DNA of 64,000 nt from Microbacterium sp. SL75 (GTDB taxonomy: Bacteria; Actinomycetota; Actinomycetes; Actinomycetales; Microbacteriaceae): positions 3,100,001-3,164,000 of the forward strand of contig NZ_CP113067.1 of assembly GCF_026625865.1 (NCBI RefSeq). Direction: 5' to 3'. Shown here piece after piece: positions 1-64,000 of the stretch. The first letter of the stretch is position 1. Each line of letters begins with the position of its first letter. Both the position numbers and the translations under genes were made by a program. The notes under the pieces are model-generated. The model searched no databases, had not been told where the DNA came from, and saw only the letters and a list, made by a program, of their open reading frames with translations.

Positions 1-1
1 C

Positions 2-592
2 TACCGGCGATGGTCGCTGTCGTGGGAGGCGCAGGCTTTGCTGCGCGCCCGTGGCGTGGCCGGCAGCGTGAAACTGATCGGGGCGTTCCTCGACCTCGCC
101 GACGAGGTGCGTTACCCGGAGTCGGCCGACCCGAACGGCCTGCGCGAGATTCGCCGGATCAAGGCCCGTGTCGAGAACGAACGTCTGCCGCAGGGCGCCG
201 ACCCGGCGCGACACCTCAAGCTCGGCCCGGGCTCGATCAGCGACGTGGAATGGCTCGTGCAACTCCTGCAGTTGCAGCACGCTCGCGCGACCCCCGCGAT
301 GCGCACGACGTCTACCCTCGAGGCGCTCGAAGCGGCCGTCGATGCGGGTCACATCGAGAGCGACGCGGCCGACAAACTCGCAGCGGCGTGGCACCTGGCG
401 AGCCGTCTGCGCTCCGCGAACACCCTGCTGTCGGGGCAGACGAGCAACGTCCTCCCCGTCGACCGCGCCAAACTCGACGGCATCGGCCGCATCCTCGAGT
501 ACGCGCCGCGCTCCGCGACGCAGGTCGAGGAAGACTACTTCGGCGCCACCCGCCGCGCCCGCCGCGTCTTCGACAAGCTCTTCTACGGCTGA
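2..592 (+). CDS. glnE: Glutamine synthetase adenylyltransferase/deadenylyltransferase, C-terminal end (partial)
   Basis: The frame is open from the window edge and the last 196 residues are present. They match the C-terminal helical region of GlnE, with the family's SWEAQALLRAR, RRIKARVE and HLKLGPGSISDVEWLVQ segments. The enzyme adds and removes AMP on the conserved tyrosine of type I glutamine synthetase to tune nitrogen assimilation. Its target, glnA, lies 3.4 kb away on the other strand and keeps that tyrosine. The start and the nucleotidyltransferase domains are outside the window. Confidence 0.93.
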   Translation, partial: YRRWSLSWEAQALLRARGVAGSVKLIGAFLDLADEVRYPESADPNGLREIRRIKARVENERLPQGADPARHLKLGPGSISDVEWLVQLLQLQHARATPAMRTTSTLEALEAAVDAGHIESDAADKLAAAWHLASRLRSANTLLSGQTSNVLPVDRAKLDGIGRILEYAPRSATQVEEDYFGATRRARRVFDKLFYG

Positions 593-604
593 CGGCCGCG
601 AGCG

Positions 605-634
605 AAGGGATGCCGCGAGACCGCGGCATCCCTT
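605..634. terminator. Bidirectional terminator between glnE and the acyl-CoA ligase
   Basis: A perfect 13-bp inverted repeat (605-617 with 622-634) around a 4-nt loop lies 13 bp after the glnE stop and just beyond the stop of the convergent ligase gene. The position suits termination of both transcripts. Confidence 0.75.
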
Positions 635-638
635 CCTC

Positions 639-2339
639 TCATGCTTTGGACATCAGGCGTTCGCGGACCTCACGGCGCTGCACCTTGCCGATGAGCGAGC
701 GGGGAAGGTCGTCGACGATGACGACTCGACGCGGAACCTTGTAGGCCGCGAGTCGCGCCTTGCAGAAGTCACGGATGGCGTCGGGCTCGACATGCACACC
801 CTCGCGCAGCACGATCGCCGCGGCGACGTCTTCTTGGCCGCTGGACTTCGGAAGGGCGACCACGGCTGCTCCCGCGATGTCGGGGTGCGAGGTGAGGACG
901 TCTTCGACCTCGCTCGGCGAAACGTTGAAGCCGCCGGTGATGATGATCTCTTTCAGTCGGTCGACGATGGTGACGAATCCGTCGGGCGAGACCGTGGCGA
1001 TATCGCCCGTCCGCAGCCAGCCGCCGTCGAGCAGCGTCGCCGCCGTGTCGGACGGACGGTTCCAGTACCCCTGGAAGACCTGCGGACCACGCAGCAACAG
1101 CTCGCCGGCCTCGCCCTGGGGCCGGTCGACGGTGGGGTCGTCGGGGTCCACGACGCGGATGTCGGTGCTGGGGAACGGCACGCCCACCGTTCCGGGTCGG
1201 CGCGACGGTCCGATCGGGTTGCCGAGGGCCACGGGCGAGGACTCGGTCATGCCGTAGCCTTCCACGAGCAACCCTCCGGTCGCGGCCTCCCAGCGATCGA
1301 CGGTCGCGACGGGCAGGCTCATCGCGCCCGAGATCGCGAACCGCACGGTGCTCAGATCGACGGTGCCGCGTGCTGCGGCGCGCGCAAGCTGGTCGTAGAT
1401 AGGAGGAACGGCCGGAAGGAACGTCGGCGGACTCTTCTTCGCCGCCGCCGACACCAGCTCGAGGTCGTACTTCGGAAACAGCACGAGTTTCGCGCCGATG
1501 CTCATCGCGAATGTGAGGCAGAGCGTGAGTCCGTAGGCGTGGAAGAGCGGGAGCACGCCATAGAACGTCTCTTCACCGTCGCGCAGGCCGGGTACCCACG
1601 CGCGACCCTGCATCGCGTTCGCGCGGAGGTTGGAGTGCGTGAGGACCGCACCCTTAGGCGTACCTGTGGTGCCGCTGGTGTATTGCAACAGTGCGATGTC
1701 GTCGAGAACCGGCCCCGCGTGCTTACGCGAGAGCGTGCCATGCGTCAGCAGCTTCTCCCACGCGAGCGGCCGCTTCGAGCGCGGGGTGCTCGTGAGCTGC
1801 TCACGCGCGGCCTTCGCCTTCGCGATGGGGAGACGCAGCGCGAGGCGCTTAGCCAGGGGGAGTGCGGCCGTGATGTCGACGCTGACGATCTTCTCGAGCG
1901 CGAGGTCGGCGGGGAACTCCGCGACCGTGTCAGCAAGCTTGTCCCAGACGATGGCGAACCGCGCGCCGTGGTCCTCGAACTGGTGGCGGAGCTCGCGCGG
2001 GGTGTAGATCGGGTTGTGCTCGATGACAATGGCACCGAGTCGGAGCGCAGCGTAGAAGGCGACCACGTGCTGCGGGGAGTTCGGAAGCACGAGAGCGACG
2101 CGGTCCCCGGCCCTCACGCCGAGGCGCCGTAGTCCCTCGGCAGCCCGGGAGACCTGGTCGCCGAGCTCGCGATAGGTGGTGGGCGCGCCGAAGAATTCGA
2201 GTGCGGTCTTCTTGCCGAACTGGGCGACCGACGCGGCCAGCATTTCGGGGAGCGTCTGCGAAGGCTCGTCGATCTCGAGGGGGACACCCTCGGCGTAGGA
2301 GGCAGACCACGGACGCGACGCGTAGGGAGACTCGGGCAT
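639..2339 (-). CDS. Long-chain fatty-acid-CoA ligase / AMP-dependent synthetase
   Basis: A 566-residue ANL-superfamily enzyme that would activate a carboxylic acid as an acyl-AMP and transfer it to CoA. The nucleotide-binding motif YTSGTTGTPKG is near residue 220, the GYGMTES motif near 360, and the hinge segment LKEIIITGGFNV near 465. The C-terminal catalytic lysine sits in RSLIGKVQRRE. The ATG at 2339 is chosen because the protein then begins just before the conserved N-terminal domain; the longer open frame upstream has no family similarity. Substrate is inferred from overall resemblance to FadD-type ligases. It would feed the beta-oxidation pair at 34.5-37.8 kb. Confidence 0.9.
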   Translation of the reverse strand: MPESPYASRPWSASYAEGVPLEIDEPSQTLPEMLAASVAQFGKKTALEFFGAPTTYRELGDQVSRAAEGLRRLGVRAGDRVALVLPNSPQHVVAFYAALRLGAIVIEHNPIYTPRELRHQFEDHGARFAIVWDKLADTVAEFPADLALEKIVSVDITAALPLAKRLALRLPIAKAKAAREQLTSTPRSKRPLAWEKLLTHGTLSRKHAGPVLDDIALLQYTSGTTGTPKGAVLTHSNLRANAMQGRAWVPGLRDGEETFYGVLPLFHAYGLTLCLTFAMSIGAKLVLFPKYDLELVSAAAKKSPPTFLPAVPPIYDQLARAAARGTVDLSTVRFAISGAMSLPVATVDRWEAATGGLLVEGYGMTESSPVALGNPIGPSRRPGTVGVPFPSTDIRVVDPDDPTVDRPQGEAGELLLRGPQVFQGYWNRPSDTAATLLDGGWLRTGDIATVSPDGFVTIVDRLKEIIITGGFNVSPSEVEDVLTSHPDIAGAAVVALPKSSGQEDVAAAIVLREGVHVEPDAIRDFCKARLAAYKVPRRVVIVDDLPRSLIGKVQRREVRERLMSKA

Positions 2340-2427
2340 ACTCCTATCCTTGCGTGCCCCTCCGACATGGCGGCGGCGGTTGACCTGAAGGGATGCCGCG
2401 AAGTCGGCGACCTGGTTCGATGGGGAA

Positions 2428-3270
2428 GTGCACTTCCGACCGCTGGCCGACGATGACCTCGCCGTCCCTCCCTCCTGGTGGGCTGATCGCTCACTCGCCC
2501 GCGACCGTTGGCGCGACGACGATACCCGATCAGCGGTTGTCGTCGACGGGGGCGAGATCGTCGCCGCGGGAGCGATCTGGCTCTCGCGACTGCACGAGGA
2601 TCGATTCTGGCTCGAGATTGTCGTGGACCCCGAACGACGCCGACGGGGCATCGGAACCGCGCTGACACAGCACCTGTCGACGCTGCGCTCGCGCGACCTG
2701 CCCTTCATGGCACGCGGCTACGTCGACGACGAGAGCATGCACTTCGCCGATGCGTTGGGTGCTCGCACAATCCAGACCGTCCCGCCGGCGCGCGCGAGTC
2801 TCGACGCACTGACGGAGCTGCGCACCCACCCCGGGGTGCAACCGCTCGCCGGTGCCGACAGCTCGCGCATCGAGTCGGCGTACGCGGAGCTGTACCGCTG
2901 GACGCACGAAACCTGGAGCCCGGTGCGAGCCGGTTTCGAAACCTCTCTCGCCGGAGGTCTCTGGGACGAGCTGGACGTCGAGGCCTCGGCTCTCGCGGTC
3001 GACGAATCGGGCCGCATCCGAGCCCTCGCTCTCACGTTCCGCGACACCGACCCCGCGCTGATCGTCGCCGAGACGATCGCACGCAACGAGCCGGAAGGGG
3101 AGCACTTGGTCGAGGGGTGCATCCGCCGCGCGATGACGATCCTCGCCCATCGCGGTCTCACCATGGTCGATTTCGACGGACACGTGAGCGACCCGCACTT
3201 CCTCCCCGCCCTCTCGCGCCTGCGTCCGGCCGGGCGCTGGTTCCGCCTCGTCGAGATCCCGGCCCCGTGA
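2428..3270 (+). CDS. GNAT-family N-acetyltransferase
   Basis: A 280-residue protein whose N-terminal half is a GNAT domain. The acetyl-CoA pyrophosphate-binding loop RRRRGIGTAL lies at about residues 70-79, preceded by the usual LEIVVDPE strand. The second half resembles a degenerate second GNAT repeat. The start is a GTG preceded by GGGGA. Its last base overlaps the GTG of the next gene, so the two are probably co-translated. The acetyl acceptor cannot be told from the sequence. Confidence 0.85.
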   Translation: MHFRPLADDDLAVPPSWWADRSLARDRWRDDDTRSAVVVDGGEIVAAGAIWLSRLHEDRFWLEIVVDPERRRRGIGTALTQHLSTLRSRDLPFMARGYVDDESMHFADALGARTIQTVPPARASLDALTELRTHPGVQPLAGADSSRIESAYAELYRWTHETWSPVRAGFETSLAGGLWDELDVEASALAVDESGRIRALALTFRDTDPALIVAETIARNEPEGEHLVEGCIRRAMTILAHRGLTMVDFDGHVSDPHFLPALSRLRPAGRWFRLVEIPAP

Positions 3271-3602
3271 GTCGCGCCGGGGGGCGGTGGACCAGAGAGC
3301 TGGATCGGCAGTTACGCGCGCGCGGACGCACCTGGGCGGTGCTCCTGATCCTGGGTGCAGTCGTGTTCGGGTCGCTCCTCGGCGGGTACGTGCTCTCGAT
3401 CCTCGCGGACCTCAGCGCCGGCAGCATCGATTGGGACGAGGCGCTCGGCTCCGGCCGAAGGCACATCCCCGCCGGGGTCATGGTCTGGGTGGGCGGCCCG
3501 TTCGCCGTGCTCAGCCTCGTCTACGGCGCCGCTCTCACCGTGCGCCTGGTCCGCGCCTGGCGGGACATGTCCCGCGAGGAAACGCAGCGCCCCTCGCGAT
3601 GA
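3267..3602 (+). CDS. Small membrane protein
   Basis: A 111-residue protein of unknown function. It has a basic N-terminus (RELDRQLRARGR) and two hydrophobic segments, about residues 24-46 and 68-92, joined by a short loop, which predicts a two-pass membrane protein with both ends inside. Its GTG start overlaps the stop of the acetyltransferase gene (GTGA), the coupling pattern used repeatedly in this genome. Confidence 0.72.
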   Translation: MSRAGGRWTRELDRQLRARGRTWAVLLILGAVVFGSLLGGYVLSILADLSAGSIDWDEALGSGRRHIPAGVMVWVGGPFAVLSLVYGAALTVRLVRAWRDMSREETQRPSR

Positions 3603-3616
3603 GCGGTCGATCGGCC

Positions 3617-3622
3617 TAGCCT
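3617..3622 (+). promoter_or_regulatory. -10 element (TAGCCT) of the DUF2277 gene
   Basis: A TANNNT hexamer ends 7 nt before the ATG at 3630 and no Shine-Dalgarno sequence lies between them. Transcription would begin at or next to the start codon, giving a leaderless mRNA. Confidence 0.5.
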
Positions 3623-3629
3623 GTCGGGC

Positions 3630-3941
3630 ATGTGCCGCAACATCGTTCCCCTGCACAACTTCACACCCCCCGCGACGGATGCCGAGTGCCACGACGCCGC
3701 GCTGCAGTTCGTACGCAAGATCGTGGGGACGACCACGCCGTCTCGGGCCAATCAGGACGTCTTCGATCGCGCCGTGGCTGAGATCGCGGCATCCGTCCGG
3801 CACCTGCTTGACGATCTGGTGACGAACGCCCCGCCGAAGGTTCGCGAGGTCGAGGCGGCGAAGCGGCAGGCCCGCTCCGCCGAGCGATACGAGGCGATCC
3901 GCGTCTTCCAGGAGCAGAAGCGCGCGGCCCGAGCGGGCTGA
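3630..3941 (+). CDS. DUF2277 family protein
   Basis: A 103-residue protein matching the DUF2277 family, which opens with the signature MCRNI..LHNF.PPAT and continues with an LQFVRKI helix and an FDRAV segment; all are present. The C-terminal third is lysine/arginine rich and helical. No enzymatic activity is established for the family. It appears to be transcribed on its own from a leaderless promoter. Confidence 0.88.
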   Translation: MCRNIVPLHNFTPPATDAECHDAALQFVRKIVGTTTPSRANQDVFDRAVAEIAASVRHLLDDLVTNAPPKVREVEAAKRQARSAERYEAIRVFQEQKRAARAG

Positions 3942-3973
3942 GCCGGTCCCGGCCCCCGTGCCCCTTTCGCGAA

Positions 3974-4017
3974 CGTCGACGCCCGCCCCCGCGAAACGGC
4001 GGGGACGGGCGTCGACG
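3974..4017 (-). terminator. glnA terminator hairpin
   Basis: A long inverted repeat with a perfect 12-bp outer stem (3974-3985 with 4006-4017) and further GC pairing inside follows the glnA stop, which is read leftward. It could also serve the convergent DUF2277 gene. Confidence 0.65.
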
Positions 4018-4032
4018 TGGACGATCGGGCGA

Positions 4033-5457
4033 TCAGACCCCGAAGTACAGCTCGTACTCGAAGGGGTGCGGGCGCTGGGCGATCGGCTGGATCTCGTTCT
4101 CGATCTTGTACTCGATCCAGGTGTCGATGAGCTCCTGCGTGAAGACGCCACCGGCGAGCAGGAACTCGTGGTCGGCGCGTAGAGCCTCGAGCGAGTCGAG
4201 GAGCGAGTTCGGAACCTGCGGGATGTTCTTGGCCTCTTCGGCGGGGAGCTCGTAGAGGTCCTTGTCGACGGGCTCGTGCGGCTCGATGCGGTTCTTGATG
4301 CCGTCGATGCCGGCCATCAGCTGGGCCGCGAATGCCAGGTACGGGTTGCCCGAGGCGTCGGGCGCACGGAACTCGATGCGCTTGGCCTTGGGGTTGGTGC
4401 CCGTGATCGGGATGCGGATGGCGGCGGAGCGGTTACCGGCCGAGTACACCAGGTTGACCGGCGCCTCGAAGCCCTTCACCAGGCGGTGGTAGCTGTTGAG
4501 GGTCGGGTTGGTGAAGGCGAGGACGGCGGGCGCGTGCGCCAGCAGACCACCGATGTACCAGCGGGCGATGTCGGAGAGCCCGCCGTAGCCGGTCTCGTCG
4601 TAGAACAGCGGCTTGCCGTCGTTCCACAGCGACTGGTGGGTGTGCATGCCCGAGCCGTTGTCACCGAAGAGCGGCTTCGGCATGAAGGTCGCAACCTTGC
4701 CCCACTGCTCGCAGGTGTTCTTGACGATGTACTTGAACTTCAAGATGTCGTCGGCCGCGTGCAGCATCGTGTCGAAGCGGTAGTTGATCTCCTGCTGACC
4801 ACCCGTGCCGACCTCGTGGTGCGAGCGCTCGAGGGCGAAACCCGCCTCGATCAGCTTGAGGGTGATGTCGTCGCGGAGGTCCGCCGTCTTGTCGACGGGG
4901 GAGACGGGGAAGTAGCCGCCCTTGTACGGGGTCTTGTTGGCGAGGTTTCCGCCCTCTTCTTCGCGACCGGTGTTCCAGGCGCCTTCCTCGGAGTCGACCG
5001 AGTAGAAGCTCGAGTTCTGCTTCACTTCGTAACGCACGTCGTCGAAGATGTAGAACTCAGCCTCGGGGGCGAAGAACGCGGTGTCGGCGATGCCGGTGGA
5101 GGCGAGGTACTTCTCGGCCTTCTTGGCGACCTGGCGCGGGTCCTTGCCGTAGATCTCACCGTTGCGCGGGTTGTAGATGTCGAAGATCATGACGAGGGTC
5201 TTGGCCTCGCGGAACTGGTCGACGTACGCCGTGGTCACGTCGGGGATCAGCTGCATGTCCGACTCGTGGATGTTCGCGAACCCGCGGATCGACGAGCCAT
5301 CGAACAGCTGTCCGACGGTGAAGAACTCCTCGTCGACGGTCGAGGCGGGGATGTTGAAGTGCTGCTGCACACCAGGAAGATCCGTGAAACGGATGTCGAG
5401 GAACTTGACGTCCTCGTCCTGGATGAACTTGAGCACCTCGGACGAATCTTTGAACAT
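4033..5457 (-). CDS. glnA: Type I glutamine synthetase
   Basis: A 474-residue GSI enzyme that makes glutamine from glutamate, ammonia and ATP. It contains the N-terminal beta-grasp domain, the GSSIRGF segment, the EAEFYIFDD metal-ligand motif, the [12 protein letters not shown] signature and the NRSAAIRIP loop. Tyr402 in [11 protein letters not shown] is the adenylylation site of the GSI-beta class, which fits the neighbouring glnE. The ATG at 5457 has GGAG 7 nt upstream; a longer in-frame extension to 5550 is not family-like. A GlnR-type box about 94-109 bp upstream suggests nitrogen control of transcription as well as of activity. Confidence 0.97.
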
Positions 5458-5550
5458 GAAGACTCCAGAGGTAGAACATTCGGGATCATGCCGGCCTCGG
5501 CCAGCCTCCTCGACCATACCCAGAACCGGTGTCCCGGTCATATCTCGCAT

Positions 5551-5566
5551 GTTTCGGGGATGTTAC
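5551..5566 (-). promoter_or_regulatory. GlnR-type box upstream of glnA
   Basis: Read on the glnA strand this is GTAAC, six bases, GAAAC, the a-site/b-site arrangement of actinobacterial GlnR operators. It sits 94-109 bp before the glnA start, the same distance as an identical arrangement before amt. A weaker second pair (GATAT, six bases, GACAC) follows at the expected 22-bp period. The GlnR assignment rests on the motif; no glnR gene is in the window. Confidence 0.7.
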
Positions 5567-5577
5567 GGGGCCCCGAT

Positions 5578-5583
5578 TACGCT
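5578..5583 (+). promoter_or_regulatory. -10 element (TACGCT) of the RDD gene
   Basis: The TANNNT hexamer ends 7 nt before the GTG at 5591, with no ribosome binding site between. It sits 12 bp from the GlnR-type box, so occupancy of the box could also affect this gene. Confidence 0.5.
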
Positions 5584-5590
5584 GGATGCC

Positions 5591-6019
5591 GTGAGCCTCC
5601 CCGCCGAGAACGATTATCCGGGCCAGCGGCTCGGCCTTCCCCGCGAGGGTCGCGGCTCCATCGCCCGGCCGGGGCGCCGGATCGCGGCGCTGTTGATCGA
5701 CGTCGCGAGCGCCGGTCTGATCGGATACGCGTTCTTCTCCGCCCCCGACCCTGTAACCGGCGTCCCGTTCGCGAACCCGATCGCGACGAACCTCATCTTC
5801 TTCACCGTGCAGATCCTGTTCATCCCGCTCTTGGGCGGAAGCCCGGGGCACCGGATCATGGGGATGCGGCTCGAGCTGGCATCCGGGGGCTGGGTGGGCG
5901 TCTGGCGCCCGATCGTCCGCACCGTACTGCTGGCCGTGATCATCCCCGCCGTCGTCTGGGACGCCGATCAGCGTGGCCTGCACGACAAGGTGGTCGGCAC
6001 GGTTCTCGTCCGCACCTGA
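5591..6019 (+). CDS. RDD-domain membrane protein
   Basis: A 142-residue integral membrane protein of the RDD family: an arginine-containing first helix (GRRIAALLIDVASAGLIGYAF), a second hydrophobic segment around residues 65-85 followed by GGSPGHRIMGMRLE, and a third helix near the end with the family's QRGLHDKVVGT tail. The role of RDD proteins is mostly unknown; some have been linked to ion or osmolyte transport. In related actinobacteria the gene sits between glnA and the DUF4191 gene, as here. The GTG start follows a -10 element directly. Confidence 0.88.
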   Translation: MSLPAENDYPGQRLGLPREGRGSIARPGRRIAALLIDVASAGLIGYAFFSAPDPVTGVPFANPIATNLIFFTVQILFIPLLGGSPGHRIMGMRLELASGGWVGVWRPIVRTVLLAVIIPAVVWDADQRGLHDKVVGTVLVRT

Positions 6020-6032
6020 ACCCGCGAGCACC

Positions 6033-6072
6033 GATGAGAAAGGCCCCCGCCACAGCGGGGGCCTTTCTCATC
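6033..6072. terminator. Bidirectional terminator (17-bp stem)
   Basis: A perfect 17-bp inverted repeat (6033-6049 with 6056-6072) with a 6-nt loop and AGAAA/TTTCT ends lies between the convergent RDD and DUF4191 genes. It reads as a rho-independent terminator in both directions. Confidence 0.85.
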
Positions 6073-6075
6073 GAA

Positions 6076-6786
6076 TCAACGGGGGCGCGGTGAGCGCATC
6101 TTGGTCGGGTCGACACCCTTCGGGATCGGCAACGACGACAGGCCCTGCGACACCGACGACACACGCTTGATGACGGCAGCCATCGTCGAGCGGTCGACCT
6201 TCTTGGGCAGCGCCTTGATGGTCGAGGCCAGCTTGGCGATCGGCACCTCGTCGTCGCCGTGACCGACGTAGAGCACGGTGACGGGGACGCCGGCCGCGAC
6301 ACGCGTCACGCGGGAACGCTCCTCGCCGACGAGACGCGTCAGTCGGCTGCGGTTGCCCTCGCCGATGAGCACGACGCCACCGCGGCCGATGGCGCGGTAG
6401 ACGGCCTCCTGCGTGCGGGGGTTGACGCCGATCGGCGCCTCCGAGGCCTGCCAGTTACGACCGAGAGACGACGACAGCACGTGCCCGGTCGCGCCGGGCA
6501 TGCCGTCGATCTTCTTGTACATGGCCGTCGTCGAGAGACGTGTCATGGTGATCATCGAGGCCAGGATGCCGGCCAGCAGACCCGTCACACCCCAGAGGAT
6601 GACGCTCCATGCGGCGAGCGGCGGGATGAGGAAGCCGACGAGCACGCCGAGGGCGATGCCCACCAGCACGATTCCGGCCAGCAGGAACGGCAGCCACCGG
6701 TACTCCTTCTGCGTGAAGGTGTACAGGGTTTTCAGCTGCGAGAAGAAGCCCGGACGCTTCTCGGGCGTGGTGGTGCGAGCGGCCAT
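6076..6786 (-). CDS. DUF4191 family membrane protein
   Basis: A 236-residue protein of the actinobacterial DUF4191 family. After a basic N-terminus (FFSQLKTLYTFTQKEYRWLP) come two adjacent transmembrane helices at about residues 33-80, then a soluble domain with the conserved IGRGGVVLIGEG and LTRLVGEERSRV segments. In many actinobacteria it lies next to lipoate synthesis genes and glnA; here only the glnA side is nearby. Function is unknown. A -10-like TCTATC lies just before the start. Confidence 0.88.
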   Translation of the reverse strand: MAARTTTPEKRPGFFSQLKTLYTFTQKEYRWLPFLLAGIVLVGIALGVLVGFLIPPLAAWSVILWGVTGLLAGILASMITMTRLSTTAMYKKIDGMPGATGHVLSSSLGRNWQASEAPIGVNPRTQEAVYRAIGRGGVVLIGEGNRSRLTRLVGEERSRVTRVAAGVPVTVLYVGHGDDEVPIAKLASTIKALPKKVDRSTMAAVIKRVSSVSQGLSSLPIPKGVDPTKMRSPRPR

Positions 6787-6902
6787 GAATTGATTCTATC
6801 TTTGCCGCGAGACCTTCCTCCCCAGCGGACGGTTCCGCCGGATGGTCCCCGCTTCCGACTTTTCTCGACACGCGGTCGGAGCGGTTCCGCCACCATCGCG
6901 GG

Positions 6903-7910
6903 ATGAGCAGCTCCACGGCATCCGTTCTCGCCGAACCGTTCGATGCGTACCTGCGGCGTCGCGCGCGCAGCACCGTCCCCCTCACCGCGGGGGAGGCGGT
7001 GACCGCGGCCGTCGGCCTCCTTCGCGGATGCCGCGGGGCAGCCGCCGCTCGAGAGGGAACGACGTGGTGGCTGACGGCGACCGGCTGCCCCGTGGCCGTG
7101 GACGACCCGGGCGGACAGGACGGCGTCGCCGCGACGGCGGAGAGCCTCGCGCACCTCGCCGAGATCGCCGCAGACCCGCCCACCCGCGACATCCTCGGTC
7201 GAGCACGAGAGAGCGTCCTGACCCGCCCTCCCCGGGATTGGGATGCCGTCGAAAGACGCCTCTTCTCGCACGCGGCGCCGCTGCCTCTCGTCCTCGGCCC
7301 GCTCATCCCGTCCGTCGAAGCCGCAGCGCCTTCACCTGAGCGCGAGGGTGCGGTGGCGCGTGTGCTCGAGTTGGTCGACGCCGATCTGGCCGAGGCGACG
7401 CGCAGCGCTCTCGAAGGCATCCGCGAGCGCTGGCGCACCTCACGGATGCTTCGACTCGCGACCGTCGGAGGGGGCCTCGCCGTGATCGCGGTCATCGGCT
7501 TCTCGCTCATTCCGGCGGAGCACAGCTCGGCGCCGGCCGCATCCGAACGGACGCTGATGGATCCCGCACCGACCTCCTCCACGCCGTGGCTGTCGGACCC
7601 ACCGCCGGTGGATGAAAGACGCCCGCTCTCCGATGACGTCGAAGAGATCGCGCGAAGGCTCTTCACGGACATCGCCGGATGCCACGACGACAAGGCCTGC
7701 GCGTCGTCCTACGAGGAGAACTCAGTGTTCCCGCGGGAGCCTCTGCTCGCGGATGCCGCCGCGGGGGAGATCGAGGTGGTCGACGACTTCGGGGGAGTGA
7801 CCGTCGTACGCGTCGACGCCGCAGGATCGACGCAGTACGTCACTCTCGTGCGGCAGAACGAGAGATGGCTGGTCCGCGCCGCCAGAACGGTCGCGGACCA
7901 GCCATCATGA
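6903..7910 (+). CDS. Single-pass membrane protein of unknown function
   Basis: A 335-residue protein not assigned to a named family. Residues 1-180 are soluble and rich in Ala, Arg and Glu. A single transmembrane helix spans about 182-204 (MLRLATVGGG to IGFSLIP). After a proline/serine linker comes an outer domain of about 100 residues that could adopt an alpha/beta fold (EIARRLFTDIAG, TVVRVDAAG, QNERWLVRA). This layout resembles actinobacterial membrane-anchored sensor or NTF2-like accessory proteins, but that is only inference. It is convergent with sucB, 17 bp away. Confidence 0.75.
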   Translation: MSSSTASVLAEPFDAYLRRRARSTVPLTAGEAVTAAVGLLRGCRGAAAAREGTTWWLTATGCPVAVDDPGGQDGVAATAESLAHLAEIAADPPTRDILGRARESVLTRPPRDWDAVERRLFSHAAPLPLVLGPLIPSVEAAAPSPEREGAVARVLELVDADLAEATRSALEGIRERWRTSRMLRLATVGGGLAVIAVIGFSLIPAEHSSAPAASERTLMDPAPTSSTPWLSDPPPVDERRPLSDDVEEIARRLFTDIAGCHDDKACASSYEENSVFPREPLLADAAAGEIEVVDDFGGVTVVRVDAAGSTQYVTLVRQNERWLVRAARTVADQPS

Positions 7911-7927
7911 GCTGGTGCTCGGCGGGA

Positions 7928-9643
7928 TCAGATCCCGAGATCGCCCTCGAACTGCGCCGCCTCGAGGCGAGCCTTGACCGTCCCCAGGAAACGGGCCGCG
8001 TCGGCGCCATCGATGATGCGGTGATCGTACGACAGCGCGAGGTACACGTACGAGCGCACCGCGATGGCGTCCTTTCCGTCGACCGAGACGATTCCCGGCT
8101 TCTTCACCACGGCGCCGAGGCCGAGGATCGCCGACTGGGGCAGGAACACGATGGGCGTGTCGAACAGCGCGCCGCGCGAACCGGTGTTGGTCAGCGTGAA
8201 GGTGCCACCGGCGAGCTCGTCGGGCTTCAGCTTGTTGTCGCGCGTGCGGGCAGCGAGGTCGGCGATCTCGCGCGCGAGCTGGGCGATGTTCTTGTCACCG
8301 GCGTCCTTGACCACCGGCGTCAGCAGGCCGCGCTCGGTGTCGACGGCGATCGAGACGTTCTCGTGAGCCGGGTAGACGATCTCGTCGCCCTCGACCGTGG
8401 AGTTGATGATCGGGTAGGCCTTGAGGCCCTCGATAGCCGCGATGGCGAAGAACGGCAGGAACGAGAGCTTGTCGCCCGTCTTCTGCTGGAACTCGCCCTT
8501 CATGCGATCGCGCAGGGCGGCGAGCTTCGTCACGTCGACCTCGACGACAGTGGTCAGCTGGGCCGTGGCCTGCATCGATGCGACGGCGCGCTCGGCGATG
8601 ACCTTGCGCAGACGCGACATCTTCTGCGTGGTGCCGCGAAGCGGCGAGACCTCGACGGGGGCGGCAGCAACGGGAGCCGCAGCGGCGGGAGCCGCCGCCG
8701 GAGCCGACTTCGCGGCCTCGGCGGCCTTGAGAACGTCTTCCTTGCGGATGCGTCCACCGACGCCGCTGCCCTTGACCGAGGCCAGGTCGACGCCCTGCTG
8801 CTGAGCGAGGCGACGCACGAGCGGGGTCACGTAGGTGATGTCGTCGTTCGACGACGCGGCGGGAGCCTGCTCGACGGGCTTCTCGGCGGCGGGCGCGGGA
8901 GCCGCAGGCTTCTCTTCCGCGGCGGGGGCGGGCTGCTCGGCAGGCTTCTGCTCGGCCGCGGGCTGTTCCACCGGCTTCTCCTCGGCGGCGGGCGCCGGGG
9001 CCTCGGGCTGAGCGGCCGGGGCCGCACCGCTGCCGATGCGCGCGAGAGCGGCACCGACGTTGACCGTCTCGTCCTCCTGCACGAGGATCTCCTGCAGCGT
9101 GCCGGCGACCGGCGAAGGGATCTCGGTGTCGACCTTGTCGGTCGAGATCTCGAGGAGGGGCTCGTCGACCGCGACGTCATCGCCGACGGCCTTCAGCCAA
9201 CGGGTGACGGTGCCCTCGATGACGCTCTCACCGAGCTCCGGAAGCTTCACCTCGGTCGAGTCGCCGGCGGCGGCCGGAGCCGACTGCTCGGCGGGAGCCG
9301 CCTGCTCGGCCGGAGCGGACTCGGCGGGAGCGGCCTCTTCCGCGGGCGCGGACTCCTGCTCGGCGGGAGCCGCCTGCGGGGCGTCGTCGGACGACGCAGC
9401 GCCCGAGCCGTCACCGATCTTCGCGAGGACCGCGCCGACCTCGACCGTCTCGTCTTCTTGGACCAGGATCTCCTCGATCACGCCCGAGATGGGCGAGGGG
9501 ATCTCGGTGTCGACCTTGTCGGTCGAGATCTCCAGCAGACCCTCGTCCTCCTGGACGGTGTCACCGACCTGCTTGAGCCAGCGGGTGACCGTTCCCTCGG
9601 TGACGCTCTCGCCGAGAGCGGGGAGGACGACGGAAGTGCTCAT
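7928..9643 (-). CDS. sucB: 2-oxo acid dehydrogenase E2 component (dihydrolipoamide succinyl/acetyltransferase)
   Basis: A 571-residue E2 core enzyme with two N-terminal lipoyl domains. The lipoylation lysines lie in identical ISTDKVDTE contexts at Lys43 and about Lys170. Ala/Pro/Glu-rich linkers lead to a peripheral-subunit-binding domain ([14 protein letters not shown] to [10 protein letters not shown]). The C-terminal catalytic domain carries SYDHRIIDG near residue 540. It transfers an acyl group from lipoamide to CoA. lpdA, the E3 gene, lies 53 bp downstream on the same strand, so the pair likely shares a transcript. Whether it works in the 2-oxoglutarate or pyruvate complex is not settled by sequence; the two-domain form is usually annotated SucB in this family. 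AAGGAG precedes the start. Confidence 0.95.
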
Positions 9644-9696
9644 GGGTATGTCTCCTTCGTACCGGATGCGGTACCTAGCTTAGTGACCGGTTGCGG

Positions 9697-11070
9697 TCAG
9701 AGTGCGTGCAGGGGCTTGCCCGCGAGGGCCAGGAAGGCCTCGCCGAGCGCCTCGCTCTGGGTGGGGTGTGCGTGGACGAACGGCGCGATGTCCTCGGGGT
9801 GGGCTTCCCAGCCCACCGCGAGTTGCGCTTCCGAGATCAATTCGCCGACGCGATCGCCCACCAGGTGGGCACCGACGACGGGCCCGTCGACACGCCGGAC
9901 GATCTTCACGATGCCCGAGGTACCGATGATCTCGCTGCGGCCGTTTCCGGCCAGGTTGTATTCGTACGCCTTCACGGCATCGGATCCGTAACGATCCTGA
10001 GCCTGCGCCTCGGTCAGTCCGACGGACGCGACCTCGGGGTGGGAGTAGGCGACGCGGGGTACGTCGACATCGGGAACGAGCACGGGCGAAAGACCCGCGA
10101 TCTCCTCCGCGACGAAGATGCCCTGCTGGAAGCCGCGGTGCGCGAGTTGCAGACCCGGCACGATGTCGCCCACGGCCCACACGTGGGCAGCGGCGGTGCG
10201 CAGACGCTCGTCGGTCTGGACGAAGCCTCGGTCGAGCACGACCCCGGCCTCTTCGTAACCGAGCCCGGCGGTGACGGGACCTCGTCCGACCGCGACCAGG
10301 ACGTAGTCGGCCACGAGTTCCGAACCGTCGTCGAGGGTCACCGTCACGGAGCCCGCGGTCTGCGCGAGCGAGGCGAAGCGTCGCCCCAGCTGGAAAGCGA
10401 TCCCGCGCTTGCGGAACGCCCGCTCGAGAGCCTTGCTGGATGCCACGTCCTCCGCCGGCAGCAGATGCGGAAGCGCCTCGATGATCGTGACGTCCACGCC
10501 GAACGAACGCCAGACACTGGCGAACTCGACGCCGATCACGCCACCGCCGAGAACGATCACGCGCTCGGGGATCACGTCGAGCTCGAGCGCCTGCTCGCTC
10601 GTCAGCACACGTCCACCGACATCGAGACCGGGCAGGCTGCGGCTGTACGAGCCGGTCGCGAGAATGACGTCGGTGCCGCGATAGAGGTCGTCGCCGACGC
10701 GCACCGCGGGTCCGGCCTCGAGCGAGCCCTCGCCGCGGACCACGCGGATGCCGTGGGCCGAGATCAACCCCTCGAGCCCTTTGAACTTCTTGGCGACGAT
10801 GCCCTCGCGGTACGAGCGCACCCGCACCGGGTCGATGCCCGAGAAGGTCACGTCGACGCCGATATCGGCTGCGCCGCGGGCGGCGTCGGCGACCTCTCCG
10901 GCGTGCAGCAGCGCTTTGGTGGGGATGCAGCCGCGGTGCAGGCACGTTCCGCCGAGCTTGTTCTTCTCGACGAGCACCACATCTTTGCCCAGCTCGGCGA
11001 GGCGCAGAGCTGCGGCGTACCCGCCGCTTCCCCCGCCGAGCACGACGACGTCGGCGGTGTACTCGGTCAC
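9697..11070 (-). CDS. lpdA: Dihydrolipoyl dehydrogenase (E3)
   Basis: A 457-residue FAD flavoprotein that reoxidises dihydrolipoamide with NAD+. It has the FAD-binding GGGSGGYAAA motif at residues 12-21, the redox disulfide Cys43/Cys48 in GGTCLHRGCIPTK, the NAD-binding GGGVIGVEFAS motif, the second FAD motif VWAVGDI, and the C-terminal HAHPTQSE catalytic dyad (His435, Glu440). The GTG start at 11070 overlaps the pepA stop by 4 nt and begins at the first beta strand; the open frame upstream is not homologous. Order on this strand is pepA-lpdA-sucB. Confidence 0.96.
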   Translation of the reverse strand: MTEYTADVVVLGGGSGGYAAALRLAELGKDVVLVEKNKLGGTCLHRGCIPTKALLHAGEVADAARGAADIGVDVTFSGIDPVRVRSYREGIVAKKFKGLEGLISAHGIRVVRGEGSLEAGPAVRVGDDLYRGTDVILATGSYSRSLPGLDVGGRVLTSEQALELDVIPERVIVLGGGVIGVEFASVWRSFGVDVTIIEALPHLLPAEDVASSKALERAFRKRGIAFQLGRRFASLAQTAGSVTVTLDDGSELVADYVLVAVGRGPVTAGLGYEEAGVVLDRGFVQTDERLRTAAAHVWAVGDIVPGLQLAHRGFQQGIFVAEEIAGLSPVLVPDVDVPRVAYSHPEVASVGLTEAQAQDRYGSDAVKAYEYNLAGNGRSEIIGTSGIVKIVRRVDGPVVGAHLVGDRVGELISEAQLAVGWEAHPEDIAPFVHAHPTQSEALGEAFLALAGKPLHAL

Positions 11071-12533
11071 CGCGCGCCGTCCGTGGCCAGCATCTCGACG
11101 AGCGAGCGGACCGTTGCTCCCGTCACGCCCTTGTCGGTGTAGCCGAACGGTGCGGACTTGTTCATTCCCACTCCGGCGATGTCGAGGTGCACCCACGGGA
11201 TGCGGGGGGCGTCGGCCTCCGCAGAGACGCGGCCGACGAAGTGACGGAGGAAGAGCCCGGCGAACAGCGAGCCGCCCGCGGGGTCTCCGATCTTCGCGTT
11301 CTGCAGGTCCGCAATGGGGGAGTCGAGGTCATCGACCATGTGGTCGGGCAGCGGCAGCTGCCAGGCGAGTTCTGCCGTGCGGGCCGATGCCGCGAGGTAC
11401 TTCGCCACCGCGTCGTCGTCGCCCATCACGCCGGTGTGGCGGTTGCCGAGCGCCACGGTGATGGCGCCCGTCAGGGTGGCGACGTCGACGATGAGATCGG
11501 GGTTCTCGCGGCTGGCCGCAGCGAGGCCGTCGGCGAGCACCAGGCGCCCCTCGGCGTCGGTGTTCAGTACCTCGACCGTGGTGCCGTCGAGGGTGCGCAG
11601 CACGTCGCCCGGGCGCGTCGCACGGCCCGACGGCATGTTGTCGGCGATGCAGAGCCAGGCGCTGACGTGGACGGGCAACTGCATCTCGGCCGCGGCCTTG
11701 AGTACCGCCAGCACCGTCGCAGCGCCGCACATGTCGTATTTCATTCCGACCATCGATGCCGGCGGCTTCAGGGAGAGACCACCGGTGTCGAACGTGATGC
11801 CCTTGCCGACCAGAGCGACGTGGCGCTCGGCACCGGCGGGGGAGTAGTCGAGGCGCACCATGCGCGGCGGGCGATCCGACCCCTGACCCACGCCGAGGAT
11901 GCCGCCGTAACCACCCTCGCGCAGGGCGGTCTCGTCGAGCACCTCGACCTCGACGGGGAGACCCTCGACGGCCTTGACGGCGGCGTCGGCGAAGTCGGAC
12001 GGGCCGAGCCACTCGGCGGGCGTCGTGACGAGGTCCTTCACCAGAGCCACGGCTCCGGCGACGGCCGCGACCGCCGCGGCGTCGGCGTCAGCGGGCGCCT
12101 CCTCGGCGACGACGGTCACGCGCGTGGCGCGCACCTTCGCGGCCTTCTTCTTGTAGTCGGCGAAACGGTAACCGCCCAGGGCGGCGCCCTCGGCGATCGG
12201 GCGCCAGGCGGAGGAGGCGAGCGACTGCACGGCGATGTGCTCGAAGCCGGTCAGCTGACGAAGACCGGTGCCCGCGGCGTCGCGAAGCGCGGCCTCGGTG
12301 GGGTTCGCACCCGCACCTGCGACGGCGACCGGTGTCGCCACTCCCGGGACGTGAACCCGCTGGAACGATCCGGCGGCACCGGTGAACCCGACCGCCGACA
12401 GAGCCGACCCGAGACCTTCCCAACCGTCGGGATCCGGGGATCCCTCCGAAAGGGTGGGAACGATCAGCAGGATCGCATCGGCGTCGGACTCGAGAGCGGG
12501 GGCGTGGGTGTACGCCACGGAGGGAAACGGCAT
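11067..12533 (-). CDS. pepA: Leucyl aminopeptidase (M17 family)
   Basis: A 488-residue cytosolic aminopeptidase. The M17 signature NTDAEGRLVLADGL is intact, as are the metal-binding GKGITFDTGGLSLKP and MKYDMCGAATVL segments, so both zinc sites and the catalytic lysine and arginine are present. It removes N-terminal residues in peptide turnover. The ATG at 12533 is preferred over the one at 12542 because a TAGGAT -10 element ends 7 nt upstream, giving a leaderless start. Its stop overlaps the lpdA start, linking peptide recycling to the E2/E3 genes in one operon. Confidence 0.95.
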   Translation of the reverse strand: MPFPSVAYTHAPALESDADAILLIVPTLSEGSPDPDGWEGLGSALSAVGFTGAAGSFQRVHVPGVATPVAVAGAGANPTEAALRDAAGTGLRQLTGFEHIAVQSLASSAWRPIAEGAALGGYRFADYKKKAAKVRATRVTVVAEEAPADADAAAVAAVAGAVALVKDLVTTPAEWLGPSDFADAAVKAVEGLPVEVEVLDETALREGGYGGILGVGQGSDRPPRMVRLDYSPAGAERHVALVGKGITFDTGGLSLKPPASMVGMKYDMCGAATVLAVLKAAAEMQLPVHVSAWLCIADNMPSGRATRPGDVLRTLDGTTVEVLNTDAEGRLVLADGLAAASRENPDLIVDVATLTGAITVALGNRHTGVMGDDDAVAKYLAASARTAELAWQLPLPDHMVDDLDSPIADLQNAKIGDPAGGSLFAGLFLRHFVGRVSAEADAPRIPWVHLDIAGVGMNKSAPFGYTDKGVTGATVRSLVEMLATDGAR

Positions 12534-12540
12534 GGCATCC

Positions 12541-12546
12541 ATCCTA
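12541..12546 (-). promoter_or_regulatory. -10 element (TAGGAT) of pepA
   Basis: On the pepA strand TAGGAT is followed by seven bases and then the ATG at 12533. The hexamer overlaps the alternative ATG at 12542, which argues against that longer start. Confidence 0.45.
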
Positions 12547-12605
12547 GGTTCGAGCGTGTTCGCTAGGAGCGGGACGCACCGCGACCGACGCATCCGGCAC
12601 GCTCG

Positions 12606-12611
12606 TAGAGT
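12606..12611 (+). promoter_or_regulatory. -10 element (TAGAGT) of the PAC2 gene
   Basis: TAGAGT ends 6 nt before the ATG at 12618. No other plausible ribosome binding site is present, so the transcript is predicted leaderless. Confidence 0.5.
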
Positions 12612-12617
12612 GGAGAC

Positions 12618-13544
12618 ATGCGTTCCTCCGCCCCGCTGTACGACCGCGCCCCCGCGGCGCCACCCGTGCCGTCGGGCCTGCCGCTCGTGATCGCACTGAC
12701 CGGTTTCACGGATGCCGGTGGGGCGGTGACCCGACTGGTCGAGTACTTCCGCAACGACGTGCAGCCCAACGCCCTCTTCGTCTTCGACAACGACTCGCTT
12801 CTGGACTACCGCGCGCGTCGCCCGGCGATCACCTTCGTCGAAGACCACCTCACCGACTTCCGTCCGGCGCGCCTCGAGCTCTCGCTCGCGCACGACTCAC
12901 TCGGACAGCCGTTCCTCCTTCTTGCGGGGTACGAGCCCGACTTCCTCTGGGAAGCGTTCGCCGAAACCGTTCTCGAGCTGTCGGCGGGTCTGCAGGTGTC
13001 GTCGATCACCTGGGTGCACGCCATCCCCATGCCGGTGCCGCACACGCGCCCCATCGGCACCACCGTCAGCGGGACGCGCCCCGACCTCGCCGAGGCGCAC
13101 TCCGTCTGGCGTCCGCACACGCAGGTCCCCTCGACCGCGGGCCATCTGCTCGAGTACCGCTTCGCGGAAGCCGGCGCCAAGGTCGCTGGTTTCGCGCTCC
13201 TCGTTCCGCACTATCTCGGTGATACCGAGTACCCCGCTGCGGCCCTCGCCGCCCTCGACAGCCTTACGGTCGCAACCGGTCTGGTGTTCGCAGGCGAAGT
13301 GCTCCGCGAAGAGAACCGCGAATTTCTCGGCAAGGTGACCGAGCAGGTCGAGGCGAGCGACGAGCTGACCCGCATGCTGGAGAACCTCGAGGAGCGCTAC
13401 GACGCCTACATGGCGGGCTCCACGCAGGCCACCCCGATCATCCACACGGGCGATCTCCCCAGCGCCGACGAACTGGCCGCCGAGCTGGAGCGCTTCCTCG
13501 CCACCCGGCCCGGCGACGACGATCGCCGCGGCAAGCTCGGCTGA
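12618..13544 (+). CDS. PAC2 family protein
   Basis: A 308-residue protein of the PAC2 (proteasome assembly chaperone 2-like) family of actinobacteria. Typical segments are the GFTDAGGAVTRLVEYF opening, the FDNDSLLDYRARRP stretch and the SITWVHAIPMPVPHTRP strand region. A C-terminal helical part (EQVEASDELTRMLENLEERYDAYM) could form a coiled coil. The bacterial proteins have no firmly established function. A conserved position upstream of sigA is typical of this order. It is divergent from pepA. Confidence 0.9.
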   Translation: MRSSAPLYDRAPAAPPVPSGLPLVIALTGFTDAGGAVTRLVEYFRNDVQPNALFVFDNDSLLDYRARRPAITFVEDHLTDFRPARLELSLAHDSLGQPFLLLAGYEPDFLWEAFAETVLELSAGLQVSSITWVHAIPMPVPHTRPIGTTVSGTRPDLAEAHSVWRPHTQVPSTAGHLLEYRFAEAGAKVAGFALLVPHYLGDTEYPAAALAALDSLTVATGLVFAGEVLREENREFLGKVTEQVEASDELTRMLENLEERYDAYMAGSTQATPIIHTGDLPSADELAAELERFLATRPGDDDRRGKLG

Positions 13545-13581
13545 GATCGGTCCTGCACCGCACGTTCCCGGTTGCCGAGAA

Positions 13582-13603
13582 GAAGGCATCCGGGAATGCC
13601 TTC
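13582..13603 (+). terminator. Terminator-like hairpin after the PAC2 gene
   Basis: An 8-bp perfect stem (13582-13589 with 13596-13603) with a 6-nt loop begins 38 nt after the stop. The 200 nt beyond it before sigA hold no gene and probably form the sigA promoter and leader; I see no convincing -35/-10 pair in it. Confidence 0.45.
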
Positions 13604-13803
13604 CTGCTCGCGGACGTTGTCTACGCATAGATCCCAGGCCCACGTCAAGTCCCGGTCCGGGAATGTGAGACAATGAAGAACCTGACCCGTTGTCAACCGG
13701 ACCAGGAGCCCCCGCTCCTCGGTTCGGGACTTGACAAGGGTCTTACTAGTGTCCGAGAACGACCGGTGGCCGTGCAGCGTGCGTTCCCGGTGAAAGGCGA
13801 AAC

Positions 13804-15126
13804 GTGGCAGACACGACAACCAAGACCCGCTCCCGGAGTGCGAAGGACACCGAACTCGAGAACTCCGAGGAGACCGTGACGGCGTCGAAGACGACGACCG
13901 CCAAGAAGGCCCCCGCGAAGAAGGCTCCGGCCAAGGCCAAGGCGGCCCCCGCCAAGGCGAAGACGAAGGCCAAGAAGGACGACGACCTCGAAGAAGACGA
14001 GGAAGACGTCGAAGTGGGCGATGTCGAGATCGACGACGCCGACGACAGCGACGACTCCGACGACGCGGCCAAGACAGACGCGAAGAAGTCCGACGACGAC
14101 GACGAGGACGAGACCCCGGCGGCGCCCGCCGAGGCCCTCCCCACCGGCGCGATCGTCATCTCGTCGAGCGACGAGGACGACGTCCCCGTCTACTCCGCGC
14201 AGATCACGGGCGCGACCGCCGACCCGGTCAAGGACTACCTGAAGCAGATCGGCAAGGTTCCGCTGCTGAACGCGGCCGAAGAGGTCGAGCTCGCCATGCG
14301 CATCGAGGCGGGTCTGTTCGCCGAAGAGAAGCTGTCGAACATGACCGCGGCCGAGAAGACGAGCCAACTCGGTCTCGATCTGCAGTGGGTCGCCCGTGAC
14401 GGTCAGCGTGCTAAGAGCCACCTGCTCGGCGCCAACCTCCGCCTGGTCGTCTCGCTCGCCAAGCGCTACACCGGTCGCGGCATGCAGTTCCTCGACCTGA
14501 TCCAGGAAGGCAACCTGGGCCTCATCCGTGCCGTCGAGAAGTTCGACTACACCAAGGGCTTCAAGTTCTCGACCTACGCCACCTGGTGGATCCGTCAGGC
14601 GATCACGCGTGCCATGGCCGACCAGGCCCGTACCATCCGTATCCCCGTGCACATGGTCGAGGTCATCAACAAGCTGGCTCGCGTTCAGCGCCAGATGCTG
14701 CAGGACCTCGGTCGCGAACCCACTCCGGAAGAACTGTCGCGCGAACTCGACATGACCCCCGAGAAGGTCATCGAGGTTCAGAAGTACGGCCGCGAGCCCA
14801 TCTCCCTGCACACCCCTCTCGGCGAGGACGGCGACAGCGAGTTCGGTGACCTCATCGAGGACACCGAGGCTGTCGTCCCGGCCGACGCGGTGGGCTTCAC
14901 CATGCTGCAGCGCCAGCTCGAGTCGCTCCTCGACTCGCTCAGCGAGCGCGAGGCGGGCGTGATCCGCATGCGCTTCGGCCTCGGCGACGGTCAGCCCAAG
15001 ACCCTCGACCAGATCGGCGACACGTTCGGCGTCACGCGCGAGCGTATCCGTCAGATCGAGTCGAAGACGATGGCGAAGCTGCGTCACCCGAGCCGTTCGC
15101 AGTCGCTTCGGGACTACCTCGAATGA
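13804..15126 (+). CDS. sigA: Primary sigma factor, SigA/HrdB type
   Basis: A 440-residue housekeeping sigma-70. Residues 1-135 are a low-complexity extension, first Lys/Ala rich and then strongly acidic, as in other actinobacterial primary sigma factors. Region 1.2 begins at [16 protein letters not shown]. Region 2 contains [25 protein letters not shown] and the -10-binding [11 protein letters not shown]. Regions 3 and 4 follow, ending with the [20 protein letters not shown] helix-turn-helix that reads the -35. The GTG start gives [10 protein letters not shown]. The stop overlaps the next start by 4 nt (ATGA). Confidence 0.97.
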
Positions 15127-15821
15127 GCGCGGAGGCCAACGCCGGCAAGGCGCTCACCGTCACCGTCGAGGGCACCTCGTACGCTCGCATCCCGATCCGC
15201 ACGCGGGTCGTCATGCCGGGTGACGACCTCGACGCCTTCATCCTCGAGTACGCGAAGGATGCCGTGCAGCCGGGCGACCTGCTGTTCGTCACCGAGAAGA
15301 TCGTCGCCATCACGCAGGGTCGTTCGTTCAAACTCGACACCATCAAGCCCCGAAAGCTGGCTCTGTTCCTGTCGAAGTACGTCACTCGCACGCCGTACGG
15401 CATCGGTCTCGGCATGCCCGAGACCATGGAGATGGCCCTGCGCGAATGCGGAACGCCCCGCATCCTGTTCGCCGCCGCCGTCTCGGCCGTGACCAAGGCG
15501 ATGGGTCGCAAGGGCGACTTCTACCGCATCGCCGGCGACAAGGCGCGCGCGATCGACGGCCCCACCAAGGGCACGATCCCGCCGTACAACCAGGCCGTCG
15601 TCCTCGGCCCTGAGCGTCCTCGCGAGGTCGCCGCGCGCCTGAAGTCGCTGCTCGGCGGTGACCTGCAGGTTGCCGTGGTCGACATCAACGACCTCGGTGG
15701 CAACATCCTCGGCTCCACGATGGACAAGGCCGGCGAGAAGCGTCTCGTCGCAATCCTGAAGGACAACCCGCTCGGCCAGGGACACGAGTCCACGCCGCTG
15801 GGTATCGTCCGCCACAGCTGA
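15123..15821 (+). CDS. F420-0:gamma-glutamyl ligase-like (CofE family) protein
   Basis: A 232-residue protein related to CofE/FbiB-type ligases. It opens with a [17 protein letters not shown] segment, continues with [17 protein letters not shown] and ends with a conserved acidic region ([15 protein letters not shown]). CofE adds glutamates to coenzyme F420. No other F420 biosynthesis gene is nearby and the protein lacks the FbiB nitroreductase extension, so its substrate is uncertain. The ATG overlaps the sigA stop, so its translation is likely coupled to that of the primary sigma factor. Confidence 0.82.
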
Positions 15822-15831
15822 GACCATCCGA

Positions 15832-15871
15832 CGAGAAGGCCCGCTCCCGTTCCGGGGAGCGGGCCTTCTCG
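15832..15871. terminator. Terminator after the sigA operon (17-bp stem)
   Basis: A perfect 17-bp inverted repeat (15832-15848 with 15855-15871) with a 6-nt loop lies 11 nt after the operon's last stop. Confidence 0.82.
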
Positions 15872-15947
15872 CTATCCGGATGCCGCGGGGCACGCGGCGA
15901 AGACGGCGACCGCCCACGCGCGCCGGGCACCGAGTCCAGGGCCCACG

Positions 15948-15984
15948 CGAAAGGCCCGCCCCCGACGCGGGAAGCGGGCCTTCG
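15948..15984 (-). terminator. Terminator of the ATP-grasp gene
   Basis: A 9-bp perfect stem (15951-15959 with 15974-15982) extended by outer CG pairs lies just past the ATP-grasp stop on the minus strand. Confidence 0.6.
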
Positions 15985-15995
15985 TACGCGCGGGG

Positions 15996-17018
15996 TCAGA
16001 ACCCGATGGCGGCCTGGTAGCGCGGCTTGTGGCCGGTGCGGATTCCGGTGACGCTCGGCTTGTTCTCGTACACGCCGGCGCCCCAGTTGCCCTCGACGAG
16101 CACGGGTCCGTCGGGGCCGACGACGATGTCCCAGCCGACGTACTGCACCTGGGGCACGACGCGCGCGACCCGGTCGACGAACGCCTTCACGTCGTCGATC
16201 ATCGGCAGCTGGAAGTCGGCGATGCGCGCTCCCGAGTCGGGGTGCAGCTCGTGCACATGCCCGTGCGAGTCGTAGCCGGCGCCGAGGGCGTGGCCGTTCT
16301 CGTCGAGCATCGTGTAGAAGCCGCCGAAAGTCATCTGGTCGCTGACCGCTCCGCGGCCGAACTTCTGCGCCATCGCGAGGATGTGCGTCTTGTCTCCATC
16401 GAAGAAGGCCGTGACGCGCGTGGTGTTGACCGTGCCGGGGCAGACGGCCGCGAGGTCGTCGTGCTGGCGGATGACCTCTTCGACGAGGATCTCGCCGCGC
16501 TCGAGCAGCCCGCGGTGGAACTGCTCCCAGTCCTCGACCTCGGCCGCGTGGTAGCGGTGCACGCCGGTTCCGGCCTGACCGACCGGCTCCTTCGTGACGA
16601 TGGTGCCGAGACGCTCGGTGAAGGCGCGCAGCTCGTCGGCGTTGTCTGCGTCGACCACCATCCACTCGCGGCGGAGGAACTCGCTGAACGTGCGGTCGAA
16701 CTCGACCTTGTCCTGGAAGAGGCCGCGGTAGTCGGGGTGGTCGTACTTCTGCGAGATCTGGTTCGACACCGGATGCGTCATGTAGGTGGCGCGCTCGGCG
16801 GGGGTGAGGATCGCGAAGTCGTAGTCGATGTAGTCCTGGAAGCCGACGTTCTTCACACCCGCTTGGAACAGCATGTCGGCGACGACGAGCGGCAGGGCCT
16901 TGCCGTGCTGGGCCGAGGCTTCTTTGGCGCGTTCGACGACGGATCCGACGTCGATGCGGCGGGCGCGTCCGGCGAGGTAGCGAAGGCGCGTGACGGGGGA
17001 GAAACCCTGCTGAGGCAT
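15996..17018 (-). CDS. Sugar-transfer-associated ATP-grasp family protein
   Basis: A 340-residue protein resembling the ATPgrasp_ST family, predicted to act in cell-surface polymer synthesis. ATP-grasp hallmarks are the TIVTKEPVGQAGTGV lysine/glycine loop near residue 140, the GEILVEEVIRQH hinge, and the C-terminal metal and ATP ligands in YVGWDIVVGPDGPVLVEGNWGAG. ATP-grasp enzymes form acyl-phosphates and ligate them to amines or other nucleophiles; the substrate here is unknown. It diverges from two alanine-racemase-like genes across 44 bp with overlapping -10 elements, suggesting joint expression and perhaps a common cell-wall pathway. The ATG has CCGGAG 4 nt upstream. Confidence 0.8.
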   Translation of the reverse strand: MPQQGFSPVTRLRYLAGRARRIDVGSVVERAKEASAQHGKALPLVVADMLFQAGVKNVGFQDYIDYDFAILTPAERATYMTHPVSNQISQKYDHPDYRGLFQDKVEFDRTFSEFLRREWMVVDADNADELRAFTERLGTIVTKEPVGQAGTGVHRYHAAEVEDWEQFHRGLLERGEILVEEVIRQHDDLAAVCPGTVNTTRVTAFFDGDKTHILAMAQKFGRGAVSDQMTFGGFYTMLDENGHALGAGYDSHGHVHELHPDSGARIADFQLPMIDDVKAFVDRVARVVPQVQYVGWDIVVGPDGPVLVEGNWGAGVYENKPSVTGIRTGHKPRYQAAIGF

Positions 17019-17050
17019 GTGGCTCCGGGGTCGGGGAAGGAGGACCCCGT

Positions 17051-17057
17051 TAGTCTA
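17051..17057. promoter_or_regulatory. Symmetric divergent -10 elements (TAGTCTA)
   Basis: Read rightward, TAGTCT (17051-17056) ends 6 nt before the GTG at 17063. Read leftward, TAGACT (17057-17052) lies 34 bp before the ATP-grasp ATG. The two hexamers overlap almost completely, so one site could fire both ways. Confidence 0.45.
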
Positions 17058-17062
17058 AAGGG

Positions 17063-17713
17063 GTGACCTCCACGCTCCCTGCCCGCTTGCCCGCGGCCGG
17101 GGGAGTGGCGCCCGTGGCGCTCGTCTCGGAGTCCGCCCTGCGTCAGAACGCCCCGCTCGCCCTCGCGGCCGGCACCGGCTCACGCGCCGACGACGTCTTC
17201 GCCGCCGATGCCTGGGGCCACGGCGCGGAGTGGGTGGCATCCGTGCTCTCGGATCTCGGGATGGATGCCGCACCCCTCGACGCCGCGGTCCTGTTCGGCC
17301 TGCCCGGCTCGCACGCTCGCCCCGTGCTGTCGCTGCGCGGTCGAGCGCTCGGGACCAAGCCCCTGCTGCGCGGCGAGGGCGTCTCGTACGGGTACACCCA
17401 CCGAGCGCCCCTCGACACCACCGTCGCCCTGGTGACCGGCGGCTACGCCCAGGGCGTCGTGCGATCCCTGGGCAACGCGGTCTCGGTCTCGATCGAGGGC
17501 CGACGTCATCGCATCGTCGGGCGCGTCGCCATGGACGTCTGCGTCGTCGACGTCGAAGACGCCGTCGTGCCGCGCGGCTCCGAGGTGGTCTTCTTCGGCG
17601 ACCCTGCCGCGGGTCACCCCTCGCTGCAGGAGTGGACGGATGCCACCGGCCTCACCCCAGCCGAGATCGTCGCCGTCGTGGGTGTCCGCGCGGATCGGAG
17701 GGTGACCGCGTGA
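17063..17713 (+). CDS. Alanine racemase-like protein, short form with the C-terminal catalytic domain
   Basis: A 216-residue relative of fold-III PLP alanine racemases. The first about 60 residues keep a trace of the barrel start, but the canonical VVKADAYGHG is VFAADAWGHG, so the PLP lysine is Ala47. Most of the barrel is then missing. The C-terminal domain is well conserved: GVSYGYTHR with the catalytic Tyr109, TGGYAQGVVRSLGN, GRVAMDVCVVDV, and a PSLQEW..ATGLTPAEIVAVVGVRADR tail. On its own it cannot form a Schiff base. Its stop overlaps the GTG of the next gene, which has the complementary pattern. Confidence 0.8.
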   Translation: MTSTLPARLPAAGGVAPVALVSESALRQNAPLALAAGTGSRADDVFAADAWGHGAEWVASVLSDLGMDAAPLDAAVLFGLPGSHARPVLSLRGRALGTKPLLRGEGVSYGYTHRAPLDTTVALVTGGYAQGVVRSLGNAVSVSIEGRRHRIVGRVAMDVCVVDVEDAVVPRGSEVVFFGDPAAGHPSLQEWTDATGLTPAEIVAVVGVRADRRVTA

Positions 17714-18753
17714 GCGCCGTCTACCGCGTCGACCTCGACGCTCTCGCCCGGAATCTCCGCCGCGTGCGCGAGGCCGTCGCCCCCGCCACTGCCATGCTCG
17801 TCGTCAAGGACGACGCCTACGCCCACGGGCTCGAACCGATCGTGAGGCGTGCCGTCGAAGAGGGCGTTCGCTGGATCGGCGCCTTCGACGTGGTCACCGG
17901 AACCGAGGTCCGCCGCATCGCCGGATCCGACGTCCGCATCTTCGTGTGGCTCATCGGCGGGAGCGACGACCTCGCCGCGGGCGTCGATGCCGACCTCGAC
18001 CTCGGTATCGGCGACGAAGCGCTGCTCGACGATCTCGCGGGTCTTCGCCTCGAGCGCCCCGCACGCGTGCACCTCAAGATCGACACGGGCCTGCACCGAA
18101 ACGGGATCCGTCCCGAGCGGTGGAACGCCGCACTCGCGCAGACCGCCGCGCTGGTCGCCGACGGCCGCGCCGTGTTCGAGGGCATCTGGTCCCACATCTC
18201 GGAAGCCTCGGATGCCGATGACGACGACGCCCGTGCGGTGTTCTTGGCGGCGCGGGAGACCGCGCGCGCCGCAGGGCTCGATCCCCGCTTCTCACATCTG
18301 GCCGCCAGTGCGGCAGGTTTCGCCCGGGGGGAGTTCCGGGAGGATCTGGTGCGCGTCGGGGCGTTCTCGTACGGCATCCGTCCCGCCGGCGGACCCAGCG
18401 AGGTCGAGCTGGGCATCGAGGCGATCAGCCGCCTCACCGCCACGGTGACCGCCGTCGACGCCGCGGGCGTCCACCTCGACGTCGGAAGCCTGCACGGGCT
18501 GCCGAGCGCCCTCGGCGGACGTTTCGACGCGCCCACGCCGGACGGGCCTCGCCGCGTCGAGGCCATCACCCCGACCGAGACGGTGCTCGCCCCGTGGGCG
18601 GGCGCCGCTCCCGGTGACGAGATCGTGCTGTTCGGCTCGGGCGCCCTCTACGGCGTCACCGACCTCGCCGAACTCATCGACACGATCGGCGAAGAGATCG
18701 CGTTGCGCGTGTCTCCCACCGTGCCGAGGTCCTATCTCACCGATCGAGCCTGA
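17710..18753 (+). CDS. Alanine racemase-like protein, long form with the PLP barrel
   Basis: A 347-residue protein with a complete PLP barrel: Lys33 in VVKDDAYAHG, Arg130 in KIDTGLHRNG, the histidine in WSHISEASDAD, and ASAAGFARG to GAFSYGIRP. Its C-terminal domain is divergent: no VSYG motif with the second catalytic tyrosine and no MDQ-type motif, although the VSPTVPRSYL tail remains. In known racemases the active site joins the lysine of one subunit and the tyrosine of the other, so a heterodimer with the preceding protein would rebuild one site. Substrate could be alanine or a diamino acid such as Orn or Lys; the sequence does not say. Confidence 0.85.
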   Translation: MSAVYRVDLDALARNLRRVREAVAPATAMLVVKDDAYAHGLEPIVRRAVEEGVRWIGAFDVVTGTEVRRIAGSDVRIFVWLIGGSDDLAAGVDADLDLGIGDEALLDDLAGLRLERPARVHLKIDTGLHRNGIRPERWNAALAQTAALVADGRAVFEGIWSHISEASDADDDDARAVFLAARETARAAGLDPRFSHLAASAAGFARGEFREDLVRVGAFSYGIRPAGGPSEVELGIEAISRLTATVTAVDAAGVHLDVGSLHGLPSALGGRFDAPTPDGPRRVEAITPTETVLAPWAGAAPGDEIVLFGSGALYGVTDLAELIDTIGEEIALRVSPTVPRSYLTDRA

Positions 18754-18757
18754 CACG

Positions 18758-18800
18758 CGAAACGGGCCCCGACGCACGAGGTGCGCGGGGCCCGTTTTCG
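18758..18800. terminator. Bidirectional terminator
   Basis: A long hairpin (stem about 18760-18771 with 18786-18797, a further GCAC/GTGC stem inside) ending in CGTTTTCG separates the convergent racemase and DUF7455 genes. Confidence 0.78.
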
Positions 18801-18811
18801 ATGACGTGGTC

Positions 18812-19033
18812 TTACTCGGCGGCGTTCAGTCGCGCCGTCTCGTCGTGCCACGAGGTGGCGACGCTGCGGAGCTTCTCTTCGTACTTGCGGCCGTGGTGCG
18901 CACAGAACAGCAGCTCGCTGCCGTTGACCGTTGCGGCGATGTACGCCTGTGCGCCGCAGGAGTCGCAGCGATCCGCCGCCGTCAGGCGGTGGTCGAGGAC
19001 GGCTGACGCTTCGGGTGCAGTCGTGGTGGTCAT
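18812..19033 (-). CDS. DUF7455 family small zinc-ribbon-like protein
   Basis: A 73-residue protein of a family found beside the sigA/topoisomerase region in many actinobacteria. The core is LTAADRCDSCGAQAYIAATVNGSELLFCAHHGRKY, in which CDSC and CAHH provide four likely zinc ligands. The C-terminal helix follows. Function is unknown. The ATG has GAGGAGGGC upstream, one of the clearer ribosome binding sites in the window. Confidence 0.88.
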   Translation of the reverse strand: MTTTTAPEASAVLDHRLTAADRCDSCGAQAYIAATVNGSELLFCAHHGRKYEEKLRSVATSWHDETARLNAAE

Positions 19034-19184
19034 GTCGGGTGCCCTCCTCAGGTGGTCGTGGGCGAGTCTCCATATACAACCACGCGGATGTTTCCCCTAT
19101 GCCGCGGCTTGATCACATTTCGCTGTGCGCGTACGGTGACCCGACCCGCCTGTGTGTCTGGCAGTGGATGTCGGTGGCCCCGAT

Positions 19185-19190
19185 TACGCT
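19185..19190 (+). promoter_or_regulatory. -10 element (TACGCT) of parE
   Basis: TACGCT ends 8 nt before the GTG at 19199. The surrounding CGATTACGCT is the same as at the RDD-gene promoter (5574-5583). Confidence 0.5.
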
Positions 19191-19198
19191 CAGAGATC

Positions 19199-21268
<2,070 letters not shown>

Positions 21269-21312
21269 CGCCCTTTTCGTCGACGCCCCGCTCGGGTGCG
21301 CCTCTGTGCCGG

Positions 21313-21522
21313 ACCGTCGGGCGGACTCGGGGCTCGACACGCCGCCCCTGCCGCCCCTGCCCGCGCGCGCCACCGACGAACTCCGCACGACGGCTCCTCG
21401 CCACACCCAGAGAGGGCGCTCCCACCGCCGGCCCGAAAGGTACCGTCGGGCGGACTCTCACCCCGACACGCCGCCCCAGCCACCCCTGCCCCGGGGCGCC
21501 AACGATCAACTCCGCACGACGG
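21313..21522. repeat. Two 81-bp imperfect direct repeats
   Basis: Copies at 21313-21393 and 21442-21522 (129-bp period) both begin ACCGTCGGGCGGACTC and end AACTCCGCACGACGG, with GACACGCCGCCCC inside. They fill most of the 288-bp gap between the convergent parE and parC genes, which has no credible gene. Equal length and conserved ends suggest a duplicated intergenic element. Confidence 0.75.
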
Positions 21523-21556
21523 CACACAAGGCGAGCCGACGGGGGAGCAGCCGGGC

Positions 21557-24022
21557 TCAGCGGACGACGGTCCCGATCGCGCCGATGACGGCTTCGAGCG
21601 GCTGGCCCGAGGCGTCGCGCTTCGCGCCCGACTCGGGCAGGGCCCGCACCGAACCATCGGTGCCGACGGCGCGCGGGTCGGAGCCGACCCAGGCGAGCAC
21701 GAGGGCGTCCTCGCCGCGGAGCAGACGCTGCGCACGCACGCCACCGGTAGCGCGGCCCTTCGCGGGGAACTCGGTGAACGCCGACACCTTCGCGCTGCCC
21801 GCGTCGGTGCCCGGGAGCGCGGCAGACGAGCCGGCGACGGTGACCACGACGGCATCGAAGGCGGAGGCGCCCACCACGGCGAACGAGATCACGCGCGCGC
21901 CGTCGGAGAGACGGATGCCGGCCATACCTCCCGCGGACCGTCCCTGCGGTCGCACCGACGAGGCCTCGAAACGCAGGAGCTGCGCGTCGCTCGCGACGAA
22001 GACGAGCTCGGCGTTGTCGCCCGCGGGGGCGGCGCCGACGACGCGGTCGCCGTCGCGGAGCGAGATGATCTCGATCTCGTCCTTCGAGCCCAGCTCGGTC
22101 GCGGCGACGCGCTTGACCACCCCCTGCTCGGTGCCCAGGGCGATCGTGGGGGAGTCGACCAGCGGGACGAGGGCGACGACCTTCTCGCCCTTCGCCAGCG
22201 CCAGATACTGCTCCACCTTGGTTCCGGCGGCGACCTGCACCGAGTTGGCCGGCACCGAGGGAAGGTCGACCGGGGAGAAGCGCACGAGGCGCCCGGCCGA
22301 GGTGACCGCCGCGATGTCACCACGGGTGGTCGTGTCGACCGAGGAGCGGATCGCGTCGTGCTTGGACCGACGCGCGGGCGGGACCACGCCGCCGGCGGGG
22401 GCGTCGGCCACGAGCTCGGCGCGGACCATGCGGCCGGTGGCCGAGAGATACACACGGCACGGTGCGTCCGCGATCTGCAGGTCCGCGGCGGCGGCGGCCT
22501 TCGCCGACCGGGGCTGCACGGGTCCGCCGTTGAGCAGCATGGTGCGCCGCGGGGTGCCGTGCGCCTCGGCCGCGGCATCGAGTTCTCTGGCCACCTGCTG
22601 GCGCAGGAGCGTCTCGCTTCCGAGCAGTTCGACGAGCTGGGCGATCTCGGCGTTCAACTGATCGCGCTCGGCCTCGAGCTCGATGCGCGAGAACTTCGTC
22701 AGCCGGCGCAGGCGCAGTTCGAGGATGTACTCGGCCTGCGGGTGCGAGAGGTCGAACACCTCCTGCAGCTTGGTGCGCGCCTGCTCGCCGTCGTCGGAGG
22801 AGCGGATGACCTGGATGACCTCGTCGATGTCGAGGATCGCGATGAGTAGACCCTCGACGAGGTGCAGACGCTCCCGTTTGCGGGCCAATCGGTACTCGCT
22901 GCGTCGCGTGACGACACGAATGCGGTGATCGATGTAGACGCGCAGCATCTCGCGCAGACCGAGTGTCTGCGGCTGCCCGTCGACGAGCGCGACGTTGTTG
23001 ATGCCGAACGAGTCCTCGAGCGGGGTCAGCCGGTACAACTGCTCGAGCACGGCTTTCGGGTCGAATCCGGTCTTGATCCCGATGACGAGGCGCAGACCGT
23101 TGTTGCGGTCGGTGAGGTCGGTGACGTCGGCGATGCCCGTGAGCTTCTTCGCCTGCACGGCGTCTTTGATCTTCTCGATCACGCGCTCGGGGCCGACGAG
23201 ATACGGCAGCTCGGTGATCACGATGCCGGTGCGACGCGGACCGAGCGACTCGATCGACGCCTTCGCGCGCGTGCGGAACGTTCCGCGGCCGTTCGTGTAG
23301 GCATCTTTGATGCCGTCGAGGCCGACGATGATTCCGCCCGAGGGCAGGTCGGGGCCGGGGACGAACTCCATGAGCTCTTCGACCGTGGCCTCGGGGTGCT
23401 GCAGCAGGTGGATGGCTGCGGCGACGACCTCGATGAGGTTGTGCGGCGCCATGTTCGTGGCCATGCCGACCGCGATGCCCGTCGCCCCGTTCACGAGGAG
23501 GTTCGGGAACGCCGCCGGAAGAACCTCGGGCTGCTGGAACTGTCCGTCGTAGTTGGGGATGAAGTCGACGACGTCCTCGTCGAGGTTCTCGGTCAGCGCC
23601 AGCGCCGCTGCCGCCAAGCGCGCCTCGGTGTAACGCGGGGCGGCGGGCCCGTCGTCGAGCGAGCCGAAGTTGCCGTGGCCGTCGACCAGGGGAACCCGCA
23701 ACGAGAAGTACTGCGCCAGCCGGACGAGAGCGTCGTAGATCGGCGCGTCGCCGTGGGGGTGCAGCTTTCCCATGACCTCGCCCACGACCCGCGCACTCTT
23801 GACGTGGCCGCGGTCGGGCCGAAGGCCCATCTCCGCCATCTGGTAGAGGATGCGGCGCTGCACCGGCTTGAGTCCGTCGCGCGCATCGGGCAGGGCGCGC
23901 GAGTAGATGACCGAGTAGGCGTACTCGAGGAACGACCCCTGCATCTCGGTCGAGACATCGACGTCTTCGATGCGCTCGACGACGGACGAGTTCGAGGGAG
24001 AGGAGGAACGGGAATCGGGCAT
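21557..24022 (-). CDS. parC: Type IIA topoisomerase cleavage subunit (ParC/GyrA-like)
   Basis: An 821-residue DNA-cleaving subunit. The 5Y-CAP domain contains the catalytic Tyr131 in [10 protein letters not shown]. The quinolone-resistance region reads [20 protein letters not shown], with Ala93 where E. coli GyrA has Ser83. A coiled-coil gate (about residues 360-480) precedes a beta-pinwheel C-terminal domain with only a degenerate GyrA-box (QGRSAGG), which suggests decatenation more than strong supercoiling. The ATG at 24022 is followed by a short Ser-rich tail before the conserved core. Partner of the convergent parE product. Confidence 0.93.
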
Positions 24023-24093
24023 AGATACGGCCTCGGGTCGGGCGGGCGTCGCGTCTCGACGGGGATCTGGACTCCTGTGGAAGACTGGGTCCG

Positions 24094-25221
24094 ATGTCAC
24101 TCAGCCTACCGGCGGACCCGCCGCGCTCTCGGAGCCTCACCGGTGTGGTGCCCCAGTCGATCGCCGCCCTGAGGGGCGAGTCGGAGTGGTTCGCTCACGC
24201 CCGCAGCGCCATCGTCATGCTCGTGGACGGGCTCGGCGCACACAACCTGGCGGCCCGGCGCGGCCACGCACGGTTCCTGGGCTCGGTGGGCGGTCGCAAG
24301 GACGTCGCACGCACGGTGTTCCCCTCGACCACGGCCGCGGCGCTCACGAGCCTGCTCACCGGCGCGGAGCCCGGCAGCCACGGCATCGTGGGCTACCGCA
24401 CCCGCATTCCCGGCACCGACATCGCGGCCAATCAGCTGCACGGGTGGGAGACCGACAGCCTCGACCCGCTCACCTGGCAGAGACGCACTCCGCTTTTCGC
24501 CCTGCGCGCCGACGCCGGGCTCCGCAGCTTCGTCGTCTCACGACCGAGCTATACCGGCACCGGCTTCACCGAGGCGACGCTGCGCGGGGCGGAGTTCGCC
24601 TCGTCCGACGACATCGACGAGCGCGTACGCCTGGCGGCCGATCTGGCCGCACGGCATCCGGGATCTCTGACCTACCTGTACGCCCCCGAGCTCGATACCG
24701 CGGGTCATCGGGACGGGTGGGAATCCGACCGATGGACCGACGCCCTCGAGCGGGTGGATGCCGCGGCCCGCCGCCTCGCCGAGTCCATCGACCAGCGCAC
24801 GGGCGTCGTCGTCACGGCCGATCACGGCATGGTCGACGTCCCCGCCCACAAGCACGTCCTGCTCCGAGAGGGGGACCCGTTGCTCGAGGGCGTCGCTCTC
24901 ATCGGCGGCGAGCCCCGAATGCTCCACCTGTACACCCATGCGGGGCGAGCGGATGCCGTGGCCGCGCTGTGGCGGGAGACCGAGGCGGCACGGGCCTGGG
25001 TGCTCACGCGCGAAGAGGCCATCGCGGCCGGCCTCTTCGGCGACGTCGACGCCGAGGTCCGCCCGCGCATCGGGGACGTGCTCGTCGCCGCGCGCGGACG
25101 TTTCGCGTACTACGACGACCGCGAGCCCGACAAGCGCCCGCAGCGCATGGTGGGCCAGCACGGCTCGCTCACCGACGAAGAGCGCACGGTGCCGCTCCTC
25201 CGTCTGGGCGCGTTCGCCTGA
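24094..25221 (+). CDS. Type I phosphodiesterase / nucleotide pyrophosphatase family protein
   Basis: A 375-residue alkaline-phosphatase-superfamily enzyme. The metal ligands are visible: the first aspartate in [10 protein letters not shown] near residue 45, the nucleophilic Thr in [15 protein letters not shown] near 75, ELDTAGH near 205, TADHGMVDV near 245, and a late histidine in VGQHGSLT. It has no signal peptide, so it is probably cytosolic. It hydrolyses a phosphodiester or phosphoanhydride of unknown identity. It diverges from parC across 71 bp. Confidence 0.9.
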
Positions 25222-25310
25222 GCACAGCCCTAAGGCCGGGGTGTCGGCATCCGTCTCGGGCGGACCCGGATCGGGCGACCGAGGAACCGGCCAAGAAAGT
25301 CGATCCCTCG

Positions 25311-26339
25311 TCAGCTCTCGTCGGAACGAGCGCCGAAGACGATCTCGTCCCACGACGGCATCGACGGTCGCCCCTTCGCGCGGCGACCGTTGTCGGCCTG
25401 GGGACGCTCGGGTTCACTCGGCGTCTCTTCGCTCTCGTCGACGTAGCCCGGCTCGACGGCGTCGAACAGGGCGACCGGCGGGCTCGAGGGACGCGGCTCC
25501 GGCTCGGCGACCTCGGAGGCACCGGGCAGCGGCTCGCGCTGACCCCGACGGCGACGGAGCGCCTCGAGCAGGTCGGCGGTCTCGGCCGAGGTGACGGGCG
25601 CATCGGGTGCACGCTTGATGGCGGCAGCCTGAACGGCGGTGGCGACGGGACCGGTGGCCTCCACACCCGGCTCGTCATCGATGTCGATGCGGCGAGGCCC
25701 GAACGCTCCGCTGTCGAAACGGGAGTCGTCCTTCGAGACGTTGTCGAGGGCGCGGAGACGGGGGATGAGCCCCTCGGGAAGCGAGCCCTGGCGCGACAAC
25801 TGGATGGCGTCCGAGTTCTGCGGCGAGAGGACGCTGCGACGCGGGTCGAAGCTCCAGCGCGCGTCGTGGTCGATGCCGTTGGCGGTGAACTCCAGCTTCA
25901 CGGACCAGCCCGAGCTCTCTTTCCAGCTCGTCCAACGCTCCGCGGACGCACCGGCCTCGGCGAGCTTGGCACGCACGGCCGCCCCGAAGGTGATGGGGGA
26001 GTCGTGCTCGAGGGTGCCGCCCAGCAGCACCGGCACGGCGAGGGCTTGAGCCACGACGTGCTCGCGCTCGGCGAGGACGGGACCCTCGAAACGTTCCACG
26101 TCTTCGACGCGGGCGTTCAGAAGCGTCGCCACCTCACGAGCCGACATGCCGGCGCGAATGTGCGCCTGGATTTCTCGGGGGCTCGGGCGCGGGGCACGGT
26201 CGTCGTCCTCACGGTCCCGACGCGCACGGCGCGCTTCAGCGCGCAGCACCTCATCGAGCGCGAGGGCGAAGCGTTCGCCCGCCTGCGTCGCCACGACGAG
26301 GACGTCATCTTCGGTTCCGATGACTTTGAGCTGTTCCAT
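25311..26339 (-). CDS. sepH: Septation protein SepH (DUF3071)
   Basis: A 342-residue protein of the SepH/DUF3071 family, which in Streptomyces and Mycobacterium binds FtsZ and stimulates its assembly at the division site. The conserved N-terminal domain starts at MEQLKVIGTEDDVLVVAT, followed by the helix-turn-helix-like SPREIQAHIRAGMSAREVATLL. The long C-terminal half is disordered and acidic. The ATG at 26339 places the family's first conserved residues at the N-terminus. Confidence 0.93.
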   Translation of the reverse strand: MEQLKVIGTEDDVLVVATQAGERFALALDEVLRAEARRARRDREDDDRAPRPSPREIQAHIRAGMSAREVATLLNARVEDVERFEGPVLAEREHVVAQALAVPVLLGGTLEHDSPITFGAAVRAKLAEAGASAERWTSWKESSGWSVKLEFTANGIDHDARWSFDPRRSVLSPQNSDAIQLSRQGSLPEGLIPRLRALDNVSKDDSRFDSGAFGPRRIDIDDEPGVEATGPVATAVQAAAIKRAPDAPVTSAETADLLEALRRRRGQREPLPGASEVAEPEPRPSSPPVALFDAVEPGYVDESEETPSEPERPQADNGRRAKGRPSMPSWDEIVFGARSDES

Positions 26340-26560
26340 ACGAAACACCCCTCCGATCTGCGGTCAGCGTTCATGCTGTCACGCGTGCCGCCCGCAACCG
26401 GGAATATCGCGGGCGCGCCGCGAGTTTCCCGTCAGGCCTGACACGCTCGCCCCTCTCGGAGCATTTGCTTATCGAGGACGGGTCATGCAAACTATGGCCG
26501 CCCGATCGGGCACCCGATGGGGCATAGCACCACGAAATCCGGAAGTAGAGACCTGCACGC

Positions 26561-26854
26561 ATGGCAACCGATTACGACGCACCGCGCAAGACCGAGGACG
26601 ACAGCGAGTCGATCGAGGCCCTCAAAGAGCGCGTGCCCGACAAGGCGTCGGGGTCGATCGACAACGAGGATGCCGATAACCCCTCGGGCTTCGAACTGCC
26701 CGGCGCCGACCTCTCCGACATCGAGCTCGATGTCGTCGTGCTTCCCGCTCAGGAAGACGAGTTCACCTGCATGAACTGCTTCCTCGTGAAGCACCGTTCC
26801 CAGATCGCCGAAGAGAGCGGCCCCGGCTTCATCTGCCTGGAGTGCGCAGCCTGA
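26561..26854 (+). CDS. DUF4193 family protein
   Basis: A 97-residue acidic protein of the actinobacterial DUF4193 family. It starts MATDYDAPR and ends with a zinc-binding pair, CMNC and CLEC, 25 residues apart. No function is known. Its last 26 bp overlap the end of the convergent DUF3093 gene. The 221 bp between it and sepH hold no gene. Confidence 0.92.
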
Positions 26855-27320
26855 CCTGAGCACGCTGGATCGCCGCGACCAGGCGATCCGGCGTGCGGGT
26901 GGACACCACCCACGACGGGGTCGGGTCGTCGGGATCGGTCACGGGAACCGTGACGATGCCGTCGATACCGCCGCGGATCACGTGCCAGGCCCGGTGGTCG
27001 AGACCACTCCCACGGGCGGTACGAGCCTCTTCGGCGACAACGCCGACGGGCGCACCCAGGAGGTCGACCGGGATGTGCGCGCGTCCCGCCCGCAGTTCGC
27101 CGTCACGGATCTCGATCACGGGGGCGATCGCCAGCAGACCCGACACGATCCCCACCGACACCACGAGCCCGATGAACAGAGCCAGGGTCGTGTCGAGCGG
27201 CGAGAAGACGACCGCCGCCATCGGACCGCACACGGCTGCGGCGACCAGCGCCCACAGCGACGGGCTGAGACGCTCTCGATACTCGGCTGCGGTGCGGATG
27301 CCGCACCCCCTCTTCTGCAT
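26829..27320 (-). CDS. DUF3093 family membrane protein
   Basis: A 163-residue protein of the DUF3093 family. Two adjacent transmembrane helices (about residues 20-62) follow the conserved [10 protein letters not shown] start, and the soluble tail has the family's [14 protein letters not shown] and [17 protein letters not shown] segments. Function is unknown; the gene is regularly next to dut and DUF4193. Its ATG lies only 12 bp from the dut start, so its promoter must lie inside dut. Confidence 0.88.
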
Positions 27321-27326
27321 TACCCT
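27321..27326 (+). promoter_or_regulatory. -10 element (TACCCT) of dut
   Basis: TACCCT ends 6 nt before the GTG at 27333 and directly abuts the DUF3093 start codon on the other strand. Confidence 0.5.
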
Positions 27327-27332
27327 CGTGGG

Positions 27333-27788
27333 GTGACCGAAACGGTGGACGTCCTCATTGTCGCATCCGAGCCTCCGGTCTTCGCCCACCCCGGCGACGC
27401 CGGAGCCGACCTGACCGCCGCCGAGGCGGTTCGACTGGAACCCGGGCGCCGCGCCCTCGTCTCGACGGGGGTGCGCATCGCGCTTCCCGAGGGGTATGCC
27501 GCGTTCGTCGTGCCGCGCAGCGGCCTGGCCGCCAAGCACGGCATCACGATCGTGAACGCGCCGGGGACGATCGACGCCGGTTACCGCGGCGAGATCAAGG
27601 TCGCCCTTTTGAACACCGACCTCGACGAGGTCTATGACATCGCGGTCGGAGACCGCATCGCCCAGCTCATCGTGATGCCCGTCCCGACCGTGCGTTTCGT
27701 CCCCGTCGACGAACTGCCCGACAGCGTGCGCGGTCAAGGCGGCTTCGGATCGAGCGGATACCAGACTCTGCAAGGGAGCACCCGATGA
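27333..27788 (+). CDS. dut: Deoxyuridine 5'-triphosphate nucleotidohydrolase
   Basis: A 151-residue homotrimeric dUTPase that hydrolyses dUTP to dUMP, keeping uracil out of DNA and supplying dTMP synthesis. All five motifs are present: PGDAGADL (1), [10 protein letters not shown] (2), [14 protein letters not shown] (3), [12 protein letters not shown] (4) and the C-terminal [10 protein letters not shown] (5). The GTG start is leaderless. It overlaps the next gene by 4 nt. Confidence 0.97.
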
Positions 27789-28423
27789 CCGACGACGAGT
27801 CGCAGACCACGCCCGAGACCACCGAAGACGATCAGTCCGGCGCCGAGGCGGTGCCGGCGACCAAGAGCGCCCCGGTCGACCGCGAGAGCGCGGGCCCGTT
27901 CGACGAGGCCGAGGCCAACCCCGTGCGCCCCTACATCGACCTGGGCGGGATCAAGATCCTGCCGCGCGAGGGCCTGAACCTCCGCCTCGAGGTCGAGGAG
28001 CAGACCAAGCGCATCGTGGCCGTCGGCCTCGACTACGCCGACTCGACCCTGCAGGTGCAGCCGTTCGCCGCTCCGCGCTCGAGCGGCCTGTGGGAAGAGA
28101 CGCGCGACCAGATCCGCCAGCAGGTCAAGCAGCAGGGCGGCCGCGTCGAAGAGCGCGAGGGCCCCCTCGGTCCCGAGCTCCTCGCCGAGGTCCCCGTCGC
28201 CGCGGCGGACGGCGCGAGCAAGCGTCTCGCTCGGTTCGTGGGCGTCGACGGACCCCGCTGGTTCCTGCGCGGCGTCGTCGGGGGAGCGGCCACCAGTGAT
28301 GTCGAGGCCGCCGCCGCTGTCGAAGACCTCTTCCGTTCGATCGTCGTGGTCCGCGGATCCTCGCCGATGCCGCCGCGCGATCTCATCCCGCTCCGGATGC
28401 CGTCGAGCCCCGGAACGGCATGA
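27785..28423 (+). CDS. DUF3710 family protein
   Basis: A 212-residue protein of the DUF3710 family, encoded downstream of dut throughout actinobacteria. A disordered acidic N-terminus of about 40 residues precedes [22 protein letters not shown] and [13 protein letters not shown], ending with [20 protein letters not shown]. It has no membrane segment and no known function. It overlaps both neighbours by 4 nt (ATGA). Confidence 0.9.
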
Positions 28424-29175
28424 GCGACGATTCCACCCGCCCGGCGCGAGAAGACGACCGCGTCCCCCTCGACCCGCCCTCCGCGGCGGAGAGCGTGAGT
28501 GCGGCTCTCGGTAACGCCGCGCGTCGCGCAGGCCTCGACCCGGCCAAGCACACCTCGACCGGCGCCGCCGTGTGGTCGGCGATGGGCGGGGTGCGCGGCA
28601 TCCTGGAATCCGTCCTGCCCTCGCTCGCGTTCGTCGTGCTGTTCACGATCACGATCGACCCCGAGACGCGCCAGGGAAACCTGTGGTTGAGCCTGGGCGT
28701 CTCGGTCGGGCTGGCCGTCGCCTTCACGCTCGCGAGACTCATCGCCAAGTCACCGCCGAGCGCTGCGATCGGCGGGCTGCTCGCGACGGCGGGAGCAGCC
28801 GTGCTGTCGCTGGTGACCGGGCGCGGTCAAGACAACTTCGTGCCGGGGTTCTTCACCAACGGCGCATACGGGACGGCGTTCCTGGTGTCGGCGCTGATCG
28901 GCTGGCCGCTGATCGGCCTGGTGGCGGGCTACCTGCTCGGCGAAGGCACCCGCTGGCGCGCCGATCGCCGCAAGCGCCGCGCCTACACGTGGCTCTCGAT
29001 CGCGTGGGCGGCCCTGTTCGCCGCGCGTCTCGCGGTGCAGCTGCCGCTGTACTTCGCGGGAGACGTGACGGCGCTGGGGACGCTCAAGATCGTCATGGGC
29101 CTGCCGTTGTTCGCGCCGATGCTGGCGGTGACGTGGCTCGTCGTCCGCGCCCTCCACCCTCGTCGAGAGTCCTGA
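28420..29175 (+). CDS. DUF3159 family membrane protein
   Basis: A 251-residue DUF3159 protein. After about 45 soluble residues it has five or six transmembrane helices (among them ILESVLPSLAFVVLFTITID, LGVSVGLAVAFTLARLI, LVSALIGWPLIGLVAGYLLGEG and PLFAPMLAVTWLVVRAL). Family function is not established. It is the last gene of the dut-DUF3710-DUF3159 operon, 133 bp before acnA. Confidence 0.9.
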   Translation: MSDDSTRPAREDDRVPLDPPSAAESVSAALGNAARRAGLDPAKHTSTGAAVWSAMGGVRGILESVLPSLAFVVLFTITIDPETRQGNLWLSLGVSVGLAVAFTLARLIAKSPPSAAIGGLLATAGAAVLSLVTGRGQDNFVPGFFTNGAYGTAFLVSALIGWPLIGLVAGYLLGEGTRWRADRRKRRAYTWLSIAWAALFAARLAVQLPLYFAGDVTALGTLKIVMGLPLFAPMLAVTWLVVRALHPRRES

Positions 29176-29177
29176 TA

Positions 29178-29197
29178 TTATCTTGACATCAAGATAA
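29178..29197. promoter_or_regulatory. 20-bp palindromic operator candidate upstream of acnA
   Basis: TTATCTTGA, two bases, TCAAGATAA: nine-base arms pair perfectly. It overlaps a good -10 candidate (TATTAT, 29176-29181), the placement of a repressor site. AT-rich sequence of this kind is rare in the window. A dimeric MarR-type regulator would fit such symmetry; none is encoded here. Confidence 0.65.
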
Positions 29198-29308
29198 ATC
29201 CGCTGCCTCGGGCGGTTAGGTCGACCTTCCTGGAATCGACCTCTCCCCGCGGGGAAGATGGAGAAATGCGGGCCGACGCCTGCGCATTCGCCGACGAAGG
29301 AGACGATC

Positions 29309-32149
<2,841 letters not shown>

Positions 32150-32156
32150 CCCGCAG

Positions 32157-32197
32157 GCGAAGTGCCCCGGAAGCCTCGCGCTTTCGGGGCACTTCGC
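32157..32197 (+). terminator. acnA terminator
   Basis: A hairpin with a 12-13-bp stem (outer GCGAAGTGCCCCG paired with 32185-32197) starts 7 nt after the acnA stop and is followed by TTT. Confidence 0.8.
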
Positions 32198-32316
32198 TTT
32201 CCGCAGAGACCACGTGGACGCGATCCGCGCAAGCCGTTGCCGGGCCCGTTCACCCCTCGGAGACTAGAATCGACCCGTACGCGCGGACCCCGCGCGCATC
32301 GCACGAGAGGAGTCTT

Positions 32317-34266
32317 ATGGCTCTCCTACCCGGCATTCACGGTCCCCGTGACCTCGACGGGCTGACCCCCGACCAGCTACGGCAGCTGGCCGCAGAAGTC
32401 CGCTCCTTCCTCGTCGAGAACGTCTCCCGCACGGGCGGACACCTCGGACCGAACCTCGGCGTCGTCGAACTGACGATCGCTCTGCACAAGGTCTTCGACT
32501 CGCCGTCCGACCCGATCATCTTCGACACCGGGCACCAGTCCTACGTGCACAAGATGCTCACCGGGCGTCAGGATTTCACGGCCCTGCGTTCGCGCGGCGG
32601 CCTCGCGGGCTACCCGCAGCGCTCCGAGAGCGCTCACGATGTCGTCGAGTCGTCGCACGCCTCGAGCTCCCTCAGCTGGGCGGACGGCGTCTCGCGCGCC
32701 TTCAGTCGCACCGGTCGCCGCGACCGCCACGTCGTCGCCGTCGTCGGCGACGGCGCACTCACGGGCGGAATGACCTGGGAAGCACTGAACAACATCAGCG
32801 ACGACAACGAGCGCAACCTCGTCATCGTCGTGAACGACAACGGTCGGTCCTACGCGCCGACCATCGGCGGCATGGCGCGCTACCTCAACCGTGTGCGCAC
32901 GAACGACGCCTACCGCACGCTGCACCGCGGGTCCGACACGCTCTTCCGGCGCCTCGGCCCGGCTGCCCGCGCCGTCTATCGCGGCGTGCGCGGCGGCACC
33001 CACGGCTTCCTGTCGCGTTTCACCAACAACGAGGCGCTGTACAGCAACCTCGACATCAAGTACCTCGGCCCCATCGACGGACACGACTTCGAGTCCCTCA
33101 TCGAGACGCTCGAGCTCGCCAAGTCGTACGGTGCGCCCGTCATCGTCCACGCCATCACCGACAAGGGCAGCGGCTACGCGCCGGCGATGAGCGACGAGGC
33201 CGACCAGTTCCACGCCGTCGGCAAGATCGACCCCCTCACGGGTGAGGCTCTCGGCGCGGCCGGCGGTCTCCAGTGGACCGACGTGTTCGCCGAAGAACTG
33301 GTGAAGGTCGGAGCCGAGCGCGACGACGTCATCGCCATGACCGCCGCGATGCTGCGTCCGACCGGGCTGCAGAAGTTCGCCGAGCGCTTCCCCGAGCGGG
33401 TGTACGACGTGGGCATCGCGGAGCAGCACGCCGTGGCATCCGCCGCCGGTCTCGCCTTCGGCGGTCTGCACCCGGTCGTCGCGATCTACGCGACGTTCAT
33501 GAATCGCGCGTTCGACCAGGTCATGATGGACGTCGCCCTGCACAAGGCCGGCGTCACCTTCGTGCTCGACCGCGCCGGGGTCACCGGTCCCGACGGCCCG
33601 AGCCATCACGGCATCTGGGATCTCGCGATGCTGCAGCTCGTTCCCGGCATCCGGATCGCGGCTCCTCGCGATGCCGCGCGGCTTCGCGAGGAGTTCCGCG
33701 AGGCCACGGCGATCGAGGATGCCCCCACGGTCGTGCGCTACCCCAAGGGCAAGGTCAACGACGACGTCGAGGCCACCGAACGCCTGCACGACGGCGTCGA
33801 CGTCCTGAGCCGCGGCACGAGCGAAGACGTGCTGCTCGTCGGCATCGGTCCGATGGTGCACCTCGCCCTCGAGGTCGCGGAGCGCCTCAAGGCGCAGGGA
33901 ATCGGGGCGACGGTGATCGACCCGCGCTGGGCGATCCCCGTGCAGCCCTCCGTCATCGAGCTCGCCCGCGCGCACCGCCTGGTGATCACGATCGAAGACG
34001 GCATCCGCGTCGGCGGCGTCGGCACACGCGTGCGCCAGGTGCTGCGCGAAGCCGGGGTCGACACGGCCGTCGACGAGCTCGGGATCCCCGACGAGTTCAT
34101 CGATCACGCCACGCGCGAGCAGATCCTCGAGGATGCCGGCCTCACCGCCGCCAAGATCGCCCACGATGTCGTGGCCCAGGTGCTCGGCACACGGATCCCC
34201 ATGGCACGGCAGACGCCGACCGGCTCGATCCCCACGATCGAGGCATGGGAGAACTCGCGCCCCTAA
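32317..34266 (+). CDS. dxs: 1-deoxy-D-xylulose-5-phosphate synthase
   Basis: A 649-residue thiamine-diphosphate enzyme joining pyruvate and glyceraldehyde 3-phosphate, the first step of the MEP isoprenoid pathway. It shows the SRTGGHLGPNLGVVELT start, DTGHQSYVHKMLTGR, the ThDP motif VGDGALTGGMTWEALNN near residue 145, and the transketolase C-terminal half with VGIAEQHAVASAAG and DRAGVTGPDGPSHHG. GAGAGG precedes the ATG, and a TAGAAT -10 at 32265-32270 leaves a leader of about 40 nt. It lies alone between two terminators. Confidence 0.97.
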   Translation: MALLPGIHGPRDLDGLTPDQLRQLAAEVRSFLVENVSRTGGHLGPNLGVVELTIALHKVFDSPSDPIIFDTGHQSYVHKMLTGRQDFTALRSRGGLAGYPQRSESAHDVVESSHASSSLSWADGVSRAFSRTGRRDRHVVAVVGDGALTGGMTWEALNNISDDNERNLVIVVNDNGRSYAPTIGGMARYLNRVRTNDAYRTLHRGSDTLFRRLGPAARAVYRGVRGGTHGFLSRFTNNEALYSNLDIKYLGPIDGHDFESLIETLELAKSYGAPVIVHAITDKGSGYAPAMSDEADQFHAVGKIDPLTGEALGAAGGLQWTDVFAEELVKVGAERDDVIAMTAAMLRPTGLQKFAERFPERVYDVGIAEQHAVASAAGLAFGGLHPVVAIYATFMNRAFDQVMMDVALHKAGVTFVLDRAGVTGPDGPSHHGIWDLAMLQLVPGIRIAAPRDAARLREEFREATAIEDAPTVVRYPKGKVNDDVEATERLHDGVDVLSRGTSEDVLLVGIGPMVHLALEVAERLKAQGIGATVIDPRWAIPVQPSVIELARAHRLVITIEDGIRVGGVGTRVRQVLREAGVDTAVDELGIPDEFIDHATREQILEDAGLTAAKIAHDVVAQVLGTRIPMARQTPTGSIPTIEAWENSRP

Positions 34267-34283
34267 GGCGATAGCACCATCGG

Positions 34284-34317
34284 GACCGGGCCGGGATGCC
34301 GTTATCCCGGCCCGGTC
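34284..34317 (+). terminator. dxs terminator
   Basis: A perfect 13-bp stem (34284-34296 with 34305-34317) with an 8-nt loop, 18 nt after the dxs stop and followed by TT. Confidence 0.8.
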
Positions 34318-34348
34318 TTGCATCTCCGGCGTCCGTCCGACGGTCGCC

Positions 34349-34452
34349 AGAACAGGAGAGTGCATCGAGAACAGGACGGAACCGCCCGATTCGGCCTGTT
34401 CTCGTCGCACAGCCTGTTCTCGTGACGCGCCCCACCCTGCGTCACGAGAACA
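34349..34452. repeat. Cluster of GAGAACA-type direct and inverted repeats
   Basis: Five copies of an AGAACA(GG) core occur in about 100 bp: 34349-34356, 34366-34375 (CGAGAACAGG), the reverse at 34395-34404 and 34413-34422, and 34446-34452. The last two belong to a perfect 14-bp inverted repeat (34415-34428 with 34439-34452) with a 10-nt spacer. No gene lies in this 241-bp gap between the convergent dxs and beta-oxidation genes. Confidence 0.7.
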
Positions 34453-34460
34453 CGAACGAC

Positions 34461-34492
34461 GGCGGCGCCGCCCCCGAGGGGACGGCGCCGCC
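34461..34492 (-). terminator. Terminator of the beta-oxidation operon
   Basis: A perfect 10-bp GC stem (34461-34470 with 34483-34492) lies 16 nt past the operon's stop on the minus strand. Confidence 0.65.
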
Positions 34493-34507
34493 GGTGAAGC
34501 CCGCGGA

Positions 34508-36646
34508 TCAGGCTCCGATGCCCCGGATCGGCGGGTGATGGAACGTGTCGCCGAAGGCACGCTCGGACGCCCCCTCGCGGTCGAGGTAGGGCGAGGCACC
34601 GCCATCGATGAACGGCCAACCGGCGCCGAGGATCAGGCACAGGTCGATGTCCTGCACCTCGGGGACCACACCCTCGTCGAGCATGATCCCGATCTCCTGA
34701 GCGAGGCCGTCCTGTACGCGGGCGAGGATCGTCTCGGGCGCGACCGGCGCCTTCCCGGTGACGAGCACCTTCTGCGCGGCCTTGGTCCAGCCGGTCACCC
34801 GACCGCCCTTGTCTTTCTCGACGACCTCGGGGAGCGCGGCGAGCTCGTGGAAGTTCTCGGACGAGAAGAACCGGTCGGGGAAGGCGTGCGCCATCGTGTC
34901 CTGCACGTGCGCGGCGACTTTCCACCCGACGAGGTCGATGAGTTGGAACGGCCCCATCGGCAGGCCGAGAGGCGCGAAAGCCTTCTCCACGACGGCGATG
35001 GGCGTTCCCTCGTACACCGCCCTCGCCGCTTCGCCCATGACCTTCGCCAGCAGACGGTTCACGACGAAGCCGGGGGCGTCGGCGGTGAGCACTGCGTTCT
35101 TGCCAAGGCCCTTCGCCACGACGAACGCCGTCGAGAGGGCGGCGTCGCTGGTGGCATCCGTCTTCACGACCTCGATGAGCGGCATCACCGCGACGGGGTT
35201 GAAGAAGTGGAAGCCGACGAGCCGCTCGGGGTGCTGCAGCACCGAACCGATCTCGGCGACCGACAGCGACGAGGTGTTGGTCGCCAGAATGGCGTCTTCG
35301 GACACGATCTTCTCGATCGCCGAGAAGACGTCCTGCTTGACGCCGACCTCTTCGAACACGGCCTCGATGACGAAGTCGCAGTCCGCGAACTCCGAGCGGT
35401 CGGTCGTGCCGTGCACGAGCGCGCGCAGCTGGTTGGCCGTGTCGCCGTCCAGACGCCCCTTGGCCTCGAGCTTGCCGATCTCGTCGTGAATGGATGCCAC
35501 GCCCTTGTCGACACGGCCCTGGTCCAGGTCGGTGATGATCACGGGCACGCGCAGCCTGCGCACGAACAGCAGCGCGAACTGCGAGGCCATGAGCCCCGCG
35601 CCGATGACGCCGACCTTCGTGACCTTCTTCGCCAACGCCTTGTCGGGGGCTCCGACCGGACGCTTCGCGCGCTTCTGCACCAGGTCGAAGGCGTACATGG
35701 ATGCCGCGAACTGATCGCCCGTGATGAGATCGGTCAGTGCGTCGTCTTCGCGGGCGAAGCCCTCGGCCTTCGTGCCGCTCTTAGCCTTGTCGAGCAGGTC
35801 GAGCGCGACATAGGGGGAGCGGGGGACGGTACCGATCTTCGACTCGAGCATGCCGCGGGCCATCTTGATGGCGATGGGCCACTTCGTGAGGCGCTCGAGC
35901 TTGCCCGGCTCGTTCTTCCGCTCGACGCGGACCCGACCGGTCAGCACGCCATCCGCCCAGCGGAGCGAATCCTCGAGGTAGGAGGCGGCGGGGAAGATGG
36001 CGTCCATGATCCCGAGGTCGAATGCCTGCTGCGGCTTGAGCATGCGGTTCTGCTTGAGCGGGTTCGAGATGACGACCTCGAGCGCGTTCTCGATGCCGAT
36101 GAGGTTCGGCAGCAGGTAGGCACCGCCCCAGCCGGGGATGAGGCCGAGGAATACCTCCGGCAACGCGACGGCTGCGGCTGAGGCGTCGACCGTGCGATAC
36201 GTCGAGTTCAACGCGATCTCGAGACCACCGCCGAGGGCGAGACCGTTCACGAAGGCGAACGAGGGCACGCCCAGCTCGGACAGTGAGCCGATGACCTGGT
36301 GGCCGCGCTGCGCGATGAGACGGGCGACGTCCTTCGAGGGCAGCTTGGCGACGTCGGACAGGTCGGCGCCGGCGGCGAGGATGTACTGCTTGCCGGTGAT
36401 CGCGACGGCGTGGATCTCGCCCGCAGCGGCACGCTCCTGGAGCGTCTGGAGCGTGCGCCCGAGTTCGGCGAGCGTCCCCGGCCCCAGCGTGTTCGGCCGC
36501 GTGTGATCGCGACCGTTGTCGAGCGTAATCAGAGCCAGCACGTTGCCCGAGGGCAGTCGCACGTCGCGGACGGGGGAGTGGGTGACCACCTCATCGCCCG
36601 TCAGGGCGTCCAGAGGCGTGAAGTCGATCGCGGTGTAGTCGGTCAC
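34508..36646 (-). CDS. Multifunctional enoyl-CoA hydratase / 3-hydroxyacyl-CoA dehydrogenase (FadB/FadJ type)
   Basis: A 712-residue bifunctional beta-oxidation enzyme. The N-terminal crotonase domain has the oxyanion-hole segments AITGKQYILAAGADLSDV and FVNGLALGGGLEIAL and the catalytic region ALPEVFLGLIPGWGG. The dehydrogenase part starts near residue 340 with the NAD motif VGVIGAGLMASQFA, then ATNTSSLSV and GFHFFNPVAVMPLIEVV with the catalytic histidine, and the GFVVNRLLAKVMGEA C-terminal domain. It hydrates enoyl-CoA and oxidises the 3-hydroxyacyl-CoA, passing 3-ketoacyl-CoA to the thiolase encoded just upstream. Its GTG overlaps the thiolase stop by 4 nt. Confidence 0.95.
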   Translation of the reverse strand: MTDYTAIDFTPLDALTGDEVVTHSPVRDVRLPSGNVLALITLDNGRDHTRPNTLGPGTLAELGRTLQTLQERAAAGEIHAVAITGKQYILAAGADLSDVAKLPSKDVARLIAQRGHQVIGSLSELGVPSFAFVNGLALGGGLEIALNSTYRTVDASAAAVALPEVFLGLIPGWGGAYLLPNLIGIENALEVVISNPLKQNRMLKPQQAFDLGIMDAIFPAASYLEDSLRWADGVLTGRVRVERKNEPGKLERLTKWPIAIKMARGMLESKIGTVPRSPYVALDLLDKAKSGTKAEGFAREDDALTDLITGDQFAASMYAFDLVQKRAKRPVGAPDKALAKKVTKVGVIGAGLMASQFALLFVRRLRVPVIITDLDQGRVDKGVASIHDEIGKLEAKGRLDGDTANQLRALVHGTTDRSEFADCDFVIEAVFEEVGVKQDVFSAIEKIVSEDAILATNTSSLSVAEIGSVLQHPERLVGFHFFNPVAVMPLIEVVKTDATSDAALSTAFVVAKGLGKNAVLTADAPGFVVNRLLAKVMGEAARAVYEGTPIAVVEKAFAPLGLPMGPFQLIDLVGWKVAAHVQDTMAHAFPDRFFSSENFHELAALPEVVEKDKGGRVTGWTKAAQKVLVTGKAPVAPETILARVQDGLAQEIGIMLDEGVVPEVQDIDLCLILGAGWPFIDGGASPYLDREGASERAFGDTFHHPPIRGIGA

Positions 36647-37851
36647 TTGCGCTTCTTCTTTCCGTCGAAGAACGGGTTCTCCCAGATGACCGAGCCGCCC
36701 TGGCCCAGGCCCACGCACATGGCGGTGAGGCCGTAGCGGACGTCGGGGCGCTCCGCGAACTGCGCGGCCAGCTGGATCATGAGACGGACTCCGGATGCCG
36801 CGAGCGGGTGGCCCAGGGCGATCGCACCGCCCCACGGGTTCACCCGGGGGTCGTCATCGGCGATACCGAAGTGATCGAGCAACGAGATCACCTGGATGGC
36901 GAAGGCCTCGTTGAGCTCGAACAGACCGATGTCGTCGATCGTGAGTCCGGCTTTCTTCAGAGCCTTCTCGGTCGAGGGAATCGGTCCGATGCCCATGATC
37001 TCGGGCTCGACCCCCGCGAAGGCGAACGACACCATGCGCATCTTCGGCGCGAGACCGAACTCTTTCACGGCGTCGCTTCCCGCCAGCAGGCTGATCGTCG
37101 CGCCGTCGGTGAGCGGCGACGAGGTGCCGGCGGTGACGCGACCGTGCGGACGGAACGGCGTCTTCAGCGTCGCGAGGCCCTCGAGCGTGGTCTCGGGCCG
37201 ACGGCCCTCGTCCTCCGTCGCCAGGCCCCACGCACCGTCGGCGTCCTTGACCGCGACCGATACGAGGTCGGGCTGGATCTTGCCGGCGTCGTAGGCGGCC
37301 TGCACCTTGTGCTGGCTCGCGACGCCGAAGCGGTCGGCACGTTCTTTCGTGAGGTGCGGGAACCGGTCGTGGATGCGTTCCGCCGTCACGCCCATGTTGA
37401 GCGCACCCGGGTCGACGAGCTTCTCCGCGACGAAGCGGGGGTTGGGATCGACGTTGCCGCCGATGGGGTGTCGGCCCATGTGCTCGACGCCGCCGGCGAG
37501 GGCGAGGTCGTACATGCCCACGCCGATCGACGCGCCCATGGTGGTGACGCTCGTCATGGCGCCGGCGCACATGCGCTCGACCGCCAGACCGGGCACGGTC
37601 ATGGGCAGCCCGGCCAGGATCGCCGCCGTCCGCCCGAGGGTAAGTCCCTGATCACCGGTCTGCGACGTCGCCGCGATGGCCACGTCGTCGATCCGGTCCT
37701 TCGGCACGTCTGCGTTGCGCTCCATCAACCCGATGATCGCCTTGACCACGAGGTCGTCGGCGCGGGTGTTCCAGTACATGCCCTTTTCGCCGGCGCGCCC
37801 GAAGGGGGTACGCATTCCATCGACGAAGAAGACGTCCGTCATCTCGGCCAC
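36643..37851 (-). CDS. Acetyl-CoA C-acyltransferase (3-ketoacyl-CoA thiolase)
   Basis: A 402-residue thiolase cleaving 3-ketoacyl-CoA to acetyl-CoA. The nucleophile Cys95 lies in VERMCAGAMTSV. The NEAFA loop, GGAIALGHPLAASGVR histidine motif and C-terminal MCVGLGQGGSVIWE cysteine are intact. The start is the GTG at 37851, with GGAGG 4 nt upstream; the ATG three codons later is less well placed. It is the first gene of a two-gene operon with the hydratase/dehydrogenase, matching the fadA-fadB pairing. Confidence 0.95.
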   Translation of the reverse strand: MAEMTDVFFVDGMRTPFGRAGEKGMYWNTRADDLVVKAIIGLMERNADVPKDRIDDVAIAATSQTGDQGLTLGRTAAILAGLPMTVPGLAVERMCAGAMTSVTTMGASIGVGMYDLALAGGVEHMGRHPIGGNVDPNPRFVAEKLVDPGALNMGVTAERIHDRFPHLTKERADRFGVASQHKVQAAYDAGKIQPDLVSVAVKDADGAWGLATEDEGRRPETTLEGLATLKTPFRPHGRVTAGTSSPLTDGATISLLAGSDAVKEFGLAPKMRMVSFAFAGVEPEIMGIGPIPSTEKALKKAGLTIDDIGLFELNEAFAIQVISLLDHFGIADDDPRVNPWGGAIALGHPLAASGVRLMIQLAAQFAERPDVRYGLTAMCVGLGQGGSVIWENPFFDGKKKRK

Positions 37852-37922
37852 TCTGCCTCCAAAGTTTGGGATGACCCCAGCCTAGGAAGGCGAGATTGCT
37901 GCGCAGAATCGGTTGTCCGAAC

Positions 37923-39119
37923 CTACGAATCGGTGGCGGACCCGTCGTCGTCGGTGTTGAGGGAAGCTACAAAGCTATCGGCGATCACCTGTGAGGTCTG
38001 GTCAATCTGCCAGGGGCGCGCGCCGAGCTCGGCGAGGGCTGCCCCGACAGAATCGGCGGTGAGCTCGGCCGGCGGCGCCCAGGCCAGACGGCGCAGGGTC
38101 TCGGGCGTGAGCAGATTCTCGGTCGGCATCCGCAGCTCTTCCGCCCGTGCCTCGACAGCCGGGCGGGCCTTCTTCAACCGGCGGTCGGCCTCGGGGTTGC
38201 GGTCCGCCCACGCGCGCGGCGGGGGGAGGGTGTCGCTGGGCACGCGATCGGCGGGCAGATCCGTCGATTCGCGACCGGCGACGATGGCGTTCCACCAGCG
38301 GTCCAGCTGGGTACGGCTGGCGCGACCGTTGAACTCTTTCACGCCCGCGAGCGCTTGCTTGCTCGCCGGGTCGGCAAGCACGGCCGCGACGAGGGCGCGA
38401 TCGGGTACGAGTCGGCCGGGCGCGATGTCCTGCTCGCGGGCGTAGTCCTCGCGCGCCTGCCAGAGCGACCGGGCGACGGCCAGCGAGCGGCGACCGCGTA
38501 CGCTGTGCAGCCCGCTCAACCGACGCCACGGGTCGTCGCGCGGGGGCTTCGGCTCACGATCGAGAACGGCCTGGAACTCCTGGCGTGCGATCTCGGTCTT
38601 GTCCTGCTCGGTCAGTTCGGCGTCGAGCACGTCGCGCACGTCGATCAGGTGCTCGACATCGAGGGCCGCGTATTCGAGCCAGGATGCCGGCAGGGGGCGC
38701 GTCGACCAGTCGGCGGCGGAGTGGGCCTTGGCCAGCGTGATGCCCAACGTCTGCTCGACGACCGCCCCGAGACCGACGCGCTCGTGTCCGAGCAGGCGCG
38801 AGCCCAGCTCGGTGTCGAAGATGCGCGGGGGCTCGAGCCCTCGTTCACGCAGCGACGGAAGGTCCTGGCTCGCGGCGTGAAACACCCATTCGACGTCGCC
38901 GATGGCGTCTTGAAGGGGCGAGAAGTCCTCGATCGTCGAGGGGTCGAAGAGGAAGACCCCGGCCTCGCGGCGGAAGACCTGGATGAGGTAGGCGCGCTGC
39001 GAGTAGCGGAAGCCGGAGGCACGCTCGACGTCGACCGCGACGGGACCGCTCCCCGCGTTCAGGGTCTCGCAGGCGGCGAGGAAGCCCGCGGCATCCTCGA
39101 TGACGATGTACTCAACCAC
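37923..39119 (-). CDS. rnd: Ribonuclease D family 3'-5' exonuclease with HRDC domain
   Basis: A 398-residue DEDD-family nuclease. Exo motif I is VAVDVERASGFRY (Asp30, Glu32), motif II FHAASQDLPSLRE, motif III YAALDVEHLIDV. One HRDC domain follows (about residues 210-290, RRSLAVARSLWQAREDYA), then a second helical domain. RNase D trims structured RNA 3' ends such as tRNA precursors. The GTG start overlaps the DUF3000 stop by 8 nt, a pairing common in actinobacteria. Confidence 0.92.
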   Translation of the reverse strand: MVEYIVIEDAAGFLAACETLNAGSGPVAVDVERASGFRYSQRAYLIQVFRREAGVFLFDPSTIEDFSPLQDAIGDVEWVFHAASQDLPSLRERGLEPPRIFDTELGSRLLGHERVGLGAVVEQTLGITLAKAHSAADWSTRPLPASWLEYAALDVEHLIDVRDVLDAELTEQDKTEIARQEFQAVLDREPKPPRDDPWRRLSGLHSVRGRRSLAVARSLWQAREDYAREQDIAPGRLVPDRALVAAVLADPASKQALAGVKEFNGRASRTQLDRWWNAIVAGRESTDLPADRVPSDTLPPPRAWADRNPEADRRLKKARPAVEARAEELRMPTENLLTPETLRRLAWAPPAELTADSVGAALAELGARPWQIDQTSQVIADSFVASLNTDDDGSATDS

Positions 39120-39702
39120 GCGTGGGCCTCCGGGCTCCGAGAACAGCGACGCCCTCCGACCCCGGGGGGAGGCCTGCGAGCATGCACACGAGCTCCGCCC
39201 ACGCCTCGAGGTGCGGGCGGAAGGGACCGCGCGGCGACCACGACGCGCGAAGTTCGATCTGCGACCCCTCGCCCTGCGAGGCCAGGGCCCCGAAGCCGGT
39301 CGAGAGGGTCTTGGTGGCGGTGCCCGATTCCGAGTGGCGATCGGCACCGCGCGAGTCGAGCGCATCGATGAGCCACGACCAGGCGACCTCGGACAGCAGG
39401 GGGTCCACGCCGATCTCGGGCTCGAGAGGCGCCTGCGCGAAACAGACGATGCGCCAGGCACCGCCCCACGGCTCGGGCTCCTCGGGGTCGTGCAGCAGGA
39501 TGAACCGCCCGGTCCCGAAGGGCGAGTCGGTGGCGTGCTCTTCGGGCCGCACGTCTCCCGCCAGAGCGAGAGAGAAGGGGGCCAAGCCGGAGGGCGACGG
39601 AATCTGCCGGACGACCAGATCGTCGCGGAAAGTCGTGTCGCGCACCTCTTCGACGGCTCGCGCGAAGGGGCTGTCGGCCTCCGCCGGGCGCTGGTCACTC
39701 AC
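39112..39702 (-). CDS. DUF3000 family protein
   Basis: A 196-residue protein of the actinobacterial DUF3000 family. Conserved features are PFARAVEEVRD, IPSPSGLAPFSLALAGDV, GRFILLHDP and VAWSWLIDALDSRGA. Function is unknown. The GTG at 39702 is preferred over an in-frame GTG at 39708 because a TAGTCT -10 element ends 6 nt before 39702 but directly abuts 39708. It overlaps the RNase D start. Confidence 0.88.
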   Translation of the reverse strand: MSDQRPAEADSPFARAVEEVRDTTFRDDLVVRQIPSPSGLAPFSLALAGDVRPEEHATDSPFGTGRFILLHDPEEPEPWGGAWRIVCFAQAPLEPEIGVDPLLSEVAWSWLIDALDSRGADRHSESGTATKTLSTGFGALASQGEGSQIELRASWSPRGPFRPHLEAWAELVCMLAGLPPGSEGVAVLGARRPTRG

Positions 39703-39708
39703 GGCCAC

Positions 39709-39718
39709 AGACTAGAGT
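39709..39718. promoter_or_regulatory. Overlapping divergent -10 elements (AGACTAGAGT)
   Basis: Rightward TAGAGT (39713-39718) ends 9 nt before the hydrolase ATG; leftward TAGTCT (39714-39709) ends 6 nt before the DUF3000 GTG. They share the central TA pair, so both promoters occupy about ten base pairs within a 25-bp intergenic gap. Confidence 0.5.
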
Positions 39719-39727
39719 GAGGCCTCG

Positions 39728-40933
39728 ATGAACGCTCCCAGGCGCGCCGCGGGTTCCCGCGCATCGCAGCGCTCGACCACCGGTGTGCGCGCCACCCTCG
39801 CGGCCCTCGGCATCGCCCTCGCCGCCTCCGCGACGACGCTGGGGGCGGTCTCGCTCCGCATGGCGCGCACGGTCGTCCGCCCCGCCGGGCGACGCCCCGA
39901 CACGCGTATCGTGCGTCTCGACGCCGCGTCGCAGACGATCACCCTCGAGCGCACGCCCGACACGACGCTGCCCGGCCGATACGGTCTTTTCACCGTCGGC
40001 TCGGTGGACTATCTGCGACTCGGCTCGATCGTCGGAGAAGACGAGACCACCGTCACCCGCAAACTCCTCACGCATGTCCCCGCCGACGGCGATCTCGCCT
40101 CGGAGGCAGCCTTCAGCGGGTGGTACTTCGACAAGCCCGAAGACCTCATGCTCCCGTTCCAGGCGCTCGAGGTCGACGCCGGGGTCGGCTCGTGCCCCGC
40201 CTGGGAGTTCCCCGCCGAGGGCGACTCCGACGTCTGGGTCGTTCAGGTGCACGGGCGCGGAACGACGCGGTCCGAGGCCCTCCGCGCCGTCCCGGTCTTC
40301 CACACGCTCGGCATCTCGAGCCTCGTGGTGTCGTACCGCAACGACGGAGATGCCCCTCGCAGCCCCTCGGGCACGTACGCCCTGGGCGCGACCGAATGGC
40401 GCGACGTCGACGCCGCGATCGGCTACGCCCGCCGTCGGGGGGCGCGCCGCGTGCTGTTGATGGGGTGGTCGATGGGGGGAGCGTTGTCGCTCCAGGCCGC
40501 CCTCGAATCGCCCCACGCCGACGTCATCGCCGGTCTCGTCCTCGAGTCGCCCGTGGTGGACTGGCGCACGGTTCTCGACTTCCAGGGTCGCGCGATGCAC
40601 CTGCCCACGCCCGTCATCGCGATGGCCGAACGCGTACTCGTCTCCACCTGGGGAGCGACCGCGCTGCGCAGCGGCGAACCCATCCCTCTCGATCGCCTCG
40701 ACGTGGTGTCGAGGGCGGTCGAGCTCCGGCATCCCGTGCTCATCCTCCACAGCGACGACGACGGCTTCGTCCCCGCCGACGCCCCGCACGCTCTGGCGAA
40801 GGCGCGTCCCGACCTCGTCACGATGGAGACCTTCACGGTCGCCCGGCACACGAAGCTGTGGAACTACGACGAGACGCGGTGGACCACCGCGATCCAGGAC
40901 TGGGTGCGCGGGCAGGGCCTCTCTCGGGAGTGA
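39728..40933 (+). CDS. Alpha/beta hydrolase, membrane anchored
   Basis: A 401-residue protein with an N-terminal hydrophobic helix (about residues 21-45, VRATLAALGIALAASATTLGAVSL) that is a signal anchor or membrane segment. The hydrolase domain shows the nucleophile elbow LLMGWSMGGAL (Ser248), an acid in LILHSDDDGFVP, and the histidine in VARHTKLWNYD. Position of the helix suggests the enzyme sits outside the membrane. The ester or other substrate is unknown. Confidence 0.88.
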   Translation: MNAPRRAAGSRASQRSTTGVRATLAALGIALAASATTLGAVSLRMARTVVRPAGRRPDTRIVRLDAASQTITLERTPDTTLPGRYGLFTVGSVDYLRLGSIVGEDETTVTRKLLTHVPADGDLASEAAFSGWYFDKPEDLMLPFQALEVDAGVGSCPAWEFPAEGDSDVWVVQVHGRGTTRSEALRAVPVFHTLGISSLVVSYRNDGDAPRSPSGTYALGATEWRDVDAAIGYARRRGARRVLLMGWSMGGALSLQAALESPHADVIAGLVLESPVVDWRTVLDFQGRAMHLPTPVIAMAERVLVSTWGATALRSGEPIPLDRLDVVSRAVELRHPVLILHSDDDGFVPADAPHALAKARPDLVTMETFTVARHTKLWNYDETRWTTAIQDWVRGQGLSRE

Positions 40934-40966
40934 TTCCGGATGCCGGCCCCCGGCGACGCGTGCTGC

Positions 40967-41407
40967 TCAGGCGTCGCGCTTCGCGCGCACCTGACGCTTG
41001 GCGCGCATGAGCATGCCCGTCATGCCGGCGATGCGGAGCGGACTGACGGCGCGCGTGAGACCGATGCTCTGTGGGAAGTCGTCGGGCACGGCGAGGGCCT
41101 CCTCGGCGCTGAGACCGGTCAGCCCCTGCGCGAGGATGCTCGCGAAGCCGCGCGTGGTCGGCGCCTCGGCCGGAGCGGTGGCGTGCATCGCGACGCGGTC
41201 GTCGCCGTCGACCGTGACGATGATGAACACGGGGGACTGGCACTCCACCACGCGCTCGCGCAACTCGGGGTGATCGGCCAACTCCTCGGGAACCTCGGGC
41301 AGCTCCTGCGAGAACTCCAGCAGCAGCTGCAAGCGGTCGGGCTCGTCGAGCTCGAGGAACTCGTCGCGGATCTCGGCGAAGCGGGCGGGGAGATTGTTGT
41401 CGGACAT
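40967..41407 (-). CDS. SufE family cysteine-desulfuration protein
   Basis: A 146-residue SufE-fold protein. Cys56 in RVVECQSPVFI is the sulfur-accepting residue; the PEELADHPELRERVVEC stretch and the TRGFASILAQGLTGLS segment are family hallmarks. SufE takes persulfide sulfur from a SufS-type desulfurase for Fe-S assembly. No desulfurase gene is adjacent. The gene lies just downstream of the sulfurtransferase gene on the same strand, a pairing usual in actinobacteria, and they likely form one operon. Confidence 0.92.
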   Translation of the reverse strand: MSDNNLPARFAEIRDEFLELDEPDRLQLLLEFSQELPEVPEELADHPELRERVVECQSPVFIIVTVDGDDRVAMHATAPAEAPTTRGFASILAQGLTGLSAEEALAVPDDFPQSIGLTRAVSPLRIAGMTGMLMRAKRQVRAKRDA

Positions 41408-41441
41408 CACCGTCATCCTCCCACGCCCGCGTCGGCTGCGG

Positions 41442-42344
41442 TCAGCGCGAGGGCACCTCGCCGGGCTCCGACCCCGAGACGATCGGCACGCGCACCGCGC
41501 TGCCCCACTCCGTCCACGACCCGTCGTAGTTTCGGACGTCGTCGAAGCCGAGCAGGTGCTTCAGCACGAACCACGTGTGGCTCGAGCGCTCACCGATGCG
41601 GCAGTAGGCCACGATCTTGTCGCCATCGGCGAGCCCCGCACCGTCGCGGTAGATGGCGTCGAGCTCCTCGCGCGACTTGAAACCGCCGTCCTCGGCGACG
41701 GCCTTGCCCCACGGCACGCTCTGGGCGCTGGGGATGTGGCCGGCGCGGAGCGCACCCTCTTCGGGGTAGGCAGGCGCGGTGGTGCGCTCGCCGGAGTACT
41801 CCTCGGGGGAGCGCACGTCGATGAGCGGATTGCCGAGGTGGGCGAGCACGTCGTCCTTGTAGGCGCGAAGCGCGGAGTCGTCGCGCTCGACGACGGGGTA
41901 GTCGGTGCGCTCGACGACCGTCTTGTCGGTGGTGTTCGGGCGTCCCTCGGCGATCCACTTGTCGCGGCCGCCGTCGAGCAGACGCACGTCTTCATGGCCG
42001 AACAGGGAGAACACCCACAGCGCGTACGCGGCCCACCAGTTGTTCTTGTCGCCGTAGATGACGACGGTGTCGTCGCGCGAGATGCCCTTGGCGCTCAGAA
42101 GCTCGGCGAAGCCCGCACCGTCGACGTAATCGCGCACGACCGGGTCGTTCAGTTCGGTGTGCCAGTCGACCTTCACCGAGCCGGGGATGTGACCCGTCTC
42201 GTACAGCAGCACGTCTTCGTCGGACTCGACGACCACGAGGCCCGGCTGACCGAGGCGCTCTTCCAGCCACTCAGCCGTGACGAGTCGTCCGGGCTCGGCG
42301 TAGTCGGCGAACTTGGGGGAGGTGGTGTCGAACTCGACGGTCAC
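41442..42344 (-). CDS. sseA: Thiosulfate/3-mercaptopyruvate sulfurtransferase (tandem rhodanese)
   Basis: A 300-residue protein of two rhodanese domains. The N-terminal one is inactive-type ([19 protein letters not shown], no active cysteine). The C-terminal one carries the active-site loop [13 protein letters not shown] with Cys248. It transfers sulfane sulfur to thiols or cyanide, and probably supplies persulfide in concert with the SufE gene 34 bp downstream. GAGGAG precedes the GTG start. Confidence 0.92.
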
Positions 42345-42462
42345 GGGTACTCCTCGGTCAAGGCGATGGACGGTGCGGCATAGGGTGGACACCGCACCAT
42401 CGACCCTAGATCCGCGGCATGGGGCACGCACCCTCCCCGTAAGACTTGGACACAGGACGGCC

Positions 42463-43500
42463 ATGACCTCCACTCCCGCCACGACCGGCCTCATCCACCT
42501 GACCGAGCGCGAGCCCGCGGTATCGGGCGCCGACATGGTCAACGCCCTCGTCCCGCCGCCGCAGTTCGACGCCGCGACCTTCGAGTCGTACCGCGCCGAC
42601 GACGCCTACCCCTCGCAGCAGGAGGCCAAGGTGCTGCTGCAGGAGTTCTCCGGAAAGCAGGCCGCTCCCGCCAAGAAGGGCGGCTTCTTCCGTCGCGCCG
42701 AGAAGGTCGCCCCCGTCAAGCCCGGTGTGTACCTCGACGGCGGCTTCGGCGTCGGAAAGACCCACCTCCTGGCCGCGATCTATCACGCGATGCCCGCTCG
42801 CCGGAAGTACTTCGGCTCCTTCATCGAGTACACCGCGCTGGTCGGCGTACTGGGCTATGCCAAGGCCGTCGAGCTCTTCCGCGGCTCAGATCTTCTCTGC
42901 ATCGACGAGTTCGAACTCGACGACCCGGGCGACACGATGGTCATGACGCGCCTGCTCGGTGAGCTCGTGGCATCCGGAACCCGGCTCGCCGCCACTTCGA
43001 ACACCCCGCCCAATGCCCTGGGCGAGGGGCGCTTCGCGGCCCAGGACTTCCTCCGCGAGATCCAGTCGATGGCCGACAGCTTCCGCACGATCCGCATCGA
43101 CGGCACGGACTTCCGTCAGCGCGCGATCGACGGAGAAGCCAAGGTCCTGACCGACGAGGGTTATCGAGAGGCGATGGATGCCGCAGCCTCCGGCTCGGTC
43201 GTCGCCGACGACGCATTCCTGGACCTCGTCGACCACCTCGCTCGGGTTCACCCCTCACGCTTCATCCGGCTGATCGACGGGGTCGACGTGATCGGCCTGC
43301 GCGACGTGCAGGTGCTCCACGACCAGTCGGCGGCACTGCGTCTGGTCGCTTTCGTCGATCGCGCCTACGACGCGCAGATTCCGATCCGGGCCACCGGCGT
43401 GCCGTTGAACACGGTGTTCAGCGAGGAGATGCTGGGCGGCGGGTACCGCAAGAAGTACCTGCGCGCGGTCTCGCGCCTCGTCGCGCTCACGCACTCCTGA
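42463..43500 (+). CDS. zapE: Cell-division ATPase ZapE family protein
   Basis: A 345-residue AFG1/ZapE-like P-loop ATPase. Walker A is [11 protein letters not shown] (Lys99), Walker [12 protein letters not shown], and the sensor segment is [17 protein letters not shown]. In E. coli ZapE associates with the division ring; eukaryotic AFG1 works in mitochondrial protein turnover. Actinobacterial members are uncharacterised. The ATG at 42463 is preceded by CAGGACGG and by a 118-bp gap from the divergent sulfurtransferase gene. Confidence 0.92.
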
Positions 43501-43561
43501 GGCGAGTTCATCGCCGGTTCGCGGGCGCAGGAAACGCGATGTTTACCTGAGCGGCCCGGCT

Positions 43562-43577
43562 GTAACACCCCCGAAAC
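43562..43577 (+). promoter_or_regulatory. GlnR-type box upstream of amt
   Basis: GTAAC, six bases, GAAAC, identical in both half-sites to the glnA box. It sits 89-104 bp before the amt ATG. A weaker second pair (CGAAC, six bases, GGAAC) follows in the 22-bp register. Confidence 0.72.
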
Positions 43578-43665
43578 ACGGGGCGAACGGCGACGGAACC
43601 GGGGCTGTGGACACTGAGGGGACCCGACGCTTTACCTGCGTCCCTGCAGAGAGGTTCCCTCCGAG

Positions 43666-44940
43666 ATGGATCAAGGCAACACCGCATTCATCCTGATAGC
43701 AGCCGCCCTCGTGCTGCTCATGACGCCAGGACTCGCATTCTTCTACGGCGGTCTCGTCAAGGCCAAGAGCGTCATCAGCATGATGATGATGAGCTTCGGC
43801 GCGATGGGTCTCATGGGCGTGCTGTGGGTGCTCTACGGCTACGCGATCGCGTTCCCCGCGACCGACGCCGGGGTCACCAACGCCCCGTGGCACATCGACG
43901 GCGCTGACTTCGGCCTCGCGAACGTTCTCACCACCCCCGAGGGCGCCGCGTACCCGCCGCTCGCCTTCGTCGCCTTCCAGGCCACCTTCGCCATCATCAC
44001 CGTCGCCCTCGTCTCGGGTGCGATCGCCGACCGCGCCAAGTTCGGCGCGTGGATGATCTTCGCCGGCATCTGGGCCACGGTCGTCTACTTCCCCGTCGCG
44101 AGCTGGGTCTTCAACTTCGGCCTCGCCGAGGACGGCTCCTTCAGCTACGGCGGCTGGATCACGCACGGTCTGCAGGACGTCTTCGGCGTCGGCGCGATCG
44201 ACTTCGCCGGTGGAACCGCCGTGCACATCAACGCCGGTGCCGCGGCCCTCGCTCTCGCCCTGGTCCTCGGCAAGCGCGTCGGCTTCCAGAAGGGCGCCCA
44301 CGTCCCGCACAACCCGCCGTTCGTCCTCCTCGGCGCGGGTCTGCTGTGGTTCGGCTGGTTCGGCTTCAACGCCGGCTCCGAGCTCGCGGCCGACAACACC
44401 GCCGCCCTGGCCTTCGTCAACACGATCGCCGCTCCCGCCGCAGCCCTGCTCGCGTGGCTGATCGTCGAGAAGATCAAGGACGGCAAGCCCACGTCGGTCG
44501 GCGCCGCCTCCGGTGCCGTCGCCGGTCTCGTCGCGATCACCCCGGCCTGCGCGGCTCTCACGCCGATCTGGGCCATCGTGCTGGGCCTGCTCGCCGGTGC
44601 GGTCTGCGCCCTCGCCATCGAGCTCAAGTTCAAGCTCGGCTTCGACGACTCGCTCGACGTCGTCGGCATCCACCTCGTGGGTGGTCTGCTCGGTACGCTC
44701 TACCTCGGCATCTTCGCCAACACGAGCGGCCTCATCTACAGCGGCTCGTTCAACCAGCTCATCGTCCAGGCGATCGCCGCCCTCGCGGTCCTGGTCTACT
44801 CCTTCGTGCTGGCCTTCATCATCGGCTTCGCGATCGAGAAGACGATCGGCTTCCGCGTGAAGAACGAGGACGAGATCGCCGGTATCGACACCGTCGTGCA
44901 CGGCGAAGAGGGCTACGTGCTCTCCGACGTCCGCGGCTGA
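43666..44940 (+). CDS. amt: Ammonium transporter (Amt family)
   Basis: A 424-residue Amt/MEP/Rh channel protein with 11 predicted transmembrane helices. It starts MDQGNTAFILIAAALVLLMTPGLAFFYGG, contains the family signature DFAGGTAVHINAGAAALALAL with the first pore histidine, and the GIHLVGGLLGTLYLG helix with the second. It imports ammonium for GlnA. No PII (glnK) gene follows, unlike many amt operons. A GlnR-type box lies upstream; GAGAGG stands 14 nt before the ATG. Confidence 0.96.
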   Translation: MDQGNTAFILIAAALVLLMTPGLAFFYGGLVKAKSVISMMMMSFGAMGLMGVLWVLYGYAIAFPATDAGVTNAPWHIDGADFGLANVLTTPEGAAYPPLAFVAFQATFAIITVALVSGAIADRAKFGAWMIFAGIWATVVYFPVASWVFNFGLAEDGSFSYGGWITHGLQDVFGVGAIDFAGGTAVHINAGAAALALALVLGKRVGFQKGAHVPHNPPFVLLGAGLLWFGWFGFNAGSELAADNTAALAFVNTIAAPAAALLAWLIVEKIKDGKPTSVGAASGAVAGLVAITPACAALTPIWAIVLGLLAGAVCALAIELKFKLGFDDSLDVVGIHLVGGLLGTLYLGIFANTSGLIYSGSFNQLIVQAIAALAVLVYSFVLAFIIGFAIEKTIGFRVKNEDEIAGIDTVVHGEEGYVLSDVRG

Positions 44941-45001
44941 CACCCGCCTCACCCCGAACGGGGCGTCGCCGATTCGTCGGTGGCGCCCCGTTCGTCGTGC
45001 C

Positions 45002-45007
45002 TAGGGT
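45002..45007 (+). promoter_or_regulatory. -10 element (TAGGGT) of the PemK/MazF-like gene
   Basis: TAGGGT ends 6 nt before the ATG at 45014; no ribosome binding site is present. Confidence 0.5.
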
Positions 45008-45013
45008 GTGGGT

Positions 45014-45529
45014 ATGGGAACCACGTCTCGTCTGCTGTCGGCCTTTCTCGGGATGTTCCGTTCCGCGCCGCCCACGCGTCGATCCACCCCGGCGCAGCCC
45101 ACACCGCGTCAGAGCGCCCCTCGTGGCACGGAGACGGTCGAGATCGATCCCCCGAGGCGCTTGACCCTCTCGTACGCGCCGAAGCGCGACAACGCCCCCG
45201 ACGGCGGAGAGATCGTCTGGACGTGGGTGCCGTACGAGGAGCGCGACGGGCGGGGCAAGGATCGCCCCGTCCTCGTCCTCGGGCGAGCGGATGCCACCCG
45301 CTCCTACGCAGTGAGGTTGACCAGCAAGCCGCACGACGGCGACCGGCAGTACCTGTCCCTCGGCACGGGGGAGTGGGATCCCCAGCGACGCCCCTCGTGG
45401 ATCGACGTCGAGCAGGTGTATCTGGTGCACGACGCGGGTATGCGGCGCGAGGCCGCCGCACTCGACCGCAAGCGCTTCGATGCCGTCGCCGACGCTCTCG
45501 CGGCGCGCTACGGGTGGGCACGCTCCTGA
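45014..45529 (+). CDS. PemK/MazF-like protein, orphan toxin candidate
   Basis: A 171-residue protein. After a basic, proline-rich N-terminus of about 50 residues the core matches the PemK/MazF fold: GEIVWTWVPYEERDGRGKDRPVLVLGR, then RLTSKPHDGDRQYLSLG and WIDVEQVYLV. Classical MazF proteins are about 110 residues and are encoded with an antitoxin; here no antitoxin gene lies on either side. It may be a chromosomal domesticated member rather than an active toxin. It has its own leaderless promoter. Confidence 0.78.
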   Translation: MGTTSRLLSAFLGMFRSAPPTRRSTPAQPTPRQSAPRGTETVEIDPPRRLTLSYAPKRDNAPDGGEIVWTWVPYEERDGRGKDRPVLVLGRADATRSYAVRLTSKPHDGDRQYLSLGTGEWDPQRRPSWIDVEQVYLVHDAGMRREAAALDRKRFDAVADALAARYGWARS

Positions 45530-45649
45530 CGCGGATCCTTCGCCTGATCTCGTCACCCGCCGAGGAACGCTTCGTGAGACCCACGTGAGATTCCTCTCAT
45601 CTGACGCGATTTTCGACGGATGAGCATTCGTTCTCGCGCGCGCTGTCGA

Positions 45650-45655
45650 TAAATT
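45650..45655 (+). promoter_or_regulatory. -10 element (TAAATT) of the type VII substrate cluster
   Basis: TAAATT ends 6 nt before the GTG at 45662, in an otherwise GC-rich 132-bp gap. Confidence 0.5.
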
Positions 45656-45661
45656 TCTGCC

Positions 45662-46042
45662 GTGCCGTTGGATCCCGAAGAGTCGTTCGCGCAGGTGGAA
45701 GCCGATGTTCGTCGTGCCGAGCTGCGAGCCGCGCAGATGCCGGCCTTCGAGGCCGCGGTCGACGGCGTTCGCGGTACGGGCCGCTCGCGCGGCAGAGACA
45801 TCGTCGCGCAGGTGGACTCCGCGGGCCGCGTCGTCGACCTTCGACTGAGCGAAGCGGCTCTGGCGCGCGGAGCCCAACGCCTCGCGACGGAGATCCTGTC
45901 GACCATCCGCCAGGCCGAGGCCGATGCGCGAGAGAGCACCCTGCGCGCCGTGTCCGACCTGCTGGGCGCCGACGACCCCATCGTCGCGCAGTTGCGCGAC
46001 GCCGAATCCGCCTCACCCGAGAGGACTCTTCATGGCCGATGA
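45662..46042 (+). CDS. YbaB/EbfC-like protein of a type VII secretion cluster
   Basis: A 126-residue helical protein. The central DIVAQVDSAGRVVDLRLSEAAL segment, followed by LATEILSTIRQAEADAR, resembles the YbaB/EbfC fold found as EspL-like partners in ESX loci. The start is a leaderless GTG. It overlaps the next gene by 11 bp, which supports joint expression with the two secretion-substrate-like genes downstream. Confidence 0.7.
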   Translation: MPLDPEESFAQVEADVRRAELRAAQMPAFEAAVDGVRGTGRSRGRDIVAQVDSAGRVVDLRLSEAALARGAQRLATEILSTIRQAEADARESTLRAVSDLLGADDPIVAQLRDAESASPERTLHGR

Positions 46043-46352
46043 CATCGCCGTCGACTTCGATCGACTCCGACAGCACGCCGCTTTCGTCGACTCCCTCGTG
46101 GGCGACGTGGGGTCGGCTCTCTCCGTCCTCCGCGGCGGCAATCTCCTCCCCGAGGCGTTCGGTCTGCTGTGCGCCTTCCTCGTCCCCCCGGGACTCGCCC
46201 TGTCGGCGGCCGCGACCGGACTCCTCGGCGAAGACCAGTCGCTTCTGGTGCGCACCGCCGGCGAGCTCCGCCAGACCGCCGACCAATGGGAGCAATTCGA
46301 GAGCGACACCATCGCGACCATCCGCTCGCTCGAGTCTGCGATGGGTGCCTGA
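46032..46352 (+). CDS. EspC/WXG-like type VII secretion target
   Basis: A 106-residue helical protein with the composition of small ESX substrates. It starts with an FDRLRQHAAFVDSLVGDVGSAL helix, has a hydrophobic middle (LLCAFLVPPGLALSAAATG) and a second long helix (ADQWEQFESDTIATIRSLE). The layout recalls the EspC (PF10824-like) family. It overlaps the next start by 1 nt (TGATG). No ESX ATPase gene is in the window. Confidence 0.68.
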   Translation: MADDIAVDFDRLRQHAAFVDSLVGDVGSALSVLRGGNLLPEAFGLLCAFLVPPGLALSAAATGLLGEDQSLLVRTAGELRQTADQWEQFESDTIATIRSLESAMGA

Positions 46353-47605
46353 TGAGCACCGTCGTCGCGCCCGGCACCACTTTCTCCGGCAGCCGCGTCA
46401 TCGAATCGGGCCGCGCTCTCTCCGAGGCCGTCAAGAGCGGCAATTGGCTCGATGGCGGCATGGCCTTCCTCGACACCCTCGGCGACGCGGCCGCGGCTCT
46501 CACCGACCCGATCGGCACGCTCACCGCCTGTGGCCTCGGGTGGGTCATGGAGCACCTCAAGCCGCTGAGCACCTGGCTCGACCAGCTTGCGGGAAGCGCG
46601 TCGAACGTCGCCTCCGTCGCATCGCAGTGGGTTTCCGCCGGGGCGTCGATGCGGCAGGCCGGTGCCGACCTCACCCGTCGCCTGAGCGATCTCGACGGCA
46701 TGACCGGGGGCAGCATCACCGCCTACGTGCGCTTCGCCACCGATGCGGCTGCGCACCTCGGCGCTTCGGGGGAGTGGGCCGAGGCCGCCGCCAGCGGCCT
46801 GACCTCGGCCTCCACGCTCGTGACGAAGATGCAGGGCGTGGTCAAGTCGGCGATCTCGAAGGTCGTCGCGACGGCGATCGAGGCGATGGCCGTGGTCGCC
46901 GCCTCGTTCGGCCTCGGCATGGGGTACGCCATCGCGCGCGTGGTCATGAAGGTCAACGAGATGGTCAACAAGGTGGTTCGTCCCTTGCGCGCCGTTCTCG
47001 GCTCGGTGAAGGCCCTCACGGGTCTGGTTCAGCAGCTGCGGGGCGTCTTCGACCGCACCTCGACCACCACCGCGGCCGCTCTGCAGACGGGCGCACAGTC
47101 GATCCGAATCGATGCGGGAAGCGTCGTGGATGCGTCCGACGCCACGCGCTACGGCAACAGCGCCGCCCACGACCTGACGGTTCGCAACGAACGCGCGAAC
47201 GGCGTCGTGTACCGCCCGTTCACGGTCTCGGGCGCGCACGCCTCGGGGGACTTCCACCTGAGCGGCGCGCAGCCGCTCTCCGGCGCGCCCACGCCCGACG
47301 GCTCGGTCGTGGGACACGCTTCCCTCGGCGGGGCCGGCGGCGGTGGCTCTCTCGGCGGCATGTCGACGGTGGATGCCAGGGCGATGACCGGCGTCCCCGG
47401 CAGCGGCAGCGGACTCCTCATCGGGGGTACCGCCGGGGGAGCGGCCATGGCCGCGACGTCGATGACGTCGGCTCAGGGAACGGGACCCGGAGGCCTCCGC
47501 CCTCCGCTCACGGGAGCGGGCACCTCGCACGGCGCAGGAGCAGGGAGCCGGCAGAAGCTCGGCCAACGGCGCCGGGATCTGCGCGTGGTCATCGAAGACG
47601 ACTGA
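46352..47605 (+). CDS. Large type VII secretion substrate-like protein
   Basis: A 417-residue protein of unknown function. Residues 1-240 are mostly helical with hydrophobic stretches (AIEAMAVVAASFGLGMGYAIARVVM) like PPE/LXG-type helical bundles. From about residue 320 it turns into a Gly/Ser/Ala-rich tail ending [18 protein letters not shown]. Together with the two upstream genes it forms a compact substrate module; partner helices could bundle before export. No toxin domain is recognisable at the C-terminus. Confidence 0.68.
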   Translation: MSTVVAPGTTFSGSRVIESGRALSEAVKSGNWLDGGMAFLDTLGDAAAALTDPIGTLTACGLGWVMEHLKPLSTWLDQLAGSASNVASVASQWVSAGASMRQAGADLTRRLSDLDGMTGGSITAYVRFATDAAAHLGASGEWAEAAASGLTSASTLVTKMQGVVKSAISKVVATAIEAMAVVAASFGLGMGYAIARVVMKVNEMVNKVVRPLRAVLGSVKALTGLVQQLRGVFDRTSTTTAAALQTGAQSIRIDAGSVVDASDATRYGNSAAHDLTVRNERANGVVYRPFTVSGAHASGDFHLSGAQPLSGAPTPDGSVVGHASLGGAGGGGSLGGMSTVDARAMTGVPGSGSGLLIGGTAGGAAMAATSMTSAQGTGPGGLRPPLTGAGTSHGAGAGSRQKLGQRRRDLRVVIEDD

Positions 47606-47620
47606 CGCGCCCCACGACGA

Positions 47621-47661
47621 CGCCCCGGCGCTCGACCTCACGATGGTCGGGCGCCGGGGCG
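47621..47661 (+). terminator. Terminator of the type VII substrate cluster
   Basis: A 17-bp stem with one G-T pair (47621-47637 with 47645-47661) and a 7-nt loop, 15 nt past the stop. The next 119 bp, up to the tRNA-side terminator, hold nothing I recognise. Confidence 0.8.
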
Positions 47662-47780
47662 CGGCCATGAGTGAGGCCTGCTGATCGCGCGAACACATCG
47701 AGGTGGTCTCGGATCGGCTCGCGGCACACGACCGGGACAACCGACCAGATGCTCAGCGCCGCACCGCCCGCGAAAACAGA

Positions 47781-47805
47781 AGACCCCCGGGAGAACCGGG
47801 GGTCT
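47781..47805 (-). terminator. Terminator of the original tRNA-Val gene
   Basis: A perfect 10-bp stem (47781-47790 with 47796-47805) with a GAGAA loop; on the minus strand it is followed by TCTGTTTT. It lies 5 bp beyond the tRNA 3' end and is host sequence left outside the prophage. Confidence 0.8.
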
Positions 47806-47810
47806 GACTG

Positions 47811-47852
47811 TGGGCGATGCCGGACTCGAACCGACGACCTCTTCCGTGTGAA
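47811..47852 (-). tRNA. 3' fragment of tRNA-Val(CAC), left attachment site of the prophage
   Basis: Read on the minus strand this is positions 32-73 of a tRNA: anticodon loop TTCACAC with anticodon CAC, stem strand GGAAG, variable loop AGGTC, a paired T-arm (GTCGG/CCGGC around TTCGAGT), the acceptor strand ATCGCCC and discriminator A. The 5' stem partner is absent: the bases beyond 47852 do not pair with GGAAG and no acceptor 5' strand follows. Identity therefore breaks at the anticodon loop, where a tyrosine integrase would cross over. The complete tRNA gene should be at the far end of the prophage. Confidence 0.85.
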
Positions 47853-47920
47853 CGACCCTGGACTATTGCAACGCAACATAGCGGGATGCAGCGCGTTGAA
47901 ACTTAGGCCAGGTCGTGAGG

Positions 47921-49099
47921 TCATTCCTGCGTAGCGCGACGCAACGGGATGATGCCGCTCACAGCAGGCTTTTGCTTCACGTTTGCCTCACGTGGGTCAC
48001 GCATGGCGAAAGCGATATCGGCTGCGGTCGCGGTAGCGAAGTGCGCGTAGATCTCCGTCGTGGTGATTGAGCGGTGCCCGAGGAGCTCGGCGATGCGGCC
48101 GAGCGGAACGCCGTCCTGCGCGAGCCATGACGCGTAGGTGTGCCGCAGATCGTGCAGCGTGGCGCCCATGTGATCGAGTCCCGCGGCCTTCAGCGCGGGC
48201 TGCATCACGCGCCGGTAGAAGTTGCGGTCGTCACGGATGCCACCCCGGGCAGCGGGGAAGACCAGCCCCGAGGGGCAGCGACCCGCGCGGTGCTGCACCC
48301 CGCAATCTCGAGCAGCCGGAACCTCGAGATAGTCGACCGACCACTGCAGCAGCGGCACGTGACGCTGTCGCCGACCCTTCGGATACGGCTTGATCTCGCG
48401 ACCGTCGGTTACGTCAGCGACGGTGACGACTCCGCGGGTCAGGTCGAGGCGGTGCAGGTGGAGGCCGGCGGCTTCTCCCCAGCGGAGGCCTGTACCTACG
48501 AGGAAGTCAAGTAGGGCGCGATCCTGTGAGTTTGGCACCGCAGCCGAGAGGGCGGCGTACTGCTCGCGCGTAAGGAATACGGGATCGCCCGCGGCGTCCG
48601 GGGGTAGCTTGATGCGCGTTGCCGGGTTGGTGTCGATCAACTCGGCGTCGATCGCGGCCGTCATGCTCGAGACGAAGACGTTCAGGTATCGCCGGACGGA
48701 TGACGATTTCCGGTAGCGGGGCTCCTCCTCTGTGCCGAGATTCTCTTTAACCATCCGCGTCGCCCACGTCTGCACATCGTGCCGCGTAATGCCCGCGAGG
48801 GGGGCGTCGCGCCACTGTGGCAGCAGGTGCTGCTCGATCATGCCGGCCTCGTTCTCGACGGTGCTCGGCTCGATCTGGCGGCCGGGTGACCACATCTCGA
48901 GCCAGTCGCCCCACGTGATCTCTGAGGCGCGGGGGTCGCGCCATCCTGGGCGCTTCACCTTCACCTCGAGTTCTGTCGCGGCATCCTTGGCCGCGCGCTT
49001 CGAGGTGAACGTGCCGCCGCGGGTGTAGCGGACCTCTCCGCTGGGGAGTCGGTAGGCGCCTCGGTAACGACCGGACGGCAGTTTCTGTGACCAGGCCAT
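47921..49099 (-). CDS. int: Tyrosine site-specific integrase
   Basis: A 392-residue phage integrase. An N-terminal arm-binding segment (GRYRGAYRLPSGEVRYTRGGTF) and a core-binding SAM-like domain precede the catalytic domain. Catalytic residues are Arg206 (GTGLRWGEAAGL), HDLRHTYASW, LGHRSITTTEIY with the nucleophile Tyr351. It would recombine attP with the tRNA-Val gene, whose 3' fragment lies 68 bp beyond its stop. It is divergent from a short gene at 49154. Confidence 0.95.
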   Translation of the reverse strand: MAWSQKLPSGRYRGAYRLPSGEVRYTRGGTFTSKRAAKDAATELEVKVKRPGWRDPRASEITWGDWLEMWSPGRQIEPSTVENEAGMIEQHLLPQWRDAPLAGITRHDVQTWATRMVKENLGTEEEPRYRKSSSVRRYLNVFVSSMTAAIDAELIDTNPATRIKLPPDAAGDPVFLTREQYAALSAAVPNSQDRALLDFLVGTGLRWGEAAGLHLHRLDLTRGVVTVADVTDGREIKPYPKGRRQRHVPLLQWSVDYLEVPAARDCGVQHRAGRCPSGLVFPAARGGIRDDRNFYRRVMQPALKAAGLDHMGATLHDLRHTYASWLAQDGVPLGRIAELLGHRSITTTEIYAHFATATAADIAFAMRDPREANVKQKPAVSGIIPLRRATQE

Positions 49100-49153
49100 C
49101 AGGGTCGGAGCCCTGCGCTACTATCGAACAAATCTTCGAGTGGGGGAGCGGGA

Positions 49154-49291
49154 ATGAATCTGACGGCTGGGGAAGTGCTGGCTCTATCGGTCGAGTTGAG
49201 CATGACGCCGTCACGCATCCTGCACGCGCTCGGCCGCGTCATCGAGCAGTCGGCCGGCATCGACGCCGAGCGCCTTCGCGATTCGGAATAG
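49154..49291 (+). CDS. Small protein candidate between integrase and repressor
   Basis: A 45-residue open frame (MNLTAGEVLALSVELS to ERLRDSE) that could form a short helix-turn-helix. Support comes from a strong ribosome binding site (GGGGAGCGGG just before the ATG) and a near-consensus -10 (TACTAT, 49119-49124). It runs antisense across the last 81 bp of the repressor gene, so its transcript could also affect repressor expression. No homologue is recognised. It may be coincidental. Confidence 0.4.
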   Translation: MNLTAGEVLALSVELSMTPSRILHALGRVIEQSAGIDAERLRDSE

Positions 49292-49444
49292 CGCCGAGAC
49301 GGGCGTGTCCCGGTCGCCCTTCAGGTATCGCCGCAAGGTCGCGACGGGAATTCCTGACTTCGCTGCTAGGGCAACGTCGTTGAGGTTGGCGCGGCCCTGT
49401 GCTGCCCGCAGCTCGGCGGAGGCGGCCGCCACATACTGATCCAT
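49211..49444 (-). CDS. Phage repressor, short HTH protein
   Basis: A 77-residue XRE/Cro-CI-like protein with the helix-turn-helix in NDVALAAKSGIPVATLRRYLKGDRDTPVSALFRIAKALGV. It has no C-terminal peptidase or oligomerisation domain, so it should not be cleaved by RecA in the LexA/CI manner. The ATG at 49444 follows a TAACAT -10 by 7 nt. It faces the Cro-like gene across an operator region, as expected for a lysogeny repressor. Confidence 0.78.
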   Translation of the reverse strand: MDQYVAAASAELRAAQGRANLNDVALAAKSGIPVATLRRYLKGDRDTPVSALFRIAKALGVDAGRLLDDAAERVQDA

Positions 49445-49451
49445 GTGGGAT

Positions 49452-49542
49452 ATGTTATCGCCATTTTGGGTAACAAAACAACCCAAATAGGGCACGGGCC
49501 CGTCTTGACGTGACCCATTTGGGCGTCTAAGTTACCCATATG
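49452..49542. promoter_or_regulatory. Lysogeny switch: divergent promoters and four operator sites
   Basis: Four related sites occur: GTTACCCAAAAT (49474-49463, minus), ACCCAAAT (49481-49488), ACCCATTTG (49513-49521) and GTTACCCATATG (49531-49542). The first two form an inverted pair with 7-bp arms. Rightward promoter: TTGACG (49505-49510), 17-bp spacer, TAAGTT (49528-49533), ATG 6 nt later. Leftward: TTGTTT, 18-bp spacer, TAACAT (49457-49452), ATG 7 nt later. Sites 3 and 4 cover the rightward promoter and site 1 the leftward spacer. Both transcripts should be leaderless. Confidence 0.75.
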
Positions 49543-49782
49543 GATCACTCACTGGCGAAGCTCACGGCCGACAAGGTCGCAGCAAGCATTCTACGTGCTG
49601 GCCGTTCCAAGGCATCCGTGGCCTCGGCGGCAGGCATCCCGACCTCGACGTTCGGTCGCAAGATCGACGGGCATGTCGAGTTCACCCTGGGGGAACTTCT
49701 GCGCATCGCCCGCGCAGTCGGTGTCTCCCCTTCCGAGTACGTGCCTGCGGAGTTCAGCGCGTCCGTGCCGGTGGCGGCCTGA
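49540..49782 (+). CDS. Cro-like HTH protein
   Basis: An 80-residue DNA-binding protein. The HTH lies in KASVASAAGIPTSTFGRKIDGHVEFTLGELLRIARAVGV. It is the first rightward gene of the early region and is read from a promoter covered by two of the four operator sites, as Cro is. The ATG is at the predicted transcription start. Confidence 0.75.
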   Translation: MDHSLAKLTADKVAASILRAGRSKASVASAAGIPTSTFGRKIDGHVEFTLGELLRIARAVGVSPSEYVPAEFSASVPVAA

Positions 49783-49783
49783 C

Positions 49784-50005
49784 GTGCTCGAGCCGCAGTA
49801 CACGCCCGCTGAAGCGGCGAAGATCGCGCGCCGCCACGTCGTGACGATCCGTCGCGATCTGGTCGGCGGCACCCTGCACGGGTCGCAGCGCGTCGACGGT
49901 GGTCGCTGGCTCATCTCCGAGGGCTGCCTGTCGGCCTACATGGCCGGTGCGGAGTGCCAGCACCGGGCCGCCTCAAACGTCACGCCGATGCGCCGCGCCG
50001 GCTGA
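49784..50005 (+). CDS. Excisionase-like winged-helix/MerR-type DNA-binding protein
   Basis: A 73-residue protein. The N-terminal half, YTPAEAAKIARRHVVTIRRDLVGGTLHGSQRVDGGRWLI, follows the pattern of helix-turn-helix type 17 excisionase/BldC-like domains, with the R..GG.W strand that closes the wing. It could be the directionality factor for the integrase or an early regulator. The GTG start is one base after the Cro-like stop codon. Confidence 0.72.
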   Translation: MLEPQYTPAEAAKIARRHVVTIRRDLVGGTLHGSQRVDGGRWLISEGCLSAYMAGAECQHRAASNVTPMRRAG

Positions 50006-50038
50006 TGACCCACCTCACCTCACCCGAAGGGGCAGCAC

Positions 50039-50284
50039 ATGCCTGACCGCAACACCGAAGCTTTTCCGACCGTCGAGCGTCCGGTCGCTCTCATCGTCGA
50101 GGCGTCGTTCGACAGTGACACGTTCACGATCGACACGACCACGATCGACGGGCAGCGCGTCGTCGTCATGCAGCAGCGTGACGGAGTCCGCTACCTCACC
50201 GCGGCCGAGACGCTCGCACTCTCGCGGGCGCTGCTCTCCCGTCTTGCCTACGTCGGGTTCCCCGAAGAGGCGGTGATCGCGTGA
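50039..50284 (+). CDS. Prophage protein of unknown function
   Basis: An 81-residue acidic protein. It looks like a small beta-rich domain (VALIVEASFDSDTFTID, QRVVVMQQRDGVRYLT) followed by a helix. GAAGGGG precedes the ATG. It ends in a 4-nt overlap with the next gene. No family is recognised. Confidence 0.65.
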   Translation: MPDRNTEAFPTVERPVALIVEASFDSDTFTIDTTTIDGQRVVVMQQRDGVRYLTAAETLALSRALLSRLAYVGFPEEAVIA

Positions 50285-50574
50285 GCGTCGCCGTCGAGGA
50301 GGCTCGCCCCGCGCCGGTCGCGCCGACGCACCGCGAGGTGCTCGCCCGCTCGCAGCGCCTGGCGGATTCCGCCGCACAGTCGCTGAACGACGAAGCGCTG
50401 CGCGTCGAGCGTGACCGTATGGCGCTCGCGACGGTGCACAGTGTGCTCGCTGGTGACGGCTGGGAGCGTGCCTACGCGAACGCGTCGAAGAGTGCAGCCC
50501 GGCTGCTGGCCGGCGTCGTCGCCGAGAACGCGGTCAAGCGCACGCACGGTTTCACCCGGAAGCTCGAGGCATGA
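50281..50574 (+). CDS. Prophage protein of unknown function
   Basis: A 97-residue, largely helical protein (HREVLARSQRLADSAAQSLNDEAL, NASKSAARLLAGVVAENA). It starts with GTG in a GTGA overlap with the previous gene and ends in an ATGA overlap with the next. Confidence 0.65.
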   Translation: MSVAVEEARPAPVAPTHREVLARSQRLADSAAQSLNDEALRVERDRMALATVHSVLAGDGWERAYANASKSAARLLAGVVAENAVKRTHGFTRKLEA

Positions 50575-50747
50575 GCGGCACGCGGCGCACGCTCGCCATC
50601 CCGGGGATGCCGGTCGTGAAGGCGCTCGAGTCGCGCCGGGTTCGCGCCGAGCGTGAGGAGCGGATCGCCCGCAACCGTGTGGCGGCGAAGCGCTTCGATC
50701 GCGTCGACCGGTACGCCGATCGTCACGACCGCGAGGCGGTGGCCTGA
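50571..50747 (+). CDS. Small basic prophage protein
   Basis: A 58-residue highly charged protein (18 Arg/Lys), probably helical: SRRVRAEREERIARNRVAAK and RYADRHDREAV. Such composition suggests nucleic-acid contact, but no family is recognised. It overlaps upstream by 4 nt and downstream by 1 nt (TGATG). Confidence 0.58.
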   Translation: MSGTRRTLAIPGMPVVKALESRRVRAEREERIARNRVAAKRFDRVDRYADRHDREAVA

Positions 50748-51058
50748 TGGGGCAGACGCTGCGGACCCGGGATGCCGACCCGGTCACCTCGGCCGAGGCG
50801 GTCGCCGACACGGATCTCGCCCGCTCGCAGATGGAAGTGCTCGCCATCTTCGAGATTGCGCGCGAGGACGGCGTGACGGCCCTCGCCGAGCACGAGGTCG
50901 TCGAGTACGGCCGTCGCCTCGGCTCGACCTACTCGGATCAGCGACTGCGGTCGTGCTGCCCCGAGCTCGAGCGGAAGCGCTGGCTGACCCGCACCCCGGC
51001 ATTTAAGCCCGGCCCGACCGGCACCCGCCGCGCCGAAGTCTGGGCGCTCGCCCGCTAA
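50747..51058 (+). CDS. Prophage winged-helix-like protein
   Basis: A 103-residue protein with helices RSQMEVLAIFEIAREDG and LAEHEVVEYGRRLGS, then SDQRLRSCCPELERKRWLTRTP, the layout of a small winged-helix domain in which RSCCPELERKRWL would be the recognition part. Function unknown. A 70-bp gap with an AAGGAG site follows. Confidence 0.62.
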   Translation: MGQTLRTRDADPVTSAEAVADTDLARSQMEVLAIFEIAREDGVTALAEHEVVEYGRRLGSTYSDQRLRSCCPELERKRWLTRTPAFKPGPTGTRRAEVWALAR

Positions 51059-51128
51059 CCCCCACCTCTCACCATCTCTCGGCGACACGGCCGATGTTCC
51101 GTGCTGCCCGAAACCAAGGAGATACGCC

Positions 51129-51704
51129 TTGAACGACACGACTCAGACCTATCAGACGCCCGCCCCCGACGCCCGCCCCGCATCGAACGGGTGGCTCGGT
51201 GGCGAGAATCAGAACAAGGGCTCACAGCAGCGGGAAGTGCGGTGGCTCACCCCGCCCGAGCTCGTCGCCCCGCTCGGCCGCTTCGACCTGGACCCTTGTG
51301 GCGCACCCGGGCACGTGCTCGCCGACCGTACCTACCTGCTCGAGAACGGCGACGACGGCCTGCGCGATCCGTGGGACGGCCGCGTGTGGCTCAACCCGCC
51401 CTATGGCAAGCTCGCCGAGCCGTTCCTGCGCAAGCTCGCCGACCACGGCCGCGGCGTCGCGCTCATCTTCGCGCGCACCGAAACGAAGATGTTTCACGAG
51501 CAGGTGTGGGGCCGCGCCTCCGCGGTCCTGTTCATGCTCGGCCGTGTGTCGTTCCTCACCGCCGACGGCGTGAAGGCGCGGGCAAACGCGGGCGCGCCGT
51601 CGTGCCTTGTGGCGTACGGCTCGGACGACGCGGAACTGCTGCGCGCGAGCGGTGTCGCCGGGCAGTTCGTTGACCTGCGCCGGGCGGCAGGGGTGGCGGC
51701 ATGA
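51129..51704 (+). CDS. Phage DNA N6-adenine methyltransferase
   Basis: A 191-residue member of the phage Dam-like family (PF05869 type). Features are EVRWLTPPELVAPLGRFDLDPC, the catalytic WLNPPYG motif (residues 87-93), ALIFARTETKMF and RVSFLTADGVKA. It methylates adenine, protecting phage DNA from host restriction or marking it. The start is a TTG fixed by a strong AAGGAG 7 nt upstream, unusual in this region. It overlaps the next gene by 4 nt. Confidence 0.88.
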   Translation: MNDTTQTYQTPAPDARPASNGWLGGENQNKGSQQREVRWLTPPELVAPLGRFDLDPCGAPGHVLADRTYLLENGDDGLRDPWDGRVWLNPPYGKLAEPFLRKLADHGRGVALIFARTETKMFHEQVWGRASAVLFMLGRVSFLTADGVKARANAGAPSCLVAYGSDDAELLRASGVAGQFVDLRRAAGVAA

Positions 51705-51916
51705 CCGCGGAGCCCGGTCGCGCCTACAGCGACCGCACGCCTGTTCCGCGGCCGGCTGACCGGTGCCCGACGACGTGCACGGATCAGCGCGAGAACGCCC
51801 CGCACTCGACCTTGACGCACCCGTGCAAGCTGACCGCCGGTCACGGCGATGATCACCGCTGCATCTGCGGCAAGACATGGCCGCCGCTCGTCGGCGCGCG
51901 GGGGGAGGCGCTGTGA
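51701..51916 (+). CDS. Small Cys/His-rich prophage protein
   Basis: A 71-residue protein with cysteines and histidines at CPTTC, HPCKLTAGHGDDHRCIC, a likely single zinc site. No family recognised. Overlaps both neighbours by 4 nt. Confidence 0.58.
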   Translation: MTAEPGRAYSDRTPVPRPADRCPTTCTDQRENAPHSTLTHPCKLTAGHGDDHRCICGKTWPPLVGARGEAL

Positions 51917-52026
51917 ATCCCGACTACTTCCCGCCGCAGCTGGGGCTGCCGATCGCGGGCGCGCTCTGCGTCTGGCTGGCCGTCGCCTGGTGGCGCGACC
52001 GCACGGGCCGAGGGGGTCACGCGTGA
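51913..52026 (+). CDS. Very small membrane protein
   Basis: A 37-residue protein with one transmembrane helix (PIAGALCVWLAVAWW) followed by a basic end. It starts at a GTGA overlap and ends in another, which is the main support for it being a gene. Confidence 0.5.
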   Translation: MNPDYFPPQLGLPIAGALCVWLAVAWWRDRTGRGGHA

Positions 52027-52880
52027 GCGCGCTCGAGGGGTTCGTGCCCGATCTCGACGAGGTGACCTATCACGCTCACCCGGCACTGTCGTCGACCGGC
52101 GCCCGGCAGCTGCTGCAGGCGCCTGCCCGCTTCGCGCACTGGATGGAGAACAAGCCGCCGCACAAGAAGGCGTACGACGTCGGTTCGGCCGTGCACGCGA
52201 AGGTGCTCGGCACCGGGTGGGACGTAGTCGAGATCCCCGACCGCCTGCTGTCGGGTCCGAACCGTGCCATCTCGAGCGTCGCCGCGAAGTGGTGGGTGGA
52301 GATGGCCCGCGCGTCGAACGCGATCCCGCTGAAGGCGCACGAGATCGCCGAGGTGGACGCGATGGCGGAAGCGGTGCTGGCAAACGTGATGGCCCGCGTC
52401 ATGTTCGAGCAGGAGGGCGACGCCGAACTGTCGGTGTTCTCCCGCGACGCCGAGACCGGTATCGAGCAGCGGTGCCGATTCGACTACCTCGGCAGCGGGT
52501 CGGGCCGACGGTTCGCCGTCGACCTGAAGACGAAGCACGGCCTGGCAACGCCCGTGAAGTTCTCGAAGACCGTCGCCGAGCTCGGCTATCACGTCCAGGT
52601 CGGCCACTACCTCGACACTCTCGCCGCTGCTGGCGGGGAGGTCGACCAATTCGTGTTCGTGGTCGTCGAGAAGGAACCGCCCTACCTGACGGCGACGTAC
52701 GTGCTCGGCCGCGAGTACCTCGAGATGGGCTACGCCGGGGCCGCCGAGGCGCGTCGCCGCTTCGCCGCCGGCATCGAGTCGGGCGTGTGGCCCGGCTACC
52801 CGCAGGAACTGCAGATCGCGATCCCGCCGAACTGGGCGGTCTACGACCACAACGAAGGCCTGGGAGGGCTGACGGCATGA
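52023..52880 (+). CDS. PD-(D/E)XK exonuclease-like protein
   Basis: A 285-residue protein resembling phage-type PD-(D/E)XK nucleases (RecE/DUF3799-like). It starts with YHAHPALSSTGARQLLQAPARF. The metal-binding core is ..RCRFDYLG..., then RFAVDLKTKHG, which gives the D-x-K triad, and ELGYHVQVGHYLD follows as the usual QxxxY helix. Such enzymes digest one strand for annealing-type recombination. The adjacent downstream gene would be the place for a recombinase. Confidence 0.8.
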   Translation: MSALEGFVPDLDEVTYHAHPALSSTGARQLLQAPARFAHWMENKPPHKKAYDVGSAVHAKVLGTGWDVVEIPDRLLSGPNRAISSVAAKWWVEMARASNAIPLKAHEIAEVDAMAEAVLANVMARVMFEQEGDAELSVFSRDAETGIEQRCRFDYLGSGSGRRFAVDLKTKHGLATPVKFSKTVAELGYHVQVGHYLDTLAAAGGEVDQFVFVVVEKEPPYLTATYVLGREYLEMGYAGAAEARRRFAAGIESGVWPGYPQELQIAIPPNWAVYDHNEGLGGLTA

Positions 52881-53572
52881 CAAATATCGATGACATTCAG
52901 ATCCCGACCGAGATCCGGGCATCCCGCCTGCGCGGTGCCGAGCGCCCCGCGCCGCCGGTCCCGGTCGACGACGTCTCGCAGACCCTCGCCGAGTACACGC
53001 GCCTCGCGCTGTCGACGGGCTCGCGCCTCGAGATCGATCCGGTGGAGTTCTTCGCGAGCGAGGATGCTCCGCCCGTCACCCTGTGGCTGCGCGCCGAGCA
53101 CCCGGCCGGCGCCCGCGCGACCGTCCGTCGCGATGGCGTCGTGACCGTCGTGAACCGGGCATGGGTGGAGGCGCTGCCTGGCGAGACCGTGCTGACTGAT
53201 GACGGCCGCCGCTGGCGTGATATCTGGGAGGCCAACCCGACGGAGCGGTTCGAGTCGTATGTGCTGCGCGCCGCGCTCGGGCGTGCATTCGCCGACGTGA
53301 TCGGCGACCGCCCCGACCCTGGCAAGCCCCGCGCCCGTCCCGCGGCGCCCGTGGCCGCGGAGCCGGCCGAGGGGGAGCCCGCCCCGCGCATCTCGCACGC
53401 CGCGTCGGCCGAGCTCGAGGCGGCGGTCGCCGCGCTCCCGTGGGAAGCGGCCGAGGTGCATCGCCGAGACCGTGGCATCGAGACCGCCGCGATATCGGCA
53501 CCCGTGCCGCGCCCGCCTGCGCCCAACGTCCCGCGACTGGTCGCGCCCGAGACTCGCGGCGGTGCCCGATGA
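52877..53572 (+). CDS. Prophage protein of unknown function, downstream of the exonuclease
   Basis: A 231-residue protein. Residues 50-150 look folded (LALSTGSRLEIDPVEFF, VTLWLRAEHPAGARATVRRDG, WRDIWEANPTERFESYVLRAALGRAFADVIG); the rest is Pro/Ala-rich. Its position matches that of single-strand annealing proteins in RecE/RecT-like modules, but I see no RecT or ERF motif. Confidence 0.6.
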   Translation: MTNIDDIQIPTEIRASRLRGAERPAPPVPVDDVSQTLAEYTRLALSTGSRLEIDPVEFFASEDAPPVTLWLRAEHPAGARATVRRDGVVTVVNRAWVEALPGETVLTDDGRRWRDIWEANPTERFESYVLRAALGRAFADVIGDRPDPGKPRARPAAPVAAEPAEGEPAPRISHAASAELEAAVAALPWEAAEVHRRDRGIETAAISAPVPRPPAPNVPRLVAPETRGGAR

Positions 53573-53736
53573 TCGGCGCGTTCATCGCTTGCCTGGTGGC
53601 GATCGTCGGAGCGGCCGGATTCGTGGGGGCGGCGGCCGTGTATCGCGACGTAACCGCGGCCGTGTTCTTCAGCTGCGTGCTGGTGCTCGGTCTCGTCGTC
53701 ATCGCCATGCTTTACGGTGCGGCGGTGCTCCCGTGA
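53569..53736 (+). CDS. Small two-pass membrane protein
   Basis: A 55-residue protein made of two hydrophobic helices (IGAFIACLVAIVGAAGFVGAAAVY and AAVFFSCVLVLGLVVIAML) with a short polar link. Overlaps both neighbours by 4 nt. Role unknown. Confidence 0.6.
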   Translation: MIGAFIACLVAIVGAAGFVGAAAVYRDVTAAVFFSCVLVLGLVVIAMLYGAAVLP

Positions 53737-54170
53737 CCGGTCCGGCCGAGTTCAAGCCCGCGACCGTGGAGAAGATCTGGGATCGCGATCGGGGTTGCTG
53801 CGCGAAGTGCGGGAAGCCGCTCGTGTGGGACCGCCGCGGCCCGGGCCTCGGTGGCTGGTCGGTGCATCACCGCGAGGACCGCGGGCAGGGCGGCGTGAAG
53901 CGCGCGAGCAAGGGCCGGGTGCAGCCCCGCGCGTACCTCGCCCTCGCGGCGAACGGTGTCCTGCTCTGCGGTGACGGCGTCGCCGGATGCCACGGCGAGA
54001 TCACCCGTAACGAGGTGCCCGCGCGCCTCGGTTTCCGCGTCCCCCGGATCGGCATCCGCCGCCCGGTCGACGTGCCCCTGCTGCACGCCCTGTTCGGGTG
54101 GGTGCTGCTCGACAACGACGGCGGCTATGCGCCTGCCGACGAGCCCGACGAAGAGGAGATGGCGGCATGA
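53733..54170 (+). CDS. HNH endonuclease
   Basis: A 145-residue protein with an HNH nuclease core: KIWDRDRGCCAKCGKPLVWD, WSVHHREDRGQGG, and LCGDGVAGCHGEITRN, providing zinc-binding cysteines and the catalytic histidines. In an early operon it could be a homing or recombination nuclease rather than a packaging one, since no terminase follows. Confidence 0.8.
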   Translation: MTGPAEFKPATVEKIWDRDRGCCAKCGKPLVWDRRGPGLGGWSVHHREDRGQGGVKRASKGRVQPRAYLALAANGVLLCGDGVAGCHGEITRNEVPARLGFRVPRIGIRRPVDVPLLHALFGWVLLDNDGGYAPADEPDEEEMAA

Positions 54171-55246
54171 CGGTGGCACTCGATTTGTTCGCAGGCACCG
54201 GCTGGGGTGTGGCCCTGCAGGCTCGCGGCATCCGTGAGGGTGGCGTCGAGATCATGCCCGAGGCTCGCGCGTCGCGCGCCGCGGCGGGCATGGAGACGAT
54301 CTATCACGACGTGTGGGACGGTCTGCTGTCTGACGACCCGGTCGTCTTCACGCACTCTCTGCAGATCGCGTCGCCCCCGTGTCAGTCGTTCAGCCTGGCG
54401 GGGAAGGGTGCGGGCCGCGCGGCGCTCGACGACGTGCTGCGCGCGATCGACGATCGCGCCTACGAGCAGCCCGCCCGCCTGCGCGCGCTCGGCGCAGAGA
54501 CCGACGACCGTACCGCCCTGGTGCTGACGCCCCTCGCGCACGTGCACCGCGACCGCCCCATGTTCATCACGTGGGAGCAGGTGCCCCCGGTGCTGCCGGT
54601 GTGGGAGGCGTGCGCCGAGGTGCTTCGCGGCATGGGCTACTCGGTGTGGGTAGGCATCATCCGGGCCGAGCAGTACGGGGTGCCGCAGACTCGCCGCCGC
54701 GCCGTGCTCATCGCCCGCGCCGACGGCATCGACGCGGCCCCGCCAACGCCGACGCACTCGCGCTACTACGAGCGCGAGCCGCAGCGTCTCGACGAGGGCG
54801 TGCTGCCGTGGGTGACGATGGCCGAGGCTCTCGGCTGGGGGCTCTCGCTTCGCCCGAGTCCGACCATCACCGGGGGTGGCACCGAGACCGGCGGGGCCGA
54901 GCCGATCGCGAAGCTCGCCCGTTACACGTCGCGCCCCGATTGGGTGTTCCGGCGTCCTGCGACGACCGTCGTCGCCGATCCTCGCCTCGGTGGCCCCGGT
55001 CGGTCGGAGTTCGTGAAGGGTGGCGTTTCCCGGCAGAACCGTCCTGGCTCGCTGCGTCTCGAGGCACACGAGGCGGCGAAGCTGCAGAGCTACCCCGACG
55101 ATTTCCACTTCGCGGGCGGCCTCGGCAAGCAGTTCCTGCAGATCGGGAACGCGGTCCCGCCTCTCATGGCGGGCGCGATCATCGACGAGCTGCTCGCCCC
55201 GGCCGCGCTGCGCGCCGTCCCCGAGGTGGTGGAGCGTGCCGCGTGA
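54167..55246 (+). CDS. DNA cytosine-5 methyltransferase
   Basis: A 359-residue C5 methyltransferase. Motif I is LDLFAGTGWGVAL, the catalytic motif IV SPPCQSFSLAG (Cys72), motif VIII QTRRRAVLIAR, and motifs IX-X lie at the C-terminal FLQIGNAVPPLMAGAI. The usual ENV is WEQV. It overlaps the preceding HNH gene by 4 nt and has no restriction enzyme of the usual type, so it is likely an orphan phage methylase protecting the genome. Confidence 0.93.
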   Translation: MTVALDLFAGTGWGVALQARGIREGGVEIMPEARASRAAAGMETIYHDVWDGLLSDDPVVFTHSLQIASPPCQSFSLAGKGAGRAALDDVLRAIDDRAYEQPARLRALGAETDDRTALVLTPLAHVHRDRPMFITWEQVPPVLPVWEACAEVLRGMGYSVWVGIIRAEQYGVPQTRRRAVLIARADGIDAAPPTPTHSRYYEREPQRLDEGVLPWVTMAEALGWGLSLRPSPTITGGGTETGGAEPIAKLARYTSRPDWVFRRPATTVVADPRLGGPGRSEFVKGGVSRQNRPGSLRLEAHEAAKLQSYPDDFHFAGGLGKQFLQIGNAVPPLMAGAIIDELLAPAALRAVPEVVERAA

Positions 55247-55539
55247 GCGTGATCTCGGAGGCGTTCGCCGTGTGGCGCGAGTGTCGGGAGGCGTTCGACG
55301 AGGTGCTGCATTCGGCGTACACCCGGGCGGAGGTCGCGACGAACGGCGCCCTGCTGAACGAGCGCGGACGTCGGCGCGGGGTGGACGCGGTGTCGCTGTT
55401 CATGGGGCCGGCGGTGCGGGCGTACGCGTACGCGTCGCCGGAGCTCGTCGAGCACTGGGAGGGGCACCCGCGGGTGACGTATGCGGAGTTCGAGCGGCAG
55501 TGGGTCGCAGGGCAGGAGGAGGAGCGGTGGGCGTCGTGA
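55243..55539 (+). CDS. Prophage protein of unknown function
   Basis: A 98-residue helical protein (FAVWRECREAFDEVLHSAYTRAEVA, VTYAEFERQWVAGQEEERW). GTG start in a 4-nt overlap with the methyltransferase stop. No family is recognised. Confidence 0.62.
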   Translation: MSVISEAFAVWRECREAFDEVLHSAYTRAEVATNGALLNERGRRRGVDAVSLFMGPAVRAYAYASPELVEHWEGHPRVTYAEFERQWVAGQEEERWAS

Positions 55540-55859
55540 TTAAGGGGTGCAAGCTGGGATGCTGCTCGCCCGAGGTCGCGGCCCTGCCTCGCGGTGGGTG
55601 GGATGACGCCGGGTCGAAGATCGACGGCCGCCGTACGGAGCACCTGCGCCGGGAGTGGGCGGCGACGTCGGCACGCATCGACCGGATGCAGGCCGACTAC
55701 CCGAAGTGCAAGCTGTGCGGTCAGTCGACGATGCGTCTCGATCAGGCCGGGCTGTGCTCGAAGGTGACCGAGGTGCATAAGACCTACCGGGTGCGGCTCG
55801 GGCTGCCGGCGGTGCCCGCGCCCGCCCCCGCGGCGCGCGGCCGAGGGGGCCGGCGATGA
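55527..55859 (+). CDS. Small Cys-rich prophage protein
   Basis: A 110-residue protein with CKLGCC near the start and CKLCG...LCSKV in the middle, a likely zinc-binding unit; the tail is Ala/Pro/Arg rich. The GTG at 55527 is chosen for the AGGAGGAGGAG just before it; an alternative GTG at 55536 would give the GTGA overlap seen elsewhere. Confidence 0.6.
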   Translation: MGVVIKGCKLGCCSPEVAALPRGGWDDAGSKIDGRRTEHLRREWAATSARIDRMQADYPKCKLCGQSTMRLDQAGLCSKVTEVHKTYRVRLGLPAVPAPAPAARGRGGRR

Positions 55860-56338
55860 GTGGTCTGCGCGTCGTTCCCGTGACGCTGGCCGAGGCACGC
55901 GCATTCGTAGAGATGCATCACCGGCACCATGCGGCCCCCCGCATCGCGCGCTTCGGGGTAGGCGTCGCTCGCGACGGCGTACTCGTGGGCGTTGCCATTG
56001 TCGGCAATCCAATCTCTCGGGTGATCGCCGCCGAGAAATACACGCTCGAGGTGAACAGGAGTGCGACGGACGGCACGCCGCATGTCAACTCGATGCTGTA
56101 CGGCGCGGCGTGGCGAGCAGCGCGAGCGCTCGGGTGGGAGCGCCTGATCACGTACACGCAGGAAGGCGAGTCGGGAGCTTCGCTGCGCGCGGCGAACTTC
56201 CGTGTCGTCGCCGAGCGTCCCGCGCGCGGGGGCTGGAACATGCCTTCGCGACCGCGCGCGCCGCGCACATGCCGCAGCTGCGGTGAGCCCGTCGTGAATC
56301 ACGGCGTCGCTCGCACCTTGTGGGAGAAGGTCGCGTGA
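55856..56338 (+). CDS. XF1762 family phage protein (GNAT-like)
   Basis: A 160-residue protein matching the XF1762 family of prophage proteins, which have a GNAT-like fold. The hallmark segments are VTLAEARAFVEMHHRHHAAP, GVGVARDGVLVGVAIVGNPISR and TYTQEGESGASLRAANF. A C-terminal CRSCGEPV adds a possible zinc site. Function unknown; some relatives are encoded beside methyltransferases, as here. Confidence 0.82.
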   Translation: MSGLRVVPVTLAEARAFVEMHHRHHAAPRIARFGVGVARDGVLVGVAIVGNPISRVIAAEKYTLEVNRSATDGTPHVNSMLYGAAWRAARALGWERLITYTQEGESGASLRAANFRVVAERPARGGWNMPSRPRAPRTCRSCGEPVVNHGVARTLWEKVA

Positions 56339-56660
56339 TGCCTCGGTTCGCGATGACGTACGTCATCTATTGGCCCGAGCGTGCCGTGCTGAAGGTCGGG
56401 CGCACGTCGCAGTGGGATCGCATCGACGCGATGACGTCGACCGGCGGTCACGTGCTCGTGCTCGCTCGAGGGACGGATGCCACGTGGGAGCGGGAGGCGT
56501 TGCGTGAGCTCCGCCGCTGGTTCCCCGACGCGTTCGATTTCGCCTTCGAGGCGGCGGCGATCATGCCCCTCGGGAGGGGCTGGACCGAATGTTTCAGCGT
56601 GCCCGAGCACTACGTGCAGCTGGCCGTCGATCTGTGTTTCAAGGGATTCGCGAGGGGTAA
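56338..56660 (+). CDS. Prophage protein of unknown function with a probable frameshift at its 3' end
   Basis: About 107 residues of convincing coding sequence (RFAMTYVIYWPERAVLKVGRTS to HYVQLAVDLCFKGFARG); the opening recalls GIY-YIG/T5orf172-type nuclease folds. In the sequence as given the frame does not stop here but runs to 57318 across a second clearly coding gene in another frame. One extra G in the GGGG run at 56654-56657 would create TAA overlapping the next ATG (TAATG). The end given here is that reconstructed one. Confidence 0.6.
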
Positions 56661-57328
56661 TGAGCAAGGCGTCAATGAGGCAGCGGACGATCGCGACAGA
56701 CGATCTGAGGTTCCCGGGGTACATGAGGGCGCCGCACGAGGCGAAGCCGACGGCGCAAGGGCTCTGGCTACACACGGATCTGACGGGGCGTCGGGAGTTG
56801 GTGCCGGAGTTGATCGCGGCGGATATCTACCCGGGGCAAGCGGCGGTGCCGATGGTTATCGATCACCTGTTGATGCTCGAGGAGAGCGGGTTTCTCACGA
56901 TCTATCAGGCGCGCGGGTCGGAGTGGATCAGTCTCCGTCGCACGCTGAAGGCGGATACCCGGACCGCGCCGCCGTCAGACTGCCCGCCGCCGCCCGGTCA
57001 CGACTCGTCGCGACATGTCGCGGCTTTGGAGGGGGAGAGCGCAAGGGAGCGGGCGGAGGCGCGGGTGCGGGCCGAGCAGGCCGAGCGAGACGGCGAGTGG
57101 GCCGCGTGGCGGGAGCGGGCCGAGAGGGCCGCGCCGCCGCGGCGTCCGCTGTTGCTGGATGCCCCGCCGATCGGGTGCGTCGACCATCCCAACGGCCGCC
57201 GGGAGAACTGCGGCCCCTGCGGCACCGCACGCCGTCAGCACGACAGGTGGCTCGCTCAGCAGCGTTACACGGATCAACTCGTGGAGTGGGAGGGGCAGGC
57301 AGATGGGCCAGGCGATGAGCCGTGGTGA
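56660..57328 (+). CDS. Prophage protein of unknown function
   Basis: A 222-residue protein. Residues 1-110 look like a folded winged-helix domain (LRFPGYMRAPHEAKPTA, LWLHTDLTGRRELVPELIAADIYPG, VIDHLLMLEESGFLTIYQARGSEWISL) of the kind found in phage replication initiators; a charged helical segment follows (RERAEARVRAEQAERDGEWAAW), then a CVDHPNGRRENCGPCG zinc-like motif. I infer a DNA-binding role. Confidence 0.68.
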   Translation: MSKASMRQRTIATDDLRFPGYMRAPHEAKPTAQGLWLHTDLTGRRELVPELIAADIYPGQAAVPMVIDHLLMLEESGFLTIYQARGSEWISLRRTLKADTRTAPPSDCPPPPGHDSSRHVAALEGESARERAEARVRAEQAERDGEWAAWRERAERAAPPRRPLLLDAPPIGCVDHPNGRRENCGPCGTARRQHDRWLAQQRYTDQLVEWEGQADGPGDEPW

Positions 57329-57536
57329 CCGGGGCCGGCTCGCTGTTCTCGACACCTCCCTGTCGAAGCTCGAGACCGCCGAGAAGCAGGCGCTGCTCGA
57401 GCTTCAGAGGGCCGGGTTCGATTTCAAGACCATCCAGCAGGCGAAGGCATTTCAGGACCGCGCCCGGCTGCTGGTGAGGACGCAAGCCGAGGCGATCTCG
57501 GAGATGACCAAACACATGAGGAGCAAGACGAAATGA
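57303..57536 (+). CDS. Small helical prophage protein
   Basis: A 77-residue protein dominated by one long helix ([38 protein letters not shown]), likely a coiled coil. It starts inside the end of the previous gene, with GGGAGGGG before the ATG; ATG 57315 is an alternative. It overlaps ssb by 4 nt. Confidence 0.6.
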
Positions 57537-58000
57537 CCGGAGAGACCACGCTGACGATCGTCGGCAATCTGACCGCGGACCCGGAACTGCGGCACACGCA
57601 GAACGGGCTACCGGTGGTGAACTTCACCGTCGCGAGCACGCCCCGGGTCTTCGACCGGCAGTCGAACGAGTGGAAGGACGGCGAGCCGCTGTTCATGCGT
57701 TGCTCGGCATGGCGAGAGCACGCCGAGCACATCGCCGGGTCGCTCTCTAAGGGGTCGCGGGTCGTCGTCGTCGGGCAGCTGAAGCAACGCGCCTACCAGG
57801 ATCGCGAGGGCAACAACCGTTCGTCGATCGAGCTCGAGGTCGACGAGATCGGCCCTTCCCTGCGGTATGCGACGGCGCAGGTGACGCGCACGGCGCCCCG
57901 CAATGGGTCGAGCGCGCGGCCGTCGTCGGCACCGTATGACGCCCCGGTCGACGACTCGGGCGCCTGGTCGGTCCCGACGGGCGATGAGGTGCCGTTCTGA
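57533..58000 (+). CDS. ssb: Single-stranded DNA-binding protein
   Basis: A 155-residue SSB. The OB fold spans about residues 1-105 ([62 protein letters not shown]). A flexible tail leads to the acidic tip DEVPF, which recruits partner proteins. It protects single strands during phage replication and recombination, in line with the exonuclease encoded upstream. Confidence 0.96.
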
Positions 58001-58167
58001 TGAGCCGCACACGTGAGCAGCGCCGGGCCGCGCGGGCGCTGCGTCGCCGTCGCCGCGAGGAGCGCAAGTGGGTGGCCGTCGCTGAGTCGCTGGGGGTGCA
58101 ACTGCTGCCCTGGCAGATCGATTTCCTCGTGGCGTACGCCGCGAGGGGGAGAGGGGGGAAGCGATGA
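58000..58167 (+). CDS. Small basic prophage protein
   Basis: A 55-residue protein with an Arg-rich start (REQRRAARALRRRRREERKW) and a hydrophobic helix (LGVQLLPWQIDFLVAYAA). The last part, LLPWQIDFLVAY, resembles the opening of terminase large subunits (WQ..F...), which is probably chance. Overlaps both neighbours. Confidence 0.58.
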   Translation: MSRTREQRRAARALRRRRREERKWVAVAESLGVQLLPWQIDFLVAYAARGRGGKR

Positions 58168-59054
58168 CGGGGTGTGTTCTGGGGTGCGCTCAGCAGGGCG
58201 TGCACTTCGCTGACTGCATGGTCTACGACGGCCGGGAGTACGCGTTCCCGTGCGACGGGTGCGCGGCCGAGCCGACGGTCGGTGGCACGCTCGTGTGCTC
58301 GAAGTGTCGGGGCCGGTTCCGGTTCGCGCTGCGGGAGGTGCCCGACCTGGTCGGCCGGATGCGGTCGCTCATCGACCCGACGTCGGCGATCGTCTACGAG
58401 GACCGCGCGCGTCGTACCGGCTCGCCGTCGCCCGAGGCGCCCGCCCCGGTGGCCGCCGACCTGATCGACGCGTCCGAGGCGGTGCAGAAGGGGCTGTGGC
58501 GCTGGTCTCCCGGTGGCGGGTGGCCGCGCTCGGATGCCGCGGAGGCGTTCGACGACGCGGAGGCCGCGGCGGCTGGCATCCTCGCTCATCTCGACACGTG
58601 GCTCGCCGACGAGGACGACGTGCATTCGCTGTATGCGCTGCTACTCGAGCGTCACCCGGCCGACGACGACGGCGTGCGCGCTGCGTGGTCGGTGCAGGAT
58701 GCGCTCGACAAGTGGGGCGCGGAGCGTCGGGAGCAGCCGGCCGAGGAGGCGGTGACGGCATCCCGTGCTCTGCGGCCCGAACGGGTCTTCGACGAGTCGA
58801 CGGCGTCTCCGATCGCGGAGCACGGCGACCGGCTGCTCGGTGGAGAGCAGGCCGCGGCCGTCGCCGGGTCGCTTCGCACGCTGCAGAGGTGGGCGAAGGC
58901 TGGCGAGATCGTCCCCGAGACGTCACCGTATGTCGCCGGGCGAAAGACGCCGCTTTACCGAGAGTCCGCGCTGCTCGCCACGAAAGAGCGCATGGCCGCG
59001 GCGAAGAACGTCCGCGACGAGGGCGGCCGGTACGCCGAGGCCGACGCCGCGTGA
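58164..59054 (+). CDS. Prophage protein with zinc ribbon and HTH-like C-terminus
   Basis: A 296-residue protein. The N-terminus has CPC-type zinc ligands (CDGCAAEP, CSKCRGRF). A central helical region follows. Near residues 225-265 the GGEQAAAVAGSLRTLQRWAKAGEIVPETSP segment matches a MerR/excisionase-like helix-turn-helix that reads as a DNA-binding domain. Phage regulators of this layout occur in actinophages; the target is unknown. Confidence 0.68.
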   Translation: MTGCVLGCAQQGVHFADCMVYDGREYAFPCDGCAAEPTVGGTLVCSKCRGRFRFALREVPDLVGRMRSLIDPTSAIVYEDRARRTGSPSPEAPAPVAADLIDASEAVQKGLWRWSPGGGWPRSDAAEAFDDAEAAAAGILAHLDTWLADEDDVHSLYALLLERHPADDDGVRAAWSVQDALDKWGAERREQPAEEAVTASRALRPERVFDESTASPIAEHGDRLLGGEQAAAVAGSLRTLQRWAKAGEIVPETSPYVAGRKTPLYRESALLATKERMAAAKNVRDEGGRYAEADAA

Positions 59055-59464
59055 GCGTCACTGAGCACGAGTGCGGGTGCGGCGAGAAGTTCGTCGCACC
59101 CGGCACTGTCCACGGGCAGCCCGCCGGGCTCTGGCAGCTGCTCGAGCACCAATCCACCAACCATCCGAAAGGCGTCACCGTGACCATTCCCGCTATCCCC
59201 GTCCTCGCCGCATGGCAGGCAGCGGCCGAGGAGAGCTACACCCGCATGCGTGCGCACGCGGTTGCCGAGCTCTCGACGACCCTCGGCGAAGACGTGCCGG
59301 TCGACGAGGACGGGGCGATCGTGCTCGATGAAGATCAGCGGGCGCGCCTGCTCGGTGCGGTGCCGACTCGGCCGTCGAACGGCTGGACGTTCGATAGCGC
59401 ATGGGGTGTGCCGATCCGTCGCGCCGAGGGTGCCGACCACGCGAACGGGATCCAAGATGCTTAA
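59051..59464 (+). CDS. Prophage protein of unknown function
   Basis: A 137-residue protein starting with a small CGCGEKF metal-like motif. The rest is helical and acidic (AAWQAAAEESYTRMRAHAVAEL, DVPVDEDGAIVLDEDQRARLL). GTG start in a 4-nt overlap. No family recognised. Confidence 0.6.
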   Translation: MSVTEHECGCGEKFVAPGTVHGQPAGLWQLLEHQSTNHPKGVTVTIPAIPVLAAWQAAAEESYTRMRAHAVAELSTTLGEDVPVDEDGAIVLDEDQRARLLGAVPTRPSNGWTFDSAWGVPIRRAEGADHANGIQDA

Positions 59465-59618
59465 CCACCCGCTGAACGATCTGCTCGCGGCACAAGCCCG
59501 CACTTTCAACTGCGCGACTGGCCTCGGCGGACACGTGCCCGGATCGGACTATCGGTGCGTGAAGTGCGGCGCATCGACTGCCACACCGTTAGAACACCCG
59601 AACGGGGGCGCATTGTGA
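59457..59618 (+). CDS. Small zinc-ribbon-like prophage protein
   Basis: A 53-residue protein; LLAAQARTFNCATGLGGH and YRCVKCGAST give a possible zinc site. It overlaps the previous gene by 8 nt and the next by 4 nt. Confidence 0.52.
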   Translation: MLNHPLNDLLAAQARTFNCATGLGGHVPGSDYRCVKCGASTATPLEHPNGGAL

Positions 59619-59809
59619 AGCCGTGCGCGGGGTGCGGCTTTCCGACCACCTTCCGCCTGACCGAATCGAACGCCGCATATTTGGCATGGCACCGCGAATG
59701 CCTGGCCGTCACGCGCGCGCTCGGTGAGTCCGGGCGGGTCGCTCCCAGATCGAGTGATTCGTCACCGGACGGGCGAGACGAGAGAATGACAGCTGAGGGG
59801 GAGATCTGA
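59615..59809 (+). CDS. Small zinc-ribbon-like prophage protein
   Basis: A 64-residue protein; CAGCGFPTTFRL and AWHRECLAV supply three cysteines and a histidine for a zinc ion. The tail is polar. GTG start in a 4-nt overlap. Confidence 0.52.
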   Translation: MKPCAGCGFPTTFRLTESNAAYLAWHRECLAVTRALGESGRVAPRSSDSSPDGRDERMTAEGEI

Positions 59810-60033
59810 TGGCCGGATGGCTTGTGGTGTTGCTGGTGGCGGCGGCCGTGGCGGTGCCGTCCGCGGTGGCGCTGTTGGTGGTGTCTGCGATCGGCTCGGT
59901 GCGGAAGCTGACGGCGGGGCCGGTGGTGGTCGCTGCGCGGGTGCTGTTCGTGGTGCTGCTCGTCGCGATCGTGGTCTGTCTCGGGGCTGGGCTCTGGGGC
60001 GGCGTGGCGGGTGCGCTTGCGACTTTGTCGTGA
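59809..60033 (+). CDS. Small two-pass membrane protein
   Basis: A 74-residue protein that is almost entirely hydrophobic: two helices (LVVLLVAAAVAVPSAVALLVVSAI and VLFVVLLVAIVVCLGAGLWGG) with a short KLTAG link. It is the last gene of the early operon; it could be a holin-like or accessory membrane protein. Confidence 0.6.
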   Translation: MAGWLVVLLVAAAVAVPSAVALLVVSAIGSVRKLTAGPVVVAARVLFVVLLVAIVVCLGAGLWGGVAGALATLS

Positions 60034-60439
60034 GGGGCTGAAACGCCCTCCGTGTGGCGCGGCGGCCTGTTAAGCTTGTGCTTGCGCAAGAGTTGACACG
60101 AAGGCCCGGACCGGTTGGCGGTTCGGGCCTTTGGTGTTCCTGCGCCTGAGTCTTCCCGTCGCCGTGTGTATAGACCGGGTCGGGGGCTCGCCTCGAGTCG
60201 CCGCCGCTGCCACTACAAGTAGCCGGCGTCGAGCACGTCGTCGAGCATCGCGCCGCAGGCGGATGCCGCGTGCTCGGATGCACGGCCCATCCTTTCGCGG
60301 GCGTGCGGCACGGGGCGCAGTTCTTCCCGGTGGGTGCCGGGTGCTGGTCTCCCTGTGAGGTGGGAGTGGTGAGAGGGTCGGCCGTTCGCGTGTGGTGTCC
60401 GCGGGCGGTCGACCCGCACGACGACTGTCAGGGGGCCAC
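60034..60439 (+). other. Non-coding gap between early operon and the next module
   Basis: Apart from the terminator at 60101-60131 and a TTGACA at 60093-60098 without a matching -10, I see no confident gene. Short open frames exist on both strands around 60213-60419 and 60270-60464 but neither has a ribosome binding site, family signature or start coupling. This is the longest such gap in the prophage. Confidence 0.5.
60101..60131 (+). terminator. Terminator of the early operon
   Basis: A 13-bp stem with one G-T pair (60101-60113 with 60119-60131) and a 5-nt loop, about 70 bp after the last early gene, ending CCTTTGG. Confidence 0.72.
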
Positions 60440-60898
60440 GTGGTTGATGCGATTGCGGCGCTGAGCGTCGGTGAGTTGGTCGCGACGCTCGCGGCGGTAG
60501 CTGCGGCGGCCTGGGGTGCGTGGCTGTTCATCGCGAAGGTGTGGCCGGTGCTGAAGGGCATCCCGTCGGGGGTGGTCGCGTTCGCGCGCGGGGTGATCAC
60601 GGCGGCGCAGGTGCTGGACAGCGTCAAGGGGTTGCCGGCGTTCATCGAGCGCACGGATGAGGCGATGGCGGCTGTTCATCACGAACTGCACCCGAATCAC
60701 GGCACGTCGATGAATGACGCGCTGAGGCGGACCGAGGCGGCCGTCGAGACGCTAGCGGCGACGTCGGCCCGTCTCGAGGAGGGCGTCGCCGGTCTGCATG
60801 TGAAGTACGAGGAGCTCGCGGCGGTTGACGACCGCCTGTGGGCGACAGTCGAGCCCGACTGTGACGACGACGAAGACGAAGAGGAGATGGACGTATGA
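60440..60898 (+). CDS. Membrane-anchored coiled-coil phage protein (DUF2746-like)
   Basis: A 152-residue protein with an N-terminal transmembrane helix (LVATLAAVAAAAWGAWLFIAKVW), a central helical part containing NHGTSMNDALRRTEAAVETL, and an acidic tail (DCDDDEDEEEMDV). The order membrane helix, NHGxS..D motif, coiled coil is that of the actinophage DUF2746 family, encoded near lysis genes. AGGGGG lies 5 nt before the GTG start. It overlaps the next gene by 4 nt. Confidence 0.7.
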   Translation: MVDAIAALSVGELVATLAAVAAAAWGAWLFIAKVWPVLKGIPSGVVAFARGVITAAQVLDSVKGLPAFIERTDEAMAAVHHELHPNHGTSMNDALRRTEAAVETLAATSARLEEGVAGLHVKYEELAAVDDRLWATVEPDCDDDEDEEEMDV

Positions 60899-61683
60899 AG
60901 GCTTTCCTGACCCGCCTGGCGGGCTGGTTCACGGATGCGCGGCGGCAGGCGCTGCAGGCGCTGGTCGCGTCGGCGACGTCGCTGCTCGTGATCCTCGGGG
61001 CGGTGACCGACGTGCAGTCGTCGGCGCTGCTCGACTTGTCGGCATCCGGTCTGCTCGCCGTGCAGGGCGCTCTCGGTCTGATCCTGCTGCGCCCGGGCGA
61101 CCGGTTCACGTGGCTGAACACGACCGGCCGTGGCGTGATCTACTCGCTCGGCGGTGCGATCGGTGTCGTCGGGTTCACGTTCTCGCTGTGGTCCGAGTCG
61201 ACGTCGTCTCTGATCCTGCAGGTGGCGACGGTGATCGCTTCGATCCTGATCGGTGCGGTGCAGATGGTGAACGCTGGCACGCTCAGCGCTCCGATGGTTC
61301 TCGATCCGGTAGACGCGGGGCGCGCGCGTCTCGCGTCTGCGGTGGCCGCCCGGGTGGCAGCTGAATCGGCGGATGCCGCGCGTCCGGTCGAGGCGAGCCC
61401 GGCGACGTTCGCGAAGGAACGCAAACCCGGGTTGCGGGTCGGTGTGTTCTGGCCGTTCCTGCCGCGGGTTGACCGGGATCGGGTGAGCGATGCGGCGGGT
61501 GCCGCGTTCCCGGATGCAGAGACGACCTACCTGCTGACGTCGGCGACCGAGTTCCGAGGCCTGTCGCTCGACGTGGTGCTCGTGACGGTGCCGCTGACGC
61601 GGGCGCTGGTCGAGGTGTTCGAGCCGAACGTCGCGGCGTCGTCGTTCGACGGGCAGCGCGTGCAGTACCTCGAGGTCGTCTGA
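60895..61683 (+). CDS. Phage membrane protein, holin candidate
   Basis: A 262-residue protein with three or four transmembrane helices in the first 120 residues (LQALVASATSLLVILGAV, LLAVQGALGLILL, GVIYSLGGAIGVVGFTFSLW, LILQVATVIASILIGAV) and a soluble C-terminal domain (GLRVGVFWPFLPRVDRDRV onward). Adjacent to the DUF2746-like gene, it could be a holin, but its long C-terminal domain is unusual. Confidence 0.65.
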   Translation: MKAFLTRLAGWFTDARRQALQALVASATSLLVILGAVTDVQSSALLDLSASGLLAVQGALGLILLRPGDRFTWLNTTGRGVIYSLGGAIGVVGFTFSLWSESTSSLILQVATVIASILIGAVQMVNAGTLSAPMVLDPVDAGRARLASAVAARVAAESADAARPVEASPATFAKERKPGLRVGVFWPFLPRVDRDRVSDAAGAAFPDAETTYLLTSATEFRGLSLDVVLVTVPLTRALVEVFEPNVAASSFDGQRVQYLEVV

Positions 61684-61820
61684 TGGCTGAGCTCGATCCT
61701 GTGCGCGCGTTCGCGCTGTCGAAGGCGCTCGAGACTCGGGTGCTGAACGATTCGGTCGAGAGCATCGTCGAGACGGCTGGGAAGTTCGAGTCTTACCTGA
61801 ACAGGGCGGCGTCGTCGTGA
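61683..61820 (+). CDS. Small prophage protein
   Basis: A 45-residue helical protein (DPVRAFALSKALETRVLNDSVESIVETAGKF). It begins at the stop of the previous gene (TGATG). Its end overlaps a GTG that opens the next, interrupted frame. Confidence 0.58.
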   Translation: MAELDPVRAFALSKALETRVLNDSVESIVETAGKFESYLNRAASS

Positions 61821-61993
61821 CGGGGTAGTTCGACGACGTCGTGTCGTTCGCGGTCGTCCCTGACCCGCCTCGCATGATTCCGCCTGTCGAGGCGCTGGTC
61901 GTGCAGCAGGCGGACCCGCCCGAGGTGGCGGTGTCGTCGGTGGAGCGTGCTCAGCGCGCGGCCACCGTGTTGCGCGGTCCCGCGCACTACTGA
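61817..61993 (+). pseudogene. Short phage gene interrupted by an early TAG
   Basis: The GTG at 61817 overlaps the previous stop as usual here, but codon 4 is TAG (61826-61828). After it the same frame is open and coding-like to 61993 (FDDVVSFAVVPDPPRMIPP to RGPAHY). A restart at the GTG 61841 would give a 50-residue protein, without a good ribosome binding site. Either the gene carries an amber mutation or the internal start is used. Confidence 0.55.
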
Positions 61994-62004
61994 GAGGGGG
62001 CGCC

Positions 62005-63789
62005 GTGTCCGCGCAACTGTTCGAGTCGTCGCCTGTTGAGCCTCTCGTCGTCGGAGTGCACCTGTACCCGGGGGATACGTGGTTCCGCGAGGTGTACGTG
62101 CGTTCGGTGACGACGCAGGCACCGGTCGACCTGTCGGCGTGGGTATTCGATGCGCGTCTGGGTGAGCACGTGGGCGTCGTGGATGCGTCGCGCTCGGCCG
62201 AGGGTCGTCTCGCGATGACGTTCACGCCCGAGCAGACCGCGGATGCCGCGTGGGGTGACGTGGTGACGCTGTCGGGCACGCTCGAGGGCGGTCGCCGTAC
62301 GTTCCTGCACGGGTCGGTCGGCGCGGCCGTCGGATCGTCGATCCCGGTCGGCCCGTCGCAGAAGACGCGCGTGGTGCAGTCGGACGTCGATATCTCGGTG
62401 TACGCGGCCCCGCGTGGCGATAAGGGCGCCGACGGTACGGCCATCTCGCAGGCGCTCGTCGAGCAGGTGCAGGCAGATCGGAACGCGGCCGGGACGTCCG
62501 CGTTCAACGCCGGCAAATCGGCCGCCGCGGCGCAGTCTTCCGAGGGTGACGCGAAGGCGAGCGCCGAGAAGGCCCGCGCCTTCGCAGCGGGGACTGTGGC
62601 GCTGCAGGACGCAGCTGTCGGCGGCCTCATCGACGGGTCGACGCTCACGCGGCAGAAGCTCGTCGGCGTGACCGGCTCGTTTGTCCGATCCGGGCAGGAG
62701 AACACGCGACGCGCCCTCGGGTCATCCGCTGTGGTCGTACCGCCCGGGACTGCAGTCCTGGCATCCGCCGCTGCGTCGGCCTGGTTCAGCGCCACCTACT
62801 CGGCCGGAAACCGGTTCCGGCTCGATGCCCCGACCGTCTTCCAGGCGGCGAGCCTGACGGCCGCGGGAACCGGGAACATCGAGATCGGTGTCTACGCCGT
62901 GGGTCGCTCGGCTGACCCGACCAGCGTCAGTCTGGCGAAGGTCGCGACGACGGGCATCCGTGCACTGTCGGAGTTCACTCCCGACGGGCAGAGTGGCATC
63001 CGTGTTCCGATGCAGGATCTCATCGAGTTGCCGCCGGGGGATTACGTCGTGACCCTGTGGTGCGACTCGACCACGGCCTCATTCCAGCACGGCCTCAACA
63101 ACGCCTACAAGAATTCCCACCTCGGCGGTGGGTCGTTCGCATCGTCCTTCAACGCCGCTACCGGCGAGGCGCTGCCGCTGTTCGTAGGTAGTGACTTCCC
63201 GTCGGGGCGCATCGTCGGCGTGACGCTGCTCGCGGCTCGGCTCGACCCCGCGGGGAAGTCGACCCTCCTCGGCGACAGCATCACGAACGCGCAGACGTGG
63301 TTCGACACGGCCAACGGCCACGCCGACCGCCGCTGGACGGTGGTCAACCGTGGAGTGCCCGGCGAGACGACGACGCAGATGCTCGCGCGTCTGCCCGCCG
63401 TGATTGCGGATGCCCCGGGCCTGGCCGTCGTCTTCGGTGGCGCGAACGATCTTGGCCGAGGGGTGGCACCTGAAACGATCATCGCCAACCTGCAGGCCAT
63501 GATCGAGGGCATTCTCGCCGGCACCTCGGCACGCGTGATCGTGGGTACCGTCCTGCCGCGCGGCTCCGTGGGCGGTGACTCGCCCGTGGCGACGATGAAC
63601 GCAACGCGCGCGGTCGTGAACGCGTGGATTCGCGCGCTCACTGACCCGCGCGTGCAGGTCGTCGACTGGTCGCGCGCGATGAGCACGGGAGACGACGCGA
63701 CCTACAAGGTGGCGCTGTTCTCGGACCACGTGCACCCGAACACGCGCGGTAACCGTGTCATGGGTGCTGCCCTCGCCCCGCTGGTCTAG
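62005..63789 (+). CDS. Tail-fibre-like protein with SGNH hydrolase domain
   Basis: A 594-residue protein. Residues 1-135 resemble the N-terminal region of actinophage minor tail proteins (FTPEQTADAAWGDVVTLSGT), followed by a collagen-like GDKGADGT and an Ala-rich coiled coil (about 150-200), a beta-sandwich-like middle, and a C-terminal SGNH hydrolase. The latter has the catalytic Ser in LLGDSIT, an RGVPGETT glycine block, GGANDLG, and DHVHPN with the Asp/His pair. It may deacetylate or de-esterify surface glycans during adsorption. GAGAGGGGG precedes the GTG start. Confidence 0.85.
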   Translation: MSAQLFESSPVEPLVVGVHLYPGDTWFREVYVRSVTTQAPVDLSAWVFDARLGEHVGVVDASRSAEGRLAMTFTPEQTADAAWGDVVTLSGTLEGGRRTFLHGSVGAAVGSSIPVGPSQKTRVVQSDVDISVYAAPRGDKGADGTAISQALVEQVQADRNAAGTSAFNAGKSAAAAQSSEGDAKASAEKARAFAAGTVALQDAAVGGLIDGSTLTRQKLVGVTGSFVRSGQENTRRALGSSAVVVPPGTAVLASAAASAWFSATYSAGNRFRLDAPTVFQAASLTAAGTGNIEIGVYAVGRSADPTSVSLAKVATTGIRALSEFTPDGQSGIRVPMQDLIELPPGDYVVTLWCDSTTASFQHGLNNAYKNSHLGGGSFASSFNAATGEALPLFVGSDFPSGRIVGVTLLAARLDPAGKSTLLGDSITNAQTWFDTANGHADRRWTVVNRGVPGETTTQMLARLPAVIADAPGLAVVFGGANDLGRGVAPETIIANLQAMIEGILAGTSARVIVGTVLPRGSVGGDSPVATMNATRAVVNAWIRALTDPRVQVVDWSRAMSTGDDATYKVALFSDHVHPNTRGNRVMGAALAPLV

Positions 63790-63790
63790 C

Positions 63791-63796
63791 TACGGT
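63791..63796 (+). promoter_or_regulatory. -10 element (TACGGT) of the last gene
   Basis: TACGGT ends 7 nt before the ATG at 63804, and overlaps the alternative GTG at 63795, which is therefore unlikely to be a start. It suggests that this gene has its own leaderless transcript within the prophage. Confidence 0.45.
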
Positions 63797-63803
63797 GGAC
63801 GGC

Positions 63804-63983
63804 ATGAAGCACTCGCCCGACAGTCTCGTGTTCCTGGACGTCGCGCCCGACCTGGACGGTGGCGAGCTCATGCGACGTGGCGACGTGCCGACGGATGCTT
63901 ACGCGACGGGCCTGCTCGTCGATGGCGCGGACTGCGGCGGCGAGGCGGGTGTCAGCTACGAGGTGTGGCTGGTCGATCGTTAG
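63804..63983 (+). CDS. Small acidic protein at the window edge
   Basis: A 59-residue acidic protein (DSLVFLDVAPDLDGGELMRRGD, SYEVWLVDR). No family recognised. It follows the tail-fibre gene by 14 bp yet appears to have its own promoter, as prophage genes expressed in the lysogen often do. The last 17 bases of the window show nothing. Confidence 0.58.
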   Translation: MKHSPDSLVFLDVAPDLDGGELMRRGDVPTDAYATGLLVDGADCGGEAGVSYEVWLVDR

Positions 63984-64000
63984 AGCAGGCCGCGCTGTCG

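Follow-up and report, generated by a model that had tools for sequence, protein, structure and literature searches.

Two overlapping genes of Microbacterium sp. SL75 encode proteins of the alanine racemase (Alr) fold, each of which has lost a part of the catalytic residues that the other retains. The genes lie in a stretch of 64,000 nucleotides of contig NZ_CP113067.1, the whole of which is called here the window. That the two chains belong to one heteromer with a composite active site is strongly supported by the residues conserved in the pair and in its relatives. We consider it likely that they form a two-subunit, PLP-dependent racemase of the Alr fold, which would make a D-diamino acid for the cross-bridge of type-B peptidoglycan. 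If so, one active site of an amino-acid racemase would be restored from two degenerate halves, and living genera would still show intermediate stages of this evolution as well as fusions. The locus would also offer candidates, open to experiment, for the genes behind the D-diamino acid of type-B peptidoglycan and behind its cross-bridge ligase. In the open-access literature, covered largely through listings, we found no description of a heterodimeric Alr or of a Microbacteriaceae racemase of this kind, and no genes described for the type-B D-diamino acid or the cross-bridge ligase.

Catalytic residues of the two chains

The two genes and their neighbours are listed in Table 1.

Table 1 Features of the racemase locus in the window
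Feature	Position	Strand	Description
Principal sigma factor sigA	13804..15126	+	Marks the left edge of the conserved locus
CofE-like protein (F420-0:glutamate ligase family, PF01996)	15123..15821	+	232 aa; possible second amide-forming ligase
ATP-grasp protein, divergent (PF14397)	15996..17018	-	340 aa; candidate partner of the racemase, as an amino-acid ligase
Short (first) subunit	17063..17713	+	216 aa; Alr C-terminal domain and remnant of the first barrel segment
Stop/start overlap GTGA	17710..17713	+	4 nt; joins the short and long genes
Long (second) subunit	17710..18753	+	347 aa; complete barrel; Tyr and Met-Asp segments absent from the C-terminal domain
Type II topoisomerase B subunit (presumably parE)	19052..21268	+	ORF only; right border of the conserved locus

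Residues were assigned by alignment to solved alanine racemases and to the intact Alr of the same genome. The short protein contains Pfam domain PF00842 at residues 88-213 (101.5 bits, cut-off 25). It keeps Tyr109, within the motif GEGVSYGY, and Met157-Asp158, and has Ala47 in the column of the PLP lysine. The long protein contains PF01168 at residues 7-225 (152 bits, cut-off 24.1), and its C-terminal domain matches PF00842 with only 19.7 bits, under the cut-off of 25. Lys33, Arg130, His162 and Arg215 are kept; the Tyr loop and the Met-Asp motif are absent. Alignment and Pfam therefore agree with the earlier note on this DNA. It had described a first protein with the C-terminal domain, the VSYG tyrosine and the MD motif, an alanine for the lysine and most of the barrel gone, and a second protein with the lysine, Arg130 and the barrel histidine, lacking VSYG and MD. 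The alignment to structurally known Alr proteins, which the note had proposed as a check, shows the complementary loss that it claimed, and the 4-nt overlap of the two reading frames is also as it had reported.

AlphaFold2 models, calculated for each chain singly, have mean pLDDT values of 90.3 (short) and 94.5 (long). The short model matches Mycobacterium tuberculosis Alr over 202 residues (rmsd 2.7) and retains the remnant of the first barrel segment. The long model matches Alr over 345 residues (rmsd 1.7). Thus, the Alr fold is recognised by PF01168 in the long chain, by PF00842 in the short chain and by the racemase fold of the predicted structures. Neither chain reaches the cut-off of 168 bits of TIGR00492, the NCBIfam equivalog for alanine racemase (short 90.6 bits, long 114 bits), and neither carries both the PLP lysine and Tyr265, as a subunit of a homodimer would (residue numbers such as Lys39 and Tyr265 are those of Geobacillus Alr). 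The same genome, of 3.44 Mb, has a separate intact Alr at about C1:1875527-1876606 with the lysine, the tyrosine, Met-Asp and the gate tyrosine kept, which rules out the pair as the sole Alr of the cell.

In Alr, the catalytic pair Lys39 and Tyr265' comes from different subunits, as described in PMC3485190. In a heterodimer of the two chains, the long subunit would supply the barrel with the PLP lysine Lys33, Arg130, His162 and Arg215, and the short subunit would reach across the dimer interface with Tyr109, as second catalytic base, and with its Met157-Asp158 loop. Such a heterodimer would contain one working active site, not two, so that neither chain should work alone. Judged from the fusions, the adjacency and the complementary residues, the short and long chains very probably associate physically, and it is probable that the pair has racemase activity.

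The residues were followed in two sets of relatives. One consists of 80 named loci found through the short gene (80 of 177 relatives, mostly Microbacterium) and 7 further pairs, together 87 pairs. The other was hand-chosen from the matches of a long-subunit profile in a survey of 259 Microbacteriaceae genomes; it covers 26 genera with 40 regions, each genus contributing between one and three. The sets hold 124 distinct pairs, since G227 and G137 occur in both and L070 and L071 are duplicates; beyond those overlaps, no identical long proteins occur among the tabulated pairs. L070 and L071 are two scaffolds of M. stercoris NEAU-LLB on which the pair does not differ in coordinates or scores, which represents a duplication or an assembly artefact.

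Among the 87 pairs, the first subunit has a lysine at position 39 in 0 of 85 lettered rows (2 gaps) and keeps Tyr265, Tyr284 and Met312 in 87/87. These three residues are not conserved in the long subunits, which keep Lys39, Tyr43, Lys129, Arg136 and His166 in 87/87 and Tyr265 in 0/87. Arg219 of the long subunit is kept in 86 of the 87 (1 gap) and in 40/40 regions of the second set. In that set, all 40 first subunits keep the Tyr and the Met, and the lysine is found in 0 of 38 lettered rows (2 gaps), a count in which the alignment of the lysine column means little for a few strongly eroded N-termini. All 40 second subunits keep the lysine and lack the tyrosine. The PLP lysine and Tyr265 are thus on different subunits in 87/87 and 40/40 cases, the halves of a fused chain being counted separately. 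On these alignments, the complementary pattern is far beyond chance. The overlap of the two genes measures exactly 4 nt in 77 of the 80 named pairs. In 39 further pairs, a start codon is present at the exact overlap position in 33, the start nearest to that position being the one chosen. Compared with seven relatives, both genes give pN/pS values of 0.19-0.61, the ratio rising with distance as synonymous sites near saturation.

Distribution and origin of the pair

The long gene directly follows the short gene in 80/80 named loci. Two adjacent Alr-like genes, in one case a single fused frame, are present in 40/40 regions chosen from long-gene matches. Pairing was also seen in all of the best 30 long-gene matches of the family survey, judged by motif patterns instead of alignment (of these genomes, 9 are new, 16 belong to the 40 regions as well, and 5 are in or behind the 87-pair set). 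The adjacency that the earlier note wanted surveyed in Microbacteriaceae was found in each of these overlapping sets. The note had held that either gene occurring alone between intact neighbours would refute a two-subunit enzyme. Two pair-less Microbacterium genomes from the order-level survey described below were examined (G454 and G484). Both genes are missing together, and the CofE-like gene, the ATP-grasp gene and parE are retained at the locus.

With the long gene as query, 99 of 119 Microbacterium genomes give a long-type match (E 1.5e-104 or better); in the remaining 20 only matches of canonical strength (1.1e-78 or weaker) are found, and the gap between the two classes is clear inside the genus. 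Across the family, many genera have only one Alr match each. There, the E-value alone does not separate the pair from an intact Alr, since intact canonical enzymes of genus g80 reach 3.9e-92 and the weakest verified pair of the 40 regions has 2.7e-82 (G073). In an order-level survey of 198 genomes (16 in the family, 182 outside), the best match outside the family was only 6.3e-78, and the pair is likely confined to Microbacteriaceae. Among plasmids, a search found nothing beyond alr-type matches to the C-terminal domain, and no match covers 80% of the short protein. One contig labelled Planococcus sp. APC 4015 (L075) carries an actinobacterial pair and is probably contaminated or mislabelled. 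Similarly odd labels are attached to P0186 (Rhynchospora), P0116 (Coraliomargarita plasmid), P0125 (Rhodococcus) and P0245 (Acidobacteria), whose contig is as long as that of L166.

In three genera, g58, g9 and g54, a full-length first subunit persists in which Asp, Thr or Gly takes the place of the lysine. Thus, catalytic loss can precede deletion of the barrel. Complete short-long fusions are represented by P0246 and P0263 (601 and 607 aa), and P0256 is a short-long fusion that begins inside the first half. In genus g85, both parts form one open frame in G243, which was read, and in G283, where only the motifs were followed.

In a tree of 59 sequences, the long subunits form one group (100/100) together with three intact single-chain enzymes, each encoded by the second gene of a tandem alr pair (genera g8 and g32; L102, L105 and L107). 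The full-length first subunits (99/97) are placed with canonical Alr, beside the first genes of the g32 tandem pairs (98/97); the branches of first subunits are long, and their exact placement is less sure. As the tree places the halves in two separate Alr lineages, a direct derivation of one half from the other was rejected. The earlier note had proposed duplication followed by complementary loss. The fusions and the full-length first subunits without lysine fit this scenario, with the refinement that in the tree the halves belong to separate Alr lineages, not to each other. Within the long-subunit group, the intact enzymes with an acidic gate residue sit at two places, which suggests that the tyrosine may have been lost at least twice in this clade; a regain is the alternative. 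The tandem enzymes L102, L105 and L107, with an acidic gate in the second gene, are themselves candidate single-chain diamino-acid racemases.

Specificity gate and cell-wall locus

The restriction of Alr to alanine is ascribed to a tyrosine at the inner gate (Tyr354 in Geobacillus, Tyr361 in S. lavendulae, Tyr364 in M. tuberculosis), and the gate is Thr391 in Lyr and Ala393 in Bar, which prefer lysine or are broad in specificity (PMC3485190). In the window, Glu328 of the long subunit aligns with Tyr361 of S. lavendulae Alr. The gate residue is Glu in all 86 readable long subunits of the 87-pair set, whereas the 40 regions divide equally between Glu and Asp (20 each). The gate tyrosine is thus replaced in the long subunits, as in racemases of the lysine/ornithine type. 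Single-chain Alr proteins of the family have the gate tyrosine in 17 of 20 cases, the other three being the tandem second genes, which are acidic at the gate and retain their own Tyr and Met-Asp. Four more single-chain Alr proteins, of genus g80, also have the gate tyrosine.

An acidic gate would suit a basic side chain; against this, the known lysine racemases carry Thr or Ala at the gate and no acidic residue. From the gate, the separate intact Alr and the cell-wall locus, we infer that the pair is probably not an alanine racemase. The two-subunit racemase of the earlier note is supported by the residues, the linkage and the fusions, but its substrate is probably not alanine. The acidic gate residues together with the genomic setting suggest a basic diamino acid, which would be ornithine in this lineage and lysine or 2,4-diaminobutyrate in others.

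In type-B peptidoglycan, the cross-bridge sits on the alpha-carboxyl of D-Glu, and to our knowledge a type-B wall is general in Microbacteriaceae. The locus is bordered by sigA, found upstream of the pair in 72 of the 80 named loci and present in 38 of the 40 regions, and by the topoisomerase gene, presumably parE (77/80 and 40/40). The complete order sigA, short, long, parE is seen in 70/80; in the rest, sigA or parE is elsewhere, beyond the available sequence or out of order. The CofE-like gene, directly after sigA in the window, is present in 66/80 named loci. Its product scores under the NCBIfam cut-offs for CofE itself and is possibly a cell-wall amino-acid ligase. The ATP-grasp gene is the single PF14397 match of the window genome, and a member of this family is found in 71/80 named loci. 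In 9/80, an ATP-grasp paralogue lies directly upstream of the pair and in its direction; 5 of these 9 also carry a MurJ-type lipid II flippase. In L027, L031, L036, L072 and L087, the flippase gene, upstream of the pair, is flanked by the CofE-like gene on one side and by two ATP-grasp genes on the other.

Other loci carry MurT-GatD. Among the 80 named loci, 66 have CofE-like and ATP-grasp genes, 7 have MurT-GatD (some 6 kb from the pair in L086, and with a CofE-like gene in 0/7), 5 have ATP-grasp without CofE in the available sequence and 2 have none of these. The 40 regions comprise 20 with MurT-GatD, 14 with CofE and ATP-grasp (2 with MurJ), 3 with CofE alone, 1 with MurT and CofE and 2 with none. 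In a number of these regions the pair is on the strand opposite MurT-GatD, so that the two are not one operon there. MurT_C (PF08353) has no match in the window genome. A link of the pair with MurT-GatD alone was therefore rejected as too narrow, most named loci having CofE-like and ATP-grasp genes.

GatD copies next to sigA or the pair lack the catalytic cysteine in 15/15, 18/18 and 21/21 cases, three counts that share genomes (at least G227 and G106). The cysteine is kept in 19/19 other copies (L188-L206), which are the best PF08353 scores and have no sigA within the roughly 3.3 kb examined. The GatD histidine is Gln in 15/15 of one set and still His in 11/21 and in most of the 18. In S. aureus, the GatD variants C94A and H189A are inactive (PMC5871853). 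Without the catalytic cysteine, amidation with glutamine is unlikely, and what the machinery attaches to the D-Glu alpha-carboxyl looks to be something else than ammonia from glutamine. MurT-GatD adjoining sigA with a cysteine-less GatD is seen in many Microbacteriaceae, including L043, L044, L064, L065, L069, L085 and L086. Eighteen regions have sigA-linked MurT-GatD and no Alr-like gene found in the region. These regions and the pair-less genomes indicate that the racemase is optional at this locus.

In the proposed pathway, the D-form would enter the type-B cross-bridge through the neighbouring ligases, ATP-grasp/CofE-like here and MurT with glutaminase-dead GatD in other genera. A D-diamino acid for the wall is the best-supported guess for the product, which we rate slightly above even. 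More tentatively, at somewhat under even, the pair would be the racemase for the type-B D-diamino acid and MurT with dead GatD (or CofE-like with ATP-grasp) the cross-bridge ligase acting on the D-Glu alpha-carboxyl.

D-Orn, L-Lys or Dab is present in members of Microbacterium, and M. enclense is reported with L-lysine, according to PMC10757982; passages of PMC6113628 give wall data for a few genera only. M. enclense NIO-1002 (L033) carries the pair, which contradicts a strict rule that the pair means D-ornithine. The pair-less genomes that retain the ligase genes would be accounted for if they came from L-Lys species, in which the ligases would be needed and a racemase would not. A wall role is weakened by M. 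enclense, by the 20 of 119 genomes without a long-type match, by the one-Alr genera and by the 2 of 40 regions without such ligase genes.

Alternative readings and known systems

The closest solved relatives are alanine racemases, and most source names among those listed read alanine racemase, so the pair could be a heterodimeric racemase whose product is D-alanine, either as a second Alr or as an isozyme for special conditions. We regard this as unlikely. The genome has a separate intact Alr, every readable long subunit has Glu or Asp at the gate, and charged gate residues lowered the alanine activity of another Alr (PMC4517790). The pair is also linked to genes of cross-bridge type, and the long subunits form with the single-chain acid-gate enzymes one clade apart from canonical Alr. 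Less probable still is a long subunit that is active by itself, possibly as a homodimer whose second base has changed, with the short protein as a non-catalytic regulator or stabiliser. The long chain does keep the whole barrel and has a confident, complete predicted fold. However, the first subunits never vary at Tyr265, Tyr284 and Met312, which the long ones do not conserve, one-chain fusions exist, and the three single-chain acid-gate relatives retain their own Tyr and Met-Asp.

Fold type III also includes decarboxylases. A shared PLP site could catalyse another reaction on an amino acid, such as decarboxylation or epimerisation in a peptide- or lipid-linked precursor, to which we give a small probability. 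It is opposed by the retention of both racemase bases between the two chains and by the near-invariance of Arg219 in the long subunits, a residue for which a role in favouring racemisation, by making protonation of the pyridine nitrogen less favourable, has been proposed (PMC3245724). Each chain alone lacks essential residues, as decaying duplicates or a sequencing artefact would, but the pair occurs in 26 genera with invariant complementary residues, under purifying selection (pN/pS) and with a conserved 4-nt overlap. Conservation, selection and overlap rule out a pseudogene or frameshift artefact, and the chance of decay or artefact is negligible. The preferred reading is the two-subunit racemase for a D-diamino acid of the wall.

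Among the closest known systems is Alr/DadX (EC 5.1.1.1, a PLP enzyme of fold type III). The pair shares with it the fold, the PLP lysine, Arg136, His166, Arg219, the opposite-subunit Tyr265 and the Met-Asp loop. Unlike Alr/DadX, the pair would consist of two unlike chains with half of the catalytic set each and one site per dimer; its gate Tyr354 is Glu or Asp, and neither chain reaches the TIGR00492 cut-off. Lyr and Bar also have the gate Tyr354 replaced. In contrast to the pair, they are dimers of one complete chain and their gate is not acidic, and the pair sits in a locus for cell-wall precursors.

In Enterococcus faecium, the racemase gene RacD lies beside Aslfm, an ATP-grasp D-Asp ligase feeding peptidoglycan. 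The window locus likewise has a racemase gene adjoining an ATP-grasp gene, whose ligase role would be analogous, whereas RacD has another racemase fold and another substrate. The MurT-GatD lipid II amidotransferase is represented by the same two genes beside the pair in 20/40 regions and 7/80 named loci, but GatD near the pair is without the catalytic Cys. Finally, in trypanosomatids, AdoMetDC and its prozyme are an active/inactive paralogue pair needed for activity. In the racemase pair, by contrast, each chain would contribute part of the catalytic residues of a single joint site.
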